From assembly GCA_025362495.1 (NCBI GenBank), contig JANYGI010000063.1:1-64000 (forward strand): a stretch of 64,000 nucleotides of DNA, in the 5' to 3' direction. Below the pieces are notes generated by a model. It did no database searches and was not told the DNA's origin. It was given only the letters and a program-made list of their open reading frames with translations. This document shows positions 1-64,000 of the stretch, in pieces; positions within the stretch are counted from its first letter, which is position 1; the number at the start of each line of letters is the position of its first letter. This DNA is from Byssovorax sp. (lineage in GTDB: Bacteria > Myxococcota_A > Polyangia > Polyangiales > Polyangiaceae). Position numbers and translations under genes: made by a program.

Positions 1-2
1 AC

Positions 3-1553
3 TCGCTCACGCTCGCGAGCCTGTTCGCGAGCCGCAACGAGCAGATCGACTGGCAGCAAGACGTGTCGACGTCGCCGTCGACGTTCTCACCGCTCTGCGG
101 GTTCACCGGGACGCTGGTGCTCCGCGGCGGCGGCTGCAAGGTGGATTTCGGCTGGTACAACGTCAGTGCCAACAACGTGCCTCCGTTGGACTCGGAGATC
201 TACGTCCTCGTCCCCAAGTCCGATCCCATCTTCAACCAGACGTTTCATCCGCAGGCAGGGGAGGCGGGGCAGACCTTCACCGCGGCCGCGATCCAGAGCG
301 ATCCCAACTACAAGGGTGGTCAGATCGGGTTCGCGTTCAAGGGCAACCCCGGCGAGGTGTGCACGCAGACGCACTATTCGCAGCCCGAGCTCAACGTCAC
401 CTGCACGAACTGCTCGCCGTCGGCGCCGTGGATCACGGCCCTCATCTACAAGTCGACGGCGACGCCCAACGCGTTCTACGTCGCCTTCGAAGACCTGCCG
501 ATGAGCCCGACCAGCTTCGGCGGGTTCCCGGGGCAGATGTACACCAACGACGGCGATTTCAACGATTTCGTCTACTTCATCACCGGTATCGACTGCCAGG
601 GGGCCGGCCAGCCTTGCGACACCGGCCTCCAGGGCGTGTGTGCGCCCGGCCTCACCGAATGCACCACGGCGATGGCGACGGCGTGTCAACCGCAGGCGAA
701 GCCCAGCGCCGAAGCGTGCGATGGGCTCGACAACGACTGCAATGGAGCCGTCGACGACGGCCCCGGGCTCTGCGCGATGGACGAGGTGTGCGACCACGGT
801 AAATGCGTGGGCTCGTGCGGATCGGCCGAGTTTCCGTGCGCGCTCGGCCTCGTCTGCCAGGACGGCCACTGTGTCGAGACTGCCTGTCAGAACGTGCCCT
901 GCCCCGCGGGCCAGGTCTGTCATGAAGGCGTGTGCGCGGGCCCCTGCGACGGCGTGACGTGTCCGAAGAACCAGGTGTGTCGGCCCGGGCTCGCGAAGTG
1001 CGTCGATCCTTGCGAGGGGGTCACCTGCGATAGTGGCCGCGTCTGCGAGGGCGGCGCCTGCGTGCTTTCGTGCACGTGCAAGGCCTGCGGGGCTGGCACG
1101 GTCTGCGCGACGGCCAGCGGTCATTGCGTCGACGCCGGGTGCGAGTCGATGACGTGCCCGACCGGGGAAGTCTGCTCGGGCGGCGCCTGCGTGGACGCGT
1201 GTCAAGGAGCAGTGTGTCCCGGCGGCGTCAAGTGCATGAACGGCGAGTGCGGTGCTCCGCAGATGACGACCAGCGCCACGGGCTCGGGCGCAGGTGGAAT
1301 GGGGCAGGGTGGAACGACCTTCGTGGGCGCAGGCGGAGCGAGCACGAGCAGTGGAATGGAGACGACCAGCGCTGCAGGCGCAGGCGGCGCCGGCGGCGCC
1401 ACCAAATCGGCTCCCCAGGACGCTGGTTGTGGCTGTGTCGTGGTAGGCGACGCGCCCGGGGAGAAGCGCGCCGCCGCGGGCGTGTTGTTGCTGCTCGCGC
1501 TCGGCGTGCGGCCTTTGCGGCGCCGCCGTCGCGCCGTCGCCGTTCGCCGGTAG
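3..1553 (+). CDS. Cys-rich MYXO-CTERM surface protein (5' partial)
   Basis: Secreted, surface-anchored protein whose start is outside the window: the frame is open from base 3, so the GTG at 63 is probably internal. The first ~200 residues look like a DUF4114-type beta domain ending in NDGDFNDFVYFITG. A MopE-type metal-binding motif follows (ACDGLDNDCNGAVDDG), then five or six Cys-rich units of the form C-P-x-G-x-x-C-x-x-G-x-C, then a Gly/Ser/Thr linker. The C-terminus has a GCGC motif, a Leu-rich hydrophobic stretch and an Arg cluster (RPLRRRRR), which is the MYXO-CTERM sorting signal known from myxobacteria. Domain names are from memory of the families; the repeats and tail are seen directly. 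Function probably binding or adhesion at the cell surface; substrate unknown. Confidence 0.85.
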   Translation, partial: SLTLASLFASRNEQIDWQQDVSTSPSTFSPLCGFTGTLVLRGGGCKVDFGWYNVSANNVPPLDSEIYVLVPKSDPIFNQTFHPQAGEAGQTFTAAAIQSDPNYKGGQIGFAFKGNPGEVCTQTHYSQPELNVTCTNCSPSAPWITALIYKSTATPNAFYVAFEDLPMSPTSFGGFPGQMYTNDGDFNDFVYFITGIDCQGAGQPCDTGLQGVCAPGLTECTTAMATACQPQAKPSAEACDGLDNDCNGAVDDGPGLCAMDEVCDHGKCVGSCGSAEFPCALGLVCQDGHCVETACQNVPCPAGQVCHEGVCAGPCDGVTCPKNQVCRPGLAKCVDPCEGVTCDSGRVCEGGACVLSCTCKACGAGTVCATASGHCVDAGCESMTCPTGEVCSGGACVDACQGAVCPGGVKCMNGECGAPQMTTSATGSGAGGMGQGGTTFVGAGGASTSSGMETTSAAGAGGAGGATKSAPQDAGCGCVVVGDAPGEKRAAAGVLLLLALGVRPLRRRRRAVAVRR

Positions 1554-1637
1554 GCTCTTCAAAGCAGCTGGCGATTTCCCTCCGACCGAGGGTGAACCGC
1601 AAACCGCGAGAACACCTCGTCGCGAGGCGTCAGCGCT

Positions 1638-2045
1638 TCATCCCCCGCATTTCCCTTTGACGCACCGAGCCGCGCCGGGGGGCATACAGGGCGGCGCGTC
1701 GAACCGACAGCCATCCTGCTTGTACGCGGCGCAGGTGGTGGTGTTCACCCTGGCGATGGCGTCGTTCACGGCCGGAAGGTCCTTCACGGCGACGGAGCGC
1801 GAGCAGACATCGAAGCACGCCGAGCCGACGGACGTGACAGCGCAATCCGCGTCGGTGGTGCAGGCGAGGCTCTGCTCCACCACCGCGAGGACCTCTTTGA
1901 TCCCTTGCGTGCTGCGGTCTTTGCACGAAGCTCCGGCGGGCGTGGGCGTGGGCGTGGGCGCGACGGCGGGGACCGCCGGGCCGCAGGCGGCGAGCACGAG
2001 GGCAGTGACGGCGCTGATGCTGAGCCAGTGAACGGGGCGTGACAT
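1638..2045 (-). CDS. small Cys-rich lipoprotein
   Basis: 135-residue predicted lipoprotein. The signal peptide ends in a lipobox LVLAAC (Cys21), followed by a short Pro/Thr spacer. The mature part has eight further cysteines, including a C-T-x-D-A-D-C motif (residues about 61-67) that recurs in myxobacterial secreted proteins, and ends in CVKGKCGG. A GAGGAG Shine-Dalgarno lies just before the ATG. It converges with the MYXO-CTERM gene (84 bases between stops). Function unknown; the cysteines suggest a disulfide-stabilised extracytoplasmic domain. Confidence 0.8.
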   Translation of the reverse strand: MSRPVHWLSISAVTALVLAACGPAVPAVAPTPTPTPAGASCKDRSTQGIKEVLAVVEQSLACTTDADCAVTSVGSACFDVCSRSVAVKDLPAVNDAIARVNTTTCAAYKQDGCRFDAPPCMPPGAARCVKGKCGG

Positions 2046-2221
2046 GAATGACTCCTCGGTGTTGGGGGGGCGCGGCTCGGCGAGAACGCCTCGAAATCCG
2101 GGATCTTACGCGGCACCACGGGGCGGCGCTCACAAATTCCGGCGCGCCGAGCCCGCTCGACGGCGACGTCGGACCTCGGCTGGCCGGCGTGACCTCTTCG
2201 TCAGCCGGCCGCCCGGGTGAT

Positions 2222-2986
2222 ATGCAGTCACCCATGCCGGCGCCGCTCGTGGTCGCAACGTGGAACGTTCTCCATCGGATCCACGCCGAGAACTGGGACG
2301 AGCCCGTGATCGCGGATCATCCCGACGAGCGCGCCCGCATCGCGGCGATCGCCGAGCGCATCGCGACGGTGCTCCTGCCGGAGTGCGCGGTCGTCTGTCT
2401 CCAGGAGGTCAGCGGTGACCAGCTCGCTGCGGTGCGGCTGGCCCTCCCGGCGTCGGCCCAGGTGGTCTCGATGGTCTATCCGCGGATCCCGCGTCCACGC
2501 CGGGGGACATCGCAGCTCGTCGATCCGACCGAGCACCTCGCGATCGTCACCGTCGGCCTTTCGAGCGGCTCGGGACGAGCGGAAGCGGCCTTTCCGACCG
2601 ATCCGGGGAAAGGCTACCTCGCCATCGAACTCACGCCGGGCGGGGTGGTCATGATCGCTACCCACGTCTCGTACGGCGAGCGTCACGTCGCCCAGTGCGC
2701 AGAGCTTTCGGCGGTAGCGGGACGCCAGCGCGATGGAGTCGTGATCCTCGGCGACTTCAACGCCCCGAGCGCGACCGTCACGCGAGCGCTCGGCCCGGAT
2801 TTCACCGCCGCCGAGCTCCCCGAGGGCTCGTTGCCGACGCATCCTCGATCCACGCCGAGCGCGCGGTCTCGGGATATCGATCACGTGATCGCCCTGCGGG
2901 GCAAGGTGTCTGCCGCGCGCGTGGTCTCCGCCGAGCGGCTGTCGGATCACAACATCGTCCTTGCCCAGCTCGGCAGTCGGCCCTGA
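2222..2986 (+). CDS. endonuclease/exonuclease/phosphatase (EEP) family hydrolase
   Basis: 254-residue protein with the complete EEP (DNase I-like) signature in order: ATWNVLHR (metal-site Asn), CLQEVSGDQ (catalytic Glu), GDFNAPS (Asp and Asn of the active site), DIDHVIAL and a final LSDHNIVLAQL (catalytic Asp-His pair). Members hydrolyse phosphodiester or phosphomonoester bonds in nucleic acids, inositol phosphates or sphingomyelin; the substrate cannot be told here. No signal peptide is seen, so it is probably cytoplasmic. Start at ATG 2222 or ATG 2234: the frame is open further upstream, but homology to the fold begins only at residue 10 (APLVVATWN). No strong Shine-Dalgarno. Confidence 0.85.
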   Translation: MQSPMPAPLVVATWNVLHRIHAENWDEPVIADHPDERARIAAIAERIATVLLPECAVVCLQEVSGDQLAAVRLALPASAQVVSMVYPRIPRPRRGTSQLVDPTEHLAIVTVGLSSGSGRAEAAFPTDPGKGYLAIELTPGGVVMIATHVSYGERHVAQCAELSAVAGRQRDGVVILGDFNAPSATVTRALGPDFTAAELPEGSLPTHPRSTPSARSRDIDHVIALRGKVSAARVVSAERLSDHNIVLAQLGSRP

Positions 2987-3010
2987 TCGCGGCGCGCGGA
3001 GAGCCACGAA

Positions 3011-3049
3011 GGCTGAGAGGCTGACCGAAAATCCGTCAGCCTCTCAGCC
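3011..3049. terminator. bidirectional hairpin terminator
   Basis: Perfect 15-bp stem (3011-3025 with 3035-3049) and a 9-nt loop (cgaaaatcc). It lies between the converging stops of the EEP hydrolase (2986) and the lipoprotein on the minus strand (3061). There is no clear U-run on either side, so it may work as a hairpin block or mRNA 3'-end stabiliser. Confidence 0.7.
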
Positions 3050-3060
3050 CGGTTGCGTGG

Positions 3061-3588
3061 CTACTCTCTCTCAGCGCGAGAGCGTCGTCGTCCCCGTGGT
3101 GATGGTGCAGTGTTGCCCGAATTTCCGTCGAATTTGCCAGAAACGGCCCCTTCAGCGTGGTTGTCGTCGACGACGCTGGTGATGTTGAAGGTGATGTTGT
3201 TCCCGGACTGCACGTCGGAGGCGATGTTACCGCCCTCGTCTTGCATGGGATACTGCCCCGAGAGGGACAGGCTCGTCGCGTTGCCGGTGCCGGACATGAG
3301 ATACCCCATGATGTCGGCCGTGAGCCCGCCGTTCCCGTTGCTGTCGAGCACCATGGTGCTGGTCAAGTCCACGTCAGCGTGCTTGATGTTGCCGAACGAG
3401 TAGTCGCAATCCACGCTGTACTGGAGGTGCGCGCTCCACGTGCCTTGCCACGAGATGGCTCCTGCGCCGGTCCCGGTGGAGCCGCTGCCACCGTCGCCTC
3501 CCTCGCCCCCGCCGCCCGAGCATCCGGCCGAGATCGCGAGAGGAGCGCAGGTGAGAGCGACGGCGAAGGCGCGAAGGAAATGGTTCAT
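3061..3588 (-). CDS. lipoprotein of unknown function, apparent frameshift near the C-terminus
   Basis: Start at the ATG at 3588, which has AAGGAG seven bases upstream. The N-terminus is a signal peptide with lipobox AISAGC (Cys23), then a Gly/Ser spacer and a beta-rich domain (residues ~45-165) rich in Thr/Ser/Asn strands. The last 17 codons look wrong: codons after about base 3125 end mostly in A or T and encode Arg-rich sequence (PRGRRRSRAERE). The neighbouring frame reads QHCTITTGTTTLSR and stops at 3071, with almost all codons ending in G or C and a Cys that could pair with the Cys in VDCDYSF. One base seems to be missing in the GGG run near 3114-3120. Either a real lesion or a sequencing error. 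Confidence 0.75.
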   Translation of the reverse strand: MNHFLRAFAVALTCAPLAISAGCSGGGGEGGDGGSGSTGTGAGAISWQGTWSAHLQYSVDCDYSFGNIKHADVDLTSTMVLDSNGNGGLTADIMGYLMSGTGNATSLSLSGQYPMQDEGGNIASDVQSGNNITFNITSVVDDNHAEGAVSGKFDGNSGNTAPSPRGRRRSRAERE

Positions 3589-3743
3589 GAGAGTCTCCTT
3601 GGAGGATGGGACGAGGCTCGCGGCCTCGGTGCTCTCTTCGACGAACCGCGAACAGCGCCCTTCAGGATCGGTCACTGAGGTCCACTGAGCTGGGCTGAGC
3701 CCCGAACTTGCTCAGGATTTCAAGGTGGTCGCGCGCGAGCAGA

Positions 3744-4406
3744 TCACCCCGAGCGCGCCCGTCGTGCTGCCGCATCGCGCCCGAGCGCATAGCCCACGTC
3801 GGTGGTGACGAGGCGCGTCGGGCGCGCGGGATCGTCCTCGATCAACCGCCGCAGCGTGCGGATCGCCGTGTGCAGCCGGGGATCGTCGCGGAGCGGGTGA
3901 TAGTCGCGCTGCTCCCAGGCGCGGTGCACGAGCGCCTCCTTGTCGATCGCGCCGTCCGCGTCGGCGACGGCGCGCAGGATCCGGAAGAGCAGCGGGCGAT
4001 CGGCGAAGGAGCACGCGCGATCGGGGAGCCATACGCTCCGCGTGCGCTCGTCGATCCCCCACGCCCCGCCGCGGCCCGCGCTCGTCACCATCGTGGTGAT
4101 CCGGCAGCCGGTCCGCCGCTGCGCTGCGGCCACCACGGCCTCGTCGATGCGATCGAGCCGCGTCGGCTCACCGAGCAAGGCGCGGGCTCGCCGCGCGGCG
4201 ACGGGGGCGATCGTCGACGCCGCGATCACCTCGAGGCGCCCGGCGGCGAAGCGCTCCTCGTCGGCGACGAGCGCGACGAGCTCGGCCTCGATTTCGAGCG
4301 GCGCGAAGCCTCGCTCTTTCGCGACCACCGCGAGGGCCGCGGCGCTGAGCTTCACGGCGGACGCCGGCGCTCCGGAGAGCAGCTCACGAGGTCGCGCCAC
4401 TGGCAT
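3744..4406 (-). CDS. winged-helix transcriptional regulator
   Basis: 220-residue protein. The C-terminal ~75 residues fit the Trans_Reg_C (OmpR/PhoB-type) winged helix: a hydrophobic RPLLFRILRAVADADG start, a recognition-helix region (LHTAIRTLRRLIEDD) and the closing VTTDVGYAL hairpin. The N-terminal ~130 residues are Ala-rich helices with no receiver motif, so this is not a standard response regulator. It overlaps the GST stop by 23 bases with the ATG at 4406; a GTG two codons later has a better-placed AGGA. The overlap suggests co-transcription with, and possibly control of, the GST gene. Ligand or signal unknown. Confidence 0.65.
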   Translation of the reverse strand: MPVARPRELLSGAPASAVKLSAAALAVVAKERGFAPLEIEAELVALVADEERFAAGRLEVIAASTIAPVAARRARALLGEPTRLDRIDEAVVAAAQRRTGCRITTMVTSAGRGGAWGIDERTRSVWLPDRACSFADRPLLFRILRAVADADGAIDKEALVHRAWEQRDYHPLRDDPRLHTAIRTLRRLIEDDPARPTRLVTTDVGYALGRDAAARRARSG

Positions 4407-5106
4407 CCTCGAAGCATCGTTTGGTGACTCGCTCGCAGAACGCCACGAGGTTCGGCAGCGAGCGCGCGAAGGTGGTCAGCGGCGTTCCGGTCGGTATCTG
4501 CAGGAGGTTGTTCACGGTGCCGTAGATCGCCGCGTCGTACGACGTGGGCTCGTCGCCAAGGAAGAAGGGCTTGTCGCCGAGCGCGTCGGACAGCGCCTTC
4601 AGGTCGGCGCTCCCCATCGCGTAGATCTCCTCGCGCGTGTGGCGGCCGGTGCCCTGTCCCATGAGCGCGCTGCGCGTGCTGCGGCGCACGACCAGGCTGA
4701 TCAGCGGCCGCAGCGGGGCCGGGATCGTGGCAAAGAACACCGGCGCCACGACGGCAAAGCCCGCCTCGTCGATCCAGCGCGAGTAGAGCATCGGGAAGTA
4801 CAGGCTCTCTTCCGTCATCCGCCGCAGCGCGTGGCCCGTGGCGCGCTCCGCAGCCGTGAGGTGGGTGTCGAGCTTGTCGCCGTGCTTCTTGATCAGGTGC
4901 TCGATGATCAGCGCCGAGTCACCCAGCTTGCGGCCATCGTCGTCGGTGATGTACGGGAGCTTGCCCTTGGGCGCCTTGCGCGGATTGCCGTCGAACTCGA
5001 CGCGGTAGGGAATGCCCGCCAGGTGCATGTACGCTTCGAGCTTGAGGCCGAACGGGCTGGCGGTGCGGAGACCGAACGCGGGGCCGAACTCGTGCAGAGT
5101 GATCAT
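4384..5106 (-). CDS. glutathione S-transferase family protein
   Basis: 240 residues starting MITLHEFG, with CCGGAG upstream of the ATG. The thioredoxin-fold N-domain carries SPFGLKLEAYMHLAGIPY, KGKLPYITDDDG (cis-Pro) and the GDSALIIEHL helix. The C-terminal helical domain has the GDEPTSYDAAIYGT motif of GST C-domains. The N-domain with a leading SPF instead of a Cys/Ser pair and the LPYI-D-D-G-x-x-L-GDS region look most like the metaxin/FAXC-type branch. It conjugates or binds glutathione-type thiols in the cytoplasm; substrate unknown. First gene of a two-gene unit with the regulator. Confidence 0.8.
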   Translation of the reverse strand: MITLHEFGPAFGLRTASPFGLKLEAYMHLAGIPYRVEFDGNPRKAPKGKLPYITDDDGRKLGDSALIIEHLIKKHGDKLDTHLTAAERATGHALRRMTEESLYFPMLYSRWIDEAGFAVVAPVFFATIPAPLRPLISLVVRRSTRSALMGQGTGRHTREEIYAMGSADLKALSDALGDKPFFLGDEPTSYDAAIYGTVNNLLQIPTGTPLTTFARSLPNLVAFCERVTKRCFEDASGATS

Positions 5107-5400
5107 GGCTCCGGGGTACAACAGCCCTCGCGCGGGCGGAAGGGCTTGCTTCGCCGGCTGGAGCGGGAGCTCACGGGCCAGGGCGCGGACGCCTGTTTCG
5201 CTCCATCCGTGATGGTCCCACGCGATCCGAGGCGGGCATCGGCGAGGAGCGAGTGAACAGGCGCGGTGAATGGCCGCGGGTCTCGATCGTGCGGCGGGTC
5301 GGAAGTGAAGAGTCGCGCCCCGGTCGCGTGGAATGGTGATATCGGTCGACGGGTAGCTCTGTGCTCCCAGCCTCGATCCCGATCGAGAAGGGCCTACTCC

Positions 5401-6453
5401 ATGAATACCAAGCTCTCTGCCGCGCTCGTCCTGCTCGTCCTGCTCGCGGTCGGGCCGCTGCAACCCCTCCTGGGTTGCTCCAGCTCCCCGGCCATTTCGA
5501 GCACCGCGAGCACGTCCGGCATGGGTGGCGGCAGCGCGACCGCATCTGGAACGGGCGGTGACGGCGCGAGCACCTCGGGCACCGGCGGCAGCGCTACGAG
5601 CGGCGCGACGGGGACCACGACGGGCGCGGGCGGCGCCGCACCGATGATGACGCCGGGCGGCGCGCCTCTGCCGACCGGCTGGACGCTGAAGGTCTCCGAT
5701 CGCTTCGGCACCGCGCCGACGCAGAACATCGGGACGTTCGCGCTTCTCCACGCGAAGTATTACGAAGGCCAGTCCTACAACCGCGAGCCCAGTGGCCTCG
5801 TGAAGATCCCCAACGTCGTCATCAACGGCGAGCAGGAGACGTACGTTCACTTCGAGGACACCATCGTGTTCGCGGCCGATCACCTCACGATCCAGGCCCG
5901 CGGCCACCAGGACGGCTCGATCTCGTCCGGCGAGATCGTCAGTCTCCACGCGCAGCGGAGCTGGTGCGTGGAGGCGCGCTACCAGATCCCGAGCGCCGAC
6001 AAATCCTGGGCGGCCTTCTGGCTCTACGGCGACGCCGATGGACACGATAGCTCCGAGGTCGACGTCGAGCAGCCCGTCACGCCCAACCAGGGGGTCCACG
6101 ACGTGTCGATGCACAACCACCCTTCCGAGGGGACGGTCACCATCCTCGACAACCACTTCACGACTCAGTACATGAACTGGAACAACGCGGCCTTCGACGC
6201 CAGCGCGGCCGCTCACGTCTACACGGCCTGCTACGACGACGCCGCCTCGCTCCAGACGCGCTACATCGACGGCGCGGCGATCTACTCGGCCGTGTGGAAA
6301 TGGAACGAGTCGCTCGGTGGCACCGGGCATGGCCCCGACGCCTCGACGATCGTCAACCTGGCCGTCGGCGGCAGCTGGCCGGGGAACACCGCCAATCCCA
6401 CCACCTACAAGGCCGATCTCGACGTCTATTCGATCGAGTATTACGGGCCCTGA
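5401..6453 (+). CDS. glycoside hydrolase family 16 lipoprotein (beta-glucanase-like)
   Basis: 350 residues. Signal peptide with lipobox LLGC (Cys26), then about 60 residues of Ser/Thr/Gly/Ala spacer (27-85). The catalytic domain follows: AAFWLYGDADG leads into SSEVDVEQP, whose E219-x-D221-x-E223 matches the GH16 nucleophile/acid-base motif in the lichenase-like spacing. Near the end VNLAVGGSWPG matches the conserved GH16 strand. The enzyme would cleave beta-1,3 or beta-1,3/1,4 glucans at the cell surface, fitting a predatory or saprophytic bacterium. Start chosen at ATG 5401 because it gives the signal peptide; GAGAAGG lies upstream. Divergent from the GST gene. Confidence 0.85.
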   Translation: MNTKLSAALVLLVLLAVGPLQPLLGCSSSPAISSTASTSGMGGGSATASGTGGDGASTSGTGGSATSGATGTTTGAGGAAPMMTPGGAPLPTGWTLKVSDRFGTAPTQNIGTFALLHAKYYEGQSYNREPSGLVKIPNVVINGEQETYVHFEDTIVFAADHLTIQARGHQDGSISSGEIVSLHAQRSWCVEARYQIPSADKSWAAFWLYGDADGHDSSEVDVEQPVTPNQGVHDVSMHNHPSEGTVTILDNHFTTQYMNWNNAAFDASAAAHVYTACYDDAASLQTRYIDGAAIYSAVWKWNESLGGTGHGPDASTIVNLAVGGSWPGNTANPTTYKADLDVYSIEYYGP

Positions 6454-6502
6454 TCGGGCCCAACCACCCGCCTCTCCACCCCGAGACAGCCGCAAAGAGC
6501 TC

Positions 6503-7072
6503 ATGATCGACCACGAGAAATTCACGGCGCGCCACGCGCAGAGACATCAAATCGCGCCCTTCTCCGCCGTCGATCTCGCCGACATGGCAAAGAAGCTCCC
6601 TCCCGACATCGTCGAGTTTCTGTCGGCCGAGGGGCGCTGCAGCTATTCGAACGGCACGCTGTGGACCGCGTATCCGGGCGAGTTTCACGAGATCCTCTCC
6701 GACTGGGGGCTCGACGGCAAGAAGTGCCACGCCTTCTTCCGGACCGCATTCGGCGGTTGCATCTACTACTTCCGGAAGAAATTCTATTCCTTCGACTCGT
6801 TGACGGGCACCATCAACTGCTTGAACGACGACGTCTACACGCTGATCAGCGCGTACCTGACGATGACCTTCCTCCTCCACGACACCTGGCATCTCCAGCA
6901 TCTGGAGGATCGCGCCGATCTCCCGGCGCCCCTGCCTGACGAGATCTACGGGCTGGTGCCGGCCTTGCCCTTCGGCGGCAGCTTCGAGTCCTCGAGGCTC
7001 GAGGTCGTCAAGATGCGCGAGCACCTCGCGTTCCTGGCAGAGTGCCTGGGCAATCAGGTGAAGAAGCTATAG
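6503..7072 (+). CDS. GAD-like/DUF1851 protein (T6SS immunity-type)
   Basis: 189-residue cytoplasmic protein. The N-terminal part (PPDIVEFLSAEGRCSYSNG, then LWTAYPGEFHEILSDWG) matches the GAD-like domain, and the C-terminal half (DDVYTLISAYLTMTFLLHD onward) resembles DUF1851. This pair is found in Tdi1-type immunity proteins that neutralise type VI DNase effectors. No effector, VgrG or other T6SS gene is near, so this is an orphan or has a different role. It begins 49 bases after the GH16 stop on the same strand and converges with truA; the two stop codons sit inside a short TAGAGC/GCTCTA inverted repeat. Confidence 0.65.
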   Translation: MIDHEKFTARHAQRHQIAPFSAVDLADMAKKLPPDIVEFLSAEGRCSYSNGTLWTAYPGEFHEILSDWGLDGKKCHAFFRTAFGGCIYYFRKKFYSFDSLTGTINCLNDDVYTLISAYLTMTFLLHDTWHLQHLEDRADLPAPLPDEIYGLVPALPFGGSFESSRLEVVKMREHLAFLAECLGNQVKKL

Positions 7073-7107
7073 AGCGCCTCAGGCTGCCTCGCCTCGCGCG
7101 CCGGGCT

Positions 7108-7911
7108 CTACACGCTCGGCGGCCAGGCCTCTTCGCCTTCATCGCGGAGGGCGATGTGCTCCAGACAGAGGCCATCCGGAGGCGCGGTGAGACCCGCGTC
7201 ATCGCGCTTGCCGGACTCGATGGCTCGCGTGATCGCCCCCGGCTCGAGGCGCCCTTTGGCCACCTCGACGATCGTGCCGACCAGGATCCGGATCATGTTG
7301 TGCATGAACGCGGTGCCCTTCACGTCCACGCGCAACAGGCGCGGATCCCCGGGATCTTCCGTCACGGTGACGGAGTGCAGCGTACGTACGGTGTTCTCGC
7401 GCAAATCCGCGGCAGTGCGGAATGCCGTGAAATCGTGGGTGCCCACCGCGAGCGCGGCCTCGGCCGAGGCGCGCGCGAGGATGTCGGGATCGCGCATCCC
7501 CTCGATGCGCCAGGCCCGCCCTTCGAGGAAGGGATCGCGCGCCAGATCGCGGAGCAAGAGATAGCGGTAGTGCTTGCCGAGGTTGTCGTGGCGCGGGTTG
7601 AAGCCCGAGGGCACGCGCGCGGCGCGGCGGATGGAGATCTCCTTCGGCAGGTGGCGCGACGTCGCCAGCACCCAGCCGCGCATCGGCATCTGCAGATCGG
7701 GATCGAAGGCCACGCGCTGCCCGCGCGCGTGCACGCCCGAGTCGGTGCGGCTCGCCCCGCGGATGTGGCGAATCGTCGGATCGAGGGCCTGGAGCGCGCC
7801 GAGGAGCTCCCCCGCGATGGTGCGTTGCTCGGGCTGCACGACGAAGCCCGCGAAGGGGCTCCCGTCGTAGGCGACCGTGAGCAGGACCGCCGTCCGTGCG
7901 GGCTCGGTCAT
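7108..7911 (-). CDS. truA: tRNA pseudouridine(38-40) synthase TruA
   Basis: 267 residues, normal for TruA. The catalytic Asp57 lies in GASRTDSGVHARGQ; YDGSPFAGF at the N-terminus, HYRYLLLR and FMHNMIRILVGTIVEVAKGR in the C-domain are family hallmarks. It converts uridines 38-40 of the tRNA anticodon arm to pseudouridine. The ATG at 7911 starts 11 bases after the stop of the upstream lipoprotein gene, so it is probably co-transcribed with the AgmX/PglI-type protein and that lipoprotein. Confidence 0.96.
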   Translation of the reverse strand: MTEPARTAVLLTVAYDGSPFAGFVVQPEQRTIAGELLGALQALDPTIRHIRGASRTDSGVHARGQRVAFDPDLQMPMRGWVLATSRHLPKEISIRRAARVPSGFNPRHDNLGKHYRYLLLRDLARDPFLEGRAWRIEGMRDPDILARASAEAALAVGTHDFTAFRTAADLRENTVRTLHSVTVTEDPGDPRLLRVDVKGTAFMHNMIRILVGTIVEVAKGRLEPGAITRAIESGKRDDAGLTAPPDGLCLEHIALRDEGEEAWPPSV

Positions 7912-7922
7912 ATATTCGAAAG

Positions 7923-8282
7923 CTATTTACTGCCGCCGGCGCCCGTCCCGCTGCTCGAGGACGAGGCCGCGGACGTGGGCGCGCCAACGCCGTAGGAGAG
8001 GAGGCAGAACGCGAGCGCATCCCCGGTCAACGGAGGGCCTTTGCCCCCATCGACGTCGGCCGCCCGGCAGCAGACGGCGGGGTTCGACGGGTTCTCCGCG
8101 CAGATCGCGTAGCCCGTGCAGCCGCCCATCACATTCGGGTTGATGCCATTCGAGTCGACATCGGGGGTGCACGCCGGCGTCACGCCCGTCTCGGTCGCGC
8201 AGGCGCCCAGGAAGGCGAACGGGAGCGCGGCGAGGACGGCGATCGCCAGGACGCGGAACGTGGGCGCGAGGGGCCGGGGCAT
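7923..8282 (-). CDS. small Cys-containing lipoprotein
   Basis: 119 residues, with lipobox FLGAC (Cys28). The mature part carries six cysteines (CTPDVDSNG, CTGYAICAENPSNPAVCC) and ends in a Ser/Gly tail. The ATG at 8282 has AGGAG six bases upstream; the gene follows the AgmX/PglI-type gene by 8 bases and precedes truA by 11. Unknown function; conserved-looking secreted domain. An upstream extension of the frame to 8438 is rejected because it overlaps the preceding gene and lacks a signal sequence. Confidence 0.75.
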   Translation of the reverse strand: MPRPLAPTFRVLAIAVLAALPFAFLGACATETGVTPACTPDVDSNGINPNVMGGCTGYAICAENPSNPAVCCRAADVDGGKGPPLTGDALAFCLLSYGVGAPTSAASSSSSGTGAGGSK

Positions 8283-8290
8283 GAGCGCTC

Positions 8291-8914
8291 CTATTGCTTG
8301 ATCGTGAACGAGATGGGGATGCCGACCGTGACGCAGCCCTGGGTGGGCGGCGGGAACGTCTGACCCTTGAACCGGCTGAGGACGCACGTGGAGACCTCGG
8401 CGGAGTGCACGGAGTCGTTGACAATCGAGGCGCTGCACACCGAGCCGCTGGGGCCGACCTGCACGCTGACCGTCATGCTACCCGAGACCTCGGACGTGCG
8501 CAGCGCTCGCTGATAGCAGCCCGTGGCCGACTGGGCCTTGGTGCGGAGCGCCGACGTGAGGGCGCCCGAGACCTGGCCGTCCGCGCACTTGGTGCACGGG
8601 CCGGCGCCGGCCACCGCGGAGCCGGCGCTGCTGGGGCTCCCGCTCTTCGCGATGGGCTTGCCGGCGTCGGGCTCGTCGTCGAGCTTCGGCGGCGGCGGCG
8701 GAGCGAACTGCGGCGGCGGGGGCGCCGTGGCCGAGGCGATCGCCGTGGCCGAGGTGGCCTGCGCCGTCACGGTGGGCGGCGTTTGCTTCGATTTCCAGCA
8801 GAACAGGCCCACGGCGAGGATGCCGAGCACCAGGATCCCGAGCACATAAGGGGCCCCACTGCCTGAGGTTCCGGGGATCTGGCCGGACGGCGGGGGCTGC
8901 GACGGAGCAGGCAC
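8291..8914 (-). CDS. AgmX/PglI C-terminal domain membrane protein
   Basis: 207 residues: a short Pro-rich cytoplasmic head, one transmembrane helix (about 23-39, VLGILVLGILAVGLFCW), a Pro/Ala periplasmic stretch, then a TonB-like C-terminal domain (CTKCADGQVSGAL, CYQRAL, MTVSVQVGPSGSVCSASIV, CVLSRFKGQTFPPP, GIPISFTIKQ). This matches the AgmX/PglI C-terminal family linked to gliding and envelope energy transduction in Myxococcus. Four cysteines in that domain could form disulfides. No ExbB/ExbD genes are near. It heads a three-gene unit with the lipoprotein and truA. Confidence 0.8.
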   Translation of the reverse strand: MPAPSQPPPSGQIPGTSGSGAPYVLGILVLGILAVGLFCWKSKQTPPTVTAQATSATAIASATAPPPPQFAPPPPPKLDDEPDAGKPIAKSGSPSSAGSAVAGAGPCTKCADGQVSGALTSALRTKAQSATGCYQRALRTSEVSGSMTVSVQVGPSGSVCSASIVNDSVHSAEVSTCVLSRFKGQTFPPPTQGCVTVGIPISFTIKQ

Positions 8915-8990
8915 GTTGAAGACCTCAGCAAAGTAGCGAGAATACCGGGGGCGGCAGTCTACAAGGGGATGTGGGGTCGCGCGAGGAAAG

Positions 8991-9542
8991 TCACCCCGCG
9001 GCGCGATGGTAGAGGGAAACGGCGGTCGTCCCGTAAAGTCGAGTGTCGGGCTCGTCGAGGCCGGGGAGCGGCGGCGCTTTGTCCTTCTTGGCGTGCTCGA
9101 CGATGACGCGCGCGGTGGCGCTGAGCGCGTCGGCCTTGAGCAGCGCCGCGACGATCGGCGGCACCTCGGGGAGCTGCGCGTACGGCGGATCGAGGAAGAC
9201 CAGATCGAACGGGCCGAGCGCCTTCAAGAAGCGGAGCGCCGAGGTGATCGGCTGGGCGAACACCTGGGTGTCGGCCGTGAGCTTCAGCGCCTCGAGGTTC
9301 GCGCGGAGCGCCGTCACCGCGGGGCGGGCGCTCTCGATGAACACCGCCCGCACCGCGCCGCGCGAGATCGCCTCGATGCCGAGCGCGCCCGTGCCCGCGT
9401 AGAGATCGAGCACCTTCGCGCCGGGCACGTAGCCGAGCCGCGAGAAGAGCGCCTCGCGCACGCGATCGCTCGTGGGCCTGGTTTCGAGGCCTGCGGGCGC
9501 CTCGAGGCGACGTCCGCCGAACCTTCCGGAGATGACTCTCAC
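8991..9542 (-). CDS. rsmD: 16S rRNA (guanine(966)-N2)-methyltransferase RsmD
   Basis: 183 residues. Start VRVISGRFGGRRL with the GTG overlapping the previous stop (GTGA). SAM-binding motif I VLDLYAGTGALGIEA, the RPTSDRVREALF helix typical of RsmD, and the catalytic DPPY motif (FLDPPYAQLP) are all present. It methylates G966 of 16S rRNA in the assembled 30S subunit. Translational coupling to the PEGA gene upstream is indicated by the 4-base overlap. Confidence 0.95.
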   Translation of the reverse strand: MRVISGRFGGRRLEAPAGLETRPTSDRVREALFSRLGYVPGAKVLDLYAGTGALGIEAISRGAVRAVFIESARPAVTALRANLEALKLTADTQVFAQPITSALRFLKALGPFDLVFLDPPYAQLPEVPPIVAALLKADALSATARVIVEHAKKDKAPPLPGLDEPDTRLYGTTAVSLYHRAAG

Positions 9543-10666
9543 CAGGTGTACGTGACGTCGAGCTTGCCGCCGGTGGGGCCGACCTGCGGGTCGAACATGA
9601 ACCCCGTCTTCGCCGGCTTGGCGGCCGACGAGGAGCTGGTGGCGATGAGGTAGATGCCGAGGCCTCCCGCCACCGCCGCGATCGGGTAGAAGATCGCCTG
9701 CAGCGTCTGGGCGCCCTTCGCCGAGTTGCAGCTCGCGACGATGGGCGACGTGTCCTTGGCCGTCGTCGCGGCGGCGCAGACGTCGCTCGCGGTGGGGTAC
9801 TTCTTGCGGAGCGTCGTGTAGTCGGCGTCGCTGCGCACGCCCGAGACCTGGATCGACGACACGAGGCCGACGACGCCCGCCGCGACGCCCACGCCGAGCG
9901 ACGCGAAGCCAGAGACTTTGCGCCAGTTGACGCTGGTCTTCACTTCCATCGCGATCGGCACGAGCGTCACCTCGGTGGGCGCGCCCGTCGGCTTGATCAC
10001 CACCTGCGACTCGGCGTCGACGTAGCCCTGCGCCTTGACCGTGATCTTGTGCGGACCCGAGGGGATCATGAACGATCCGTCGCCGCTCTTGAGCGCGCCG
10101 AGCGGCTGCCCGTCGACGAAGACCTGGCCCTGGATATCGCCGGCCTTCACGCGGATGCCGCCCTTCGGCGGGCCGCCGGTGAGCTCGTTGATCGCCCCCG
10201 CGGCGATGTGTCGGAGCGTGTCGTCGGTCGAGTCGGTGAGGTTCGAGGTGTAGTCGACGGGGACCTTCGAGGTGCCCTTGCCGCGGACCCAGAAGTTGAG
10301 CGTGCCCTTCACGCTCGCGCCCTTCTTCTCGATCGTGCCCCACACGTAGCGGTCACTCTTGATCTGATCGGCGATGCGCGACTGGCAGCTCGTGTCGGGC
10401 GGCTCGGCGCACTTGAGGCTGAGCGTGAGCACCTCGAGCGAGAAGTCGCCCTCGCCGAGCGACCAGCCCGGCATCGCGCGCACGGCGTTGCGGAGCGCCT
10501 TCGTCAGGGCCTCGGCCTGATCGTCGGCCGCGTCGGTCTGGATGGCGATCACGCTGATCGGCAGCGTGTCGGGCCCCGGCTCCGCCGCCTTGGCCGTGGC
10601 CTCACCCGCGGCAATCGCCGCCGCCGCCGTCAACGCCAGGCCCAATCGAGGTGCGCGCATCGTCAT
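9539..10666 (-). CDS. PEGA-domain membrane protein with signal peptide
   Basis: About 375 residues. Signal peptide (MRAPRLGLALTAAAAIAAG then AKA), then an extracytoplasmic region (~30-180) containing C-A-E-P-P-D-T-S-C. A PEGA domain follows (IQGQVFVDGQPLG, PSGPHKITVKAQGY), then a hydrophobic segment (SLGVGVAAGVVGLVSSIQV), a loop with two Cys, and a second hydrophobic segment (IFYPIAAVAGGLGIYLIA). PEGA domains bind surface or cell-wall ligands in many secreted proteins. Start may be ATG 10666 or 10660; GGGAG is best spaced for 10660. Same architecture as the protein at 27299-28240. Confidence 0.8.
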   Translation of the reverse strand: MTMRAPRLGLALTAAAAIAAGEATAKAAEPGPDTLPISVIAIQTDAADDQAEALTKALRNAVRAMPGWSLGEGDFSLEVLTLSLKCAEPPDTSCQSRIADQIKSDRYVWGTIEKKGASVKGTLNFWVRGKGTSKVPVDYTSNLTDSTDDTLRHIAAGAINELTGGPPKGGIRVKAGDIQGQVFVDGQPLGALKSGDGSFMIPSGPHKITVKAQGYVDAESQVVIKPTGAPTEVTLVPIAMEVKTSVNWRKVSGFASLGVGVAAGVVGLVSSIQVSGVRSDADYTTLRKKYPTASDVCAAATTAKDTSPIVASCNSAKGAQTLQAIFYPIAAVAGGLGIYLIATSSSSAAKPAKTGFMFDPQVGPTGGKLDVTYTW

Positions 10667-10782
10667 CTCCCGCGTCATTCCAGTCCCCACCGCCGCGACA
10701 ACGTTAGCCTTGCTGCGGCATTTTCTGCAATCCGACTGCGACAATCCCTGCGCCGAGGCGGGCGAGGGCCCTGTACGAACGA

Positions 10783-12372
10783 TCACCCGATCTCGACCTT
10801 GCTCCACATATCGCGGCGCATCTTCTCTTTTTTGCGATCGGTGCGCGTCACGAGGCGCGCGGCTCCCCAGGCGGCGAGAAGCTGCCCTTCTTGACCGAGG
10901 CCCGGCAGCACGCTGCGGCCGATGAGCAGCGTGCGATCGATCGGCCCGCGGATCGGCTCGCCGGCGAGGCCGAGGTAGCCCGGCGGATCGACCTCGAGCT
11001 GGCGCACCATCGGCTCGGGGCCCGACGACGCGCCCCGCAGCGAGGCGCGCTCCACCGTGCGGCGACGCCCGTTTTCGAAGACCCACACCGGCAGGCCGTC
11101 GTGCACCGAGTCGACGAGCACGAGGTGCTTCTCGAGGAACGGGAGCTCGGCCGCGATCGTCGAGAGCACCGCGCGGCGAGCGTCTTCGCGCGAGAGCGCG
11201 CCGCGATCGGGCAGCAGCGTCTCGGCCACGAGCAGCTCTTCGCCCGGCGGATCGTCGGGCCGCCGCAGGCGCTGCAGGCGCACCACGGGCCGCGAAGCGA
11301 AGGGGTTCGATCGCCCCGGCGGCGCGGGCGCCGTCGACACGCGCGGCGACGCGGGCCGCTCGCCCGGCAGGAAGAACGACTCGGGCCCGAGCGGCGCGGG
11401 CAGCCCCTCTTTGCGCACCACGATCGACACGACGAAGCGCCCCACCGACGAGGTGATCCGCGGCCACTCGCGCTGCGCCCGCTTGTGGATGCCTTCGCCG
11501 CCGGTGAGGTTGGTGATCGCCTCGCCGTCGAGATCCGCGAGGATGAAGCTCGCGCCCGTCGGCGCCGTGTCGCCGTCGATGATCACGCCGGCCGCGTCGC
11601 CGCGCTTCATGTGGATCGAGGCCGCGCGATCGTCGAGCAAGCAGCGCCCGCCGTAGGCCGTGATCCGATCGAGGAGGAACTCTTCGATCTCTTCCTCGCC
11701 CCGCGGAAGCGTGAAGAGCCCGCGGGTCCACGCCCCGTGCAGGCGCGCCACGGCGAATGGCGGCGGCACCGACGAGAGGTGCGTCGCGAAGAGCACCGAG
11801 GCCTGCACGATCTGCCGGAACGCGTGCCCGCGCGGGAACTCGACGAGCAAGTCGGCGTCGGGCTCGGCGCGCACGTGGGGCAGCATCGCGGCGTAGCGGT
11901 TGGTCTCGCGGCGCTCCCAGAACGTGCCCGGCGGCCAGACCGCGTCGGACTCGAAGGCCTCGTCGGCGGCGCCGTTGACGCGGGCGAGCTCGGCGTAGAG
12001 ATCGTCCACCAGGCGCCGCAGCTCGGGGTACTCGCGATCGATCTCGCGGCCGAAGAGGGCCATGTCGGGCGGCACGTCGAGCCGCCGCCGGGGCGCGAGG
12101 ATCTGCATCATCGGCGAGGCCGCCTCGAGTCGCCGCTTCCAGGTCTGCGACTGCGCGAGCTCGACGATCACCTTGCGCCAGGTGGGCGACGTCGCGGCGA
12201 GCATCGTGAACGAGCGGCGCAGCAGGGTGCGCTTGTCGAGCTTGTACGCCGGGGCGCGCTCGCCCTGGCCGAGCAGGAGCACGGTGAAATCGCGTCGGGC
12301 CAGCAGCGCCGCCGCGGTGAGGGCCCCGATCGAGCGTCCGAGCACCACCACGTCGAAGTGCTTGCTCGTCAC
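10783..12372 (-). CDS. FAD-dependent oxidoreductase, phytoene-desaturase-like
   Basis: 529 residues starting VTSKHFDVVVLGRS with a GTG that overlaps the purN stop (GTGA). The N-terminal dinucleotide-binding fold VVVLGRSIGALTAAALLARR is a relaxed GxGxxG. The C-terminus has the matching FAD-closing motif LIGRSVLPGLGQEGQLLAAW, seen in the phytoene dehydrogenase/NAD(P)-binding amine-oxidase superfamily. Middle region (LYAELARVN, GGRCLLDDRA) supports the same fold. Substrate unknown. Position directly behind purN suggests only shared transcription, not a purine role. Confidence 0.75.
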   Translation of the reverse strand: MTSKHFDVVVLGRSIGALTAAALLARRDFTVLLLGQGERAPAYKLDKRTLLRRSFTMLAATSPTWRKVIVELAQSQTWKRRLEAASPMMQILAPRRRLDVPPDMALFGREIDREYPELRRLVDDLYAELARVNGAADEAFESDAVWPPGTFWERRETNRYAAMLPHVRAEPDADLLVEFPRGHAFRQIVQASVLFATHLSSVPPPFAVARLHGAWTRGLFTLPRGEEEIEEFLLDRITAYGGRCLLDDRAASIHMKRGDAAGVIIDGDTAPTGASFILADLDGEAITNLTGGEGIHKRAQREWPRITSSVGRFVVSIVVRKEGLPAPLGPESFFLPGERPASPRVSTAPAPPGRSNPFASRPVVRLQRLRRPDDPPGEELLVAETLLPDRGALSREDARRAVLSTIAAELPFLEKHLVLVDSVHDGLPVWVFENGRRRTVERASLRGASSGPEPMVRQLEVDPPGYLGLAGEPIRGPIDRTLLIGRSVLPGLGQEGQLLAAWGAARLVTRTDRKKEKMRRDMWSKVEIG

Positions 12373-13040
12373 CGCGGAGCCCCGGCCGAGGGCGCGATCC
12401 CGATCGCCGTCTCCACCCCGCGCACCCACACGATCGGCCGTTTTCCCGCAGCTGCGGGCTCGATTTCCACGAGGCCCGCCGCGAGCCAGCCGAGCGCGCG
12501 CACCAGGAGCTCGTGCTCGCGGACGAGGATCCGCGCGGCGAGCGCGTCGCGCGTGTCGCCCTCCAGGATCGGCACCGCGGCCTGCGCGAGGACGGGCCCG
12601 GTGTCGGTCCCGGCGTCGACGAGGTGCACCGTGCAGCCGGTGATCCGCGCGCCATACGCGAGCGCCTGGGCCTGCGCGTCAACACCGGGAAACGCCGGCA
12701 ACAGCGAGGGATGAATGTTGACGACGCGGTACGGGAAGGCGTCGAGCAGCACCGGCGTGACGATCCGCATGAACCCCGCGAGCACCACGCACGTGGCCTT
12801 GGCCGCGACCAGCATGGCGACGACGGCGGTGTCGAAGCTGGCCCGGTCGGGGTGGTCGCCGTGAGGGATCACCACGCTCGGGATGCCGGCCGCGCGCGCG
12901 ATCTCGAGGCCGCCGGCCCCGGCTTTGTTGGAGATCACCACCCGGACGCGCGCGTCGAGCGAGCCCGCGGCGATGGCGTCGAGGATCGCCGCGAGGTTCG
13001 AGCCCCGCCCCGAGATGAGCACGCCGAGATCGATGGTCAT
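12369..13040 (-). CDS. purN: phosphoribosylglycinamide formyltransferase PurN
   Basis: 223 residues. LISGRGSNLAAIL at the N-terminus, NIHPSLLPAFPG carrying the catalytic Asn108 and His110, and VDAGTDTGPVLAQAAV with the catalytic Asp146 are all intact. It transfers the formyl group of 10-formyl-THF to GAR in purine synthesis. purM lies upstream on the same strand, but 176 bases of repeat-rich DNA separate them; the next gene overlaps by four bases. Confidence 0.96.
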   Translation of the reverse strand: MTIDLGVLISGRGSNLAAILDAIAAGSLDARVRVVISNKAGAGGLEIARAAGIPSVVIPHGDHPDRASFDTAVVAMLVAAKATCVVLAGFMRIVTPVLLDAFPYRVVNIHPSLLPAFPGVDAQAQALAYGARITGCTVHLVDAGTDTGPVLAQAAVPILEGDTRDALAARILVREHELLVRALGWLAAGLVEIEPAAAGKRPIVWVRGVETAIGIAPSAGAPR

Positions 13041-13093
13041 GACGCTACTCCGCGCCTTCTTGCGCCTGCAGGAGGGCCGGAAAAGAAGGAGAA

Positions 13094-13189
13094 TTCAACG
13101 CAAAGGCGCGGAGGCGCAGAGGCGCAACCGGACTCGGAATTTTTTTCCGGCCTTTTTGCGTCTCTGCGTCTTTGCGTCGTTGCGTTGAA
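13094..13189. repeat. inverted repeat made of 8-bp tandem units between purM and purN
   Basis: The left arm (13094-13127) begins ttcaacg and runs through units caaaggcg, cggaggcg and cagaggcg. The right arm (13156-13189) is its imperfect reverse complement with units ttgcgtct, ctgcgtct, ttgcgtcg and ends ttgaa. The loop holds a smaller ccgga/tccgg pair and a T-run. On the minus-strand transcript this would fold into a long hairpin between purM and purN. Sequences of this CGCAAAGACGCAGAG type are, from general knowledge, dispersed in many unrelated bacterial genomes. Confidence 0.8.
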
Positions 13190-13216
13190 ATCCGGGCTTG
13201 CACAGGGGTCGATGCT

Positions 13217-14266
13217 CTAGCCGACGAGGATGACGCGCTCTTCGAACTCGACGGCGCCCACCGAGACGACCTCGCCGAAGGACCACGCCGTCTCGCCGGC
13301 GCTCTGCAAGGCTTCGATCGCCGCCTTCTCCGCGCCCGGCGCGACGATGGCCACGAGGCCGACGCCGAGGTTGAACGTCCGCCGCATCTCGCTCTCGTCG
13401 ACGGGGCCGCCCTCGGCGATCACCTTGAAAATGGCCGGTCTGGCGTAGCTTCCGAGATCGAGCTTCACCCCGAGGCCGTCGGGCAGGACGCGGGGGACGT
13501 TGCCCGGGAGGCCGCCGCCGGTGATGTGCGAGAGGCCGCGCACCTGCCCCGCGCACGCGGTCAGCAGCGCGGTCACGGCGCGCGCGTAGATCTTCGTCGG
13601 CACGAGCAGCGCCTCGGCGAGCGTCGTCCCGAGGGCCTCGACGCGGTCGCTCATCGCGAGCTTCATCTCCACCTCGAGCACGCGGCGGGCGAGCGAGAAG
13701 CCGTTCGAGTGCAGGCCCGACGAGGCCACGCCGATGACGCGATCGCCTGGTTTCGCCGCCTTTCCATCGAGCAGCTTGGCCCGCTCGACCACGCCGACGG
13801 CGAAGCCCGCGAGGTCGTACTCGCCCGGCGCGTACATGCCGGGGAGCTCGGCCGTCTCGCCGCCGAGCAGTGCGCAGCCGGCCTGCAAGCAGCCCGCCGC
13901 GATGCCACGGATCACGGCCTCGCCGGTGTCGAGGTCGAGCTTGCCCGTGCCGAAGTAGTCGAGGAAGAACAGCGGGCGCGCGCCGACGGTGATCACGTCG
14001 TTCACGCACATGGCCACGAGGTCGATGCCGACCGTGTCATGCACGCCTGACGCGAAAGCCACCTTGAGCTTGGTGCCGACGCCGTCGGTGCCGCTCACCA
14101 GGATGGGATCGATCATCCCCGACGGGAGCGCGCAGAGGCCGGCGAACCCGCCGATCCCCGACACGACCTCGGGGATGCGCGTGGGCTTCGCCAGCCGCGC
14201 GATTCGCTCGACCAGGGCGTCGCCCGCGTCGATGTCGACGCCGGCCTGTCGGTAGGTGATCGCCAT
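13217..14266 (-). CDS. purM: phosphoribosylformylglycinamidine cyclo-ligase PurM
   Basis: 349 residues, full length. The N-terminus YRQAGVDIDAGDALVERI, the ATP-site SGTDGVGTKLKVA, VNDVITVGARPLFFLDYFG, GGETAELPGMY and ITGGGLPGNVPRVLP are PurM hallmarks. It closes the imidazole ring to give AIR in purine synthesis. First clearly identifiable purine gene of the minus-strand run. Confidence 0.97.
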   Translation of the reverse strand: MAITYRQAGVDIDAGDALVERIARLAKPTRIPEVVSGIGGFAGLCALPSGMIDPILVSGTDGVGTKLKVAFASGVHDTVGIDLVAMCVNDVITVGARPLFFLDYFGTGKLDLDTGEAVIRGIAAGCLQAGCALLGGETAELPGMYAPGEYDLAGFAVGVVERAKLLDGKAAKPGDRVIGVASSGLHSNGFSLARRVLEVEMKLAMSDRVEALGTTLAEALLVPTKIYARAVTALLTACAGQVRGLSHITGGGLPGNVPRVLPDGLGVKLDLGSYARPAIFKVIAEGGPVDESEMRRTFNLGVGLVAIVAPGAEKAAIEALQSAGETAWSFGEVVSVGAVEFEERVILVG

Positions 14267-14329
14267 GGCCGCGGATCTGTCACAGCGAAGCGGGGAAGGG
14301 AAGACTCGGCGCCCGCGGGCGCGCGTGGC

Positions 14330-15379
14330 TCAGGCTTTCTCGCCGCTCGCCGCCGCGATCTCCGCGTCGTAGAACTCGCTCACGAGGCCGTCGATCCAGC
14401 CGCGCACCGCGGGGGCCGCGAGCACCGCGCGCACCATCGGCCAGGTCGCGGTCGCCAGGCTGGCGAAGTCGAGGATAACGCTGACGCCGAGCTCATCCAG
14501 GGCTTCCTTCACCGTGCGATCCTTGCGGGCGACGAGGGCCGCCTCGATCATCGCGCGGCGCTTGTCGCGGGAGCCGCCGCGCGAGAGCTCGGCCGCGGCG
14601 ATGTCGAGCGCGATGTCCTGCCCGAGCAGGACCACCTCGACGTCGGCGCTGCGCGAGAGCGTGGCGATCTCCTGCTCGAGCAGCCACCCGGCGACGCGCT
14701 TGCGCACGGCGATGAAGCGCGGCTGGTCGGCGCTGGCGATGGTGAGCTCGACCATCTTGCGCAGGCTCTTTCGCGACATTCCCTGGAGGAATTTGCGGAT
14801 CTCGGGATCGAGGCGCTTCTCGAAGTCGGCGCGCATGGTGTCGAAGCTCTTGCCCATGCCGAAAGGGCCGAGCTTCTTCAGCAGGCCCGGGAGGCCCCAG
14901 TCGGCCGTGAAGGGGTTGACCTTCTCGGAGAACTCTTTCAGCGCGTCGTGGAGCGTATCGCGCAGGACTTCCTCGACGGCGTCCTCCTCGCTGATGGCGC
15001 GCAGGAGGCGATCGGGGAACAGGCCCGGTCGCTCCAGGAGCTGATCGATCCGCTTCTTCGTGGCCGCGGGGACGCGCGCGCCCACGGTGCCCTTCTCGCT
15101 CTGGAGCTCGTGGAGCACGACGTTGACGATGTGGCGCGCGAGGGGACGGACAGTGCGCTCGACGGCCTCGGCCGTGAAGAGCGCGTCGGCGGCGTCGGCG
15201 AGGTGCCCGGCCGAGGCGAGGTCGCCGATCTTGATCGAGAGCAGATCGGCGACGACGAGCCCGAAGGTCTTCTGCCATTCGGCCTCGGCTTCGGCCGAGA
15301 CGAGCCGCGCATGGAGGAACGCGAGGTGACGAGCCTTGAGGGCGGCGAGCGCGGCGGGCGAGATGTCGAGGTCGGCCAT
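14330..15379 (-). CDS. conserved helical protein of unknown function
   Basis: 349 residues, almost entirely helical, with no signal peptide or transmembrane segment. Hydrophobic patches (PLARHIVNVVLHEL, WGLPGLLKKLGPFGMGKSF, SLRKMVELTIASA) alternate with charged helices; an AELSRGGSRDKRRAMIEA stretch is basic. I do not recognise the family. It lies 42 bases behind the large lipoprotein gene and 63 before purM on the same strand, so it may be transcribed with either. Confidence 0.75.
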   Translation of the reverse strand: MADLDISPAALAALKARHLAFLHARLVSAEAEAEWQKTFGLVVADLLSIKIGDLASAGHLADAADALFTAEAVERTVRPLARHIVNVVLHELQSEKGTVGARVPAATKKRIDQLLERPGLFPDRLLRAISEEDAVEEVLRDTLHDALKEFSEKVNPFTADWGLPGLLKKLGPFGMGKSFDTMRADFEKRLDPEIRKFLQGMSRKSLRKMVELTIASADQPRFIAVRKRVAGWLLEQEIATLSRSADVEVVLLGQDIALDIAAAELSRGGSRDKRRAMIEAALVARKDRTVKEALDELGVSVILDFASLATATWPMVRAVLAAPAVRGWIDGLVSEFYDAEIAAASGEKA

Positions 15380-15421
15380 GGCGAGTGGCCCTCCACTACC
15401 GCGAACGACCTCGTGCGGCCA

Positions 15422-18400
15422 TCACGGGCTCTTCAGGTAATCGCACGTGGCCGCGTCTTGCAGGCACTGATGCGAGGTCGGGTGCGAGAGGTAATAGAGA
15501 TCGGACCCGTTGCTCATGAAGAAGCGCGCCGTCAGGCTCGTGAGGTACGTGCCCGAATCCCAGCCCTGACACGGCTCGCCGTTGACGAAGGTGTGCACGC
15601 CTTGCGGCACGATGTACGCGTCGAGCAGCGCCGTGAGCGGGCGCCCCGGCTGGCTCTTCCAGCCGCCGTCCGCCGTCGTCGGGGCGCCCTGGAGGCGCGG
15701 CGCCCACGCCGCGTCGACGCCGTCGGCCGACGTCCCCGCGCGCTGTGTGTAGCGAGCGAGCCGGAGCGGTACGGGCGCGTTCTGCTCGAAGTACTTCGCC
15801 GTGCCTTCATCGAGATCGTCGACGTCGAAGAGCGCCTCGTCGCACGTCGTCTGGCCGAGCGGGTTTGGCACGCAGCGCCCGGGCCCGGTGCCCCCCGGGA
15901 CGAACGTGCAATGCGTGTCGTAGTAGCAGACCCGCGTCGCTGGATCCGACTCGGTCTTGTCGGTGCAATCGCCGGGAAAACACGCTTTTGCAGGGCCCGC
16001 CGCGGTGGGGAACGTCGCGGCGAGGTCCTTCGCGTTGGCGCTCGCGGGGCACTCCACGCCGGCGGGGTGACGCGCGAGCGGCGCGATGCCTTCGACCACG
16101 TGGTTCTCGATCAGCACCTGGTTCGGCGTCTTGCCGCCGAGGGCCTGGAAGAGCGCGCTCGGCGTCGTGTAGTCGGCGTACTCGGGGTAGCGATCGAGCT
16201 GGTCCGGCCGCAGGAACGGGAGCGCCCCGCTGGCCCGCGCGAAGGCGATCCCCGCGTTGATCGGCACGTTCATGTCGCCGATGGTGTTGAGCGTGAGCAG
16301 CGCGTGCGGCGCGATCGTCTGGCCGAACGGATCGGTCATCGATTTCAGCGAATAGAACGGCGCGAAGCTCACCGGATCGCCGGGATCGAGCGCGGCCTGT
16401 GCGAGCTGGAGGAAGCGGCGCGCCTCCGGCGTCTGCCGGATCAGGCCGAAGCCCTCCGCGGGCGCGGTGAGCACGGTGCCTTGACCGTGAAAATGTCCTT
16501 GAAAACGCGAGCAAGTCGCGCTGTCGCAGGTCTCGCTCTCGACGTCGTTGGGCGTCCCGTTGCCGAAGCGGCCCGGGCCCCACGCGTTGACGACGAGGCT
16601 CGGCGTGTCGCCGTTCGTGAGCGCGGGGCGGCAGCTGCCGTAGCTCTCGACCTGGTCCTTGCCGGTGAAGAAATTGAGCTCGATTCGATCGCCGATCGAC
16701 GCGGGCAGGCCCACGCGCATCCGCGCGTCGACGCCGAGGCTCGCGCACTTGATCTCGCCGTTGCTGAGGTTGCTGGCGAACACCGTCGTCCCCGCGAGCT
16801 CCGCGGGGGAAAAGCAGTTGATCTCGAGCTCGCCGGTGCCGTTGAGATCCGGCATTACCCAGCGCATCGAGATCTGCCCCGGGGCGCAGAGCGTGCAGTG
16901 ATCGCCGTCGGACGAGCTCGAATCACATCCGGGTCGCTCGCTCGCGGGCACCGTCACGAGGAGCGGGCCCCACATGCGCAGCAGCACCGCCTCGACCACG
17001 CCGCCCTGGAACGATCGCACGCCGATGTCGGTGAGTCCGCCGCCGCCGGAGCCCGGGACGGCGGCCGTCACGTGGGCGTCGATCGCCCCGTGGATCCCCG
17101 AGAGGATGCCGCCGAGCGACTCGCCCCAGGTGCCGAACGTCGCGTCTTGCCCGCCGACGTCGGGCTTCCCATCGAAGTCGAAATCGCCTGCGATCTCCGC
17201 CTTTCCATCGCCGTTCATGTCACACGGCGCGGTCGCGTTCTCGGCCCAGCCGGTGGCCGCGTTGCGGCAGAGCATCTGCCCTTCGGGGGTGCCGAAGGCG
17301 CGCAAGATCTTCACGAGCTGGAGGTGATCGAGCACCGACTGCCGCACGCCGTCGCGGGTGTGAAAGAGGTAGCTCGACCAGAAGTCGCCGCCGGAGTCCG
17401 CGTGCCCATCGCTGTTGAGATCGCGAGCGCGGGTCTGGGTGATCGCGTCGTAGAACGGCGCGACGCAGGCCCCGCGGAGCAGCCCCTGCGCGCCGAGCGC
17501 GACCACGGGGTTATCGAAGCCGAGCCCGTGCCCCATGGCGTTGATGCCGATCGTCGCGAGGCCGTGCTCGGCCATGTTGCCCGCGTAGAGGAGCAGCTCC
17601 GAGAAGTTCCCCGTGTAGCCGTGGCCGTAGATGTCGACGTTGAACGGCTGCTTGAACTTCGCCGTCTCCTTCGGCACCACCAGCCAGAACTGCACCGTGT
17701 CGTCGGTCTCGTCGCCCTGCCCCGTGAGGAAATTCAGGTGGAACGCGGCGTTGGGATCCGTCGATTTCGGGCCGCCTTCGAGCAGAAATGGCGATTTGAA
17801 CGTGCCCACGACCATGTGGTCGATGCTGTCGAAGCTCTTCAGCAGCAGCTCGGATCCAGGCCCCTCGGGGAGGCCGAAGCCCTGGACCAGGAGGTCGTGC
17901 ATCTGCGGGCGGATGTCGTCGTACTTGATGACGTAGAGCCCGTTCGCGACCTTCTTGCCGCACTCGTACTTGGTCCCGTCGGCGCTCGTGGCCCAGCCCG
18001 GCTCGTCCTTCGCGCCCTTGTCGAGGCCGGGGGTGAGGCCGACGGCGCGATCGACCTCGAACCGCGGCGGATACTGCTTGCCCCAGCGCCCGAACACGCC
18101 TTGCCCGTAGAGCCCGTCGCGCAGCCGCACCATGTCGTCGACGGTCGGCTGGGTCGTGAAGCTCCACGTGAAGGCCACGTGATCGAGCCCCGTCGCCGCG
18201 AGATCGCCGTAGTAACCCTTCACCCTGGCGTCGTTGAAGATCTCCTTCACGCGCTCGGCCGTGCCCTCCATCGACGCGTGGTAGACGAAATCGAACGGTG
18301 ATTTGACGGGGTTTCCCTTCCCGTCGACGAGGCGATCGGTGATCACCACCGCGTAGCGCGTCATCTCGTCGAGCGTGATGATCGGCCGCAGGAGCAGGGT

Positions 18401-19216
18401 GTCCGTCTCGCGCTCGTACCAGGTCAGGAAGTGATCGGCGACGCAGCGATCACGGGTGCGCCGCGTCTCCACGCACTCCGGCGAGCCGTACTTCGCGTTG
18501 CCGACGTCGTCGCATTCGGCGTCGGGGCCGGCGCAGGCGTCGGGATCGTCGAGGTTCGGCCGATCGAGCGTCCCGTCGAAATCGGTGTCGTGCTCGGGCA
18601 GGAATGTCGACCGGGTGATCGCGCCGTTCTGAGTCTCGTCGAGGGTGTCGAAGAGCAGGTTGCGCTCGGTGGCGCGCGTGTCGTTCGCCCAGTAGCGGTC
18701 GAGCTTCTTCAGCGTGTAGTCGAAGTTGCCGGCGCCGAGATCGAGCGGCACGGGGACGCCCGTCTTCAGGTTGACGAGGTACACCGCGTCGTCGGCGAAG
18801 TCGTAATCGTCGCCGAGATGTCGCTTCTTCACGTTGGCGAGATCGACCGCCGGGCCGCTGTAGCCCTTGTACGCGGGGTCGTCGCGGTCGACGTCGAAGG
18901 CCACCGAGATGGGCGCGAACGTCCCCCAGCCCTCCATTTCCGAGAACCGCTGGCGCGCCTGCTGCTCGATCACGGTCGGCGCGACGAGGCTCGCGTTGAT
19001 GCGAAGGCCGGTGCGGCTGGTCGGATCGGGCCACGTCGCGGTGTCGTTCGGCAGGGGAATTTCCGGGAGCGGGCGATGTCCGAGGTCGAAGCGCACGACC
19101 GCGCCAGATCCCGATGGCGTACGGCGCAGCCCCGACGGCGCGCGATCCATGGCGCACGACGCGGCGAGGGAAACCACCGAGGCGAAGGCGAAGGCTCTGC
19201 GAAGCAAGCGGTACAT
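15422..19216 (-). CDS. large lipase-like alpha/beta-hydrolase lipoprotein
   Basis: 1264 residues. Signal peptide with lipobox LAASC (Cys21). The sequence PLPEIPLPNDTATWPDPTSR near the N-terminus resembles the N-domain of secreted bacterial lipases. A hydrolase core follows, with DIYGHGYTGNFSELL and the nucleophile elbow GTWGESLGGILSG (G-x-S-x-G). Several short acidic Asp/Asn/Gly loops (HDTDFDGTLDRP, LNSDGHADSGGDF, CDMNGDGKAEIAGDFDFDG) look like calcium-binding dockerin or thrombospondin-3-type loops. The C-terminal third is Cys-rich (CFPGDCTDKTESD) and ends HQCLQDAATCDYLKSP. It probably acts on lipids or esters outside the cell. Divergent from the glycosyltransferase gene. Confidence 0.8.
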   Translation of the reverse strand: MYRLLRRAFAFASVVSLAASCAMDRAPSGLRRTPSGSGAVVRFDLGHRPLPEIPLPNDTATWPDPTSRTGLRINASLVAPTVIEQQARQRFSEMEGWGTFAPISVAFDVDRDDPAYKGYSGPAVDLANVKKRHLGDDYDFADDAVYLVNLKTGVPVPLDLGAGNFDYTLKKLDRYWANDTRATERNLLFDTLDETQNGAITRSTFLPEHDTDFDGTLDRPNLDDPDACAGPDAECDDVGNAKYGSPECVETRRTRDRCVADHFLTWYERETDTLLLRPIITLDEMTRYAVVITDRLVDGKGNPVKSPFDFVYHASMEGTAERVKEIFNDARVKGYYGDLAATGLDHVAFTWSFTTQPTVDDMVRLRDGLYGQGVFGRWGKQYPPRFEVDRAVGLTPGLDKGAKDEPGWATSADGTKYECGKKVANGLYVIKYDDIRPQMHDLLVQGFGLPEGPGSELLLKSFDSIDHMVVGTFKSPFLLEGGPKSTDPNAAFHLNFLTGQGDETDDTVQFWLVVPKETAKFKQPFNVDIYGHGYTGNFSELLLYAGNMAEHGLATIGINAMGHGLGFDNPVVALGAQGLLRGACVAPFYDAITQTRARDLNSDGHADSGGDFWSSYLFHTRDGVRQSVLDHLQLVKILRAFGTPEGQMLCRNAATGWAENATAPCDMNGDGKAEIAGDFDFDGKPDVGGQDATFGTWGESLGGILSGIHGAIDAHVTAAVPGSGGGGLTDIGVRSFQGGVVEAVLLRMWGPLLVTVPASERPGCDSSSSDGDHCTLCAPGQISMRWVMPDLNGTGELEINCFSPAELAGTTVFASNLSNGEIKCASLGVDARMRVGLPASIGDRIELNFFTGKDQVESYGSCRPALTNGDTPSLVVNAWGPGRFGNGTPNDVESETCDSATCSRFQGHFHGQGTVLTAPAEGFGLIRQTPEARRFLQLAQAALDPGDPVSFAPFYSLKSMTDPFGQTIAPHALLTLNTIGDMNVPINAGIAFARASGALPFLRPDQLDRYPEYADYTTPSALFQALGGKTPNQVLIENHVVEGIAPLARHPAGVECPASANAKDLAATFPTAAGPAKACFPGDCTDKTESDPATRVCYYDTHCTFVPGGTGPGRCVPNPLGQTTCDEALFDVDDLDEGTAKYFEQNAPVPLRLARYTQRAGTSADGVDAAWAPRLQGAPTTADGGWKSQPGRPLTALLDAYIVPQGVHTFVNGEPCQGWDSGTYLTSLTARFFMSNGSDLYYLSHPTSHQCLQDAATCDYLKSP

Positions 19217-19346
19217 CGAAGCGCTCCTGGAGTTTCGAGGAGATTAAACCAAGTCAAGCTTTCTGCGCAGCGCGACACATGAGTGCAACGAATTACAAGT
19301 GCGTGACAACTCGGGAGATGCCGGATGTTACCCCATAGCCAACCTG

Positions 19347-20945
19347 ATGCTGCAAACCGCCCTGTGCGTTCTCTACTTCGGCGTCCTGCTCGGGCTGTCG
19401 TCGTACGGCCTCCACCGTTTGCACCTCGTGATCCTCTGCGCGCGACACCGCCGCGGGATCGCGAAAGCGCAGCTCGCCCCGGCGATCATCGAGAGCGAGC
19501 TCCCGAAGGTGACGATCCAGCTCCCGCTCTTCAACGAGTCGACCGTCGCGGCGCGCCTCCTCGATGCCGTCGCGAAGATGGATTACCCGAGCGATAAGCT
19601 TGAAATCCAGGTCCTCGACGACTCGACCGACGAGACCGCCGACCAGGTCCGCGCCCACGTCGAGCGCCTCCGCGCTCGCGGCCACGACTTCGTGTACATC
19701 CACCGCACCGACCGCACCGGCTACAAGGCCGGCGCTCTCGACGCCGGGCTCAAGGTCGCCAAGGGCGAGCTCATCGCCGTGTTCGACGCCGACTTCATCC
19801 CGCAGCCGGACTTCCTCCGCTCGATCGTCGCCCACTTCCAGGACGAGAAGGTCGGCATGGTGCAGACGCGCTGGGGCCACCTCAACCGCGACGTCTCGAT
19901 CTTGACCCAGGTCCAGGCGCTGATGCTCGACGGCCACCACCTCGTCGAGAACCGCGCGCGCTTCGGCGCCGGCTTCCTCTTCAACTTCTCCGGCACCGGC
20001 GGCATGTGGCGCGCGAAGGCCATCGACAGCGCCGGCGGCTGGCAGCACGACACGCTCACGGAAGACCTCGATCTCTCGTACCGCGCGCAGATGGTCGGCT
20101 GGAAGTTCATCTACCGCGAAGACGTCGTCTCGCCGTCGGAGCTCCCCGAAGACCTGTCGGCCCTCCGCGCGCAGCAGTTCCGCTGGGCCAAGGGCACCGT
20201 GCAGACGGCGCGCAAGCTCATGAAGACGGTGCTCACCTCGAAGCTCACGCTCTCGCAGCGGATCGAGGCCTTCTTCCACCTCACGCCGCACTTCGCGTAC
20301 CCGATGCTGGTGCTGCTGAGCGTGCTGCTCCTCCCGGCCCTCGTGCTCATGCCGGCGACGAACACGATGACGATGCTGATCATCGATCTGCCGCTCTGCA
20401 CGGCCACCACGGGCTCGCTCCTCGCGTTCTACATGCTCGCCGAGTCGGCCCAGGGCCGCCCGCGCCTCGGCGCTCTCAAGCGCTTGCCGATGCTGATCGC
20501 CCTCGGAACCGGCCTCGCGCCGCACCTCTCCAAGGCCGTCTTCTCGGGCATGGGCAACATGGCCGGTGAGTTCGTCCGCACCCCGAAGCAGGGCCTCAAG
20601 AAGGGCCGCTACAGCGCCACCGCCGATCTCCCGATCTCCGAGACGATCCTCGCGCTCATCTCGTTCTTCGCGGTCGTCGCTTCGGTGACCACGGGCCATT
20701 ACTTCGCGACGCCGTTCGCCATCCTGTTCACGATTGGCTACGGCTACGTCGCGGTGCTGGTGATGCTCGAGCAAGCCTCGCGCCGCCGCTACGCGCTCGC
20801 GGCCGACGAGACGCTCATCGACGTCCCCGCGCTCTCGGATCGCCCGATGGCCAGCGAGCCGCCGATGTCCGGCGAGCGCTGGGTCGGCGGCCAGGTGCAG
20901 GTCCAGTCCCAGGCCGACGACGCGATGTCTGCCGACGCTGCCTGA
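19347..20945 (+). CDS. family 2 glycosyltransferase, cellulose-synthase-like
   Basis: 532 residues from ATG 19347. One N-terminal membrane segment (LQTALCVLYFGVLLGLSSYG), a GT2 catalytic domain, then about four C-terminal membrane helices. All processive-GT2 motifs are present: DDSTDET, AVFDADFIPQ, TEDLDLSYRAQ (catalytic ED) and QQFRWAKG (Q-x-x-R-W). This is the CslA/BcsA-like branch making beta-linked polysaccharide across the inner membrane. An upstream in-frame GTG at 19299 would add 16 residues; neither start has a convincing Shine-Dalgarno. No PilZ domain or other exopolysaccharide genes are adjacent. Confidence 0.88.
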   Translation: MLQTALCVLYFGVLLGLSSYGLHRLHLVILCARHRRGIAKAQLAPAIIESELPKVTIQLPLFNESTVAARLLDAVAKMDYPSDKLEIQVLDDSTDETADQVRAHVERLRARGHDFVYIHRTDRTGYKAGALDAGLKVAKGELIAVFDADFIPQPDFLRSIVAHFQDEKVGMVQTRWGHLNRDVSILTQVQALMLDGHHLVENRARFGAGFLFNFSGTGGMWRAKAIDSAGGWQHDTLTEDLDLSYRAQMVGWKFIYREDVVSPSELPEDLSALRAQQFRWAKGTVQTARKLMKTVLTSKLTLSQRIEAFFHLTPHFAYPMLVLLSVLLLPALVLMPATNTMTMLIIDLPLCTATTGSLLAFYMLAESAQGRPRLGALKRLPMLIALGTGLAPHLSKAVFSGMGNMAGEFVRTPKQGLKKGRYSATADLPISETILALISFFAVVASVTTGHYFATPFAILFTIGYGYVAVLVMLEQASRRRYALAADETLIDVPALSDRPMASEPPMSGERWVGGQVQVQSQADDAMSADAA

Positions 20946-20972
20946 TTCCGGTCCGCGTCACCGCGATCGATC

Positions 20973-21006
20973 ACGGGGAAGGAGCCGGCCTGGGCTTCTT
21001 CCCCGT
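20973..21006 (+). terminator. hairpin terminator after the glycosyltransferase
   Basis: Nine-base arms acggggaag (20973-20981) and cttccccgt (20998-21006), extended inward by gagcc/gggct pairing around a short loop. It lies 28 bases after the stop and before the IHF gene. No U-run follows. Confidence 0.55.
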
Positions 21007-21073
21007 CGTGCAAGGAGGGGGTGGATCTTCGCCCTCCGACGTGGCTATCCTCTGGAAACTGCGGGGATAGCTC

Positions 21074-21385
21074 ATGACGAAAGCCGAGATCGTTCAGGCG
21101 GTGTACACGCGGCTCGGAGGCTTCTCGAAGAAGGAGTCCGCCGATCTCGTCGATCTCGTCTTCGAGACGATGAAGGAGACGCTGGGCCGCGGGGAGAAGA
21201 TCAAGATCTCCGGCTTCGGCAACTTCGTCCTCCGCGACAAGCGCAAGCGCCAGGGGCGCAACCCGCAGACGGGCGATCCGATAATCATCACGGAGCGGCG
21301 CGTGCTCAATTTCAAGGCCAGCCAGATCTTGAAGCACGTGCTCAACCCGCGCCCGAGCGACACCGCGACGGCGGCCGAGGAGTAG
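21074..21385 (+). CDS. ihfA: integration host factor alpha-type DNA-binding protein
   Basis: 103 residues of the HU/IHF fold. MTKAEIVQAVYTRLGGFSKK is the IHF-alpha-type N-terminus; the flanking arm has GFGNFVLRDKRKRQGRNPQTG with the intercalating Pro, and the end reads VLNFKASQILKHVLN. It bends DNA in replication, recombination and transcription as a dimer, normally with IhfB. Followed after five bases by a MerR-family gene, an arrangement also common next to ihfA in proteobacteria. Confidence 0.92.
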   Translation: MTKAEIVQAVYTRLGGFSKKESADLVDLVFETMKETLGRGEKIKISGFGNFVLRDKRKRQGRNPQTGDPIIITERRVLNFKASQILKHVLNPRPSDTATAAEE

Positions 21386-21390
21386 CCTGA

Positions 21391-21759
21391 GTGTCGGTGC
21401 GCCGTGAGCTTCCCGCGAAGCTCTATTACCGGATTGGCGAGGTCGCTGGCCTCGTGGGCGTCGAGCCTCACGTGCTCCGTTACTGGGAGACGGAGTTTCG
21501 CTCCGTGCGCCCGCAGAAGTCCGCGAAGGGGCAGCGCATCTACTCGCGCCGCGACGTCGAGACGCTGCTCAAGGTCAAGGAGCTGCTCTACGCCCACCGC
21601 TTCACCATCGCCGGCGCCCGCCGCAAGCTGCGCGAGGGCGGCGTCGAGCCGGTGGCTCCCGAGGCCGTCAGCAGCGAAGAAACCACCCGCATGCGCGAGG
21701 CCCTGGTCGCGCTTCGCACCGAGATCGTCGCCTTGATCGAGGAGTTCGATCACGGCTGA
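21391..21759 (+). CDS. MerR family transcriptional regulator
   Basis: 122 residues starting at GTG with GGAG upstream. The helix-turn-helix and wing are clear: YYRIGEVAGLVGVEPHVLRYWETEF, then GQRIYSRRDVETLLKVKELLY. The C-terminal part is a short helix without Cys, so no metal site is visible; it may be a dimerisation helix only. It follows ihfA by five bases and is probably co-transcribed with it. Confidence 0.9.
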   Translation: MSVRRELPAKLYYRIGEVAGLVGVEPHVLRYWETEFRSVRPQKSAKGQRIYSRRDVETLLKVKELLYAHRFTIAGARRKLREGGVEPVAPEAVSSEETTRMREALVALRTEIVALIEEFDHG

Positions 21760-21844
21760 GCCGCCGGTCTCCTGGCCGCTCGGGGGCGATCTCGCGCTGC
21801 GCTTCGACGCGCCCGTCAACGCGGGTCCCCTCGCGGACACGGCG

Positions 21845-22411
21845 TTGCCCACCGTTGACGTACCGCCGATCGCGGGTGCTTCGATCGCGCTTCGTCGCGG
21901 GATCGCCGCCGACGGGGGCGTCGCGATCGTCGCGGTGTGCGCGCGCGCCCCGTCCGATCGCTGGGCTCCGGGCGTCGAAGAGCTCGTCCTCGGTCGGGCG
22001 ACGGGCATCGCGCGCGGCGCCTTGCAGGGCGAGATTGATCGCTTCGACGCCGCGGCGATCACGGTCGCCGGGCCGCGCTTCGAGCAGCCATTCGAGGGAG
22101 CCATGCATCGCGGCGCGGTGCCGCTCGTCTTCCGCGGCCGTCACCTGCTCGGCTTCACCACCGGATCGCGCGAGGCCGTGCTGTGCAGCGTGATCTGCTC
22201 CGAGCCGCCGGCCTCGGCGCCTGGCTGCGCGCCGGTGATCAGCAGCCTCGAAGTGACAGGATCGTGGACGAGCGCGCCGCCGCCGAGCCTGCTCGTCCGC
22301 GCGATCCTCGGCACGGCCGAGCAGCCCGCGATGGCCCTCGGGATCGCCTCCGCGCTCGGCCTCGCCGTGGTGATCGCGATCTTCGCGAGGCGCCCCCGAC
22401 CGCGCCGATAG
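21845..22411 (+). CDS. tail-anchored protein of unknown function, start unclear
   Basis: The first usual start codon is TTG 21845 (188 residues), but the same frame is open and keeps strong third-base GC back to the merR stop at 21759, encoding EPPVSWPLGGDLALRFDAP. No ATG or GTG exists there, so the true start may be a rare codon (CTG, ATC) or the protein may be translationally coupled. The C-terminus has one transmembrane helix (AMALGIASALGLAVVIAIFA) and a basic tail. Two cysteines lie in VLCSVICSEPP. No family recognised. Converges with ssb, 23 bases between stops. Confidence 0.6.
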   Translation: MPTVDVPPIAGASIALRRGIAADGGVAIVAVCARAPSDRWAPGVEELVLGRATGIARGALQGEIDRFDAAAITVAGPRFEQPFEGAMHRGAVPLVFRGRHLLGFTTGSREAVLCSVICSEPPASAPGCAPVISSLEVTGSWTSAPPPSLLVRAILGTAEQPAMALGIASALGLAVVIAIFARRPRPRR

Positions 22412-22434
22412 ACGCGATCCAAAGGCGATTTCGA

Positions 22435-23274
22435 TCAGAACGGGATGTCGTCGTCGTTGCCGAACCCACCGCCGGCGTCGTAGTCCTCGGCCGGCGCAGG
22501 CGGAGCTTCCTGTTGCGGTGCAGGACGCCCACCACCACCACGCGGCGCGTACCCGCCACCGCCGCCCCCACCACCGCTGGCGATGGTCCGCGCGCCGCCG
22601 CCGGTGCGCCGCGCGAGCTCCGCGTCGATGGCCGCGAGCTGGCCGCGCGCCTTGTCGTGGAAGCGCTCCTTCGAGCTGTCGGCGAGGTCGCGCTCGAGCG
22701 TGCCGCGGAGCCACGAGAGATCGCCGACCTCGCTGATGCGCTTGCCCTTGTCGCGACCGAACGCGACCTCGAAGTCGCCCGCGCTCGTCACGTTGCCACC
22801 ACCACCACCACCGCGCGGCGCCGCGTAGCCACCGCCGCCGCTCGCCTCGCGAGGCGCGTAGTCGCCGCCGCCGCCGCCGCCGCCCTCGTGCTCGGGCTCG
22901 TAGCCACCACCGCCGCCCTCGGCCTCGGCCCCGCCGCTTTTGCGCCCGCCGGTGAGCAGGATGTTGTTGGCGACGATCTCGGTCTTGTAGACCTTCTGGC
23001 CTTCCTTGTTGTCGTAGCTCGACGTGCGCAGCGAGCCCTCGATGAAGCACGACGAGCCCTTCGTCAGGATCTTCGCCAGCGCCTCGCCGCGCTTGCCCCA
23101 CACGACGACGTTGTGCCAGTCGGTGCGCTCGCGGCGGACCTTGTCCTTGTCGAGGTACGACTCCGTCGTGGCGAGGCGCATGTTGAGCACGGCCTGGCCC
23201 CCCTGGGTGAACCGGAGCTCGGGATCGGCCCCGAGATTTCCGAGCAGCATCACGCGATTCAACCCGTCGGCCAT
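22435..23274 (-). CDS. ssb: single-stranded DNA-binding protein with an extra ExoX-C-like domain
   Basis: 279 residues, far longer than the ~170 usual for SSB. Residues 1-112 are the OB fold (LNRVMLLGNLGADPELRFT, TDWHNVVVWGK, FIEGSLRTSSYDNKEGQ). Residues 113-163 are Gly-rich. Residues about 167-222 form a separate folded segment, DFEVAFGRDKGKRISEVGD then SWLRGTLERDLADSSKERF, which resembles the C-terminal domain of ExoX-type nucleases (FGK-x-KG-x-x-I-x-E-V). A second Gly/Pro-rich linker leads to the canonical acidic tip NDDDIPF, the docking site for SSB partners. Essential for replication and repair. No replication gene is adjacent. Confidence 0.93.
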   Translation of the reverse strand: MADGLNRVMLLGNLGADPELRFTQGGQAVLNMRLATTESYLDKDKVRRERTDWHNVVVWGKRGEALAKILTKGSSCFIEGSLRTSSYDNKEGQKVYKTEIVANNILLTGGRKSGGAEAEGGGGGYEPEHEGGGGGGGDYAPREASGGGGYAAPRGGGGGGNVTSAGDFEVAFGRDKGKRISEVGDLSWLRGTLERDLADSSKERFHDKARGQLAAIDAELARRTGGGARTIASGGGGGGGGYAPRGGGGRPAPQQEAPPAPAEDYDAGGGFGNDDDIPF

Positions 23275-24154
23275 GACTCTTTCTCCAGCGAAAATCCGAG
23301 CAGCAACGAGCCGCTTATTCCCCCGTCACGGCGCACGCGTCAAGGCTCGCGGGCGGCCCGGCGCGCCCGCCCGCGAGGGGTCCCGAGGCGTCACTTGGGC
23401 CTGCTAGATGGCCGATCTGGCGTCTCGCCGCGGCCATCCTGGAAAAAGAGGTCGGACATTGATGCCCACCCCCGGTCCGTGCTCGGCGCGAGGCGCCTCC
23501 GCGAGGCCCGCCCCGCCCCGATTCCCGATCGCGCCGACGAAGGGCGGCTCTCGAAGAGCGGTCGTGAGGCGCGCCCTCGATTGAAGGCTGCTGTCGCCCT
23601 GCTCCTCGAGGTGTCCAGGTGGCCAGTCGGTCGCGGGGCCGACGGCTCTCCGACGAGGACAATCGAGCGGCGGCTCGTCGTCGCTTCAGTTTTGCCTTCG
23701 AGCGTCGCTGATCGGTGAAGGGCGTTGAAGACGCGAGCTCATCAGGGCTCGACTCCTCGCGACGCCGCGCGAAATCCCGGGCTGCGCTCCGCGGTCTTCG
23801 CCTGCCATCGAGGACCAGGGTAGGTGAACGAGGACAGGTGTGAGCCTTTTTTCCCACGTGCCGAGTCGCGTCGACGATGGCCCTGCCGGCCCCGCGTTCA
23901 CGCTATTTTCGCCCGCGACCGAGTCGGCCCCTTCGCTGCGTCGATTGGCGATCGCCCTCACGACGACTATCGCGAAGACTTTTCGTGCGGCAGGATTTCG
24001 TCGCCAATTTGCCGCGATCGAGGGGCGATCACGCGCGATGGCCCTCGAAACTGGGCTGGCGCGGCTTCTCTGTTCATTGCTAAGTTGCCTGGTTGGCGAG
24101 GGTCGGCACCCCGGATGAACGCGCTGAGCTCACTCTCATGGAACTGGTGACTTG
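23275..24154. other. 880-bp stretch with no supportable gene
   Basis: Lies between the divergent ssb and the substrate-binding lipoprotein gene. Open frames here have poor third-base GC, Arg/Ser-rich products and no recognisable motifs. The only clear structure is a hairpin at 23346-23377 (11-bp arms ctcgcgggcgg/ccgcccgcgag, 10-nt loop), 72 bases upstream of the ssb start. The stretch is less GC-biased than its neighbours and could be decayed coding DNA or a long double promoter region. Confidence 0.6.
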
Positions 24155-25678
24155 ATGGCCGATCGATTCCTGTACTTCCTGCTCGCGGCGTCGCTCCCCT
24201 TGATCGCGAGCTGCTCGAGCACGTTCACCGCGAAGACGTGCGCGGTCGACGCCGACTGCGGCGACGGGCTGGTGTGCGGCCTGCAAGACGCACAGTCGGT
24301 GTGCCTCTCGCCCGCCGATGCGCCGCTTCATATCGGGATGAGCGCCCCGGTCTCGGGGCCGAGCCAGGCGCTCGGCACGGATATGAAGCTCGGGATCTCG
24401 CTGGCGTTCGACGAACAGAACGCGGCGGGCGGCGTCCGCGGGCGCAAGCTCGTGCTCGACTTCCGCGACGACGCCTACCAGCCCGCGCTCGCCGAGCAGA
24501 ACACGCGCGATCTGCTCGAAGTGAAGGCGATCCAGGGCAAGGTGAAGTGCCCGACCACGACGACGCCCGCGGTCGCCGGGCAGATGCCCGTCTCGACGAC
24601 GCCGCTCGAGCGCGGGCCCGACGCCGTCCTCGCGCTGATCGGCAACGTCGGCACGCCGACGATGGTCCGCAGCGCGCCGATCGCGCTGGAGACCGGCACG
24701 CTGTTCTTCGGCGCGTTCACCGGCGCCGCGAAGATCCTCCGCGACGATCTCGCGGGGCCTTGCCACAAGTACGTGTTCAACGTGCGCGCGAGCTACGCCG
24801 AGGAGGCCCGCGCCACGCTGGAGTTCTTCTTCAAGTCGAACGTGCCCGACGTCGCCCACGTGCTGAGCTTCGATCAGAACGACTCGTTCGGGCAGGCCGG
24901 CTACGACGGGCTCGTCGCCGCAGCGAAGGACATCAAGGGCGATTTCAAGCCCGCGCCCGCCGATCCGGCGAACCCGATCACCCGCTTTCGGTACACGCGC
25001 GACGACGCGACGAGCGTGCCGGCGCAGGTCACCGCGGCCTCGGCCTACCTCGCCAAGCTGCTCGCGGCGGACAGCGAAAATCACACCGTCGGCATCATGA
25101 TGACCGACACCTACGGCCCCGCGACGTCGTTCATCACCCTGCTCCGCCAGTGGCAGTACGCCGCCGACGCCGAGCAGACGATGCTGAAGAAGGCGACGCG
25201 GTTGACGCTGATCTTCAGCAACGTCTCGTTCGTCGGCCCCAACACCCTGGCGTCGCGGCTGAAGGACGCGGGGACGGTCGTCGGGCCCAAGGGCGCCGTG
25301 CCCTACACCGACGGCGTGCTCGTCTCGCAGGTCGTGCCCAACTACGAGAGCGACAGCAGCGACGTGGTGAAGCAGTACGGCAAGCTGATCCAGGCGGCCG
25401 CGGGGACGCCGAGCTTCACCTCGCTCGAAGGCTACATTTCAGGGCGGATCTTCGTCGCCGGCATGCTCGCCCACCAGGGCGCGTTCACGCCGGAGTCGCT
25501 GGTGTCGACCTTCGAGAACCTGCCCAACCTCAGCCTCGGCGTCGGGGCGTCGTCGGGCTTCACGGCGGCCAATCACAACTACTCAAAGTCGGTCTGGGGC
25601 ACGACGATCGACGGCACCGCGGCCTTCAAGAACCGCTATTTCTGGAGCGAGGGGACCCCGCTCCAGCTCTTCGAGTGA
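24155..25678 (+). CDS. periplasmic-binding-protein-like lipoprotein (LivJ/ANF-receptor type)
   Basis: 507 residues. Signal peptide with lipobox LIASC (Cys20), a short Cys motif (CAVDADCGDGLVC) and then a type I periplasmic binding fold: LHIGMSAPVSGPSQALGTD, GISLAFDEQNAAGGVRG, DFRDDAYQPALA, ALIGNVGTPTMVRSAPIA, FNVRASYAEEARA. This is the Leu/Ile/Val-binding protein or ANF-receptor family. No ABC permease or ATPase lies nearby; the next gene, 34 bases on, is a transmembrane kinase, so a sensory role is possible but unproven. ATG 24155 follows an in-frame TTG by one codon. Confidence 0.88.
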   Translation: MADRFLYFLLAASLPLIASCSSTFTAKTCAVDADCGDGLVCGLQDAQSVCLSPADAPLHIGMSAPVSGPSQALGTDMKLGISLAFDEQNAAGGVRGRKLVLDFRDDAYQPALAEQNTRDLLEVKAIQGKVKCPTTTTPAVAGQMPVSTTPLERGPDAVLALIGNVGTPTMVRSAPIALETGTLFFGAFTGAAKILRDDLAGPCHKYVFNVRASYAEEARATLEFFFKSNVPDVAHVLSFDQNDSFGQAGYDGLVAAAKDIKGDFKPAPADPANPITRFRYTRDDATSVPAQVTAASAYLAKLLAADSENHTVGIMMTDTYGPATSFITLLRQWQYAADAEQTMLKKATRLTLIFSNVSFVGPNTLASRLKDAGTVVGPKGAVPYTDGVLVSQVVPNYESDSSDVVKQYGKLIQAAAGTPSFTSLEGYISGRIFVAGMLAHQGAFTPESLVSTFENLPNLSLGVGASSGFTAANHNYSKSVWGTTIDGTAAFKNRYFWSEGTPLQLFE

Positions 25679-25712
25679 CGCGTTTCATCCAGCCAGGAAG
25701 CGAGAAGTTGCG

Positions 25713-27284
25713 ATGACCGAGCCCCCGGCTCCCACTGTCGTCGGTCGCTACGTGCTGCACGCGCCCATCGCGCGCGGCGGCATGGCGACGATCCACCTCG
25801 CGCGCCTCCTCGGCGCCGAGGGCTTCAGCCGCACCGTCGCGGCGAAGCGGCTGCACCCGCAGTTCACCGAGGACGCGGAGTTCCTGAAGATGTTCCTCGA
25901 CGAGGCGCGCATCGCCTCGAAGGTGCATCACCCCAACGTCGTGCCGATGCTCGACGTCGTGCAGTCGGGGACCGAGGTCATCCTCGTGCAGGAGTACGTG
26001 CACGGCGTCCCGTTCGACAAGCTGCTGCGCGCGGTGAACCAGCAGAAGAAGGTGCTGCCCGTCAGCGTCGTCATCGCGATCGTGTCGGGGATGCTCGCGG
26101 GCCTGCACGCCGCGCACGAGGCCACCGACGAGCTCGGCGAGCCGCTCCGGATCGTCCACCGCGACGTGTCGCCGCAGAACGTGATCGTCGGCGTCGACGG
26201 CATCCCGCGGCTGCTCGATTTCGGCGTGGCCAAGGCGACGCTGAGCGACCACGTGACGCGCGCGGGCGTGTTCAAGGGCAAGCTCGCGTATACGTCGCCG
26301 GAGCTGCTCCAGGGTATCGTCACGCAGGCCACCGACATCTATGCGGCCTCCGTCGTGCTGTGGGAGGCGCTCGCGGGGAGGCGGCTCTACCTCGCCGTGA
26401 ACGAGGCCGAGCTCGTCGCCGCGGTGATGTCGGGCACGGTGCAAAAGCTGACCGCGGTCGTCGACAGGGCCACCGTGACCGCCGACCGCTGGGAGCTGCT
26501 CCAGAAGCTCGAGCCCATCGTCGCCAAGGGCCTCGCGTTCGCGATGGAAGACCGCTTCCCCACGGCCGCGGCGATGCAGGACGCGCTGCTGAAGGCCGCC
26601 CCGATGGGCACCCCGGCCGAGGTGTCCAAGTGGGTCAAGGTGCTCGGCAAGGAGTACCTCGAAGGCCGCGAGAAGGTGATCGTCTCGGAAGAGTCGAGCT
26701 GGCGAAAGCAGAAGTCGGTCGGGCCCGGCGGGGGGTCCACGCTCGTCGAGGAAGCGACCGAGCGCTCGGCTCCCGGCTCGGCCCCCGGCGTCGCCTCGCA
26801 GCCCAGCGCGACCGCGACGGGCCTGCAAACCTCGGTGATCGCGCCGAGCCCCGTGCCGGAGCGGGGCCGCTCGCAGTGGGCCACGTTCGCCGTGCTGCTG
26901 GTCATCGGCGGCCTGCTCGGGGCGATCTTGCTCCTGCTGGTCCGCAGCCCGCGCGAGGCCGTACCCGTCGCCAGCGCGGCGCTGTCAACGACGTCAACGG
27001 CGGCGAACGCAGGCCTTTCCCCGCGCCCCGCTCCCGAGCCCGTCGCCGTCGAGGCGCCGGGCGCGACGCCGACGTCGACTGCGAGCGCGACTCCGACGGC
27101 GAGCGCGACGGCGACCCGCGACGGCGGACCCACCGGCAGCGCGCCGGCCGCGCTCGCGGCTCCCGCAGCGCCGATCCGCGCGGTGACGCGTGCTGTCGCC
27201 CCCGCGCCCCCCGCGACCACCGATTGCAATCCGCCCTTTTACTTCGACGGCAAGAAGAAGATCTTCAAGCCCGGTTGCCTGTGA
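25713..27284 (+). CDS. transmembrane Ser/Thr protein kinase
   Basis: 523 residues. Kinase domain ~10-275 with all Hanks motifs: glycine loop IARGGMATIH, Lys45 in VAAKRL, HRDVSPQN (Asp151, Asn156), DFGVAK (Asp169) and an APE-equivalent SPE. HRDVSPQN is the usual myxobacterial variant. A juxtamembrane Ser/Pro linker precedes one transmembrane helix (ATFAVLLVIGGLLGAILLLLV, about 389-409). The outer tail is Ala/Pro/Thr-rich and ends in a Cys-bracketed motif, CNPPFYFDGKKKIFKPGC. It phosphorylates cytoplasmic targets in answer to an outside signal. Flanked by a binding-protein-like lipoprotein upstream and a PEGA membrane protein 14 bases downstream. Confidence 0.93.
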   Translation: MTEPPAPTVVGRYVLHAPIARGGMATIHLARLLGAEGFSRTVAAKRLHPQFTEDAEFLKMFLDEARIASKVHHPNVVPMLDVVQSGTEVILVQEYVHGVPFDKLLRAVNQQKKVLPVSVVIAIVSGMLAGLHAAHEATDELGEPLRIVHRDVSPQNVIVGVDGIPRLLDFGVAKATLSDHVTRAGVFKGKLAYTSPELLQGIVTQATDIYAASVVLWEALAGRRLYLAVNEAELVAAVMSGTVQKLTAVVDRATVTADRWELLQKLEPIVAKGLAFAMEDRFPTAAAMQDALLKAAPMGTPAEVSKWVKVLGKEYLEGREKVIVSEESSWRKQKSVGPGGGSTLVEEATERSAPGSAPGVASQPSATATGLQTSVIAPSPVPERGRSQWATFAVLLVIGGLLGAILLLLVRSPREAVPVASAALSTTSTAANAGLSPRPAPEPVAVEAPGATPTSTASATPTASATATRDGGPTGSAPAALAAPAAPIRAVTRAVAPAPPATTDCNPPFYFDGKKKIFKPGCL

Positions 27285-27298
27285 GCCGAGGAGCCCGG

Positions 27299-28240
27299 AT
27301 GTCCACGATTCCCTCTCTCGTTCGTTTCTGCGCTGCCACGGCCTCGATCACGCTCTCGGGCCTGCTCACAGCGTCCACCGCAAAGGCTGCTCCTCCGACC
27401 AAGGAAGAGTGCGTCGAGGCCCACGGCAAAGGGCAGGACGCGCGCGAAGCCGGCCAGCTCGCGCAGGCCGGCAAGCTGTTCGTCACCTGCGCGCAGCAGT
27501 CCTGTCCCGCGCTCGTGCAGAGCGACTGCGCGCGCTTCGCCGACGAGATCGCCCGGCTCCAGCCGAGCGTGACGTTCGTCGCCCGCGACAGCGCGCAGAA
27601 CGATCTCCCGGAGACGTCGGTCTTCGTCGACGGGGTGCTGGCCGCGTCGCGCCTCGGCGACGGCAAGGCCCACGACATCGATCCCGGAAAGCACGAGGTG
27701 CGCTTCTCTCACGCCGGGAAAGACGTGACGCTGACCGTGGTGATCAACCAGGGCGAGAAGGCCCGCGGCGTCGTCGGGGTCTTTCCGTCGGCGGCCGGTG
27801 GCCCGGTCGCGAGCCCGCCGCCCATGGCGACGACGCCGACGACCGCGACGCCCTCGGCGCCCGAGCCCGCGCCTGTGCAGATGAAGCGGTCGTCAGGCCC
27901 GCTGGTGCTCGTCGGCATCGGCGCGGCGGCGATGGTCGCCGGCGGCGTGCTGATCGGCGTCGGGCTCTCGAAGGTCCCGGCGAACTGCTCGCTGTCGACG
28001 AACGAGTGCGCGGCTCCACCGAAAGATCCGGCGCTCGCCCAGGCGTCGAGCGGCGTCTCGCTGGCGAACCTCGGCGGCGTCGTCGGCGGCGTGGGCGGCG
28101 CGGCCTTCATCGGCTCGCTCATCTGGTATTTCGCGCAAAGCCCCCACGCGGCCGCTCGTGCGGCGTCGACGGCCTCTCGCACGTTGACGCCGTGGATTGG
28201 CCCTCAGGGTGCCGGGCTCTCGTTCTCGGGCGCGCTCTAG
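27299..28240 (+). CDS. PEGA-like membrane protein downstream of kinase
   Basis: 313 residues, start at ATG 27299 with GAGGAG five bases upstream. Signal peptide to about residue 31 (STAKA), a region with CVEAHGKGQDAREAGQLAQA typical of myxobacterial tetratricopeptide-like heads, and a PEGA-like beta domain (ETSVFVDGVLA, DIDPGKHEVRFSHAGKDV). Two hydrophobic segments follow (VLVGIGAAAMVAGGVLIGVG and GVVGGVGGAAFIGSLIWYF) around a loop with two Cys. Same overall plan as the protein at 9539-10666. Likely co-transcribed with the kinase and a possible partner. Ends five bases from the converging next gene. Confidence 0.8.
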   Translation: MSTIPSLVRFCAATASITLSGLLTASTAKAAPPTKEECVEAHGKGQDAREAGQLAQAGKLFVTCAQQSCPALVQSDCARFADEIARLQPSVTFVARDSAQNDLPETSVFVDGVLAASRLGDGKAHDIDPGKHEVRFSHAGKDVTLTVVINQGEKARGVVGVFPSAAGGPVASPPPMATTPTTATPSAPEPAPVQMKRSSGPLVLVGIGAAAMVAGGVLIGVGLSKVPANCSLSTNECAAPPKDPALAQASSGVSLANLGGVVGGVGGAAFIGSLIWYFAQSPHAAARAASTASRTLTPWIGPQGAGLSFSGAL

Positions 28241-28245
28241 CAGCG

Positions 28246-29016
28246 CTACCCGAGCCGACGCCGCAGCTCTCTGCCCGCCTGGCTTGCGGGATAGACTGCC
28301 CACCTCAGGCCCTGGAGGAAGCCCACCGGCTTCACGCCCGCGCCGTCGTGGAAGGGCGTGAATTGCAGGCTCTCCTGGTCGATATCCACTCTCCTCCGCA
28401 GCGCCACCGTCGCCAGCGCCCTCCACGGCGCGCCTCGCTCATCGCTCTTCACCTGGAGGCGGAACACCGCGCGACCCTGGCGCACCGACTGCTCCAGGCG
28501 CTCCAGCCTGTCCGTCTCCTCCTCGCCTTCGGCGGCGCCGACCTCCGGCACGAGGCGGAAGGTCACGACTCCGACTCCTTCCGCGCGCGACGGCAAGATG
28601 GCGTGATAGTCGTTGGCCAGGAAATCACGCGGGTTCGTCAGCAGCGCGCCAATCGGGAGCTGCCAGAGATGGGCTATCGAGAGCAGGATCAGGTCCTGCG
28701 ATCGCGGCGCCGCGCCGGCGCCCTGCGGAGCGTTGAAGCGCAGCGCCACGCCGAGGATATCGCGCGGCGAGGCGCCTGCTTTCTCGCGGCGCATCGCCGA
28801 CGAGAGCCGGACCAGCGCCGGCCCGGCCAGGCGCGCGGCGAGGTTCCCGAGCGCGCCGTCGGTGACGTCGGCGTACACGTCCGCGCGATAGACGACCCCG
28901 TCAGGATGGAAAATCCGCGCCCCACGGACAAAGCTGCCAATCGCCGCTGCCGGCGCGAACAGCACGCCGACTCCCCGCCCGATCGCCCCCCCGATATCCA
29001 TGCTCGGCCTCCCCAC
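28246..29016 (-). CDS. catalase-fold protein, function unknown
   Basis: 256 residues, no signal peptide. The order of blocks resembles the heme-catalase superfamily in a shortened form: FHPDGVVYRADVYADVT, ARLAGPALVRLSSAMRR, SPRDILGVALRFNAP, DLILLSIAHLWQLPI, and the closing LQFTPFHDGAGVKPVGFLQG with WAVYPASQAGR. Actinobacterial relatives are often called catalase-family proteins or phosphodiesterases. I cannot place a proximal heme Tyr with confidence, so catalase activity is not claimed. Its 187-base upstream region separates it from mgtE on the same strand. Confidence 0.6.
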   Translation of the reverse strand: MGRPSMDIGGAIGRGVGVLFAPAAAIGSFVRGARIFHPDGVVYRADVYADVTDGALGNLAARLAGPALVRLSSAMRREKAGASPRDILGVALRFNAPQGAGAAPRSQDLILLSIAHLWQLPIGALLTNPRDFLANDYHAILPSRAEGVGVVTFRLVPEVGAAEGEEETDRLERLEQSVRQGRAVFRLQVKSDERGAPWRALATVALRRRVDIDQESLQFTPFHDGAGVKPVGFLQGLRWAVYPASQAGRELRRRLG

Positions 29017-29203
29017 CTGTACGTGGGTCGAGTCCGCCGGGCCCGCAAGCGCCGCGCTCGCAGGCTTCCTTCCGTGAACTGGCTACTCTCCGATCACCGC
29101 TCCGACTCCGCTCTTCTTCATGTCCAGATGGAGATCGTGAAAGAGCGGTGAACCAGCAGGCCCTGACTGCGCACGAAAATCCGGGCGCGTCGGGCTCCGA
29201 CGA

Positions 29204-30598
29204 TCACCCCGGGTGCACGTGCGCCGCGATCACCTTGGCGAGGAAGAGCTGCGCCAGGTTGAAGTACACGATGATCCCGAGCACATCGATCAGCGTCGCG
29301 ATGAACGGGGTCGAGCTCGTCGCGGGATCGACCCCGATGCGCTTCAAGAAGAGCGGGAGCATCGAGCCGACGGTGCAGCCGAGGAGCGGGATGGCCACCA
29401 GCGTGACGCCGATGGTGAAGACAAAGCCGGTCCCGTCGCCCCACATCCACACGCGCAGCATGCCGATCGTGGCGAGCATCAGGCCGAGCACGAGGCCCTG
29501 GCCGAACTCGCGCACGAGCACGCGCCGCCAGTCGCTCGTCTTCATGTCGCCGACCGCGAGCCCGCGGATGATCAGCGACGCTGACTGCGAGCCGGTGTTG
29601 CCGCCCGTCGAGATCAGGAGCGGCACGTAGTAGCTGAGCTTGGCGACGGACTGGATCACCGCGTCGTAGTGGCGGAGCGCCGTGCCGGTGAAGAACTCGC
29701 TCACGAAGAGCGCGGCGAGCCACGGGCCTCGCTTGCGAATGAACATCCAGAAGCTCGTCTGGAAGTAGCCGTCCTCGATCGGCTCGACGCCGGCGAGGCG
29801 CTGCATGTCCTCGCTGCTCTCCTGCGTGAGCACGTCCATCACGTCGTCGACCGTGATCACCCCGAGCAGCTTGCGATCGGCGCCGAGCACCGGCAGCGCA
29901 TTGAAGTCGTACTTCGCCATCGTGCGCGCGACCTCTTCCTGGTCGGTCTCCGGGCTCACCGAGAACACGTTCTCGGTCATCACGTCCGCGAGCAGCGCCG
30001 CCCCCGGGTTGAGCAGGAGATCACGGAGCGAGACGACGCCGAGCAGGCGGTTCGTCTTGGTCACGACGTACACGTAATAGATCGTCTCGGCGTCGCTCCC
30101 GCCCTTGCGGATCAGCTCGATCACGTCGGCCACCGTCAGGTCGAGCGGCACCGAAATGTAGTCGGTGGTCATCAGACCGCCGGCGCTGTCCTCGGGCCAT
30201 TTCGCGAGCTCGGAGACCTCGGCTGCGGCCTCGGGTGAGACCTTCTCGAGCGACTCGAGCAGCGTGTCGCCGACGGCCTCGGGCAGCGCCTCGATCAGAT
30301 CGGTGCGCTCATCGGCGGACATCTCGGCGGCGATCGACGCGACGTTGTCGACGCCGAGCTGCTCGACCATCGCCTCCTGCGTGTCCTCGTCGAGGCGCTC
30401 GAAGATCGGCGCCGCGTCGGCCGCCGTCATCGATTTCAGGAGCTGCGCGGCCTCTTCATCGTCGAGCAGCTCGATCAGATCGGCGAGATCCTCGTCGTGG
30501 ATCTCTTCGAGCAGCGCGGCGAGCTGCGAGGGATCTTCGCGCAGGAGCTGGCGAACCTCGGGGACGATCGCGACGGCTACGCGCAACATTGCGCGCAC
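29204..30598 (-). CDS. mgtE: magnesium transporter MgtE
   Basis: 464 residues, normal size. MgtE N-domain (about 1-125, superhelical: LLEEIHDEDLADLIELLDDE), a tandem CBS pair (about 130-250, GGLMTTDYISVPLDLTVAD, LLGVITVDDVMDVL) and five membrane helices with the pore sequence STGGNTGSQSASLIIRGLAVGD and the closing TPFIATLIDVLGIIVYF. It imports Mg2+ and is gated by cytoplasmic Mg2+ through its acidic N and CBS domains. Divergent from the VWA lipoprotein gene. Confidence 0.96.
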   Translation of the reverse strand: MRAMLRVAVAIVPEVRQLLREDPSQLAALLEEIHDEDLADLIELLDDEEAAQLLKSMTAADAAPIFERLDEDTQEAMVEQLGVDNVASIAAEMSADERTDLIEALPEAVGDTLLESLEKVSPEAAAEVSELAKWPEDSAGGLMTTDYISVPLDLTVADVIELIRKGGSDAETIYYVYVVTKTNRLLGVVSLRDLLLNPGAALLADVMTENVFSVSPETDQEEVARTMAKYDFNALPVLGADRKLLGVITVDDVMDVLTQESSEDMQRLAGVEPIEDGYFQTSFWMFIRKRGPWLAALFVSEFFTGTALRHYDAVIQSVAKLSYYVPLLISTGGNTGSQSASLIIRGLAVGDMKTSDWRRVLVREFGQGLVLGLMLATIGMLRVWMWGDGTGFVFTIGVTLVAIPLLGCTVGSMLPLFLKRIGVDPATSSTPFIATLIDVLGIIVYFNLAQLFLAKVIAAHVHPG

Positions 30599-30822
30599 TC
30601 AACAGCAGTTCCGGCCTCCCGTAAACCGCCGTACGTCGCCGCGCGACAATGAAAATGCCGCCAACCAGAGTTTGCATGCCCGGTCCAGTTGTGGCAACCG
30701 GGTTGGCTGTTCAGCGATCCCTGAACTTGGTTTCTCGCCGGGATCTCCGGCTGGCGCTGAATTTGCTCATGAACTGGCCGGCGCTTCGGTTTCTTCCAGG
30801 ATTCCGCGGCCAAAAGGGCGAA

Positions 30823-30852
30823 TTGACAGGGTTCCGGGTAGGTCTCTACGAT
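30823..30852 (+). promoter_or_regulatory. sigma70-type promoter upstream of the VWA lipoprotein
   Basis: TTGACA at 30823-30828, 18-base spacer, TACGAT at 30847-30852. A start near 30859 would give a leader of about 115 bases with GC-rich pairing potential before the ATG at 30975. The rest of the 376-base gap to mgtE (30599-30822) shows no other clear site. Confidence 0.5.
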
Positions 30853-30974
30853 GGGGAACTCCCCCGAGAAGCGGGACGCAGGGACGAGCAGTCCCCGCCC
30901 AGCTCGGGGAAGGCAAGGCTTCCGCTGATCGCAGAGCGTTCGCGGGCCGGGTCGGCCGAAAGGAAGAGCGAGTT

Positions 30975-33329
30975 ATGACGGATCAATTGCTTGGAAGGGG
31001 TCGCGGGTGGAAGCGCGCAGCCCACATCGCGTGCGCTCTCGTCTCGATCGTGGGCGCGGGCACGGCAGGCGGCTGCCTGAACCGGCCGATCGAGCCCAAC
31101 GACACGCGGACGACATCGACGATCGTCGAGCCGTTCACGCAGAGCGCGGTCGACAAGATCGACCTCGTGCTGATGATCGACAACTCCCGGTCGATGGCTG
31201 ACAAGCAGCTGATCCTCGCGGCTGCCGTGCCCGATCTCGTCGGCGCGCTGGTGAATCCGAAGTGCGTCGATCCCAAGGGGACGAAGATGACGACGCAGCC
31301 CGCGACCGTCGGCGAGGCGTGCCCGGCCGGGCTCGTGCGCGACTTCAAGCCGATCACCAACATCCACATCGGCGTCGTGACGTCGAGCCTCGGCGGCCAC
31401 GGCAGCGACTCCTGCCCGGTGGCGGGCGATACGCAGTCGTGCCCCGGGAGCACGAACCCGTCGAACAACGACGCCGGCCACCTCATCTCGCGCGTCGACG
31501 CGTGCGGCGGCCAGCTCGTCCCGACGTACCAGAACAAGGGCTTCCTCGCGTGGGACCCCAACAAGGCCCTCACGCCCCCCGGCGAGACGAGCATCGGCAC
31601 CATCAACATCGACATGGCCGGCAACGTCACCGATGGCACGCCCGGCATCGTGCCCTCGCTCAGAGATCTCGTCGTCGGCGTCGGCCAGGTCGGCTGCGGC
31701 TACGAGGCCCAGCTCGAGTCCTGGTATCGCTTCCTCGTCGATCCCGAGCCCTACAAGGACATCACGATCCAGTCCGGCAAGGCCACGCCCTCGGGCACCG
31801 ACGCGCTCCTCCTGCAGCAGCGCGCCGACTTCCTCCGCCCGAGCTCGCTGCTCGCGATCATCATGCTGACCGACGAGAACGACTGCTCCGTGAGGGAGTC
31901 CGGGCAGTTCTACTACGCCGTGCAGCAGCAGAACCCGACGAACAACAAGAACAGGTTCCATCTCCCGCGCGCTCGCAAGGAGTGCGCGGCGAACCCGAAC
32001 GATCCTTGCTGTAAATCGTGCGGTCAGATGGTGCCGGCCACCTGCCCCGTCGACGACATGTGCAAGACGAGCCCGACGCTCAGCGACAGCGAGGACGACA
32101 TCAACCTCCGCTGCTTCGATCAGAAGCGCCGCTTCGGCATCGACTTCCTCTACGACGTCGATCGCTACCGCGACGCGCTCCACAACCGGACGATCCCGAA
32201 CCGCGCCGCCGAGATGGTCGACAACCCGCTGTTCCTCGACCTGAACCCGATGGACGCCGACTCGAGCATCCGCGATCCCGGCCTGGTCTTCATCGCCGGC
32301 ATCATTGGCGTGCCGTGGCAAGACATCGCCCGCGACCCGACGGACCTCAAGAAGGGCTTCAAGAACGCGGAAGAGCTCTCCGTGAAGGACGCCAACAGCG
32401 TCAGCACCTGGGACATGATCCTCGGCGACCCGGCGAACTACGTCCCCCCGAAGGACGCGCACATGATCGAGTCGATCCTGCCGCGCGCTGGCCTCCCGGG
32501 CGTCACGTCGCCGGCGGGTAAAGATCCGATCAACGGCCACGAGTGGACGATCGCCAACAACGATCTCCAGTACGCGTGCATCTTCGATCTGCCCGCTCCC
32601 CGCGACTGCTCGATGACGGGCGTGAACGGCTGCGACTGCAACGCGGGCAACGACAACCCGCTCTGCGACGCGACGACGAAGACGCTGCAGGTTCGCGCCA
32701 AGGGCTACCCCGGTCTGCGCGAGCTGGCGACGCTCAAGGCCGCCGCCGGCCAGGGCATCGTCGCCTCGATCTGCCCGGCGCAGCTCAAGGACCTGAAGAG
32801 CGACGACTACGGGTATCGCCCCGCCATCGGGTCGATCATCGCCCGCCTCAAGACGGCCCTCGGCGGCAAGTGCCTCGCGCGCGAGCTCACCCCGGACAAG
32901 ACCACCAGCCTCGTCCCGTGCCTCATCCTCGAGGCGAGCACGGTCACCGGCATGCCGAACTGCGACCCGAAGAAGTCGCGCCGCAACGTGCCCGACCTCA
33001 ACAAGGCCGCGATCGACGTCGCGAGGGCCGACGTCAGCGCGGACAAGAACTGGAACCAGTTCTGCGAGATCATCCAGGCCGGCGACGCGTCCGGCGGCAG
33101 CAACCAGGCGCAGCTCGATGCGTGCCAGAACGACGCGAGCGCGGCTCCGCTCGACAAGAGCAACAACCCCGTCAACGGCTGGTGCTACGTCGATCCGGGG
33201 CAGAGCCTCAAGAGCAACGCTGACATCGTCAAGGAGTGCCCGGCCACCGAGAAGCGCCTCATCCGCTTCGTCGGCAACGGCAACCCGCAGGCGGGCGGCA
33301 AGCTCTTCATCACCTGCACCGGCGACTGA
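30975..33329 (+). CDS. VWA-type lipoprotein, Cys-rich
   Basis: 784 residues. Signal peptide with lipobox TAGGC (Cys34). The start of a von Willebrand A fold is clear: IDLVLMIDNSRSMADKQ carries the MIDAS D-x-S-x-S, and later LLAIIMLTDENDCSVRE supplies a conserved VWA strand and Asp. Many paired cysteines follow (CAANPNDPCCKSCGQ, CSMTGVNGCDCNAGNDNP). Large lipoproteins of this kind are common in Polyangiales; they may bind metal ions and partner proteins on the outer surface, but no function is established. ATG 30975 has AGGAAG upstream. A strong terminator follows. Confidence 0.85.
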   Translation: MTDQLLGRGRGWKRAAHIACALVSIVGAGTAGGCLNRPIEPNDTRTTSTIVEPFTQSAVDKIDLVLMIDNSRSMADKQLILAAAVPDLVGALVNPKCVDPKGTKMTTQPATVGEACPAGLVRDFKPITNIHIGVVTSSLGGHGSDSCPVAGDTQSCPGSTNPSNNDAGHLISRVDACGGQLVPTYQNKGFLAWDPNKALTPPGETSIGTINIDMAGNVTDGTPGIVPSLRDLVVGVGQVGCGYEAQLESWYRFLVDPEPYKDITIQSGKATPSGTDALLLQQRADFLRPSSLLAIIMLTDENDCSVRESGQFYYAVQQQNPTNNKNRFHLPRARKECAANPNDPCCKSCGQMVPATCPVDDMCKTSPTLSDSEDDINLRCFDQKRRFGIDFLYDVDRYRDALHNRTIPNRAAEMVDNPLFLDLNPMDADSSIRDPGLVFIAGIIGVPWQDIARDPTDLKKGFKNAEELSVKDANSVSTWDMILGDPANYVPPKDAHMIESILPRAGLPGVTSPAGKDPINGHEWTIANNDLQYACIFDLPAPRDCSMTGVNGCDCNAGNDNPLCDATTKTLQVRAKGYPGLRELATLKAAAGQGIVASICPAQLKDLKSDDYGYRPAIGSIIARLKTALGGKCLARELTPDKTTSLVPCLILEASTVTGMPNCDPKKSRRNVPDLNKAAIDVARADVSADKNWNQFCEIIQAGDASGGSNQAQLDACQNDASAAPLDKSNNPVNGWCYVDPGQSLKSNADIVKECPATEKRLIRFVGNGNPQAGGKLFITCTGD

Positions 33330-33362
33330 TCGCCGAGGGGCCTCTCCCGCGAGGTCCACGAT

Positions 33363-33401
33363 CGCGAGGCTCGGCACACATGCCGGGCCTCGCGGCGTTT
33401 T
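33363..33401 (+). terminator. intrinsic terminator after the VWA lipoprotein
   Basis: Fourteen-base arms 33363-33376 and 33381-33394 with nearly full pairing (cgcgaggc-tcggca against tgccgg-gcctcgcg), a 4-nt loop and a TTTT run at 33398-33401. It ends just before the response-regulator gene and argues against the GTG at 33402 as that gene's start. Confidence 0.85.
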
Positions 33402-33422
33402 GTGATAAGGATCCGCCCCGTC

Positions 33423-34115
33423 GTGGCTTCCCGGAAGAAGATCCTGATCATCGAGGACGAGCCCCACATCGTCCTCGGCCTGACCGACGCGCTGGAGTTC
33501 GAGGGCTTCGCCGTCGTCTCCGCGGGCAAGGGCAAGGAGGGCGTGCAGCTCGCGCGGCAAGAGAAGCCCGACGCGATCCTCCTCGACCTGATGCTGCCCG
33601 ACACCAACGGCTTCAAGGTCTGCGAAGACGTGCGCCGCAGCGATCCCTTCGTGCCGATCATCATGCTCACCGCGCGCGGGCAAGAGGTCGACAAGATCCG
33701 CGGCCTCGACGCCGGCGCCGACGACTACGTGACCAAGCCCTTCAGCGTGGGCGAGCTCATCGCGCGGCTCCGCGCCATCTTCCGCCGCGCCGCCCGCCCC
33801 AACGAGTCCGCGGTCGAGGCCTTCACCGTCGGACAGGTCACGGTCAACACCACCGCACACACCATGGCCCACGGCGACGAGGTCGAGCAGCTCTCGTTCT
33901 ACGAAGTCGAGCTCTTGCGGCTGCTCCACGAGCGCCTCGGCCAGCCCGTCTCGCGCGAGGAGATCTTGCAGAAGATCTGGGGCGTCGAGGCCGGCCCGTC
34001 GAACCGCACCGTCGACAACTTCATCGTCAAGCTGCGGAAGAAGATCGAGAAGTCGCCCGACAAGCCGGAGCACATCCTCACGGTGTACGGCTTCGGCTAC
34101 AAGCTCGCCCCGTGA
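33423..34115 (+). CDS. OmpR-family response regulator
   Basis: 230 residues from GTG 33423. Receiver domain 1-120 with acidic pair IIEDE, phosphoacceptor Asp55 in LLDLMLP, Thr in IIMLTARG and Lys in [13 protein letters not shown]. The C-terminal winged helix (~135-230) contains [20 protein letters not shown] and [15 protein letters not shown], ending [17 protein letters not shown]-binding two-component regulator; no histidine kinase lies next to it, so it is an orphan. The alternative GTG at 33402 abuts the upstream terminator's T-run and is less likely. AAGGA lies about 13 bases before the chosen start. Confidence 0.93.
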
Positions 34116-34120
34116 GCCGG

Positions 34121-34225
34121 GTGATTTTCGACGATGCGGGCGCGCCGCCTGCGTTGTCGTCGTCACCGTACATTCGTACGGCTCCTCCTCCGCCTTGGCG
34201 GCACACCCACCTCGACGAAAATCAC
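34121..34225. repeat. long inverted repeat enclosing an inner hairpin
   Basis: Arms gtgattttcgacga (34121-34134) and tcgacgaaaatcac (34212-34225) pair at 13 of 14 positions across a 77-base interior. Inside is a perfect 6-bp hairpin ccgtac-attc-gtacgg (34166-34181). It lies in the 3' region of both converging genes and next to the terminator hairpin at 34236, so both transcripts would carry the structure. Confidence 0.55.
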
Positions 34226-34235
34226 CGACGGCTCC

Positions 34236-34263
34236 GCGTCTGGTGTCGTTCGACACCAGACGC
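34236..34263. terminator. bidirectional terminator hairpin
   Basis: Perfect 12-bp stem (34236-34247 with 34252-34263, gcgtctggtgtc and its complement) closed by the tetraloop gttc. It lies between the converging response regulator (stop 34115) and the minus-strand M23-like gene (stop 34275). No U-run on either side. Confidence 0.75.
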
Positions 34264-34274
34264 GCCAGCGTGGG

Positions 34275-35051
34275 TCACCTCCGCGGGAGCACGTTGCGCA
34301 GATCGATCGGCACGCTCACGGCCGCGTCGGCGAGGCGCTTCTCATCCATCGTGCCGAGCGCCGCGCCGCTGCGGACCTGGCGGGCTTCGAGGTTGATCGT
34401 GATCAGGCGCCCGCCGTTGACGACCGGCGCGTGACCGAGCGTCGCGCCGGCCGCGATCTTCGCGCCCTCGGCGACGCTCTGCTCGAAACGCTCGAGGCCG
34501 CGATGGATGAGCAGATAGCGCCGCACCTCGCCGCCCTCGCGCACGGCGTGCAGCGTGGCCACGGCGAGGGCGCCCTCGCTGTCGCCGGCGAACACGACCT
34601 CGGCCGGGCCCTCTTGTCCTTCGAGCGCCACCAGCGCGACCTTCTCGCCCGGCGTCGTCGCGATCTCCACGCCATGGCCGCCCGGCGCGCCGTCGAACGG
34701 CGAGACCACCCTCGGCGCGCGCTCGAAGGCGCCGACCGGGTAGCGATAGAGCGCGGCGTCGTCGGGGCGATCGGGGCGCCGAGGCACGCGCTCACCCGCC
34801 GTCCCCGCTCGTCCCACGTCGTTGACGACGGGCAACACCGGCGCCGCGGCGGGTACGTCGTCGCCCGGGATGCGCACGCACACCGGGCCTTCAGGCAGCG
34901 TCCCCGGACCGCACAGCGCGGGCAGACCATCGACGCCGCGCGCCACCGCGGGCGCGGCGATCGGCGCGGGCCGCGGCGCCGGGCCGCGATCGAGGCTACC
35001 GAGCGCGGTCAGCACCGCGACCGAAGCAGCGGCCTTCACGAGCGGGTGCAT
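34275..35051 (-). CDS. secreted M23-peptidase-like protein, probably inactive
   Basis: 258 residues from ATG 35051 (MHPLVKAAASVAVLTALGS signal sequence). After a Pro/Ala linker the C-terminal domain resembles the lysostaphin/M23 beta core: YLLIHRGLERFEQSVAEGA then KIAAGATLGHAP, the usual G-x-x-V-x-x-G-x-x-I-G strand. The H-x-H and H-x-x-x-D zinc ligands of active M23 enzymes are not seen, so it may be a binding or regulatory relative acting on peptidoglycan. The frame extends 13 codons upstream of the chosen start but without a signal peptide. Confidence 0.6.
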   Translation of the reverse strand: MHPLVKAAASVAVLTALGSLDRGPAPRPAPIAAPAVARGVDGLPALCGPGTLPEGPVCVRIPGDDVPAAAPVLPVVNDVGRAGTAGERVPRRPDRPDDAALYRYPVGAFERAPRVVSPFDGAPGGHGVEIATTPGEKVALVALEGQEGPAEVVFAGDSEGALAVATLHAVREGGEVRRYLLIHRGLERFEQSVAEGAKIAAGATLGHAPVVNGGRLITINLEARQVRSGAALGTMDEKRLADAAVSVPIDLRNVLPRR

Positions 35052-35202
35052 GCTTCGCGAGAAATGGCACACGCCGCCTGTTTCGACCACCTCGAATCAG
35101 CGCCGTCCGCGCGCGTTCGCCCGGCCAGGACGGCCCGCGACGCCGTCGTACATGTGTTCTCAGTTGCGCTCGTACCGGGCACTTGGTAGCTCCTTTCTCA
35201 TC

Positions 35203-35871
35203 GTGCAAACCCGTGAAGCGATCGACCGGTCCATCAACGAGCTCTTCGACGCGGAGCGCAGCGTACGCCGTCTCCACGACGAGCTCGCCGCGCTCCCCGC
35301 CGAGCCGCTGCTCGACGCCCTCACCGCCGCGCTCGCCGCCGCGCTGAAGGAAGCCAACGAAGACGAGGCCGCGCTCCGCCTCGTGCGCATCGCCGCGCTC
35401 CTCGGCGAGCACGACGGCCCGCGCGTCGTCGATGCGCTCATCGACGTGCTCTCGTCCGAGCACCCCGAGGCCCGCAAGGCCGCCGGCGAAGAGCTCGAAG
35501 AGCTCGCGTTCGATCGCTTCAAGGAGGTCGCCGGCGGCGTCGAGCGCGCGCTCAAGCGCCTGCCCGTGGGCTCGCCCGCGCTCCCCGAGCTGCCCTACCT
35601 GCTCGCCGAGATCCCCGAGCCCGGCGTGATGAAGCTCCTCGGCCAGTTCCTCGCGCACGCCGATCCGGACGCGGTCGCCGCGGCGATCGAGTCGCTGGTC
35701 GAGATCGGCGATCCCGCCGGCGCGCGCCTCCTCCAGCCCCTCGAAGGCGACGAGCGCACGGTCGAGCTCGCCGACGACGGCGGCGAAGAGACGAGCGAGG
35801 TCACCCTCGGCGAGCTCGCCGCCGAGGCGATCGAGCTGCTCCAGGAGAACGGCGAAGAAGAGGCCGAGTGA
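35203..35871 (+). CDS. HEAT-repeat-like acidic protein
   Basis: 222 residues from GTG 35203 (MQTREAIDRSINELFDAERS). Regular paired helices (LVRIAALLGEHDGPRVVDAL, AAAIESLVEIGDPAGARLL) look like HEAT/ARM repeats, and the C-terminus is very acidic (ENGEEEAE). Probably a cytoplasmic protein-binding scaffold. Its stop TGA shares a base with the ATG of the methyltransferase (TGATG), so translation is coupled. No strong Shine-Dalgarno is visible; a longer start at 35152 is possible. Confidence 0.75.
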   Translation: MQTREAIDRSINELFDAERSVRRLHDELAALPAEPLLDALTAALAAALKEANEDEAALRLVRIAALLGEHDGPRVVDALIDVLSSEHPEARKAAGEELEELAFDRFKEVAGGVERALKRLPVGSPALPELPYLLAEIPEPGVMKLLGQFLAHADPDAVAAAIESLVEIGDPAGARLLQPLEGDERTVELADDGGEETSEVTLGELAAEAIELLQENGEEEAE

Positions 35872-36692
35872 TGCTCGGCGCTCCGCTGACCGCCGCGGAC
35901 GCGGAGATCTTCGAGGACACCGTCGTGCCTCGCTATCTCTCGTTCTTCGGCGCGCTCGCCGCGGAGATGCTCTTTCCCTGTCCTCAAGCGCAGATCGCGC
36001 ACCTCGGCTGCCGCACCGGCTACCCCGACACCTCCATCGCTGAAAAAGTACCCGAGTGCCTGCTCGTCGGGGTCGACTCGTCGGCCCCGGCGCTCGACCT
36101 CGCCCGCGCGCGCGCGTCGCTCAACTCACGCATGCGCGTGAGCTACGAGCTCGCCGACAGCTTCCCCACGATCCTGCCCGAGTTCGGCTTCACCCACGCC
36201 CTCGCGCTCCACCCGATCTGCGACGCCGAGGGCCGCTCGGCGCTGCTCTCGGAGCTCCATCGCGTGCTCGTCCCCGGCGGCCAGGCTCTCCTCGCGCTGC
36301 CGCTGCGCGGCTCGTTCCCGGAGATCAACGACATGATCCGCGAGTACGCCTTGCGGCAAGATCTCACCGAGCTGGGCAAGGCGGTGGACCTCGCGGTGCA
36401 GAGCCGCCCGACGATCGAGACGGTCTCGGAAGAGTTCGAGAATGCCGGCCTCACCGAGGTCGACGTCGACGTGCAGCTCATCGCCGTCTCGTTCACGAAC
36501 GGCCGCGAATTTCTCGACGATCCCATCGCCAAGCTCATGGTCTTCCCCGAGCTGCGATCGCTGCTCGCGATGGACCCCGAGGTCGCGATCCCGTGCATGA
36601 AGTACGTGCACGACGCGATCGGCAAGTACTGGTCGGAGGGCGTCTTCGAGCTCACCGTCAACGTTGGCTGCGCCTCGGGTCGTCGCCTGTGA
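35871..36692 (+). CDS. class I SAM-dependent methyltransferase
   Basis: 273 residues. Motif I is IAHLGCRTGYPDTSIAEK, with acidic motif II VGVDSSAPALDLAR; post-motif LHRVLVPGGQALLALPLRGS fits the Rossmann methyltransferase fold. An N-terminal helical segment of ~40 residues precedes it. Substrate unknown. The start overlaps the HEAT-like stop by one base and the stop overlaps the [2Fe-2S] gene start (GTGA), so the three are one translational unit. Confidence 0.8.
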   Translation: MLGAPLTAADAEIFEDTVVPRYLSFFGALAAEMLFPCPQAQIAHLGCRTGYPDTSIAEKVPECLLVGVDSSAPALDLARARASLNSRMRVSYELADSFPTILPEFGFTHALALHPICDAEGRSALLSELHRVLVPGGQALLALPLRGSFPEINDMIREYALRQDLTELGKAVDLAVQSRPTIETVSEEFENAGLTEVDVDVQLIAVSFTNGREFLDDPIAKLMVFPELRSLLAMDPEVAIPCMKYVHDAIGKYWSEGVFELTVNVGCASGRRL

Positions 36693-36970
36693 AGACGCTG
36701 GTCTGCCGCTGCGAGGACGTGACGCTGCACGAGCTCGACGACGCGATGGCCCGCGGCTACCGCGACATCGAGTCGGTCAAGCGCTACACGGGCTTCGGCA
36801 CCGGCTGGTGCCAGGGCAAGTGGTGCCTCTCGCTCTGCGCGCGCCTTGTCGCCGAGCGCGGCGGCGAGGTCGACAAGCCGATCACGCCGCGCCCGCCGTA
36901 CCACCCTGTTTCGCTCGCGGTCCTCGCCGGCCTCGCCGACGCCGACCTGCCGGATCCCGAGAAGCGCTGA
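36689..36970 (+). CDS. BFD-like [2Fe-2S]-binding protein
   Basis: 93 residues. VCRCEDVTLHELDDAMARG followed by VKRYTGFGTGWCQGKWC matches the BFD-type [2Fe-2S] domain, whose four ligands are the C-x-C pair and the C-x-x-x-x-C pair. Such domains are usually fused to FAD enzymes (sarcosine oxidase alpha, cyanide synthase); here it stands alone and is coupled by GTGA overlap to the methyltransferase. A short Pro-rich C-terminal tail follows. Likely an electron or iron-sulfur carrier; partner unknown. Confidence 0.82.
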   Translation: MKTLVCRCEDVTLHELDDAMARGYRDIESVKRYTGFGTGWCQGKWCLSLCARLVAERGGEVDKPITPRPPYHPVSLAVLAGLADADLPDPEKR

Positions 36971-36993
36971 CGCCTCGTGATCGGCCGCGTGTG

Positions 36994-37021
36994 TTGACTC
37001 CGCACGCGTTTCGCCTAGAAG
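36994..37021 (+). promoter_or_regulatory. candidate promoter of queD
   Basis: TTGACT at 36994-36999, 16-base spacer, TAGAAG at 37016-37021. Initiation about seven bases on would fall at or next to the queD ATG (37029), implying a leaderless or very short leader. No Shine-Dalgarno is seen before that ATG. Confidence 0.35.
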
Positions 37022-37028
37022 GCGGGCC

Positions 37029-37391
37029 ATGAACGTCAAGCTCGTGCACGAGTTCCGCTTCGAGGCGGCTCACCTTCTCCCCAGGGTGCCCGCCGGCCAC
37101 AAGTGCGCGCGCCTCCACGGCCACAGCTTCAAGATCGAGGTCGCGATCGCCGGCCCCGTCAACGAGGAGACGGGCTGGTTCATCGACTACGGCGTGCTCT
37201 TCGACGCCTGGGCGCCGCTCCACGCCCAGCTCGATCACAATTACCTGAACGACATCCAGGGCCTCGAGAACCCCACGAGCGAGCTGCTGGCGCGCTGGAT
37301 CTGGGACCGCCTCCACCCCGCGCTCCCGTCGATCGCCCGCGTCACCGTCTTCGAGACCTGCGACGCCCGCTGCGAGTACGAAGGCCGCTGA
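37029..37391 (+). CDS. queD: 6-carboxy-5,6,7,8-tetrahydropterin synthase QueD
   Basis: 120 residues, standard for QueD. Zinc ligands His15 (EAAHLLP) and His30/His32 with the catalytic Cys26 in KCARLHGHSF; GWFIDYGVLFDAW and LDHNYLND are conserved, as is the ENPTSELLARWIW helix. It converts dihydroneopterin triphosphate to carboxytetrahydropterin, the second step towards queuosine and other 7-deazaguanines. No queC, queE or queF is nearby. Follows the [2Fe-2S] gene after 58 bases with a possible own promoter. Confidence 0.95.
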   Translation: MNVKLVHEFRFEAAHLLPRVPAGHKCARLHGHSFKIEVAIAGPVNEETGWFIDYGVLFDAWAPLHAQLDHNYLNDIQGLENPTSELLARWIWDRLHPALPSIARVTVFETCDARCEYEGR

Positions 37392-37415
37392 TCCAGAGGC
37401 CGATCGGCATTCCGG

Positions 37416-37444
37416 TTTGCCCTCCCGCAACAAACGGCTATAGA
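37416..37444 (+). promoter_or_regulatory. candidate promoter of the small basic ORF
   Basis: TTTGCC at 37416-37421, 17-base spacer, TATAGA at 37439-37444. The ATG of the 48-residue ORF lies at 37455, only 10 bases after the -10 element, so the transcript would be almost leaderless. Confidence 0.4.
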
Positions 37445-37454
37445 GCGCCCCACC

Positions 37455-37601
37455 ATGTGCCAGAAGCCCCAGGACCGAGCCCGAGAGAAGCGTCGCCTCA
37501 CCAAGCGCCTCGCCAACTGGCGCGCCAAGCAGCTGCTTGTCGCCGCCCCCGCCGCCACTGCCGCCGCGCCCGCGAAGGCCGAGGCCAAGTCGAAGAAGTG
37601 A
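37455..37601 (+). CDS. small basic Ala/Lys-rich protein (48 aa)
   Basis: Short ORF MCQKPQDRAREKRRLTKRLA..., ending in a run of Ala and then KAEAKSKK. It has strong third-base GC throughout, a promoter-like element 11 bases upstream and a perfect hairpin 13 bases after its stop, which together argue for a real transcription unit. The first 30 residues are a charged helix (Arg/Lys 11 of 25) with a single Trp; the tail resembles histone- or ribosomal-type basic tails. A nucleic-acid-binding role is plausible but unproven. No family recognised. Confidence 0.6.
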   Translation: MCQKPQDRAREKRRLTKRLANWRAKQLLVAAPAATAAAPAKAEAKSKK

Positions 37602-37614
37602 TTCTCGCGTCCTG

Positions 37615-37646
37615 GGAGGGTGTTCGGCCGACGTCGAACACCCTCC
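37615..37646 (+). terminator. hairpin after the small basic ORF
   Basis: Perfect 12-bp stem ggagggtgttcg (37615-37626) with cgaacaccctcc (37635-37646), 8-nt loop. No U-run follows, but position directly behind the small ORF fits a transcript end. Confidence 0.65.
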
Positions 37647-37733
37647 GAGACGCGCTCCTTCACTTCCGACACGCCCTCCACGCCTGACGAGACAGCGCCC
37701 CTTTCGGCGCGGGATCCTTGCGGATCGCTCTCG

Positions 37734-38153
37734 TCACTCCTGCGGGCGACCTTCCGGGTACAGGTACTCGACGAGGGCCGCGGCCAGATCCTCGTACAGC
37801 TCGCCCTCGCCGTCCATGCGGCGCCAGTGCTGGAGCTCGCCGTCGAACACGTAGCGCATCATGGCCTTCGGGCCGCCGTGCTTCTCGCCGATCATCACCA
37901 TCGCCCCGATGTCGCGCTGCCAGTGCAGCGAGAGCTCCGCGTTGCGCGGCTCGCGTCGCAGGCGAAACTTCGCGGGCGCGTCGCGCCAGAGCTTGAGCCC
38001 GGGCATCCCACCGGGGGCCGTCAGATCACGGGCCACCCGTTCGATCATCTTCAGCCCCTCTCGGTTGAGGATCGGCTCGCCGCTCGGCGCCACCTTCTCG
38101 CTCACGACCTTCGCCAGGTCCATCAGCAGCTTGCGTCCGCGCTCTTCGCTCAT
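37734..38153 (-). CDS. conserved hypothetical protein
   Basis: 139 residues from ATG 38153 ([20 protein letters not shown]), with a GAGAGG purine run upstream. A mixed alpha/beta cytoplasmic protein with no signal or membrane segment; [20 protein letters not shown] and [20 protein letters not shown] are its most distinctive blocks, ending in a helix [17 protein letters not shown]. No family recognised. It is divergent from the phosphoesterase lipoprotein. The longer frame to 38279 runs through low-complexity GC repeats (38180-38215) and is rejected. Confidence 0.75.
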
Positions 38154-38293
38154 CGATCTCGCCTCTCCCTGGGCACCGCGCCTCCGGCGCCGCGCTGCGC
38201 CGCGCCGCGCTGCCAACGATACCAAGCGCGCGCCGCCTCCGCACGCGCCGCCTCGTTCGTGATACATTCGCGGCTTCAATCGAGGGAGAATCG

Positions 38294-39742
38294 ATGATCA
38301 GCACCACCCGTCCGCTCCATCTCGGCGTCGCCTTCACGCTCCTCCTCGGCTGCTCCAGCACCGGCGATCAGCCGCAGCAGAGCGCGGGCTCCACCGGCTC
38401 GATCACCGGGGCCGGCGGCGCCTCGACCAGCACCGCGGGCGTGGGCGGCTCGGGCGGCGTCAGCGCGAGCACCGCGGCGAGCGGCGGCGGCGCGAGCGCG
38501 ACGAGCGGCTCCGGCGCCTCCACCAGCGCGAGCGGCGCCTCGTCGAGCAGCGGCTCCGGCGGCGCCGTCTCGGTGATGCCGATCAAGCACATCGTCGTCA
38601 TCGTCAAAGAGAACCACACCTTCGACAATTACTTTGGCACCTTCCCCGGCGCCGAAGGCATCACCGACTGCAAGCTCAAGAATGGCACTGTCCCGTGCCC
38701 GCACGCGCCGGACACCTCACGTGATCTCTGCCACACCCACGACTGCGCCCTCACCGACTGGAACCACGGCCAGATGAACGGCTGGGAAGACTCGACTGGC
38801 TCCAACCAGAACGGCGATCACCTGGCCTGGGCGCAGTTCCACGAGAGCGACATCCCCAATTACTGGGCCTACGCCAAGACATTCACCCTCGGCGACCACT
38901 TCTTCTCCAACGTCCTCGGGCCGAGCTTCCCCGGGCACACCTTCGTCCTCGCGGCGCAGGCTGGCTGGGCCGCGGGCAACCCGCCCACCGACCCCACCCA
39001 TCCTTACTGGGGATGTGACGAGTACGCGTGGGACAAGATCGACGTTCACCAGAATGGCACTTGCCAGATTGCCAGCGTCGCTCCGTGCTTCAACATCCCG
39101 TCCATCCCCGACGTGCTGCCGATCGGGATCGACTGGAAGTTCTACGGATCGAACTTCTACGTGCTGTCCGATATCTGGTCGATGTTCAACGCCATCAAGC
39201 CCATCCGCAACGGCGCGGGCTGGAGCAAGGTCGTCAACGTCAAGACGTTCGCCGACGACATCGCCAATCACCAGCTCCCCAACGTCACCTGGGTGGTGAA
39301 TCAAGACCTCAACGACGAGCACCCCGGGATTGGCTCGGTCTGCAAGGGCGAGAACTGGACGGTCGACCACATCAACCTGCTGATGAACAGCGAGTACTGG
39401 AAGGACACGGCCATCCTTTTCACGATGGACGACTTCGGCGGCTGGGCCGACCACGTGCCCCCGCCGCGCCAGTACGGCTGCGACGGGGCCACGCCGTACG
39501 GCCTCGGCTTCCGCTTGCCGCTGATCGTGATCTCCCCCTACGCCCGGCCTGGCTTCGTCTTCAAGGAGGTCGCCGAGCAGGCCTCGATACCGAAGTTCAT
39601 CGAGACCGTGTTCGGCGCCCCCGCGCTCTCCACGCTCGATCCGGCCGCGCAGGACGGCCAGGCGAACGATCTGATGAACGCCTTCGATTTCAACCAGGCT
39701 CCCCTGCCTCCGCTGGTTCTCCCCACGCGGAGCTGCAACTAG
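38294..39742 (+). CDS. phosphoesterase-family lipoprotein (phospholipase C/acid phosphatase type)
   Basis: 482 residues with GAGGGAG before the ATG. Lipobox LLLGC (Cys20) and about 70 residues of Ser/Gly/Ala spacer. The catalytic domain opens with [20 protein letters not shown], the metal-binding Glu-Asn motif of the PF04185 family, and includes [20 protein letters not shown] and [10 protein letters not shown], and [15 protein letters not shown]. Relatives hydrolyse phospholipids or phosphomonoesters outside the cell. It could supply phosphate or act on prey membranes; the substrate cannot be told. Confidence 0.88.
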
Positions 39743-39778
39743 CCCTGTCAGGCTCGGCTACACTCCCTCTCACGCTGC

Positions 39779-40744
39779 ATGAAGACCCTCGAGCATTTCG
39801 TCTCCAACCACGACGGCTGGCACATCTCACTATTCCAGACCTGGGATGAAGAGCGCCTGGTCCCGGGTCGCCGCCCGGTGCTCATCGTGCCTGGCTACGG
39901 GATGAACTCCTTCATCTTCAGCTATCACCCCCACGGGGACTCGCTGGAAGGCTACCTCGCCCGCGCTGGATTCGAGGTCTGGCGCGTCGATTTACGGGCC
40001 CAGGGCAAGAGCGTCTCCATCGGCGGGACCGACTCGTTCGGCCTCGAAGATCTCGCCGTCACCGATCTCGGCGCCGCCATCGACTTCGCCCTCGAGCGCT
40101 CGCACAGCGGGGCCGACCGGGTCGACGTCATCGGCGCCTCGCTCGGCGGCACCATCGTGTTCCTCCACGCGGCCTTGAAGAAGGACAACAAGCTCGGATC
40201 CATCGTCGCGATGGGCTCGCCCGTGCGCTGGGTCGACATCCACCCGGCGATCCGCGTGGCCTTCGCCGTCCCCGCGCTCGTCGGCCTCGTCCGCCTCCGC
40301 GGCACCCGCCAGATGGCCGGCTTCGCGTTACCGCACATCCTGAAGCGGATACCGTCGGTCCTCTCGATTTACATGAACGCCAGCATCACCGACATCAGCG
40401 CCGAGATGGTCAAGACGGTGGAAGATCCGAATCGCCACGTCAACCGCGAGATCGCCTACTGGATCCGCGACCGCGACCTCACCGTCCGCGGCCAGAACCT
40501 CTCGACGGCGATTCGCGATCTCCAGAATCCCTTGCTCTGCGTCCTCGCCCGCGGGGACGGCATCGTCCCCCGCCGCACCGCCGAGTTCCCGTACCTCACC
40601 GTGGCCTCGAAGGTGAAGCGATTGCTCGAAGTCGGCACGAAAGATCGAGCCATGGCTCATGCCGATCTCTTCGTCTCCAACGGCGCGCAAGAGGGCGTGT
40701 TCGCCCCGATCGCCGAGTGGCTGGTGGAGCCGAAACCCGGCTGA
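39779..40744 (+). CDS. alpha/beta hydrolase
   Basis: 321 residues without signal peptide. PVLIVPGYGMNSFIF (oxyanion region), VWRVDLRAQGKS, nucleophile elbow VIGASLGGTIVF (Ser in G-x-S-x-G), and late Asp (VLARGDGIVP) and His (MAHADLF) complete the triad. The long insertion between the elbow and the Asp is helical, like the lid of polyester or lipid hydrolases. Starts 36 bases behind the phosphoesterase gene and is probably co-transcribed with it. Substrate unknown. Confidence 0.85.
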   Translation: MKTLEHFVSNHDGWHISLFQTWDEERLVPGRRPVLIVPGYGMNSFIFSYHPHGDSLEGYLARAGFEVWRVDLRAQGKSVSIGGTDSFGLEDLAVTDLGAAIDFALERSHSGADRVDVIGASLGGTIVFLHAALKKDNKLGSIVAMGSPVRWVDIHPAIRVAFAVPALVGLVRLRGTRQMAGFALPHILKRIPSVLSIYMNASITDISAEMVKTVEDPNRHVNREIAYWIRDRDLTVRGQNLSTAIRDLQNPLLCVLARGDGIVPRRTAEFPYLTVASKVKRLLEVGTKDRAMAHADLFVSNGAQEGVFAPIAEWLVEPKPG

Positions 40745-40776
40745 TCCATTCTGCTGCTGATCTGCTGCTGATCTGA

Positions 40777-40919
40777 TGTGGGGCGGGCCTCCGTGCCCGC
40801 CGCATGGAATCTCTACAGCCGACCAAGCCTGATCTGGGAGCCGCTCCAGAGCAGATGATCCTGTGCAGCTCTGGTCGCTCGAGGTTGTCCATGCGGCGGG
40901 CACGGAGGCCCGCCCCACA
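40777..40919. repeat. perfect 32-bp inverted repeat element
   Basis: Arms 40777-40808 and 40888-40919 are exact reverse complements (beginning tgtggggcgggcctccgtgc) around a 79-base interior. Just outside the left arm lies a short direct repeat of gctgctgatct (40753-40774). No ORF is supported inside. It resembles a repetitive extragenic palindrome or a small non-autonomous mobile element. It fills most of the 355-base gap between the alpha/beta hydrolase and the aminopeptidase. Confidence 0.85.
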
Positions 40920-41099
40920 CCGGAGCGGATCCCCCGGAGGACATCGCCCGCCTCCGCCGCCCCGCGCGCCGACGCCGCCCCCGCGGCTTGAAGCGCGGGC
41001 CACCAAAAATCGGCCGGAAACCGCGGCATTTTCTCCTGTGCGGACCCCGCGGGCGATCGCGCTTGCAAGGGCGCGCCCGCCCGGGAAAGCTCGCACCCC

Positions 41100-43750
<2,651 letters not shown>

Positions 43751-43754
<4 letters not shown>

Positions 43755-44554
43755 CGCTCGACTTTCGTGGCAAGACGGCGCTCGTCACCGGCGCTTCGGC
43801 CGGCCTCGGGCGCGAGATGGCGCGGATCCTCGCGCGCGACGTCGACACTCTGGTGCTCACGGCGCGCCGGCAAGACCGCCTCGACGATCTCGCGGCCGAG
43901 CTCCGCCAGTTCCGGAGCGAGCTCCGCGTCCACGTCCGCGCCGTCGATCTCGCCGACCGCGCGGCCACGAGCGCGATGCTCGACGGCCTCGCGAGCGAGG
44001 GTATCGCCGTCGACATCCTGATCAACAACGCAGGCTACGGCGTCTACGGCCTCTTCGAGAAGAACGACTGGTCGAAGCTCGAGGGCATGCTCGAGCTCAA
44101 CATGATCTCGGCGACGCTCCTGCTTCATCGCCTCATCCCCGGCATGGTGAAGCGCGGCTTCGGCGCCATCCTCAACGTGGGCTCGACGGCCGGCATGGTG
44201 GAAATGCCTGGATTCGCCGGCTACGGCGCGACCAAGGCCTACTTCAACCACCTGAGCGAGGCCCTCCGGGGCGAGCTCAGCGGCACGGGCGTGGTGCTGA
44301 CGGCGCTCTGCCCGGGCCCGGTCGAGACCGAGTTCCAGGCCGTCGCCGGCACCGACAAGCGCGGCAAGCTGCCAGCCCTCATTCACGTCGACGTCGTCGA
44401 TTGCGCCGAGCAGGCGATAGCCGGTCTGAAGCGCGGGCGCGCCCGGGTGATACCCGGTCTCCTCGGCGCCGTGCCGCTCGGGGGGCTTCCCCGGCTGCTG
44501 ACCCGCCCCATCTTTGCGCGTGCGGGCAAGAAAGTCCGCCGCGAAGAGAGCTGA
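43751..44554 (+). CDS. short-chain dehydrogenase/reductase
   Basis: 267 residues from GTG 43751, overlapping the aminopeptidase stop by four bases. Cofactor site TALVTGASAGLGREMARIL, NNAGYGVYG, the catalytic Ser in GSTAGMVEM and YGATKAYFNHL (Y-x-x-x-K) are intact; CPGPVETEF follows. The RR in TARRQDR after strand 2 favours NADPH. C-terminal ~40 residues are basic and hydrophobic, as in membrane-associated SDRs of the DltE/short-chain type. Substrate unknown. Confidence 0.9.
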
Positions 44555-44633
44555 TCTCTCCCGCTGTCGCCCCCGCTGATCCGCGCCGCTCCCCGGCGCG
44601 TAGTGGCGGGCAACAATCCTGAAAGGTACCGAT

Positions 44634-45191
44634 ATGCACCGTACGACTCTCCTCGCTGTCTTCGCCGTCCTCGCCTCGGGCGCCTCGCTCGCCGCCTGCG
44701 GCAGCGACACCACCACCAGCACGAGCACCACCGGCGCCGGCGGCTCTACCTCGGCCACGTCGTCGACCGGCGATACCACATCGTCAACGACGTCGACCAC
44801 CGCGGGCTCGACGAGCAGCGCCTCGGGCACCGGCGGCGGCGGCCCGACCCTCGTCAACGGCTGTGATCCTGCGGCCCTCGAAGACCACACGAAGGACGCC
44901 ACCGTCGAGATCAAGTTCGGCGGCGCGCTCAACCAGACGTACGCGCCGCCGTGCATCAAGGTGAAGAGCGGAACGATGGTGACGTTCACCGGCGGCTTCG
45001 CCGTTCACCCGCTCGCGGCCGGCGAGACCAAGCCGGGCGTCGTCCCGGTGCCCGACGGCAAAAGCCCGATCAAGGCCACTTCCAGCGCCGTACCGTCCGT
45101 CACCTTCGCCATCTCGCCGGCGGGCAGCTATCCTTACTACTGCACCGAGCACTACTCGATCGGTATGGAAGGGCTCATCGTCGCCGAGTGA
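44634..45191 (+). CDS. cupredoxin (plastocyanin/azurin-like) lipoprotein
   Basis: 185 residues. Lipobox LAAC (Cys22), then ~50 residues of Ser/Thr/Gly spacer. The copper site is complete: His125 (GFAVHPL) and C170-x2-H173-x4-M178 in YYCTEHYSIGMEG, the plastocyanin spacing. A Cys77/Cys107 pair may form a disulfide. A type 1 copper electron carrier held at the cell surface. The last 40 bases overlap the 3' end of the P450 gene on the other strand. GAAAGG lies before the ATG. Confidence 0.9.
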   Translation: MHRTTLLAVFAVLASGASLAACGSDTTTSTSTTGAGGSTSATSSTGDTTSSTTSTTAGSTSSASGTGGGGPTLVNGCDPAALEDHTKDATVEIKFGGALNQTYAPPCIKVKSGTMVTFTGGFAVHPLAAGETKPGVVPVPDGKSPIKATSSAVPSVTFAISPAGSYPYYCTEHYSIGMEGLIVAE

Positions 45192-46543
45192 GCGGCCTTC
45201 TTCGCGGGGCGCGCCCGGACAACCACCTTCGTCCCGCCCTTGGGTGAGTAAATCAAGCTGCGCAGCGTGGCCTTCACCGGCCCTCGGTCCACGAGGCGCA
45301 GCTCGATCCCGGCGCCGAGCATCGTCGCCATGATCACCTTCATCTCGTGGAGCGAGAAGGCCATGCCCAGACAGCGACGCACCCCGCCGCCGAAGGGCAA
45401 CCACTCGTAAGGATCGAGCTTCTTGCCGACGAAGCGCTCGGGCATGAACCGCAGCGGCTCGGGGTAGAGATCGGGCCGCCGGTGGGTCACGTGGGCGCAG
45501 GCCACGACGAACGTTCCCGCCGGCAGATCGTAGCCGGCGATCGTCGCCGGCTTCTTGAGAATACGCCCCATCGCGCCGGTCACCGGGTGGAGCCGCAGCG
45601 TCTCCTTGATCACCGAGTCGAGGCGTTCGAGCTTCGGTAAATGCTCGGCCGTCAGCGGCGCGGTGCCGGTCACGCGCGCGACCTCGGCCATCAACCGCTC
45701 TTGCTCTCCCGGCTCGCGCAAGAGCTCCTCGAAGGCCCAGCCCATCGCCGTCGCCGACGTCTCGTGACCGGCGATGAGCAGCGTCTTCAGCTGGCAGCAC
45801 AGCGTCGCATCGTCGAGCCCTTTGCCGTGCTCGTCGACGGCGCGGATCAGCATCGCCAGCACGTCGTCCTTCTCGACCGAGAGGGCCCTTCGCGCCGCGA
45901 TGTGGGCGAGCAGCGTCCGATCGAGAGCCTCGATTTCACGCTTGATCGACGCCCAGGGGCCGTATCCGTACATCTCCCTGCGCAGCGTCGGGATCATCCA
46001 CAGCGCGCCCGAGGGCGCCTGCACCCGATCGAGCAGGTGCGTTATCTGGTGGCGCGCCTGGGTGAGCTCGGGCCCCTCCTCGTCGAGGCCGAGCACCGTG
46101 TTGAGGATGACGTCGAGCGTGATCCGCTGGAAGAGGCCGTGAAGGCCGACCTGATCGCCGGGCCGGAGCGAGCCAATCGCTCGCGCCGTGGACTCGCGCA
46201 TCACGTCGGTGTAACAGCGCATCCGCTCGCCGTGGAAGGCCGGCATCATCATCCGTCGCACGTGGAGGTGCTCGGCGCCGTCGAGGAGCAACACCGATCG
46301 ATCGCCGAGGAGCGGCCCGAGCAGCTCGTTGGCCTCGCCGGCGGCGAACCGCTCGGGATCGCCGGTGAAGATCTCCTTCAGGGCGGCTGGATGGTTGAAG
46401 ATCGCCTCGACCCCGAAGAGCGTGCTCTTCATGAGGTAAGCCTCGCCGTAGCGGGCCGCGTCGCGCTCCAGGCATCCATCGGGATCCGCCATCCAGCGGA
46501 GCATGTTGACGAAGCCGGGGAGTTTCGAGGCGGGCGGAAGCAT
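45152..46543 (-). CDS. cytochrome P450
   Basis: 463 residues. I-helix AGHETSATAMGWAFEELL, K-helix ETLRLHP (E-x-x-R), PERFVG and heme loop FGGGVRRCLGMAF with the axial Cys391. No signal peptide, so a soluble bacterial class. The final ~13 residues (KAAHSATMSPSIPIE) are encoded antisense to the cupredoxin 3' end. No ferredoxin or ferredoxin reductase gene is adjacent. Family members oxidise fatty acids, terpenes or secondary metabolites; substrate unknown. Confidence 0.95.
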   Translation of the reverse strand: MLPPASKLPGFVNMLRWMADPDGCLERDAARYGEAYLMKSTLFGVEAIFNHPAALKEIFTGDPERFAAGEANELLGPLLGDRSVLLLDGAEHLHVRRMMMPAFHGERMRCYTDVMRESTARAIGSLRPGDQVGLHGLFQRITLDVILNTVLGLDEEGPELTQARHQITHLLDRVQAPSGALWMIPTLRREMYGYGPWASIKREIEALDRTLLAHIAARRALSVEKDDVLAMLIRAVDEHGKGLDDATLCCQLKTLLIAGHETSATAMGWAFEELLREPGEQERLMAEVARVTGTAPLTAEHLPKLERLDSVIKETLRLHPVTGAMGRILKKPATIAGYDLPAGTFVVACAHVTHRRPDLYPEPLRFMPERFVGKKLDPYEWLPFGGGVRRCLGMAFSLHEMKVIMATMLGAGIELRLVDRGPVKATLRSLIYSPKGGTKVVVRARPAKKAAHSATMSPSIPIE

Positions 46544-46594
46544 GGGCGTCCCTTTCGCTGAGGTCCGCCCTCCTTAGTAGCTCAGTTCCTCATT

Positions 46595-47710
46595 TCAAGC
46601 TCTGCCTTCGTCGATGGCGCGCAGGTGCTCTTCATCATTCACGATCACCGGGGCCATCGTGTTGCGCAGCCCGGGGCGCGCGGCGCTATGGGAGCCGCGT
46701 ACGCCCACGTCGCTCGTGGGGGCCACCGGGATCGGCGCGACGTTCTTTGGCCCGGTCACCGCGGCGACGCGCTCCTTGAACTGGAGTGCGGCCATCTCCT
46801 TCCGCGGCAGCGCCACGCCCGACGCCTCGCACCACGCGAGCAGCTTGCGCCGCGCCTCCTTGTACTTCTCGGGCGACCTCTCCTCCGCGGCGACGATGCC
46901 TTCGGCCGTGGCGATGCTGATCGCCTCGCCCAGCGTGCGCGCGCCGTGCATGGGCTCGCAGTCCTTCATCCACTCGATGATCACGTCGGCGAGCTCGATC
47001 CCGGGGCGCTTGACCACCTCGCCGGGGGCGAGCCGATCACAGCGGCTCTTCGTCACCACGAGGCTGTTGTCGGGCACCGTCATGTCGAAGAAGAGATCGG
47101 GCTCGTAGTCCACGCCTTCGCGCTGGATCGGGGCCAGACCCACCTTCACGGGCTCGCGCTTGCCGCGCTCGTTCTCCTGAACCACCCAGTCGACCTTGGC
47201 CCGCAGCGTGAAAATGACGTGAGCGCTGGAGGCGAGCACGCGCTGGATCAAGCGGTTGTGGATTGGCGTCATCGTCTTCCACCCCTCGCTGAACGAGTTC
47301 TTCGTGCGTGACCTCTCGGTCACGAGATCGACCTGCTCGAGCACGCCGTTGATGCCGCTCCACGCGTGCGAGAGCGAGTCGATGAGGATCACGCCCGCGC
47401 CCTCGGCCTCGCAGTAATCGAGCGCCGCCGTGTAGGCCGCAGGGCTGTAGTCGTCCTCGGGCATGGGCAGGTGCTTGAACTTGTATCCCTGCTTCGATCG
47501 CGGGCTGTACGCGTAGCGGAGCGCGCTCTTGCTCTCGGAGTCGATGACGAAGAGCGGCCCCGTGCCGAGGCGCTCGACCATGCGGGTCCCGAGGATGAGC
47601 CCGGTCTTCGTCTTGCCGCTGCCGGTTGGCCCGCACAGCGCGGCGCGAAGGAGGAGGCTCTCGCGCGTCGCATCGACCGCGTGGAAGTTGTAGACCTTGG
47701 CTGCCATCAT
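46595..47710 (-). CDS. phage-type AAA/RecA-like ATPase (Sak4-like)
   Basis: 371 residues. Walker A AALCGPTGSGKTKTGLIL, a Walker B-like VILIDSLSHAW, and the fold order of the phage nucleotide-binding/Sak4 family that promotes single-strand annealing in phage recombination: FVIDSESKSALRY, HVIFTLRAKVDWVVQENE, FDMTVPDNSLVVTKSRCDRL. The C-terminal ~90 residues (YKEARRKLLAWCEASGVALP) resemble regions found behind such ATPases. GGGAG precedes two adjacent ATGs (47710 and 47707). No other phage gene is near, so it is a domesticated or isolated copy. Confidence 0.75.
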   Translation of the reverse strand: MMAAKVYNFHAVDATRESLLLRAALCGPTGSGKTKTGLILGTRMVERLGTGPLFVIDSESKSALRYAYSPRSKQGYKFKHLPMPEDDYSPAAYTAALDYCEAEGAGVILIDSLSHAWSGINGVLEQVDLVTERSRTKNSFSEGWKTMTPIHNRLIQRVLASSAHVIFTLRAKVDWVVQENERGKREPVKVGLAPIQREGVDYEPDLFFDMTVPDNSLVVTKSRCDRLAPGEVVKRPGIELADVIIEWMKDCEPMHGARTLGEAISIATAEGIVAAEERSPEKYKEARRKLLAWCEASGVALPRKEMAALQFKERVAAVTGPKNVAPIPVAPTSDVGVRGSHSAARPGLRNTMAPVIVNDEEHLRAIDEGRA

Positions 47711-47876
47711 GATTCTCCCGCCCCCGGGGAGGGGGCCCTGAACTGCACTGAACGGGATAGCAGTGTAAACACGGGGAGCAACGCGAGACACTTGGTTTGT
47801 GGGTCGGGAGCCCCGGGCATGGACATTATGGGTCCTACAGTTGCGGCCGCTCGGGCGCCCGGGTAAGGCTCCGGGA

Positions 47877-48659
47877 ATGTCCGACCCCGTGATCCTCGAG
47901 CGCCGCGGCCCGATTGGCGTCCTCCGCATCAACCGGGAAGACCGCCGCAACGCGCTCTCCCGCGACACGCTGTACGCCTTCGGACGCCTCGGGCGCGAGC
48001 TCGTGAACGATCCCGCGATCCGGGCGATCATCGTCACCGGCACCGGCGACAAAGCCTTCTGCGCGGGGGCCGATCTCAAGGAGCGTCAGGGCATGAGCGC
48101 CGACGACGTGCGCGCCCAGGTCGGCCTCTACCGGAGCGAGCTCGGCGTGCTCGACACCAGCCCCAAGCCCGTCGTCGCGGCCCTCAACGGGGTGGCCTTC
48201 GGCGGCGGCCTGGAGCTGGCGTTGATCTGCGATCTGCGCGTCGCCGCGGCCCACGTCGAGGTGGGGCTGCCCGAGACGACGCTCGGGATCATCCCCGGCG
48301 CCGGGGGGACGCAGCGCTTGCCGCGCGTCGTCGGTGAGGCGCGCGCGAAGGAGATGATCCTCCTCGGCCGCAAGCTCGGCGCGGCCGAGGCCCTGGCGTG
48401 GGGGCTCGTCAACCGTGTTGCCCAGGCGGACACGTCGGTCCTCGACGACACGTTAAAGTGGCTCGAGCCCATCGCCCACGGCGCGCCGATCGCCCAGTCC
48501 GCGGCCCTCCGCGCCATCGAGTCGTCGTACGAGGTGCCGCTCACGGTCGGCCTCGAGCTCGAGCGCGTCTTCTACGACGAGACGCTGCGCAGCGAAGACC
48601 GCCTCGAGGCGCTGAAGGCCTTCGCCGAGAAGCGCAAGCCCGCGTTCCAGGGCAAGTGA
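47877..48659 (+). CDS. enoyl-CoA hydratase/isomerase family protein
   Basis: 260 residues of the crotonase fold. AFCAGADLKERQGM (CoA-binding A-x-A-D-L), oxyanion segment NGVAFGGGLELALICDLRVA and LPETTLGIIPGAGGTQRLPR with the catalytic Glu. Closest in pattern to the AU-binding/methylglutaconyl-CoA hydratase-like branch, but acyl substrate cannot be fixed. Start at ATG 47877 keeps the family's usual N-terminus (SDPVILERRGPIGVLRINRE). Divergent from the Sak4-like gene; stop overlaps the next start. Confidence 0.92.
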   Translation: MSDPVILERRGPIGVLRINREDRRNALSRDTLYAFGRLGRELVNDPAIRAIIVTGTGDKAFCAGADLKERQGMSADDVRAQVGLYRSELGVLDTSPKPVVAALNGVAFGGGLELALICDLRVAAAHVEVGLPETTLGIIPGAGGTQRLPRVVGEARAKEMILLGRKLGAAEALAWGLVNRVAQADTSVLDDTLKWLEPIAHGAPIAQSAALRAIESSYEVPLTVGLELERVFYDETLRSEDRLEALKAFAEKRKPAFQGK

Positions 48660-49636
48660 CGCGCGGGGCGCGGCGCGCGATCTCCACGTTCGCGGCGCTG
48701 TGCGCGGGCGCGCTGCTCTCGGCGTCGGCCTGCGCGCCGCTGCCGCCGGCACGCTCGTTTTCAGGGAAAATCGAGGCGTTTCACGAAGGGGGGCGCTTCG
48801 CCGTCGTCGGCGATACGCAGCGCACCTCGTGGCTCGAGTTCTGGCGCGAGTCGAACGACGCCGAGCGCGAGGTGCTGGCGCACGCCATCGCCGCGTCGCA
48901 CCCGGCGCTGCTGGCGATCACCGGCGATCTCGTCTTCGATGGCTCGTCCGCAGCGCAGTGGGCGCTGCTCGACGCGACGTGCGCGCCGATCCGCGACGCG
49001 GGGATCCCGGCCTTCGCGGCGCTCGGCAACCACGAGTACTGGGGCGGCAAGTCGGGCCCTGAGCACTTCTTCGAACGCTTCCCACACCTGGAAAACAAGC
49101 ACTATTACGCTGTCGCCTACGGCCCGCTGCGCCTGGTGTTCCTCGACTCGAACATCACGGAGCAGACGCCGGCGGCGTGGGAGGCGCAGCGCGCGTGGTA
49201 CGAGACGACGCTCGCCGACCTCGACGTCGATCCCGAGGTGCGCGGCGTCCTCGTGCTGCAACATCACCCGCCGTACACCAACAGCACGGTGACGTCGGAC
49301 GAGCTCTACGTGCAACAGGTGATCGTGCCGCCGCTGCTGCGCGCGAAGAAGACGCTCGCGCTGCTCAGCGGCCACGTGCACAGCTACGAGCGCTTCGTTC
49401 GCGGCGGGAAGATGTTCGTCGTCAGCGGCGGCGGCGGCGGCCCGCGCGCGCGCCTCGCCGAAGGGAGCGATCGACGCCACCCGGACGATCTCTTCATCGG
49501 GCCGCCCATCCGCAGCTTTCATTTCACGGTGTTCACGGTGACCGCGACGGGGCTCGACGCCGAGGTGATGGGGCTACCGAAGGGCGGGGCGATCGTCGCG
49601 CCGATCGATCACTTCACGCTGCCCTGGGCGCTCTGA
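48656..49636 (+). CDS. calcineurin-like metallophosphoesterase lipoprotein
   Basis: 326 residues from GTG 48656, overlapping the crotonase stop (GTGA). Lipobox SASAC (Cys26). Metal motifs in order: FAVVGDTQ (first block, Gln where His is usual), ITGDLVFDG, LGNHEYWG, LQHHPPY and LSGHVHSYERF. The H-x-H-x-x-E-R close is like purple acid phosphatases. Exported phosphatase; substrate unknown. The coupling to a cytoplasmic crotonase suggests only shared transcription. Confidence 0.88.
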   Translation: MTRGARRAISTFAALCAGALLSASACAPLPPARSFSGKIEAFHEGGRFAVVGDTQRTSWLEFWRESNDAEREVLAHAIAASHPALLAITGDLVFDGSSAAQWALLDATCAPIRDAGIPAFAALGNHEYWGGKSGPEHFFERFPHLENKHYYAVAYGPLRLVFLDSNITEQTPAAWEAQRAWYETTLADLDVDPEVRGVLVLQHHPPYTNSTVTSDELYVQQVIVPPLLRAKKTLALLSGHVHSYERFVRGGKMFVVSGGGGGPRARLAEGSDRRHPDDLFIGPPIRSFHFTVFTVTATGLDAEVMGLPKGGAIVAPIDHFTLPWAL

Positions 49637-49713
49637 AGGCCGCGTTCGATCGCTGCTTTCCTGGCCTCGCGGCCCGGCGCGCGCGATGTCGGCGACTACC
49701 CTGAGTGCGACCC

Positions 49714-50763
49714 ATGGAACGCAACGAGCGCTGGCTCTCGGTCGCCCTCCGCGTCGCGCCGCTGATCCTCTTCGTCTGGATGGTGCGCTCCGAGCTCGTC
49801 GTGGTCGCGCTCGGCGGCCTCTTCGCGCTGCTCCTCGATCCCTGGAAGCGGCGTCTCTCGCGGCGGTCGCCCTGGCTCGCGCGGCAAGCGCCCACCCTGC
49901 TCACGGTGGGATCGATCTTCCTCGTGGTGATCCCGCTGGTCTTCGTCGCGGCGCGCGTGGTCGTGTCGGCGCAGAGCTTCCTCGCCGGCGGGCTCGGCGA
50001 CATCGCCGGGCGCCTGCAGACGTTCGCGGCCGAGCACTTCGCCGGGCTCGCCGAACGCCTCGATTTGCCGGTCGAGAGCCTCCGGAGCGGCGCCGTCAAC
50101 CTGGCGCAACGGATCGGCGAATCGATCGCCGGCCTCGCGAGCGGAGTGGCCTCCTCGCTCCCCGGCCAGATCGTCGATCTCTTCCTCTTCGTGCTCGCCC
50201 TCTTCTATTTTCTCCGCGACGGCGCCGCGCTCGTGCGCTGGTTGATGCGCCTCTCGCCCTTCCCCGAGCACGACACGGACGAGCTCTTCGCCTCGATCCG
50301 CGACACCGTCTATGGCGCCATCGTCGGCCAGCTCGCCACGTCGATGGTGCAGGGCGGCCTGACGCTGATCGCGCTCTACTTCTTCAAGATCCCCGGCGCG
50401 CTGATGTTCGGGATCATCGCCATGCTGCTCTCCGTCGTGCCCCTCGTCGGGACGACGCCGGTGACGGTGGGCGCCGCCGTTTATCTGCTCGCGTCGGGTC
50501 GTCTCGGCGCGGCCGCGGGGATGATTGTGGCCGCGGGCGTGATCGGGATCTCGGACAACGTGGTGCGCCCCTGGGTGCAGAGCTCGCAGTCGCGGATGCA
50601 CCCGCTGGTGACGCTGCTGGCGATTTTCGGCGGCCTCGAGGTGCTCGGCGCGGCCGGCGTGTTCCTCGGCCCGGTGATCGCCGCGATCGCGATCTGGACG
50701 ATCGAGCTGTACGCCGATCGGCACCGGAAGGCGGCCCGCGCGCCCGAGCCTCCCGCGACGTGA
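49714..50763 (+). CDS. AI-2E family transporter (PerM-like)
   Basis: 349 residues with about seven or eight membrane helices: three in the first 110 residues (RVAPLILFVWMVRSEL onward), a long amphipathic periplasmic/cytoplasmic stretch, then a C-terminal cluster (IVDLFLFVLALFYFLRDG, GQLATSMVQGGLTLIALYFF, LFGIIAMLLSVVPLVGTTP, VLGAAGVFLGPVIAAIAI). The FFKIPGALMFGIIA and SVVPLVGT signatures are those of PF01594. Known members export autoinducer-2 or act as ion antiporters; the cargo here is open. Start at ATG 49714 or GTG 49705. Converges with the HAD gene. Confidence 0.9.
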   Translation: MERNERWLSVALRVAPLILFVWMVRSELVVVALGGLFALLLDPWKRRLSRRSPWLARQAPTLLTVGSIFLVVIPLVFVAARVVVSAQSFLAGGLGDIAGRLQTFAAEHFAGLAERLDLPVESLRSGAVNLAQRIGESIAGLASGVASSLPGQIVDLFLFVLALFYFLRDGAALVRWLMRLSPFPEHDTDELFASIRDTVYGAIVGQLATSMVQGGLTLIALYFFKIPGALMFGIIAMLLSVVPLVGTTPVTVGAAVYLLASGRLGAAAGMIVAAGVIGISDNVVRPWVQSSQSRMHPLVTLLAIFGGLEVLGAAGVFLGPVIAAIAIWTIELYADRHRKAARAPEPPAT

Positions 50764-50770
50764 GGCGCGG

Positions 50771-51481
50771 CTACCAGCGCTCGATCCGCCACCCTCGGCG
50801 CTCGGCGACGCGGCGCAGGCGCGGATCGGGGTTGACGATCACCCGCTCGGCGACACGCTCGAGCAGCGGCAAATCGCTGATGCTGTCGGTGTAGAAGATC
50901 GCGTCTTCGAGCTTGAAATCGAGCTTTTTTGCGAGGCGCTCCGCGCGGACGACCTTGCCCTCGGCGAGGCAGAGCGGGGCCTCGGCGCGGCCGGTGAAGA
51001 TGCCGTTTTCGATCTCGAACTCGGTGGCGACGACGTGCTCGATCCCGAGGCGGTGCGCGAGCGGCCACGAGAGGTACGGCGAGGCGCCCGTCACGATCGC
51101 GCAGACCTCGCCCGCGGCCTGATGACGGCGCACCGCGAGGCGCCCCTCGTCGGTGATGTGCTCCTCGAGGTACTGCGAGAAGAAGTCGTCGCAGCGCGCG
51201 GCCATCACCGTCTCCGGCATGCCGCGGAGCTGGAGCACTACCTTCTTCGCGACGCTCTCCATGTCGAGGATGCCGAGCGTGTACTGGCCGACCCAGTACA
51301 GCGCCTGCATCAGATCGCCGAGCGAGGCCTCGCCGATGTCGCGCTGATACCGCACGTAGAGGCTCGCCGACTCGCGCCGGAGCAGGGTGCGATCCATGTC
51401 GAAGAGGGCCGCGCGCCGCGGGATTTTCGGGGGCGTGGCCCCGTTCGAGAGATCGGCGCCGAGGGGAGAGCCAGCGTTCAC
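50771..51481 (-). CDS. HAD-IB family phosphatase
   Basis: 236 residues starting at GTG 51481. Nucleophile motif ALFDMDRTLL (D-x-D-x-T), motif II Thr in CAIVTGASPYLSWP, motif III Lys (AEGKVVRAERL) and DAIFYTDSISDLPLLE with the metal-binding Asp pair; late VNPDPRLRRVAERRGW is typical of the SerB-like HAD-IB group (CicA-like). Members dephosphorylate phosphoserine-like or lipid-phosphate substrates. Seven bases separate its stop from that of the AI-2E-type gene; divergent from udk. Confidence 0.92.
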   Translation of the reverse strand: MNAGSPLGADLSNGATPPKIPRRAALFDMDRTLLRRESASLYVRYQRDIGEASLGDLMQALYWVGQYTLGILDMESVAKKVVLQLRGMPETVMAARCDDFFSQYLEEHITDEGRLAVRRHQAAGEVCAIVTGASPYLSWPLAHRLGIEHVVATEFEIENGIFTGRAEAPLCLAEGKVVRAERLAKKLDFKLEDAIFYTDSISDLPLLERVAERVIVNPDPRLRRVAERRGWRIERW

Positions 51482-51584
51482 CCGGGCACCCTAGTTGCGA
51501 GCGCGAGCGCGAGCGAGGACAACCGCGACCACGAGCGCGCGTGAAGGCTCCCTCCTCCGAACATTCGTGGTAAGCCGTGCCCGG

Positions 51585-52214
<630 letters not shown>

Positions 52215-52320
52215 TCGTCCCGAGGTCGTGAGCCCGGGTTGCGCCGGGGTCGCGGCCTCCCTAGCATCGGCGCTCGCCGCACTCTTGATCCGCCGCGCCC
52301 CGCGGCAGGAGGATCGCGCC

Positions 52321-54078
52321 ATGACGTTTGCCACCTCGAATCGCCGTGCTCCGCTCTGCGCGGTCGCGCTTTTGCTCGGGATCGTCGCGGTGCCTGCGGG
52401 CTGCGTCATCGACCTCGCGGGCATCCCTGGCAGCGGCGGCGCGAGCCCCTCGACTTCGACGTCGACCTCGACGAGCAGCAGCAGCGAGACCACGAGCAGC
52501 ACCGGCGGGAGCACGAGCAGCACCGGCGGGAGCACGACCGGCACCGGCACCGGCGGCGCGCCGCCGATCTGCATGCAGGGCGACACGCAGGATTGCTACA
52601 GCGGCCCTCCGAACACGGTGGGCAAGGGGGTTTGCGCGAACGGCAAGGCCACGTGCACCCCCGACGGCAAGGGCTTCGGGCCCTGCATGGGCGCGGTTAC
52701 GCCGACGTTCGACGACTGCTTCACCGCCGAGGACGAGGACTGCGACGGCACGCCGCTCGCGTGCAAAGGCGATCCGGTCGGCGGCAACACGCTCGGTTCA
52801 CCGGGCTCGGACGACTCTCTGTTTGACGTCGCGTCGGACCAGCTCGGCAACATCTACGTTGCCGGTGCCGCCGGCTACTCCGGGGATGGTAGCTATTTCG
52901 CGGTCAGCGGCGGCTCCGCGATCGTCACCAAGATCGACGCGACAGGCACGGTGGTCTGGAGCAAGACCTACCCCGCCGGCGGCGGCTACTCGGTCGCGCG
53001 CGGAGTGGCAGTCGACCCGTCGGGCGACGTCACCATCACCGGCTATTTCCAGGGGGCGATCGCCGCCAACGGCGTCTCGCTGACGAGCTTCGGGACGGAG
53101 ACCGATCTCTTCGTCATCAAGCTCGACGCGGGCGGCAGCCCGAAGTGGGGCCACGCCTATGGCAAGGACGGCAATCAGATTGCAACGAGCGTGTCCACCG
53201 ACGCCGCCGGCAACGTGTTCGTCTCCGGCTTCCTGAACGGACCGATGGACTTTGCCGGCAACACCATCGTGGCGAAGGGCACCTACGATGCCTTCGTGCT
53301 CCGGCTCGACGCGAACGGTACCCCGAAGTGGAGCGCCAGTTTCGGGACTGCAAGCAAGCAGTTTGCCTGGCGCGTGGCGGCGGGCCCTGACGGCAACGTG
53401 GCAGTCACGGGCGATTTCGACCAGAGCATCGTATTCCCCGGGGCGACTCCAACCACGCTGACGACCGCCGGCGGACAGGACATCTTCCTCGCCAAGCTCC
53501 AGGGCGACACCGGGGCGACGATCTGGGCTCAGCGCTTCGGCAACAACGTCAATCAGACGGCCTATGCGCTCGCCATTGACAGCAAGAACAACATCGTCAT
53601 CGGGGGGCCGGCGGCGGGCGCCGTCAAATTCGGTACGTCGGATCTCGCAGCGGCCGGCGGCTTCGACGCGTACGTGGCCCATTTCGACAAGGCTGGTGTG
53701 CACCAGTGGAGCCAGATGTTCGGCGACGGCGCCGATCAATCGGTGGTCGACGTGGCCATCGATCCTGCCGACAATGTCCTCATCGCGGGGCAGTTGCAGG
53801 GGACGATGTCGATCAACGGCACCAGCCTGAAGCAGATGGGCGGCGGCGGGCACGACATCTTCGTGGCGAAGCTCAAAGGCACCGACGGCACCGGCGGCTG
53901 GGCGCAGCGCTACGGTGACGACAAAGATCAAGAGGTCTGGGGCCTCGCCTCGGATCCGAGCGGCGACGCCGTCGTCGTCGGCGGGTTCCAAGGGAAGATC
54001 GATCTCGGGCAACCCGTGGGCTCCTTGATGGCCGCCGGCGGCAACTACGACGCGTTCTGGGTCAAACTTGGCCCCTGA
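52321..54078 (+). CDS. SBBP beta-propeller-repeat lipoprotein
   Basis: 585 residues with AGGAGG upstream of ATG 52321. Lipobox VPAGC (Cys28), Ser/Thr/Gly spacer, a Cys-rich MopE-like segment (CTPDGKGFGPCMGAV, CFTAEDEDCDG), then seven or eight repeats of ~50 residues of the type (V/I)A-x-D-x-x-G-N-x-x-(V/I)-x-G-x-(F/L)-x-G-x-(I/M)-x-F, e.g. VDPSGDVTITGYFQGAIA and TDAAGNVFVSGFLNGPMDF. These match SBBP repeats and predict a beta-propeller on the cell surface. Ligand unknown. Followed within eight bases by a kinase remnant. Confidence 0.88.
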   Translation: MTFATSNRRAPLCAVALLLGIVAVPAGCVIDLAGIPGSGGASPSTSTSTSTSSSSETTSSTGGSTSSTGGSTTGTGTGGAPPICMQGDTQDCYSGPPNTVGKGVCANGKATCTPDGKGFGPCMGAVTPTFDDCFTAEDEDCDGTPLACKGDPVGGNTLGSPGSDDSLFDVASDQLGNIYVAGAAGYSGDGSYFAVSGGSAIVTKIDATGTVVWSKTYPAGGGYSVARGVAVDPSGDVTITGYFQGAIAANGVSLTSFGTETDLFVIKLDAGGSPKWGHAYGKDGNQIATSVSTDAAGNVFVSGFLNGPMDFAGNTIVAKGTYDAFVLRLDANGTPKWSASFGTASKQFAWRVAAGPDGNVAVTGDFDQSIVFPGATPTTLTTAGGQDIFLAKLQGDTGATIWAQRFGNNVNQTAYALAIDSKNNIVIGGPAAGAVKFGTSDLAAAGGFDAYVAHFDKAGVHQWSQMFGDGADQSVVDVAIDPADNVLIAGQLQGTMSINGTSLKQMGGGGHDIFVAKLKGTDGTGGWAQRYGDDKDQEVWGLASDPSGDAVVVGGFQGKIDLGQPVGSLMAAGGNYDAFWVKLGP

Positions 54079-54085
54079 ATCCGCC

Positions 54086-54376
54086 ATGACGAGCTCGCCT
54101 GTCCGCGAAGGCGAGGTGCTGGCCGGTAAATACCGGGTCGAACGGGTCCTCGGCATGGGCGGGATGGGCGTCGTCGTCGCCGCGACTCACCTCGATCTGC
54201 CTGAGCTGCGCGCCCTCGAGCTCATACCGCGAGGCGCGGTATCACGCTCGCGACCGCCGCGCCTCGACGCCCGCCCGTGGTCGCGCCGGCCCCCGCCCGC
54301 GCCGAAGGCTCCCCCGGCCCCGAAGGCGACCACCGCCCCGGCGAGCGCGGATCCCTTCGGCAGGGGGCGCAAATGA
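54086..54376 (+). pseudogene. Ser/Thr kinase remnant with the catalytic core deleted
   Basis: 96 codons, still open. The first ~45 residues are a kinase N-lobe start: GEVLAGKYRVERVLGMGGMG with VVVAATHLDL, the glycine loop seen in many Polyangiales kinases. The sequence then departs (ELIPRGAVSRSRPPRLDARP) and ends APASADPFGRGRK, the Ala/Pro tail with DPFG-x-x-R/K that closes many such kinases. The region with the catalytic Lys, HRD and DFG, about 250 or more residues, is missing. Best explained by an in-frame internal deletion. It cannot phosphorylate anything; whether the peptide is made is unknown. Confidence 0.7.
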
Positions 54377-54382
54377 GACGAT

Positions 54383-54405
54383 TCGTTTGAGCTCAAACGA
54401 GTTTT
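54383..54405. terminator. palindromic terminator
   Basis: Perfect 18-base palindrome tcgtttgagctcaaacga (54383-54400), followed on the plus strand by gtttt. It would end both the kinase remnant and the minus-strand CPBP protease transcript. It can fold as a 6-bp stem with a gagctc loop. Confidence 0.6.
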
Positions 54406-54409
54406 CGCG

Positions 54410-55246
54410 TCAGAGCGAGAGCCCGTAGCCCCGCCCCAGCGTCGCCGAGAACACGTTGCAGGCCGCGTGGAAGAGCAGCGACGAGCCCACGCCGCCGGTG
54501 CGCTTCCGCAGCCAGCCGAACACCAGCGCCGGGAAGAACACCGCGAGCCGCGCCGGATGGTGGATCGTGAGGAAATGGCCGAGCGCGAAGATCGCCGCGG
54601 CGACGAGCCACCCCGGCCCGAGATCGGCGCCGAGGACCCGCCAGCGCGGGGCCCACGCGCGGTCGAGCGACGACTGCAAATAGCCTCGAAAAAAGGCCTC
54701 TTCCGGCAGCGCGATCACCACGAGCTGCCCGGCGATCTCGTCGAAGAACGAGGTCGGCAAGCGGAGGGCGAAGTGCATCCGCGGGTGCCACATGGCGCGG
54801 TAGCCGAGCCAGAAGAAGGGGAAGATCACCGCCATCAGCAGCAGCGCCCAGCCGACGGCAGAGAGCGCGTCGCGCGCCATGCGGCGAGGATCGAGCGGCA
54901 CCGGCTCGAGCACGCCGCCGAGCGAGAGGCCGTACGCGCGCACGGTGGTCTCGTCGTGCCGGAGCACGAGCCACCACGTCGCCGCGAGGAAGCTCACGCC
55001 GACGAGCGTCGCGGCGTATTTGTCGGGCGAGAGCGCCGAGACCGCGGTGACGACGACGGTGGTGATCGCCGCGGCGAGGAGGGGCCGCCGCGCGCCCGCG
55101 GGCTCGCGATAGACGTTGGGGATCCGCTCGGGCGACGGCGCGGCCACGACCACCTCGGCGAGCGGCTCGGCGGACGCGAGCTCGTCCGCCGCGGGGGGCT
55201 CGGCGGGCGAAGGCGGCTCGGGCAGTGGCGAAAGGGGCGTGCTCAC
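54410..55246 (-). CDS. CPBP-family intramembrane glutamic protease
   Basis: 278 residues from GTG 55246. A Pro/Ala/Glu-rich cytoplasmic head (1-50) is followed by six or seven helices. The CPBP active-site motifs are intact: ALPEEAFFRGYLQSS (E-E-x-x-x-R), ALGHFLTIHHP (His) and LLFHAACNVFSA (H-x-x-x-N). The family includes CAAX proteases, bacteriocin-immunity proteins and the myxosortases that process MYXO-CTERM tails; a MYXO-CTERM protein is encoded at the other end of this window, so a myxosortase role is possible but not shown. Divergent from the extensin-C-like gene. Confidence 0.88.
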   Translation of the reverse strand: MSTPLSPLPEPPSPAEPPAADELASAEPLAEVVVAAPSPERIPNVYREPAGARRPLLAAAITTVVVTAVSALSPDKYAATLVGVSFLAATWWLVLRHDETTVRAYGLSLGGVLEPVPLDPRRMARDALSAVGWALLLMAVIFPFFWLGYRAMWHPRMHFALRLPTSFFDEIAGQLVVIALPEEAFFRGYLQSSLDRAWAPRWRVLGADLGPGWLVAAAIFALGHFLTIHHPARLAVFFPALVFGWLRKRTGGVGSSLLFHAACNVFSATLGRGYGLSL

Positions 55247-55375
55247 GATCGGCGGCGGAGCGTAGTCGCGTCGCGCGAAAGAGGCGACGTCGATGCGCGC
55301 GAAGGGCTCTTCATCGACGACGAGTTGGCCTCTTTCTGGGCCATCTTCGCGCCGATCGATAGAGTGCCCGTCAGC

Positions 55376-56476
55376 GTGAAGATCCTTCCTCCCAAGCCTT
55401 TTCTCGCCCTCTTGATCACCGCGCTCGCCGTGGGGCACGCCGCTCCCGCCCGCGCATTCTCGCCGTTCCTCGTCGTCCCGGATCCGGCCGTGGCCGAGGC
55501 CTCGCCCGCCTACCGCTACGCGAACATGTCGGACAGCGAGGCCTTCGAAGAGCTCGATCGGCGCAAGATCCTCTACACGAAGCTCGACGCTACGCCGGGC
55601 GTGCGGGCGCCAATCCGGCTCACGGGGAGGCTCCACGGCGTGTACATCCACTCGTCGCTGCCGCCGGACGAGCGGGTCAAGACGATGTTCGAGATCCTCG
55701 ACGCGCGCCTCGCGCTGACGCTCGACGATTTCTCGGCGATCCTGGAGCGCCACGACATCGACGAGGTCGTTCACTTCACGATGTACCGGCCCAACGTGGG
55801 AGCGCCGACGCACGATGTGCAGGACGAGCCCGCGGCGCAGCGCGCGCCGACGACGCGGCCGCGCTCGTCGAACCTCAAGGCCTCTCCGCCGAAGGGCGCG
55901 CCGCAGAAGGCGCCGCCGAGCCTGGGGGCCAAAGGCACCCTCGACGCGAGCAAGCACCTCGACGTCGGGCCGGTGAGCCTGAAGCAGAAGCCGGGCGATC
56001 CCGGGCCGAAGCCGGTGCTGATGGTGATGGGGAAGAAGCCTTTGCAAGCGCCGCCGGCCGCGCAAAAGCCCCTCGCCGCGCCGGCCTCGAAGGCGACTCT
56101 GCCGCTCCACGCGCGATTGCCTCTCACCGTGGCGCGCCGCGATCCCCAGCTCTCCGGGCTCCACCAGACGACCTGGGCGCCCCCGGGGACACGCCACCCG
56201 GCCGGCCTCGCCATCGACGTGGGCCTGCTCCACAAGAAAGACGGCCGCTGGCTCAGCGTCGCGCGCCAGTTTCAGGGGCACATCGGCGACAAGACCTGCG
56301 GTGACGGCGCCCATGTTCCCGAGTCGCCCGATGCCAAGGAGCTGCGAGCGCTGGTGTGCGAAGCGTCGGATCTCGGCGTCTTCACCTACGTGCTCACGCC
56401 CGACTACAACGCCGCCCACGTGGATCACTTCCACATGGAAATAAAGCCAGGCGTGCGCTGGTTCCTCTATCACTGA
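55376..56476 (+). CDS. secreted extensin-C/VanY-like protein
   Basis: 366 residues from GTG 55376 (signal peptide KILPPKPFLALLITALAV ... ARA); a GTG four codons earlier is also possible. N-domain ~30-150, a Pro/Lys/Ala linker (150-240), then a C-domain with RHPAGLAIDVG and YNAAHVDHFHMEIKPG. These supply the H-x-x-x-x-x-x-D and H-x-x-H-x-H type zinc residues of the extensin-like C-terminal family, related to D-Ala-D-Ala peptidases. Likely a periplasmic peptidoglycan-active or cell-wall protein. It lies directly before two Pro/Tyr-repeat lipoprotein genes. Confidence 0.8.
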   Translation: MKILPPKPFLALLITALAVGHAAPARAFSPFLVVPDPAVAEASPAYRYANMSDSEAFEELDRRKILYTKLDATPGVRAPIRLTGRLHGVYIHSSLPPDERVKTMFEILDARLALTLDDFSAILERHDIDEVVHFTMYRPNVGAPTHDVQDEPAAQRAPTTRPRSSNLKASPPKGAPQKAPPSLGAKGTLDASKHLDVGPVSLKQKPGDPGPKPVLMVMGKKPLQAPPAAQKPLAAPASKATLPLHARLPLTVARRDPQLSGLHQTTWAPPGTRHPAGLAIDVGLLHKKDGRWLSVARQFQGHIGDKTCGDGAHVPESPDAKELRALVCEASDLGVFTYVLTPDYNAAHVDHFHMEIKPGVRWFLYH

Positions 56477-56682
56477 GTCCCCTCGCGAGCGTCGATCCCC
56501 GGTGTCGAGGGCTGGACGCTAGCTTCTTGGCCCCTTTTCCAGATGCTCTCGGCAAATCGGTCCTGCGCGGGACGCGAAGGCGCGTCAGGCGCTGTGGTCT
56601 GCGCCTCGCGCGAAACCAGGGGAGAGTCATCCCGAGCGGATCCACCGTCGGTGTGGCGGGGATGCCTCGACCGCGCGGCCAG

Positions 56683-56719
56683 GGAGGTGACATCCGTCTG
56701 TTGGCGTCGAATGAAAGCG
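56683..56719 (+). promoter_or_regulatory. conserved upstream block, copy 1
   Basis: Reads ggaggtgacatccgtctg then ttggcgtcgaatgaaagcg; it matches copy 2 (57590-57626) at about 31 of 37 positions. The invariant cores tgacat and tcgaat are 13 bases apart in both copies. It lies 84 bases before the ATG of the first Pro/Tyr lipoprotein. A second conserved 16-mer, tcgaacggggagaatc (56782-56797), carries the ribosome-binding site. The rest of the 326-base gap 56477-56802 shows no gene. Confidence 0.6.
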
Positions 56720-56802
56720 GTGGGGGCGGGCACACTCGGCGTTCATGCCGGGTCGGCTCCGTACCCGGGCGTTCGATGCTATCGAACGGGGAGAATCGGA
56801 AC

Positions 56803-57321
56803 ATGAGCTCTTTCATGAAGACCGCTGCATTGTTCGTCGTCTCGGCTCCTCTGGCGCTCGCCGGTTGCATGGCCGCGGAAGACCAGGGAGACAGCGCGCA
56901 GGACGCCAGCGAGGCACTCTGCACGTACAGTGAGCCGGCCCCGGCGGTGCCTTGCCCCGCCACGCCGTTCAACCCGCCCACGTTCGCGGCCCCGGTGACC
57001 CCGGCGCCGAATTACCCGGCTCCTCACTTCGGGGCGCCCATTCACGAAGCGCCGGTTTACCGGGCTCCGGCGTACCAGGCGCCGACCTATCAGAACCCCG
57101 GCCAGGTTCCCGTCATCGAGGCGCCCACCTACGAAGCGCCGAATTACCCCGGGCCGACGTTCAAGGCTCCCGTGTACGACGCGCCCATCTACGACGCGCC
57201 GACGTTCCTTGCGCCCATCTACGAGCAGCCCACCTACGACTCGTGCAAGACGCTGCCGGCGCGCGATCTCGCGCCCTGTCAGCAGGCCGCGGCGCTCCCC
57301 ATCGGTGACACGTACCCGTGA
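56803..57321 (+). CDS. Pro/Tyr pentapeptide-repeat lipoprotein 1
   Basis: 172 residues. Lipobox LALAGC (Cys22), an acidic stretch (AAEDQGDSAQDASEA), then about 14 pentapeptides of the form A-P-x-(Y/F)-x from residue ~65 to 145 (APVYR APAYQ APTYQ ... APVYD APIYD). Two cysteines before the array and two after it (CTYSEPAPAVPCP, SCKTLPARDLAPC) could clamp it. The rod-like Pro/Tyr array recalls plant cell-wall proline-rich proteins (PPVYK type). Probably an outer-membrane-anchored structural or adhesive filament; this is inference. Paralogue follows at 57705. Confidence 0.8.
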   Translation: MSSFMKTAALFVVSAPLALAGCMAAEDQGDSAQDASEALCTYSEPAPAVPCPATPFNPPTFAAPVTPAPNYPAPHFGAPIHEAPVYRAPAYQAPTYQNPGQVPVIEAPTYEAPNYPGPTFKAPVYDAPIYDAPTFLAPIYEQPTYDSCKTLPARDLAPCQQAAALPIGDTYP

Positions 57322-57334
57322 GTGCTCGCCGCGG

Positions 57335-57364
57335 CGCATCGTCCGCTCCCGGGCGGGCGATGCG
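57335..57364 (+). terminator. hairpin after Pro/Tyr lipoprotein 1
   Basis: Arms cgcatcg (57335-57341) and cgatgcg (57358-57364), extended inward by ccgc/gcgg pairing. It lies 14 bases after the stop and has no U-run. Confidence 0.5.
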
Positions 57365-57372
57365 TCGTGATC

Positions 57373-57424
57373 GTCACTCATCACCTCGGGCGGCCTGCGT
57401 GGGCCACGCGAGACGATGAGTGAC
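57373..57424. repeat. extended hairpin in the gap between the two Pro/Tyr genes
   Basis: Perfect 10-bp outer arms gtcactcatc (57373-57382) and gatgagtgac (57415-57424), with inner pairs ctcg/cgag and ggcc/ggcc, giving a nested stem of about 18 bp in 52 bases. It may be a second terminator, a palindromic repeat or an RNA element. The rest of the 383-base gap 57322-57704 holds no gene. Confidence 0.6.
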
Positions 57425-57589
57425 TGTCCCGTTCGAAGCGTCCCTTTCTGACGGGCGGCGGCGGTGCGAGCCTCGGTATCGCGCCGCCGTCGCCCGTCAT
57501 TTCCGCTCGACGGCGCGTCCCTCCGGGTGCTCCGCGGTCCGGCGATTTCTCCGCTCGGCGAGCCACGGTGAGGCCTCGAGCGCTGGCAT

Positions 57590-57626
57590 GGAGGTGACAT
57601 CGGTCCGCCGGCATCGAATGAAAGGG
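57590..57626 (+). promoter_or_regulatory. conserved upstream block, copy 2
   Basis: Reads ggaggtgacatcggtccg then ccggcatcgaatgaaaggg; same cores and spacing as copy 1. It lies 79 bases before the ATG of the second Pro/Tyr lipoprotein, and the shared 16-mer tcgaacggggagaatc recurs at 57683-57698. The matching distance suggests a common promoter, perhaps for an alternative sigma factor. Confidence 0.6.
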
Positions 57627-57704
57627 GAGGCGAGGCCGCCCGGCCTTCGAGCCGGACTGGCATCGTCACAGCACCAATAACCTCGAACGGGGAGAATCAG
57701 AATC

Positions 57705-58259
57705 ATGCGTTACTTCACGAAGATCGCCGCGATGTTCGCCCTCTCGACCTCTTTTGCGCTCACCGGCTGCCTGGCAGCGACGGATGACGGAGCGACGGAC
57801 GAGGCCCTCGGGCAAACGGATGAGGCCCTCGACGCGTCGGAGGGCTGCAGCGCTCCCGTGACGAACCCGCCGGTCTACACGCCTCCCACGTTCTCGGCGC
57901 CCGGCTACCACGCGCCGCACTACGGAGCTCCGCACTACGCGCCGCCAGTCTACCACGCTCCCCAGTTCCAGCCGCCCACCTACCAGCAGCCGGGGTATTC
58001 GCAGCCGTCGTACCCGCAGCCCGGGTATTCGCAGTCGTACCAGCAGCCCGCGTACCCGCAGGCGCCGTGTCAGCAATCGTCGCCTCCGCAGTCGTACGAC
58101 GCCCCCTCCGGGGGCGAGGCGCCGAGCTACCCTGGTCCGACGTACCCGGCGCCCGTCTACCCGGCGCCGATTTACCAGGCGCCCGTCTACCCCGGCCTCG
58201 GCGCGCCGGTGCCCGGCTATTCGCCGCCTCGCGTCACCGTGATCGTCGTGGTCAATTGA
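57705..58259 (+). CDS. Pro/Tyr pentapeptide-repeat lipoprotein 2
   Basis: 184 residues. Lipobox FALTGC (Cys22), an acidic spacer with a repeated (D/Q)TDEAL motif, then Pro/Tyr units (APGYH APHYG APHYA PPVYH ... QPGYS QPSYP QPGYS) over residues ~60-120, a Ser/Gln break, and a second array (YPGPTYPAPVYPAPIY). The C-terminus PPRVTVIVVVN is a beta strand absent from paralogue 1. Repeats are richer in Gln and Pro than in copy 1, so the two have diverged. GGGGAGAAT precedes the ATG. Probable surface structural protein. Confidence 0.8.
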   Translation: MRYFTKIAAMFALSTSFALTGCLAATDDGATDEALGQTDEALDASEGCSAPVTNPPVYTPPTFSAPGYHAPHYGAPHYAPPVYHAPQFQPPTYQQPGYSQPSYPQPGYSQSYQQPAYPQAPCQQSSPPQSYDAPSGGEAPSYPGPTYPAPVYPAPIYQAPVYPGLGAPVPGYSPPRVTVIVVVN

Positions 58260-58414
58260 GAGCTCCCCGGCGCGCGGCGGCTCGACGGGACCACTGAAAC
58301 GCTGAGCAGCGCTCTCGCCCTTCGCGAAGAAATCTTCTCGGGACACGCAACTCCTCGGGCCGCCGTGTCGATTGATGTTCATGACGCCGAGCTCCGGCGT
58401 CGTGGAGGTGGCCA

Positions 58415-59353
58415 GTGGAGACGTTTGGCGTGGCAATTCCGAGGCGAGATCCCCTTTCCGGTACGGGCTTTCGGTCGCGACGGCGGCTGGGCGGGGGCGC
58501 CTCGTCGGAGGTCTTCGAGGCCGAGGGGCCGAGTGGGCAGGTCTGCGCCGTCAAGGTGCTGCGGGCGATGCACCTCGACACGCGCGACGCCGTGCGGAGG
58601 CTCGCGCTGGAGGGGGAGGCGCTGGCGGCGCTCGATCATCCGAACCTCGTCCGCGTCCTCGACGCTGGCGTGACGCTCGACGGTCGCCCCTGGTTCGCCA
58701 TGCCCAAGCTGCTCGGCGAGACGCTGCGCGACCGCCTGGATCGCGCCGGAGCCATCCCCTCGGCCGAGGCGTGCTCTCTCTTCCTGGGGCTCCTCGGGGG
58801 GCTCGACGCGGCCCACGCCGCGGGCATCGTCCACCGCGATCTCAAGCCGGCGAACCTCTTCCTCGTCCCGCGCCCGAAGCGCCTCGGCGGCCGCGGCGTC
58901 GCGCTCGATCGCGATCGCCTCGTCGTCCTCGACTTCGGCATCGCCAAGATCTCCGGCTCCTCGATCGAGCCTTCCTCGGGCGCGTACGTGCTCGGGACGC
59001 CGCGCTACCTCGCGCCGGAGCAGGTCCTCGGCGGCGCGATCGACGCGCGCACCGACGTCTACGCCGCGGGCCTCGTGCTCTACGAGATGCTCACCGGACA
59101 GAGCCCGTTCGCGTGCCGAGGCGTGCTCGAGCTGATGCGCGCCCAGCTCGACGAGAAGCCGGGCCGCGTGCGCGCGCGGGTCCGCGTCGGCCACGAGCTC
59201 GACCACGCGGTGGCGCGGGCGATCGAGAAATCGCCGGCGCGGCGCTGGTCGAGCGCGGCGGTGTTCAGCGCGGTGATCGAGCGCGCCGCGGTGATCGAGC
59301 GGTCGCGCCCCGCGCCGAGCGTCCGCGCGCGGAGCGAGGAGGCGGCCTCGTGA
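58415..59353 (+). CDS. soluble Ser/Thr protein kinase
   Basis: 312 residues from GTG 58415. Glycine loop [15 protein letters not shown], Lys47 in [18 protein letters not shown] (Asp142, Asn147), DFGIAK (Asp173), [11 protein letters not shown] and [13 protein letters not shown]. An Arg-rich ~18-residue insert lies between [10 protein letters not shown] and DFG. No transmembrane segment, so it is cytoplasmic. The stop overlaps the next kinase start by four bases (GTGA), indicating a coupled kinase pair. A small hairpin (58383-58401) lies just upstream. Confidence 0.93.
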
Positions 59354-60417
59354 GCGACGCGGATCTCACGGTGGATCTCGACTCTTCGCCGCCGATCGAC
59401 GTGCTCGCGGTGAGCGGCCTCCCGCCCGGCGAACGCCTCCATGGCACACCGTACCTCGTCGTGCGGCGGCTCGGCCGCGGCGGGATGGGCGACGTCTACG
59501 AGGTGGCCGAGGGCTCGCTCGCCGGCCCGCGCTATGCGCTCAAGCTGCTTCATGCGGCGCTCTGCCATCGATCGGACGTCGCGCTTCGCTTCCAGCAGGA
59601 GGCGCTGGTCGCCTCGCGGATCGACCACCCGAACGTGGTCCGCGTCTTCGCGCTGGGCGAGACCGCGAGCGCGCGCCCGTACCTCGTGATGGAGCTCTTG
59701 CGCGGCCGCGATCTGCGCGCCGAGCTCGGGCGGACGGGCCCGCTCCCCGCGGCGCGCGCGCTGGATCTCGCGGCCCAGGCGCTCGACGGCCTCGCCGCGG
59801 CGCACGCGGCCGGCGTCGTGCATCGCGACGTCAAGCTCGAGAACCTGTTCCTCACGGACGAGGGGACGCTGAAGGTGCTCGACTTCGGGATCGCGAAAAT
59901 CACGGCGGATGAAGCCTCGTTCACCCTCCCGGGCGCCGTCGTCGGGACGCTGCGATCGATGGCGCCCGAGCAGTTCGCCGAGGCGGCCGTCGACGCCCGC
60001 GCCGACGTCTACGCCGCGGGGCTCGCGCTCTACGAGCTCGTCACGGGGCGCGGCCCCTTCGACGAGCTGCGCGGGATGCCCCTCGCGCTCCAGTTCGCGC
60101 ACTGCGAGCGCCCGCCGCCCGCGCCCTCGCGCCTCGCGCGCGCCCCGCTCGCCGCGGACGTCGAGGCCGCCATCCTCCGATCGCTCGCGAAATCACCTGC
60201 CGATCGCTTCCAGAGCGCCGGCGAGATGGCGAGCGCCCTGCGCGTCCTCGGCGCCCGGCCGCGGACGCAGACCCGCGCGGCGCGCCCGCGGCTCGCGATC
60301 CGCCGGCCGCTCGGGGCCCTGATCCCGGCGGTGCTCGCGGCCATGTTCGCCCTCGGCGTGGCCGTCGGTCGCGCCGGCGCGGAGCCCCCGAGGCCCGCGG
60401 CGGCGGCGATACGCTGA
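59350..60417 (+). CDS. membrane Ser/Thr protein kinase
   Basis: 355 residues from GTG 59350. Glycine loop RRLGRGGMGDVYEVA, Lys65 in YALKLLH, HRDVKLENLFL (Asp160, Asn165), DFGIAK (Asp178), GTLRSMAPEQF and DVYAAGLALYEL. The kinase domain ends near 300; one transmembrane helix (about 325-345, ALIPAVLAAMFALGVAVGRA) is followed by only a few outer residues, so it has no sensor domain of its own. Coupled to the soluble kinase upstream; the two could phosphorylate each other. Confidence 0.93.
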   Translation: MSDADLTVDLDSSPPIDVLAVSGLPPGERLHGTPYLVVRRLGRGGMGDVYEVAEGSLAGPRYALKLLHAALCHRSDVALRFQQEALVASRIDHPNVVRVFALGETASARPYLVMELLRGRDLRAELGRTGPLPAARALDLAAQALDGLAAAHAAGVVHRDVKLENLFLTDEGTLKVLDFGIAKITADEASFTLPGAVVGTLRSMAPEQFAEAAVDARADVYAAGLALYELVTGRGPFDELRGMPLALQFAHCERPPPAPSRLARAPLAADVEAAILRSLAKSPADRFQSAGEMASALRVLGARPRTQTRAARPRLAIRRPLGALIPAVLAAMFALGVAVGRAGAEPPRPAAAAIR

Positions 60418-60481
60418 GAGGTCGCAATCACCTGTAAGCCCGACGAAGTGCCTGCGTTACCCTCGCCGAACGGAGGGACTG

Positions 60482-61471
60482 ATGAACGCGACGCGACGTT
60501 TGGGTATCGGGCTCGGAGTGATGGCGCTGCTGGCGACTGCCGCGGGCTGCGGTGGCAGCGCTGCTCCGATGATCGGGGGCTCCGTCAAGGCGCCCCAGGC
60601 CGAGGCGTCGGGCGCGAGCGATGCGGTCGCGCAGGGCTATCCCGGCGGCAACGCCCCGCCGGCTGCGCAGACGGGCTCGACGAGCTCGATGGCCGACGCG
60701 GCGCCGATGCCCGCCTCGCCGTCGATGTCGGCGCCCTCCGCCACGGGCGGGATGGTCCCGCGCGACGCGCCGATGCACGAGGCCGAGAAATCGCGCCGCG
60801 CCGAGGAGCCCACCGATCGCCCCGGCCTCGGGACCGAGTGGGGCGAGACCCGCTTCTCGAAGATCACCACGGTGCCCTTCGTCCGCGCCGACTCCTCGAA
60901 CCCGTTCGCCACCTCGAGCTTCTTCTACAACGACGAGCAGGGCGCGCGCGACATGGCCAACCTCAGCGGCTTCCGTCGCTTCGCGGCGGGCTCGGTCGCC
61001 ACGGCCGGTGGCGTCGTCAACGTCGGCCTGCGCGACGAGGGCGGGCGCTTCCTCGGCGGCTTCGCGGCCAGCGGCAAGAGCTACGTCATCGGCGAGGCCG
61101 GTCGCCGCTACATCATCGTCGTCCACAACAACACCGACAACCGCCTCGAGGTCGTCCTCTCCGTCGACGGCCTCGACGTGCTCGACGGCAAGGCCGCGAG
61201 CTTCAACAAGCGCGGCTACCTCGTCGATCCGCGCGCCGAGGTGGAGATCGACGGCTTCCGTCAGAGCGTGGACACCGTCGCGGCCTTCCGCTTCGGATCG
61301 GTCCGCGGCTCGTACGCCGCGCAGAAGACGGGCGACGCGCGCAACGTCGGCGTCATCGGCGTCGCGATCTTCAACGAGCGCGGGACGAACCCGGTGCCCT
61401 GGTCGAGCGACGAAGCCCAGAAGCGCCGCGACGCGAACCCCTTCCCGGGCCAGTTCGCGACCCCTCCCTGA
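60482..61471 (+). CDS. lipoprotein with beta-rich C-domain
   Basis: 329 residues, GGAGGG before the ATG. Lipobox TAAGC (Cys23), a Pro/Ala/Ser/Met low-complexity stretch to ~100, then a folded domain: GTEWGETRFSKITTVPFVRA, FFYNDEQGARDMANLSGF, SYVIGEAGRRYIIVVHNNTD, NRLEVVLSVDGLDVLDGKAA, GVIGVAIFNERG. The order and the VDGLDVLDG motif are like a conserved family found across proteobacteria, but I cannot give it a function. It lies 64 bases after the kinase pair on the same strand. Converges with the LysR gene. Confidence 0.75.
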   Translation: MNATRRLGIGLGVMALLATAAGCGGSAAPMIGGSVKAPQAEASGASDAVAQGYPGGNAPPAAQTGSTSSMADAAPMPASPSMSAPSATGGMVPRDAPMHEAEKSRRAEEPTDRPGLGTEWGETRFSKITTVPFVRADSSNPFATSSFFYNDEQGARDMANLSGFRRFAAGSVATAGGVVNVGLRDEGGRFLGGFAASGKSYVIGEAGRRYIIVVHNNTDNRLEVVLSVDGLDVLDGKAASFNKRGYLVDPRAEVEIDGFRQSVDTVAAFRFGSVRGSYAAQKTGDARNVGVIGVAIFNERGTNPVPWSSDEAQKRRDANPFPGQFATPP

Positions 61472-61504
61472 GCCCTCGCTCCAGATAGTTGCAGCTCAAA
61501 CGAA

Positions 61505-62383
61505 TCACGCGCCAAACGCGTCCGCGAACGCGTCGAACGCCGCCCGCACCCGCGCCGTCGCCCTCCGCCCCGGCGCGCACACCGCGTGGATCGGCGGCCC
61601 CTCCACCGCCTCGTCCGCGAACAGCGGCACGAGGCGGCCCGCCCGCACCAGCCCCTCCACCATGAAGTCCAGCACCTGCGCCACGCCGAGGCCGGCGAGG
61701 AGCGCGTCGACGAGCGACGGCGCGTGGTCGAGCAGCACCCGCGGGCGCACCTCGATCGGGCCTGAAACGAAGCGCCACGGGTGTGGCTTGCCGCTCGGCG
61801 CGTCGAGGGCGATCGCGTCGTGCGCGTCGAGCTCCGCCGGCTTGCGCGGCGTGCCGGCGCGCGCGAGGTAGGCCGGCGCCGCGACCACGACGAGCCGCGT
61901 CCCGCGCAGCCTGCGCGCCACGAGCGTCGAGTCCGGGAGCGGCCCCACCCGGATCGCGACGTCGACGGCCTCCTCGCCGAGGCGCGCGAGGCGATCGGTG
62001 ACCACCACCCGGAACGAGAGCCGCGGGTGCCGCGCGCGCAAGATCGCCAGCGCCGGCGGGACGAGCGCGGCCACCACGAACGGCGCCGTCACCGTGAGCT
62101 GCCCCGAGGGCTCGCGGCGCGCGCCCTCGACCGTGGCCCGCGCGCTCGTCACGGCCGTCACCGCGGGGCGGCAGCTCTCGAAGAACAGCTCGCCCTCGCG
62201 CGTCGGCGTCACCGCGCGCGATCCGCGCACGAGGAGCGTCATCCCGAGGCTCGCCTCCAGCGCAGCCACCGATTTGCTCACCGCGGCCGGGCTCACGCCG
62301 AGGCGCGCGGCGGCCCTGCGAAAGCTCTTCTCCTCGACGACGGCGACGAACGGGACCACCCCGCGGAAGAGATCGAGATCCAT
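61505..62383 (-). CDS. LysR-family transcriptional regulator
   Basis: 292 residues. N-terminal winged helix LDLFRGVVPFVAVVEEKSFR then AAARLGVSPAAVSKSVAALE, and a periplasmic-binding-type effector domain (QLTVTAPFVVAALVPPALAI, VDVAIRVGPLPDSTLVARRL). The effector is unknown; relatives in this AaeR/DmlR-like group often control adjacent dehydrogenases. Transcribed away from the SDR gene with 93 bases between starts and a dyad directly upstream of its own start, the classical LysR arrangement. Confidence 0.95.
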   Translation of the reverse strand: MDLDLFRGVVPFVAVVEEKSFRRAAARLGVSPAAVSKSVAALEASLGMTLLVRGSRAVTPTREGELFFESCRPAVTAVTSARATVEGARREPSGQLTVTAPFVVAALVPPALAILRARHPRLSFRVVVTDRLARLGEEAVDVAIRVGPLPDSTLVARRLRGTRLVVVAAPAYLARAGTPRKPAELDAHDAIALDAPSGKPHPWRFVSGPIEVRPRVLLDHAPSLVDALLAGLGVAQVLDFMVEGLVRAGRLVPLFADEAVEGPPIHAVCAPGRRATARVRAAFDAFADAFGA

Positions 62384-62386
62384 GGC

Positions 62387-62403
62387 GTCAACCTCAGGTT
62401 AAC
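62387..62403. promoter_or_regulatory. LysR-type operator dyad
   Basis: gtcaacctcaggttaac is a 17-base interrupted palindrome with arms matching at seven of eight positions around a central c, and contains the T-N11-A spacing of LysR boxes. It begins four bases upstream of the lysR start codon and 74 before the SDR start, so it could serve both genes. Confidence 0.55.
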
Positions 62404-62476
62404 AGAAAGGCAACCAAGGCCTCGATTGTCGACCGGCGGTTCATCCGTACGCTCTGTCCTCGTGGAGGAGATGCTC

Positions 62477-63301
62477 ATGGCGACGCAGAAGACAGCGGTG
62501 ATCACGGGTGCAACGTCGGGCCTGGGGGAGGCGGCGGCGCTCTCGCTGGCGAAGGAGGGCTACCGGGTGCTGGTGGTCGGGCGCGACGCCGAGCGCGGCG
62601 CCGACGTGGTGAGACGGGCGCGGGCCGCGGGCGGCGAGGCCGAGTTCCTGGCGGCCGATCTCTTCTCGCTCGCGGACGTGAAGCGTCTCGGTAACGAGAT
62701 CGCCGCCCGCGCGCCGCGCCTCGATCTGCTCGTCAACAACGCCGGCGGATCGTTCGGCGAGCGCGCGCTCACCAAGGACGGCTTCGAGCGCACCTTCGCG
62801 CTCAACGTCGCCGCGCCGTACGCCCTCGTCGAGGCGCTGATCGAGCCGCTCGCGGCCGCGAAGGGGCGCGTCGTCAACATCGTCACCGGCGTCCCCAGCG
62901 GCGCGCGCGCCACGCTCGACGAGCTCGTCGGCGCGAAGAGCAAGGGCGGCATGGGCTCGTACATCCGCGCCAAGCTCGCGCTGCTCACGCTGACGCGGTC
63001 CTGGCAGAAGCGGCTCGGCGCGCGCGGCGTCACCTTCGTCGCGCTCCACCCCGGCATCATCCCGGGGACGCGCTTCGGCTCGCACACGCCCGCGTGGCTG
63101 CGCTCGATCATGGAGGGCATCGCGCGCCTGTTCCGCCTCGCGTCGAGCGTCGACGTCGCCGCCGGGCGCTACCTGCGCGTCGCCACGGGGCCGGTCGAGG
63201 GCGGCGGATTTTACTACGAGGGCACGCTGCGCGCGCCGCCGAAGCAGGCCGACGACGAGGCGTTCGCGAGCGATCTCCGCGCCGCCCTCACGCGCGCGTG
63301 A
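62477..63301 (+). CDS. short-chain dehydrogenase/reductase
   Basis: 274 residues from ATG 62477, with GGAGGAG seven bases upstream, which fixes this start over the ATG at 62471. TAVITGATSGLGEAAALSLA, NNAGGSFGERALTKDGFERT, FALNVAAPYALVEALIEPL, and Y-I-R-A-K as the catalytic Tyr/Lys (GSYIRAKLALLTLTRSW) with HPGIIPGT after it. The pattern is close to retinol-dehydrogenase/WW-oxidoreductase-like SDRs. Probably controlled by the divergent LysR protein. Confidence 0.92.
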   Translation: MATQKTAVITGATSGLGEAAALSLAKEGYRVLVVGRDAERGADVVRRARAAGGEAEFLAADLFSLADVKRLGNEIAARAPRLDLLVNNAGGSFGERALTKDGFERTFALNVAAPYALVEALIEPLAAAKGRVVNIVTGVPSGARATLDELVGAKSKGGMGSYIRAKLALLTLTRSWQKRLGARGVTFVALHPGIIPGTRFGSHTPAWLRSIMEGIARLFRLASSVDVAAGRYLRVATGPVEGGGFYYEGTLRAPPKQADDEAFASDLRAALTRA

Positions 63302-63397
63302 GCGAGGCTGACTGCCCCGGAACGAGGGCTGGATCTCAAACGATTGGAGCGACCGCGCGACTGGGATAGGAGTGCGATCGAGCACCTCGATCCTCGC

Positions 63398-63943
63398 ATG
63401 GCGTCCTTCCCTCCCAGCTCGCGTGATCCTTCGAGGGCGCTCCGCGTCCTCTCGCTCGAGCGCAATCACATCGTCGTCGCGCGCGGGCCGATCGGCGTCG
63501 CGATCTGGCGGCGCCCGATGGAGATCGCCTCGGCGCGCGTCGCCCACGCGGCGCTGCGCGAGGCGGGCAAGAGCCACCCGGGCAACGCGATCTACATCAT
63601 CGTGATCCGCGGGGGCGTGCCGCCGCCGAACGACGAGGTGCGCCGCGAGCTCGTGGCCATGGTGCGATCGGGCGCGAGCGCGTACCGCGGCGTGGCGATC
63701 GTCGCCCTCGGCAACGCCTTCGTCGTCTCGCTCGTGCGGAGCGTCGTCGCGGGGATGCAGATGATCGAGCGCCCCGCGTTCCCGATGAAGGTCTTCGGCG
63801 ACATCCACGCCATGACCGCGTGGCTCGGCGGCCTCGGCGGCCCCGCCGGAGCCGCGCGCGACGCCGAGGACACGTTCGAGCAAGCGTCGACGCGCCTCGA
63901 CGCCAAGGTCGCTGCCGAGCGCGCGTTGCGGCCGCGGCCCTGA
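63398..63943 (+). CDS. hypothetical protein, STAS-like fold possible
   Basis: 181 residues from ATG 63398. Alternating strands and helices (NHIVVARGPIGVAIWR, GNAIYIIVIRGGVPPPNDEV, YRGVAIVALGNAFVVSLVRS, PMKVFGDIHAMTAWL) are reminiscent of STAS/SpoIIAA-type domains common in myxobacteria, but there is no clear phospho-Ser motif. No signal peptide. The stop TGA and the stop of the converging partial gene share the palindrome tgaacgttca. Function unknown. Confidence 0.7.
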   Translation: MASFPPSSRDPSRALRVLSLERNHIVVARGPIGVAIWRRPMEIASARVAHAALREAGKSHPGNAIYIIVIRGGVPPPNDEVRRELVAMVRSGASAYRGVAIVALGNAFVVSLVRSVVAGMQMIERPAFPMKVFGDIHAMTAWLGGLGGPAGAARDAEDTFEQASTRLDAKVAAERALRPRP

Positions 63944-63947
63944 ACGT

Positions 63948-64000
63948 TCAGGCCCGCAGGAGCGTGAGCAGCGCGGCGGCGCCGCCCGCGAGATCGATGG
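63948..64000 (-). CDS. 3' end of a gene running off the window
   Basis: Minus-strand frame ending IDLAGGAAALLTLLRA, stop TGA at 63948-63950. All codons end in G or C except one, as in real genes here, and the position opposite the preceding stop fits a converging neighbour. Only 17 codons are visible, so nothing can be said about its role. Confidence 0.45.
   Translation of the reverse strand, partial: IDLAGGAAALLTLLRA

Follow-up and report, generated by a model that had tools for sequence, protein, structure and literature searches.

Proline-rich proteins (PRPs) of plant cell walls are described, in the part of PMC9549341 available, as having the class motif PPVYK, and some of them add a Cys-rich C-terminal region. 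For extensins, the available part of PMC4275275 gives Tyr-x-Tyr as the cross-link motif. In myxobacteria, the matrix lipoproteins of Myxococcus xanthus, FibA among them, offer a second comparison, as some of these lipoproteins are found at the cell exterior (PMC3222651). The sorting signals given in the available part of that paper are Lys at position +2 in 8 of 12 inner-membrane lipoproteins and Ala at position +7 in 7 of 10 matrix lipoproteins. The FibA variant A27D is retained in the outer membrane, and the same part of the paper reports no conservation for outer-membrane lipoproteins and describes no repeat array.

A stretch of 64,000 nucleotides from the soil myxobacterium Byssovorax sp. 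(contig JANYGI010000063.1), called the window here, contains two adjacent genes, copy 1 and copy 2, for lipobox proteins with Pro/Tyr pentapeptide arrays (Table 1). A likeness to plant PRPs had been suggested, and the comparison leaves a compositional one only: Pfam Extensin_1 stays far under its cut-off of 105 bits (25.1 bits for copy 1, 22.1 for copy 2 and 27.7 for a relative, L064), Lys is near zero (1% of the mature sequence of copy 1 and 0% of copy 2), and such arrays also occur in unrelated proteins elsewhere. Like PRPs and hybrid PRPs, the proteins have a signal peptide and Pro-rich repeats with Tyr; the five-residue Pro repeat with Tyr, a trait of plant PRPs, is found in both copies, and another relative, L063, has a Cys-rich end like that of hybrid PRPs. 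Unlike PRPs, the window copies have a bacterial lipobox, almost no Lys and no PPVYK, with PPVY present twice in copy 2 and KPPVY in L064. With extensins they share the character of putatively exported Pro-rich chains with Tyr, but both copies are without Tyr-x-Tyr and SPPPP, and no Y/F pair at distance 2 was found in copy 1, copy 2, L062 or L063. Membership in the extensins or PRPs was rejected on the Pfam scores, the missing Tyr-x-Tyr and the scarcity of Lys. A likeness to plant glycine-rich proteins (GRPs) concerns L101, which has the same leader and a GGYGG array; its Pfam GRP match (E 0.0081, 17.2 bits) is under the cut-off of 30, and its leader is of the bacterial lipoprotein type. No NCBIfam match above cut-off was found for copies 1 and 2, six of the eight proteins in the search that included L064 and L101 had no Pfam match at E 0.01, and no relative of solved structure was found at E 0.01. 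By analogy, copies 1 and 2 may at most work like a PRP; they are not PRPs by any comparison made.

The tandem pair and its surrounding DNA

The original prediction described two adjacent genes, each coding for a lipobox and a five-residue Pro/Tyr array, and both the open reading frames and the shuffle tests agree with it. The two copies have the same layout, in which the lipobox is followed by an acidic linker and then by an array of P-x-[YF]-x-x units. The signal-peptide stretch is MSSFMKTAALFVVSAPLALAGC in copy 1, closing with the lipobox LAGC, and MRYFTKIAAMFALSTSFALTGC in copy 2, closing with LTGC. Each has the features expected of a signal peptidase II substrate, namely a Lys/Arg n-region, a hydrophobic core and a lipobox of the form [LVI][ASTVI][GAS]C at residues 19-22.

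The mature sequences contain 14 units in copy 1 and 18 in copy 2. Compared with 5000 shuffles of each mature sequence, P-x-[YF]-x-x-P steps number 13 and 15 (shuffle means 0.7 and 0.9, maximum 5 in both cases), P-P pairs at distance 5 number 20 in each copy (means 6.0 and 7.6, maxima 15 and 16), and [YF]-[YF] pairs at distance 5 number 11 and 15 (means 1.7 and 2.3, maxima 7 and 8). The five-residue Pro/Tyr periodicity of both copies far exceeds what composition gives. The array is discontinuous in copy 1 as well as in copy 2. Flanking cysteines had been noted in copy 1 and are present there as C40 and C51 before the array and C148 and C159 after it; copy 2 has C48 ahead of its array and C122 within it. 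Copy 1 ends in TYP and copy 2 in VVN. The arrays are old at the DNA level rather than the result of fresh slippage, because Pro and Tyr codons are mixed among the units of both and tandem-repeat matches amount to 63-83%. Recent DNA slippage as their origin was ruled out by the mixed codons and the low unit identity.

Table 1. Positions in the window of the two genes and of the features assigned to them
Feature	Coordinates	Strand	Basis
Copy 1, 172-aa lipobox protein carrying a Pro/Tyr pentapeptide array	56803..57321	+	ORF and translation; homologue L062 in G066
Copy 2, 184-aa lipobox protein carrying a Pro/Tyr pentapeptide array	57705..58259	+	ORF and translation
Copy 1 signal peptide and lipobox LAGC	56803..56868	+	Read from translation
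Copy 2 signal peptide and lipobox LTGC	57705..57770	+	Read from translation
Copy 1 array, residues 56-147	56968..57243	+	Gapless to L062 over 92 residues
Copy 2 array, about residues 54-170, broken by a Gln/Ser-rich stretch	57864..58214	+	Translation and repeat statistics
Copy 1 promoter-like element, TGACA-N17-AATGAA, at -115 from the start codon	56688..56715	+	Pattern and upstream-region model
Copy 2 promoter-like element, TGACA-N17-AATGAA, at -110 from the start codon	57595..57622	+	Pattern and upstream-region model
Copy 1 conserved block with ribosome-binding site GGGGAGAA	56782..56801	+	Block family D4, 95% identical to copy 2
Copy 2 conserved block with ribosome-binding site	57683..57702	+	Block family D4
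Strong hairpin that begins at the copy 1 stop codon and lacks a T run	57319..57380	+	Folding energy

That the copies had kept their signal peptide, repeat period and upstream DNA also proved correct. The upstream regions of copies 1 and 2 are identical at 91 of 128 positions, including a 51-nt block at 80% and the 20-nt ribosome-site block at 95%; copy 1 and L062 of the related genome G066 agree at 66 of 129. The pattern TGACA-N17-AA[GT]GAA, noticed by eye first and counted afterwards, occurs four times in 183,007 bases (both strands), each time before an array-lipoprotein gene: at -115 and -110 for copies 1 and 2, and at -111 and -107 for L062 and L063. At other spacings from 10 to 25, the two parts were not found together in the same 183,007 bases. 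Four of the five Pro/Tyr array lipoprotein genes bear the element, L064 being the one without it, and the exact form is present in 4 of the 24 leader-family upstream regions examined. A looser version precedes L110 of G066 (TGACA at -128, N17, then AAGAGA), and TGACA lies at -113 before L099 and L103. In its layout the element is like a -35/-10 promoter whose second hexamer is weak; a sigma-70 consensus scan gave no match. A sequence-only model of the four upstream regions scored its own four sites at 64-93 bits. A general regulon for this region was rejected, since the best site outside the four training sites reached 19.5 bits in five genomes, a search that weak sites would escape. A conserved structure of the 5' leader was likewise rejected (z-scores of -0.26 to -1.31 in four sequences).

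Downstream of copy 1, positions 57319-57400 fold at -45.9 kcal/mol (z -2.94), and positions 58257-58340 after copy 2 have a z of +0.92 and no strong hairpin; a scan found no T-tailed terminator. With a hairpin after copy 1 and an upstream element in front of each gene, copies 1 and 2 are probably transcribed separately.

The gene upstream of the pair (55325-56476) matches Extensin-like_C (PF06904) at 35.8 bits, where 25.4 is the cut-off; this domain is related to peptidoglycan peptidases. A domain search of five neighbouring ORFs gave this domain, two kinases, a beta-propeller repeat and one ORF without a hit. A conserved operon was rejected by eye, as three loci of G066 and three of genus g47 (L065, L066, L068) share no neighbour with the window when their gene lists are compared by the ends of the proteins. 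Among oxidative enzymes, the haem peroxidase profile PF03098 gave one match over cut-off in each of two genomes, not near the array genes; the match in G000 lies on another contig and covers 58 of 530 profile positions in an open frame of 115 aa. A tyrosinase search gave no match in either of the two genomes; its 14 controls were without match too, so this blank does not establish absence. The 2OG-FeII oxygenase profile (PF13640) matched 4 times in one of these genomes and 6 times in the other, which implies no tie to the array proteins.

Relatives of the Pro/Tyr array proteins

In the host genome (10.84 Mb, 240 contigs, 96.56% complete), neither a copy 1 search with E up to 10 nor the leader search revealed a third gene of the same kind. 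The original prediction called for homologues outside the strain and for a search of Polyangiales for the lipobox combined with a five-residue Pro/Tyr period. Such relatives were found in G066, a genome of another genus than the host, assembled as a single contig of 16,040,666 bp. Among the loci examined, it is the only other genome with leader plus Pro/Tyr array, in three proteins (L062, L063 and L064). Single-sequence searches, which are independent of any HMM, link the proteins as well: copy 1 retrieves copy 2, and copy 2 retrieves G066.

Searches at increasing taxonomic depth point to a narrow distribution. Copy 2 had a match at E 0.001 in 13 of 108 family genomes. A five-sequence profile matched 57 of 183 order genomes at E 1e-4, scoring its members at 108-224 bits and the next best protein at 51.0. 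In a sample of 377 genomes of the phylum, with G066 absent from the matching genomes of that draw, 22 matched at E 1e-7 and none exceeded 52.5 bits besides the window's two proteins. Weaker profile matches (24-52 bits) were examined at up to 30 loci per search, mostly through repeat and lipobox filters, and many were other low-complexity proteins or wrong frames. With part of the weak hits opened, leader plus Pro/Tyr array was found in 2 of the 183 genomes in the order.

The arrays of copy 1 and L062 are conserved in register. Over 92 gapless array residues, 54 are identical in register and at most 38 after shifts by multiples of five; for spacer residues (those other than P, Y and F) the counts are 23 of 55 in register and at most 14 of 55 when shifted. 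Copy 1 and copy 2 show no such register, with at most 31 of 92 at full length. In the alignment of copy 1 with L062, all 14 units keep their Pro and 13 keep Y or F (the identical residue in 11), against 7, 4 and 10 units for the three other positions, the last mostly Ala before the next Pro; the aligner can favour P-to-P pairing, and the gapless register test is the cleaner result. Values of pN/pS for whole genes are 0.70 (copy 1/copy 2), 0.70 (copy 1/L062) and 0.84 (copy 2/L062), and after the leader they are 0.72, 0.67 and 1.04, respectively, which suggests weak constraint. What is constrained is the array pattern more than the sequence as a whole. The flanks of copies 1 and 2 look like those of a tandem pair, yet in its array copy 1 is closer to L062, from the other genus, than to copy 2. 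This discord would be explained if the flanks had undergone gene conversion, or if copy 2 had had its array replaced.

Outside this group, a named genome collection gave three loci with 33-66% identity in short segments, from a Rhodospirillales MAG (L009), Cupriavidus basilensis (L010) and an Oscillospiraceae MAG (L011). L009 and L011 have real Pro/Tyr arrays. L034, an unrelated protein from the same order as the host, has the period-five Pro/Tyr array TQPNYGQPTY behind a signal peptide with no lipobox. These three proteins resemble the window proteins in their QPxY- or QPTY-type pentapeptides, but differ in having no lipobox leader of the Polyangiaceae family. The array alone is therefore not evidence of kinship: it has arisen more than once, and the combination of leader and array is the family marker. 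Three of 72,556 plasmid records matched, at 28.8-40.3% identity and 38-53% query coverage; they were taken as low-complexity matches and set aside.

A leader family with exchangeable cargo

The leader extends well beyond the Pro/Tyr proteins. An HMM of 20 leaders, built from the family's own members, matches 17 of 183 order genomes at E 1e-5, all of them Polyangiaceae. Copy 1 scores 58.3 bits with leader HMM A4 and 49.5 with A6, and copy 2 scores 75.4 and 66.1; both are in the alignments of these models and match by construction. The window genes are members of this A4/A6 family and share its leader, acidic linker and low-complexity cargo, whereas the chemistry of the array varies from member to member. 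Judged by eye, 27 leader proteins from 13 genomes in four genera have low-complexity cargo. In G066 this is the case for 14 of 16 leader matches (L062, L063, L064, L101, L102, L104-L110, L165 and L166), and the cargo of the other two, L111 and L112, looks like ordinary proteins. Ordinary-looking cargo is also found on further leader matches, such as L073, L099, L103 and more, and the match in G007 was left unassigned.

The arrays, whose types were assigned by eye, include AP-x-Y, PPVY, GGYGG, GGFGW and RPWGWGG, and are mostly rich in Gly or Pro and in aromatic residues. In genus g43, six genomes (G084-G089) have Gly-rich arrays, and the tails of most of these are rich in GRG(Y/F); in genus g47, five genomes (G099-G103) have WGG/RPWG arrays. 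Y, F and W make up 5-35% of the last 60 residues in the 21 of 27 proteins that were measured. Values are lowest in L107 (5%), L113 of G088 (7%; incomplete, as it runs off the contig end) and L063, whose last residues belong to its Cys-rich tail; L063 has 15 Cys in all after the lipobox. Several sister proteins have GCW- or GCGW-like ends, and L110 is mixed, with APSQY repeats followed by GGLGYGG with Cys. An FPRFQ protein in the host genome has a cationic aromatic array, as does L106 of G066.

Since one leader carries varied low-complexity arrays, most of them aromatic-rich, the trait kept across the cargo is probably not a fold. Most arrays share regularly placed aromatics on a chain that is flexible or extended, and Cys is often present. 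The leader is thus the family trait and the cargo the part that changes, and the matter to explain is no longer "a PRP" but a family of leaders whose arrays can be exchanged. Neither this family nor the upstream element of the four Pro/Tyr genes has an earlier description among the open-licence PMC matches listed. Lipidation is less sure for the wider family than for the window genes, because the lipobox Cys is lost in L076 (G100, genus g47) and a weaker lipobox (GAGC, GTGC) closes many sister leaders.

Location, mode of action and alternative readings

Tentatively, and at a little under an even chance, we favour the explanation that the window proteins are outer-membrane lipoproteins whose disordered sticker-spacer chains form a sticky or space-filling layer. 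Both would leave the cytoplasm through Sec, receive a lipid at the lipobox cysteine and be transported to the outer membrane. The lipobox LAGC or LTGC is present in copies 1 and 2 and also in L062, L063 and L064. In these five proteins residue +2 is M, L, M, M and V, never Lys, and residue +7 is Q, D, D, D and G, never Ala. By the rules for M. xanthus, which belongs to another order, this would favour the outer membrane, and the absence of +7 Ala sets the window proteins apart from the matrix lipoproteins (PMC3222651, available part). AlphaFold2 gave no fold (mean pLDDT 46.9, pTM 0.12) from a shallow two-sequence alignment, which can mislead for folded proteins. The mature protein may be an extended, unfolded chain, in which Pro at every fifth residue would act as a stiff spacer and Tyr or Phe at every fifth residue as a sticker. 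Many weak aromatic contacts, of chain with chain, with envelope polysaccharide or with surfaces, would then build the layer, and cysteines may contribute disulfides. The lipidation, the outer-membrane location, the disorder in the cell, the sticker-spacer action and the adhesive or protective role are what we infer. The weak pN/pS constraint, the lack of conserved neighbours at the loci seen, the low-aromatic cargo of some sisters, the weaker or lost lipobox of others and the Pro/Tyr arrays of unrelated proteins all count against this explanation.

The orientation of the chain bears directly on the reading. Outer-membrane lipoproteins face the periplasm by default, and Pro-rich rods span the periplasm in TonB-like proteins. 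Were the lipid seated in the outer membrane's inner leaflet, the array could be a rod that spans or fills the periplasm and touches peptidoglycan, a spacer or tether to which we give a minor share of the probability. Pro every five residues would give the extended chain needed, and the upstream gene with the Extensin-like_C domain fits this role. Braun's lipoprotein, however, ends in Lys, which neither TYP nor VVN provides; an aromatic residue in nearly every unit is not needed for a mere spacer, the sister arrays rich in Gly, Trp and Phe are not rods, and no neighbour of the Extensin-like_C type was seen by eye in the gene lists of the three G066 loci. It is less probable again that these are fast-evolving orphan genes of low complexity which now do little or nothing and persist in GC-rich genomes through drift and slippage. 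Their occurrence in two order genomes among the opened hits, the weak pN/pS constraint and the lack of conserved neighbours would suit such genes, but the 92-residue gapless register with P and Y/F positions kept across genera, the mixed codons within units, the specific element before four of the five genes and the 14 leader paralogues in G066 argue against them.

A covalently cross-linked network as in plant walls, with dityrosine and disulfides of the flanking Cys, could give a tough coat of spores or fruiting bodies. Tyr or Phe in nearly every unit would allow it, as would the cysteines around the copy 1 array, after the lipobox of L063 and in the GCW- and GCGW-like sister ends, and a haem peroxidase match is available in each of the two genomes. 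We nevertheless consider it improbable, given that neither copy has Tyr-x-Tyr, that the peroxidase matches lie away from the array genes and the one in G000 is so partial, and that no sign of developmental control was seen. The lowest probability goes to a RiPP-lipoprotein precursor, whose array would be modified by an MNIO or another tailoring enzyme; this would be surprising. Usual RiPP cores are far shorter than such arrays, and none of the five neighbouring ORFs encodes a tailoring enzyme. A conserved leader with a variable, often Cys-bearing core does resemble a precursor family. Such lipoproteins exist, and MNIO precursors with related motifs are described in Myxococcota in the available part of PMC12636315. 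The CPACGMG-type motif given there for MNIO RiPP-lipoproteins has no counterpart in the window, as CPACG is absent from both copies. The simplest reading is still an adhesive or protective layer on the outer membrane, or a periplasmic spacer if the proteins face inward.

A bolder extension of the outer-membrane layer, which we regard as unlikely, is a Polyangiaceae counterpart of the structural wall proteome of plants. One leader would present PRP-, hybrid-PRP- and GRP-like arrays on the outer membrane, where they would assemble together into an elastic coat, cross-linked or phase-separated, and array exchange would alter the chemistry of that coat. In such a coat, the cationic aromatic arrays of the FPRFQ protein and L106 could pair with acidic Tyr arrays. 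If this were true, a bacterium would have independently reached a solution like that of the plant wall, combining Pro/Tyr with Gly/aromatic arrays and using a membrane lipid as the anchor. The arrays would then also be small, genetically encoded sticker-spacer polymers and a handle on the surface of large-genome myxobacteria. Even with a humbler function, a leader family with exchangeable low-complexity cargo would be a clean case of how structural repeat proteins originate and diversify.

Surroundings of the window genes and another pentapeptide protein

The gene directly upstream of copy 1, the first of the two tandem lipobox genes, carries an Extensin-like_C domain (PF06904) that scores over the cut-off. 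The match between this name and the array's resemblance to plant proteins is probably a coincidence. Three inverted repeats, the first two of which overlap, lie between copies 1 and 2, and one of them is a strong hairpin that starts at the copy 1 stop codon.

Elsewhere in the same genome, a small protein has a signal peptide, no lipobox, and ten Arg/Phe-rich pentapeptides of the PRFQ type. Matches were found in 16 of the 108 family genomes (E 1e-5), where no match other than the protein itself exceeded 43.1 bits.

Coordinates of the features discussed
Feature	Genome	Position	Description
Upstream gene	G000	window 55325-56476	Extensin-like_C
Intergenic repeats	G000	window 57319-57500	inverted repeats
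PRFQ-repeat protein	G000	C10:98887-99204 (L029 1487-1804)	Arg/Phe pentapeptides
L063	G066	9852-10730	Pro/Tyr array lipobox protein, Cys-rich tail
L015	G093	1369-1959	GQPGY array, then Cys-rich region
L034	G121 (another family of the same order)	1417-2664	secreted-type protein, long TQPNYGQPTY array

Other cargoes behind the common leader

In the Sorangium-like genus g47, relatives with WGG/RPWG arrays (L065 in G099, L066 in G101, L068 in G103, L075 in G102, and L076 in G100) differ greatly in repeat number; in G100, the Cys of the lipobox is lost. Three of these loci (L065, L066, and L068) share a genomic position, and their neighbours, judged by eye, look like branched-chain amino-acid genes. 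Three further small proteins with this leader, L073 (G088), L099 (G101), and L103 (G099), have an NSGWPGTRGC motif in common; L073 had no match in Pfam.

Cys-rich regions, and arrays outside the leader family

L063, with 15 Cys after the lipobox, parallels plant hybrid proline-rich proteins in combining a Pro/Tyr array with a Cys-rich tail. L015, a putative exported protein with SASAC as a possible lipobox, is without the leader family signature and is possibly independent. L034 has no lipobox. Because this protein contains such an array, Pro/Tyr pentapeptide arrays also arise outside the leader family.
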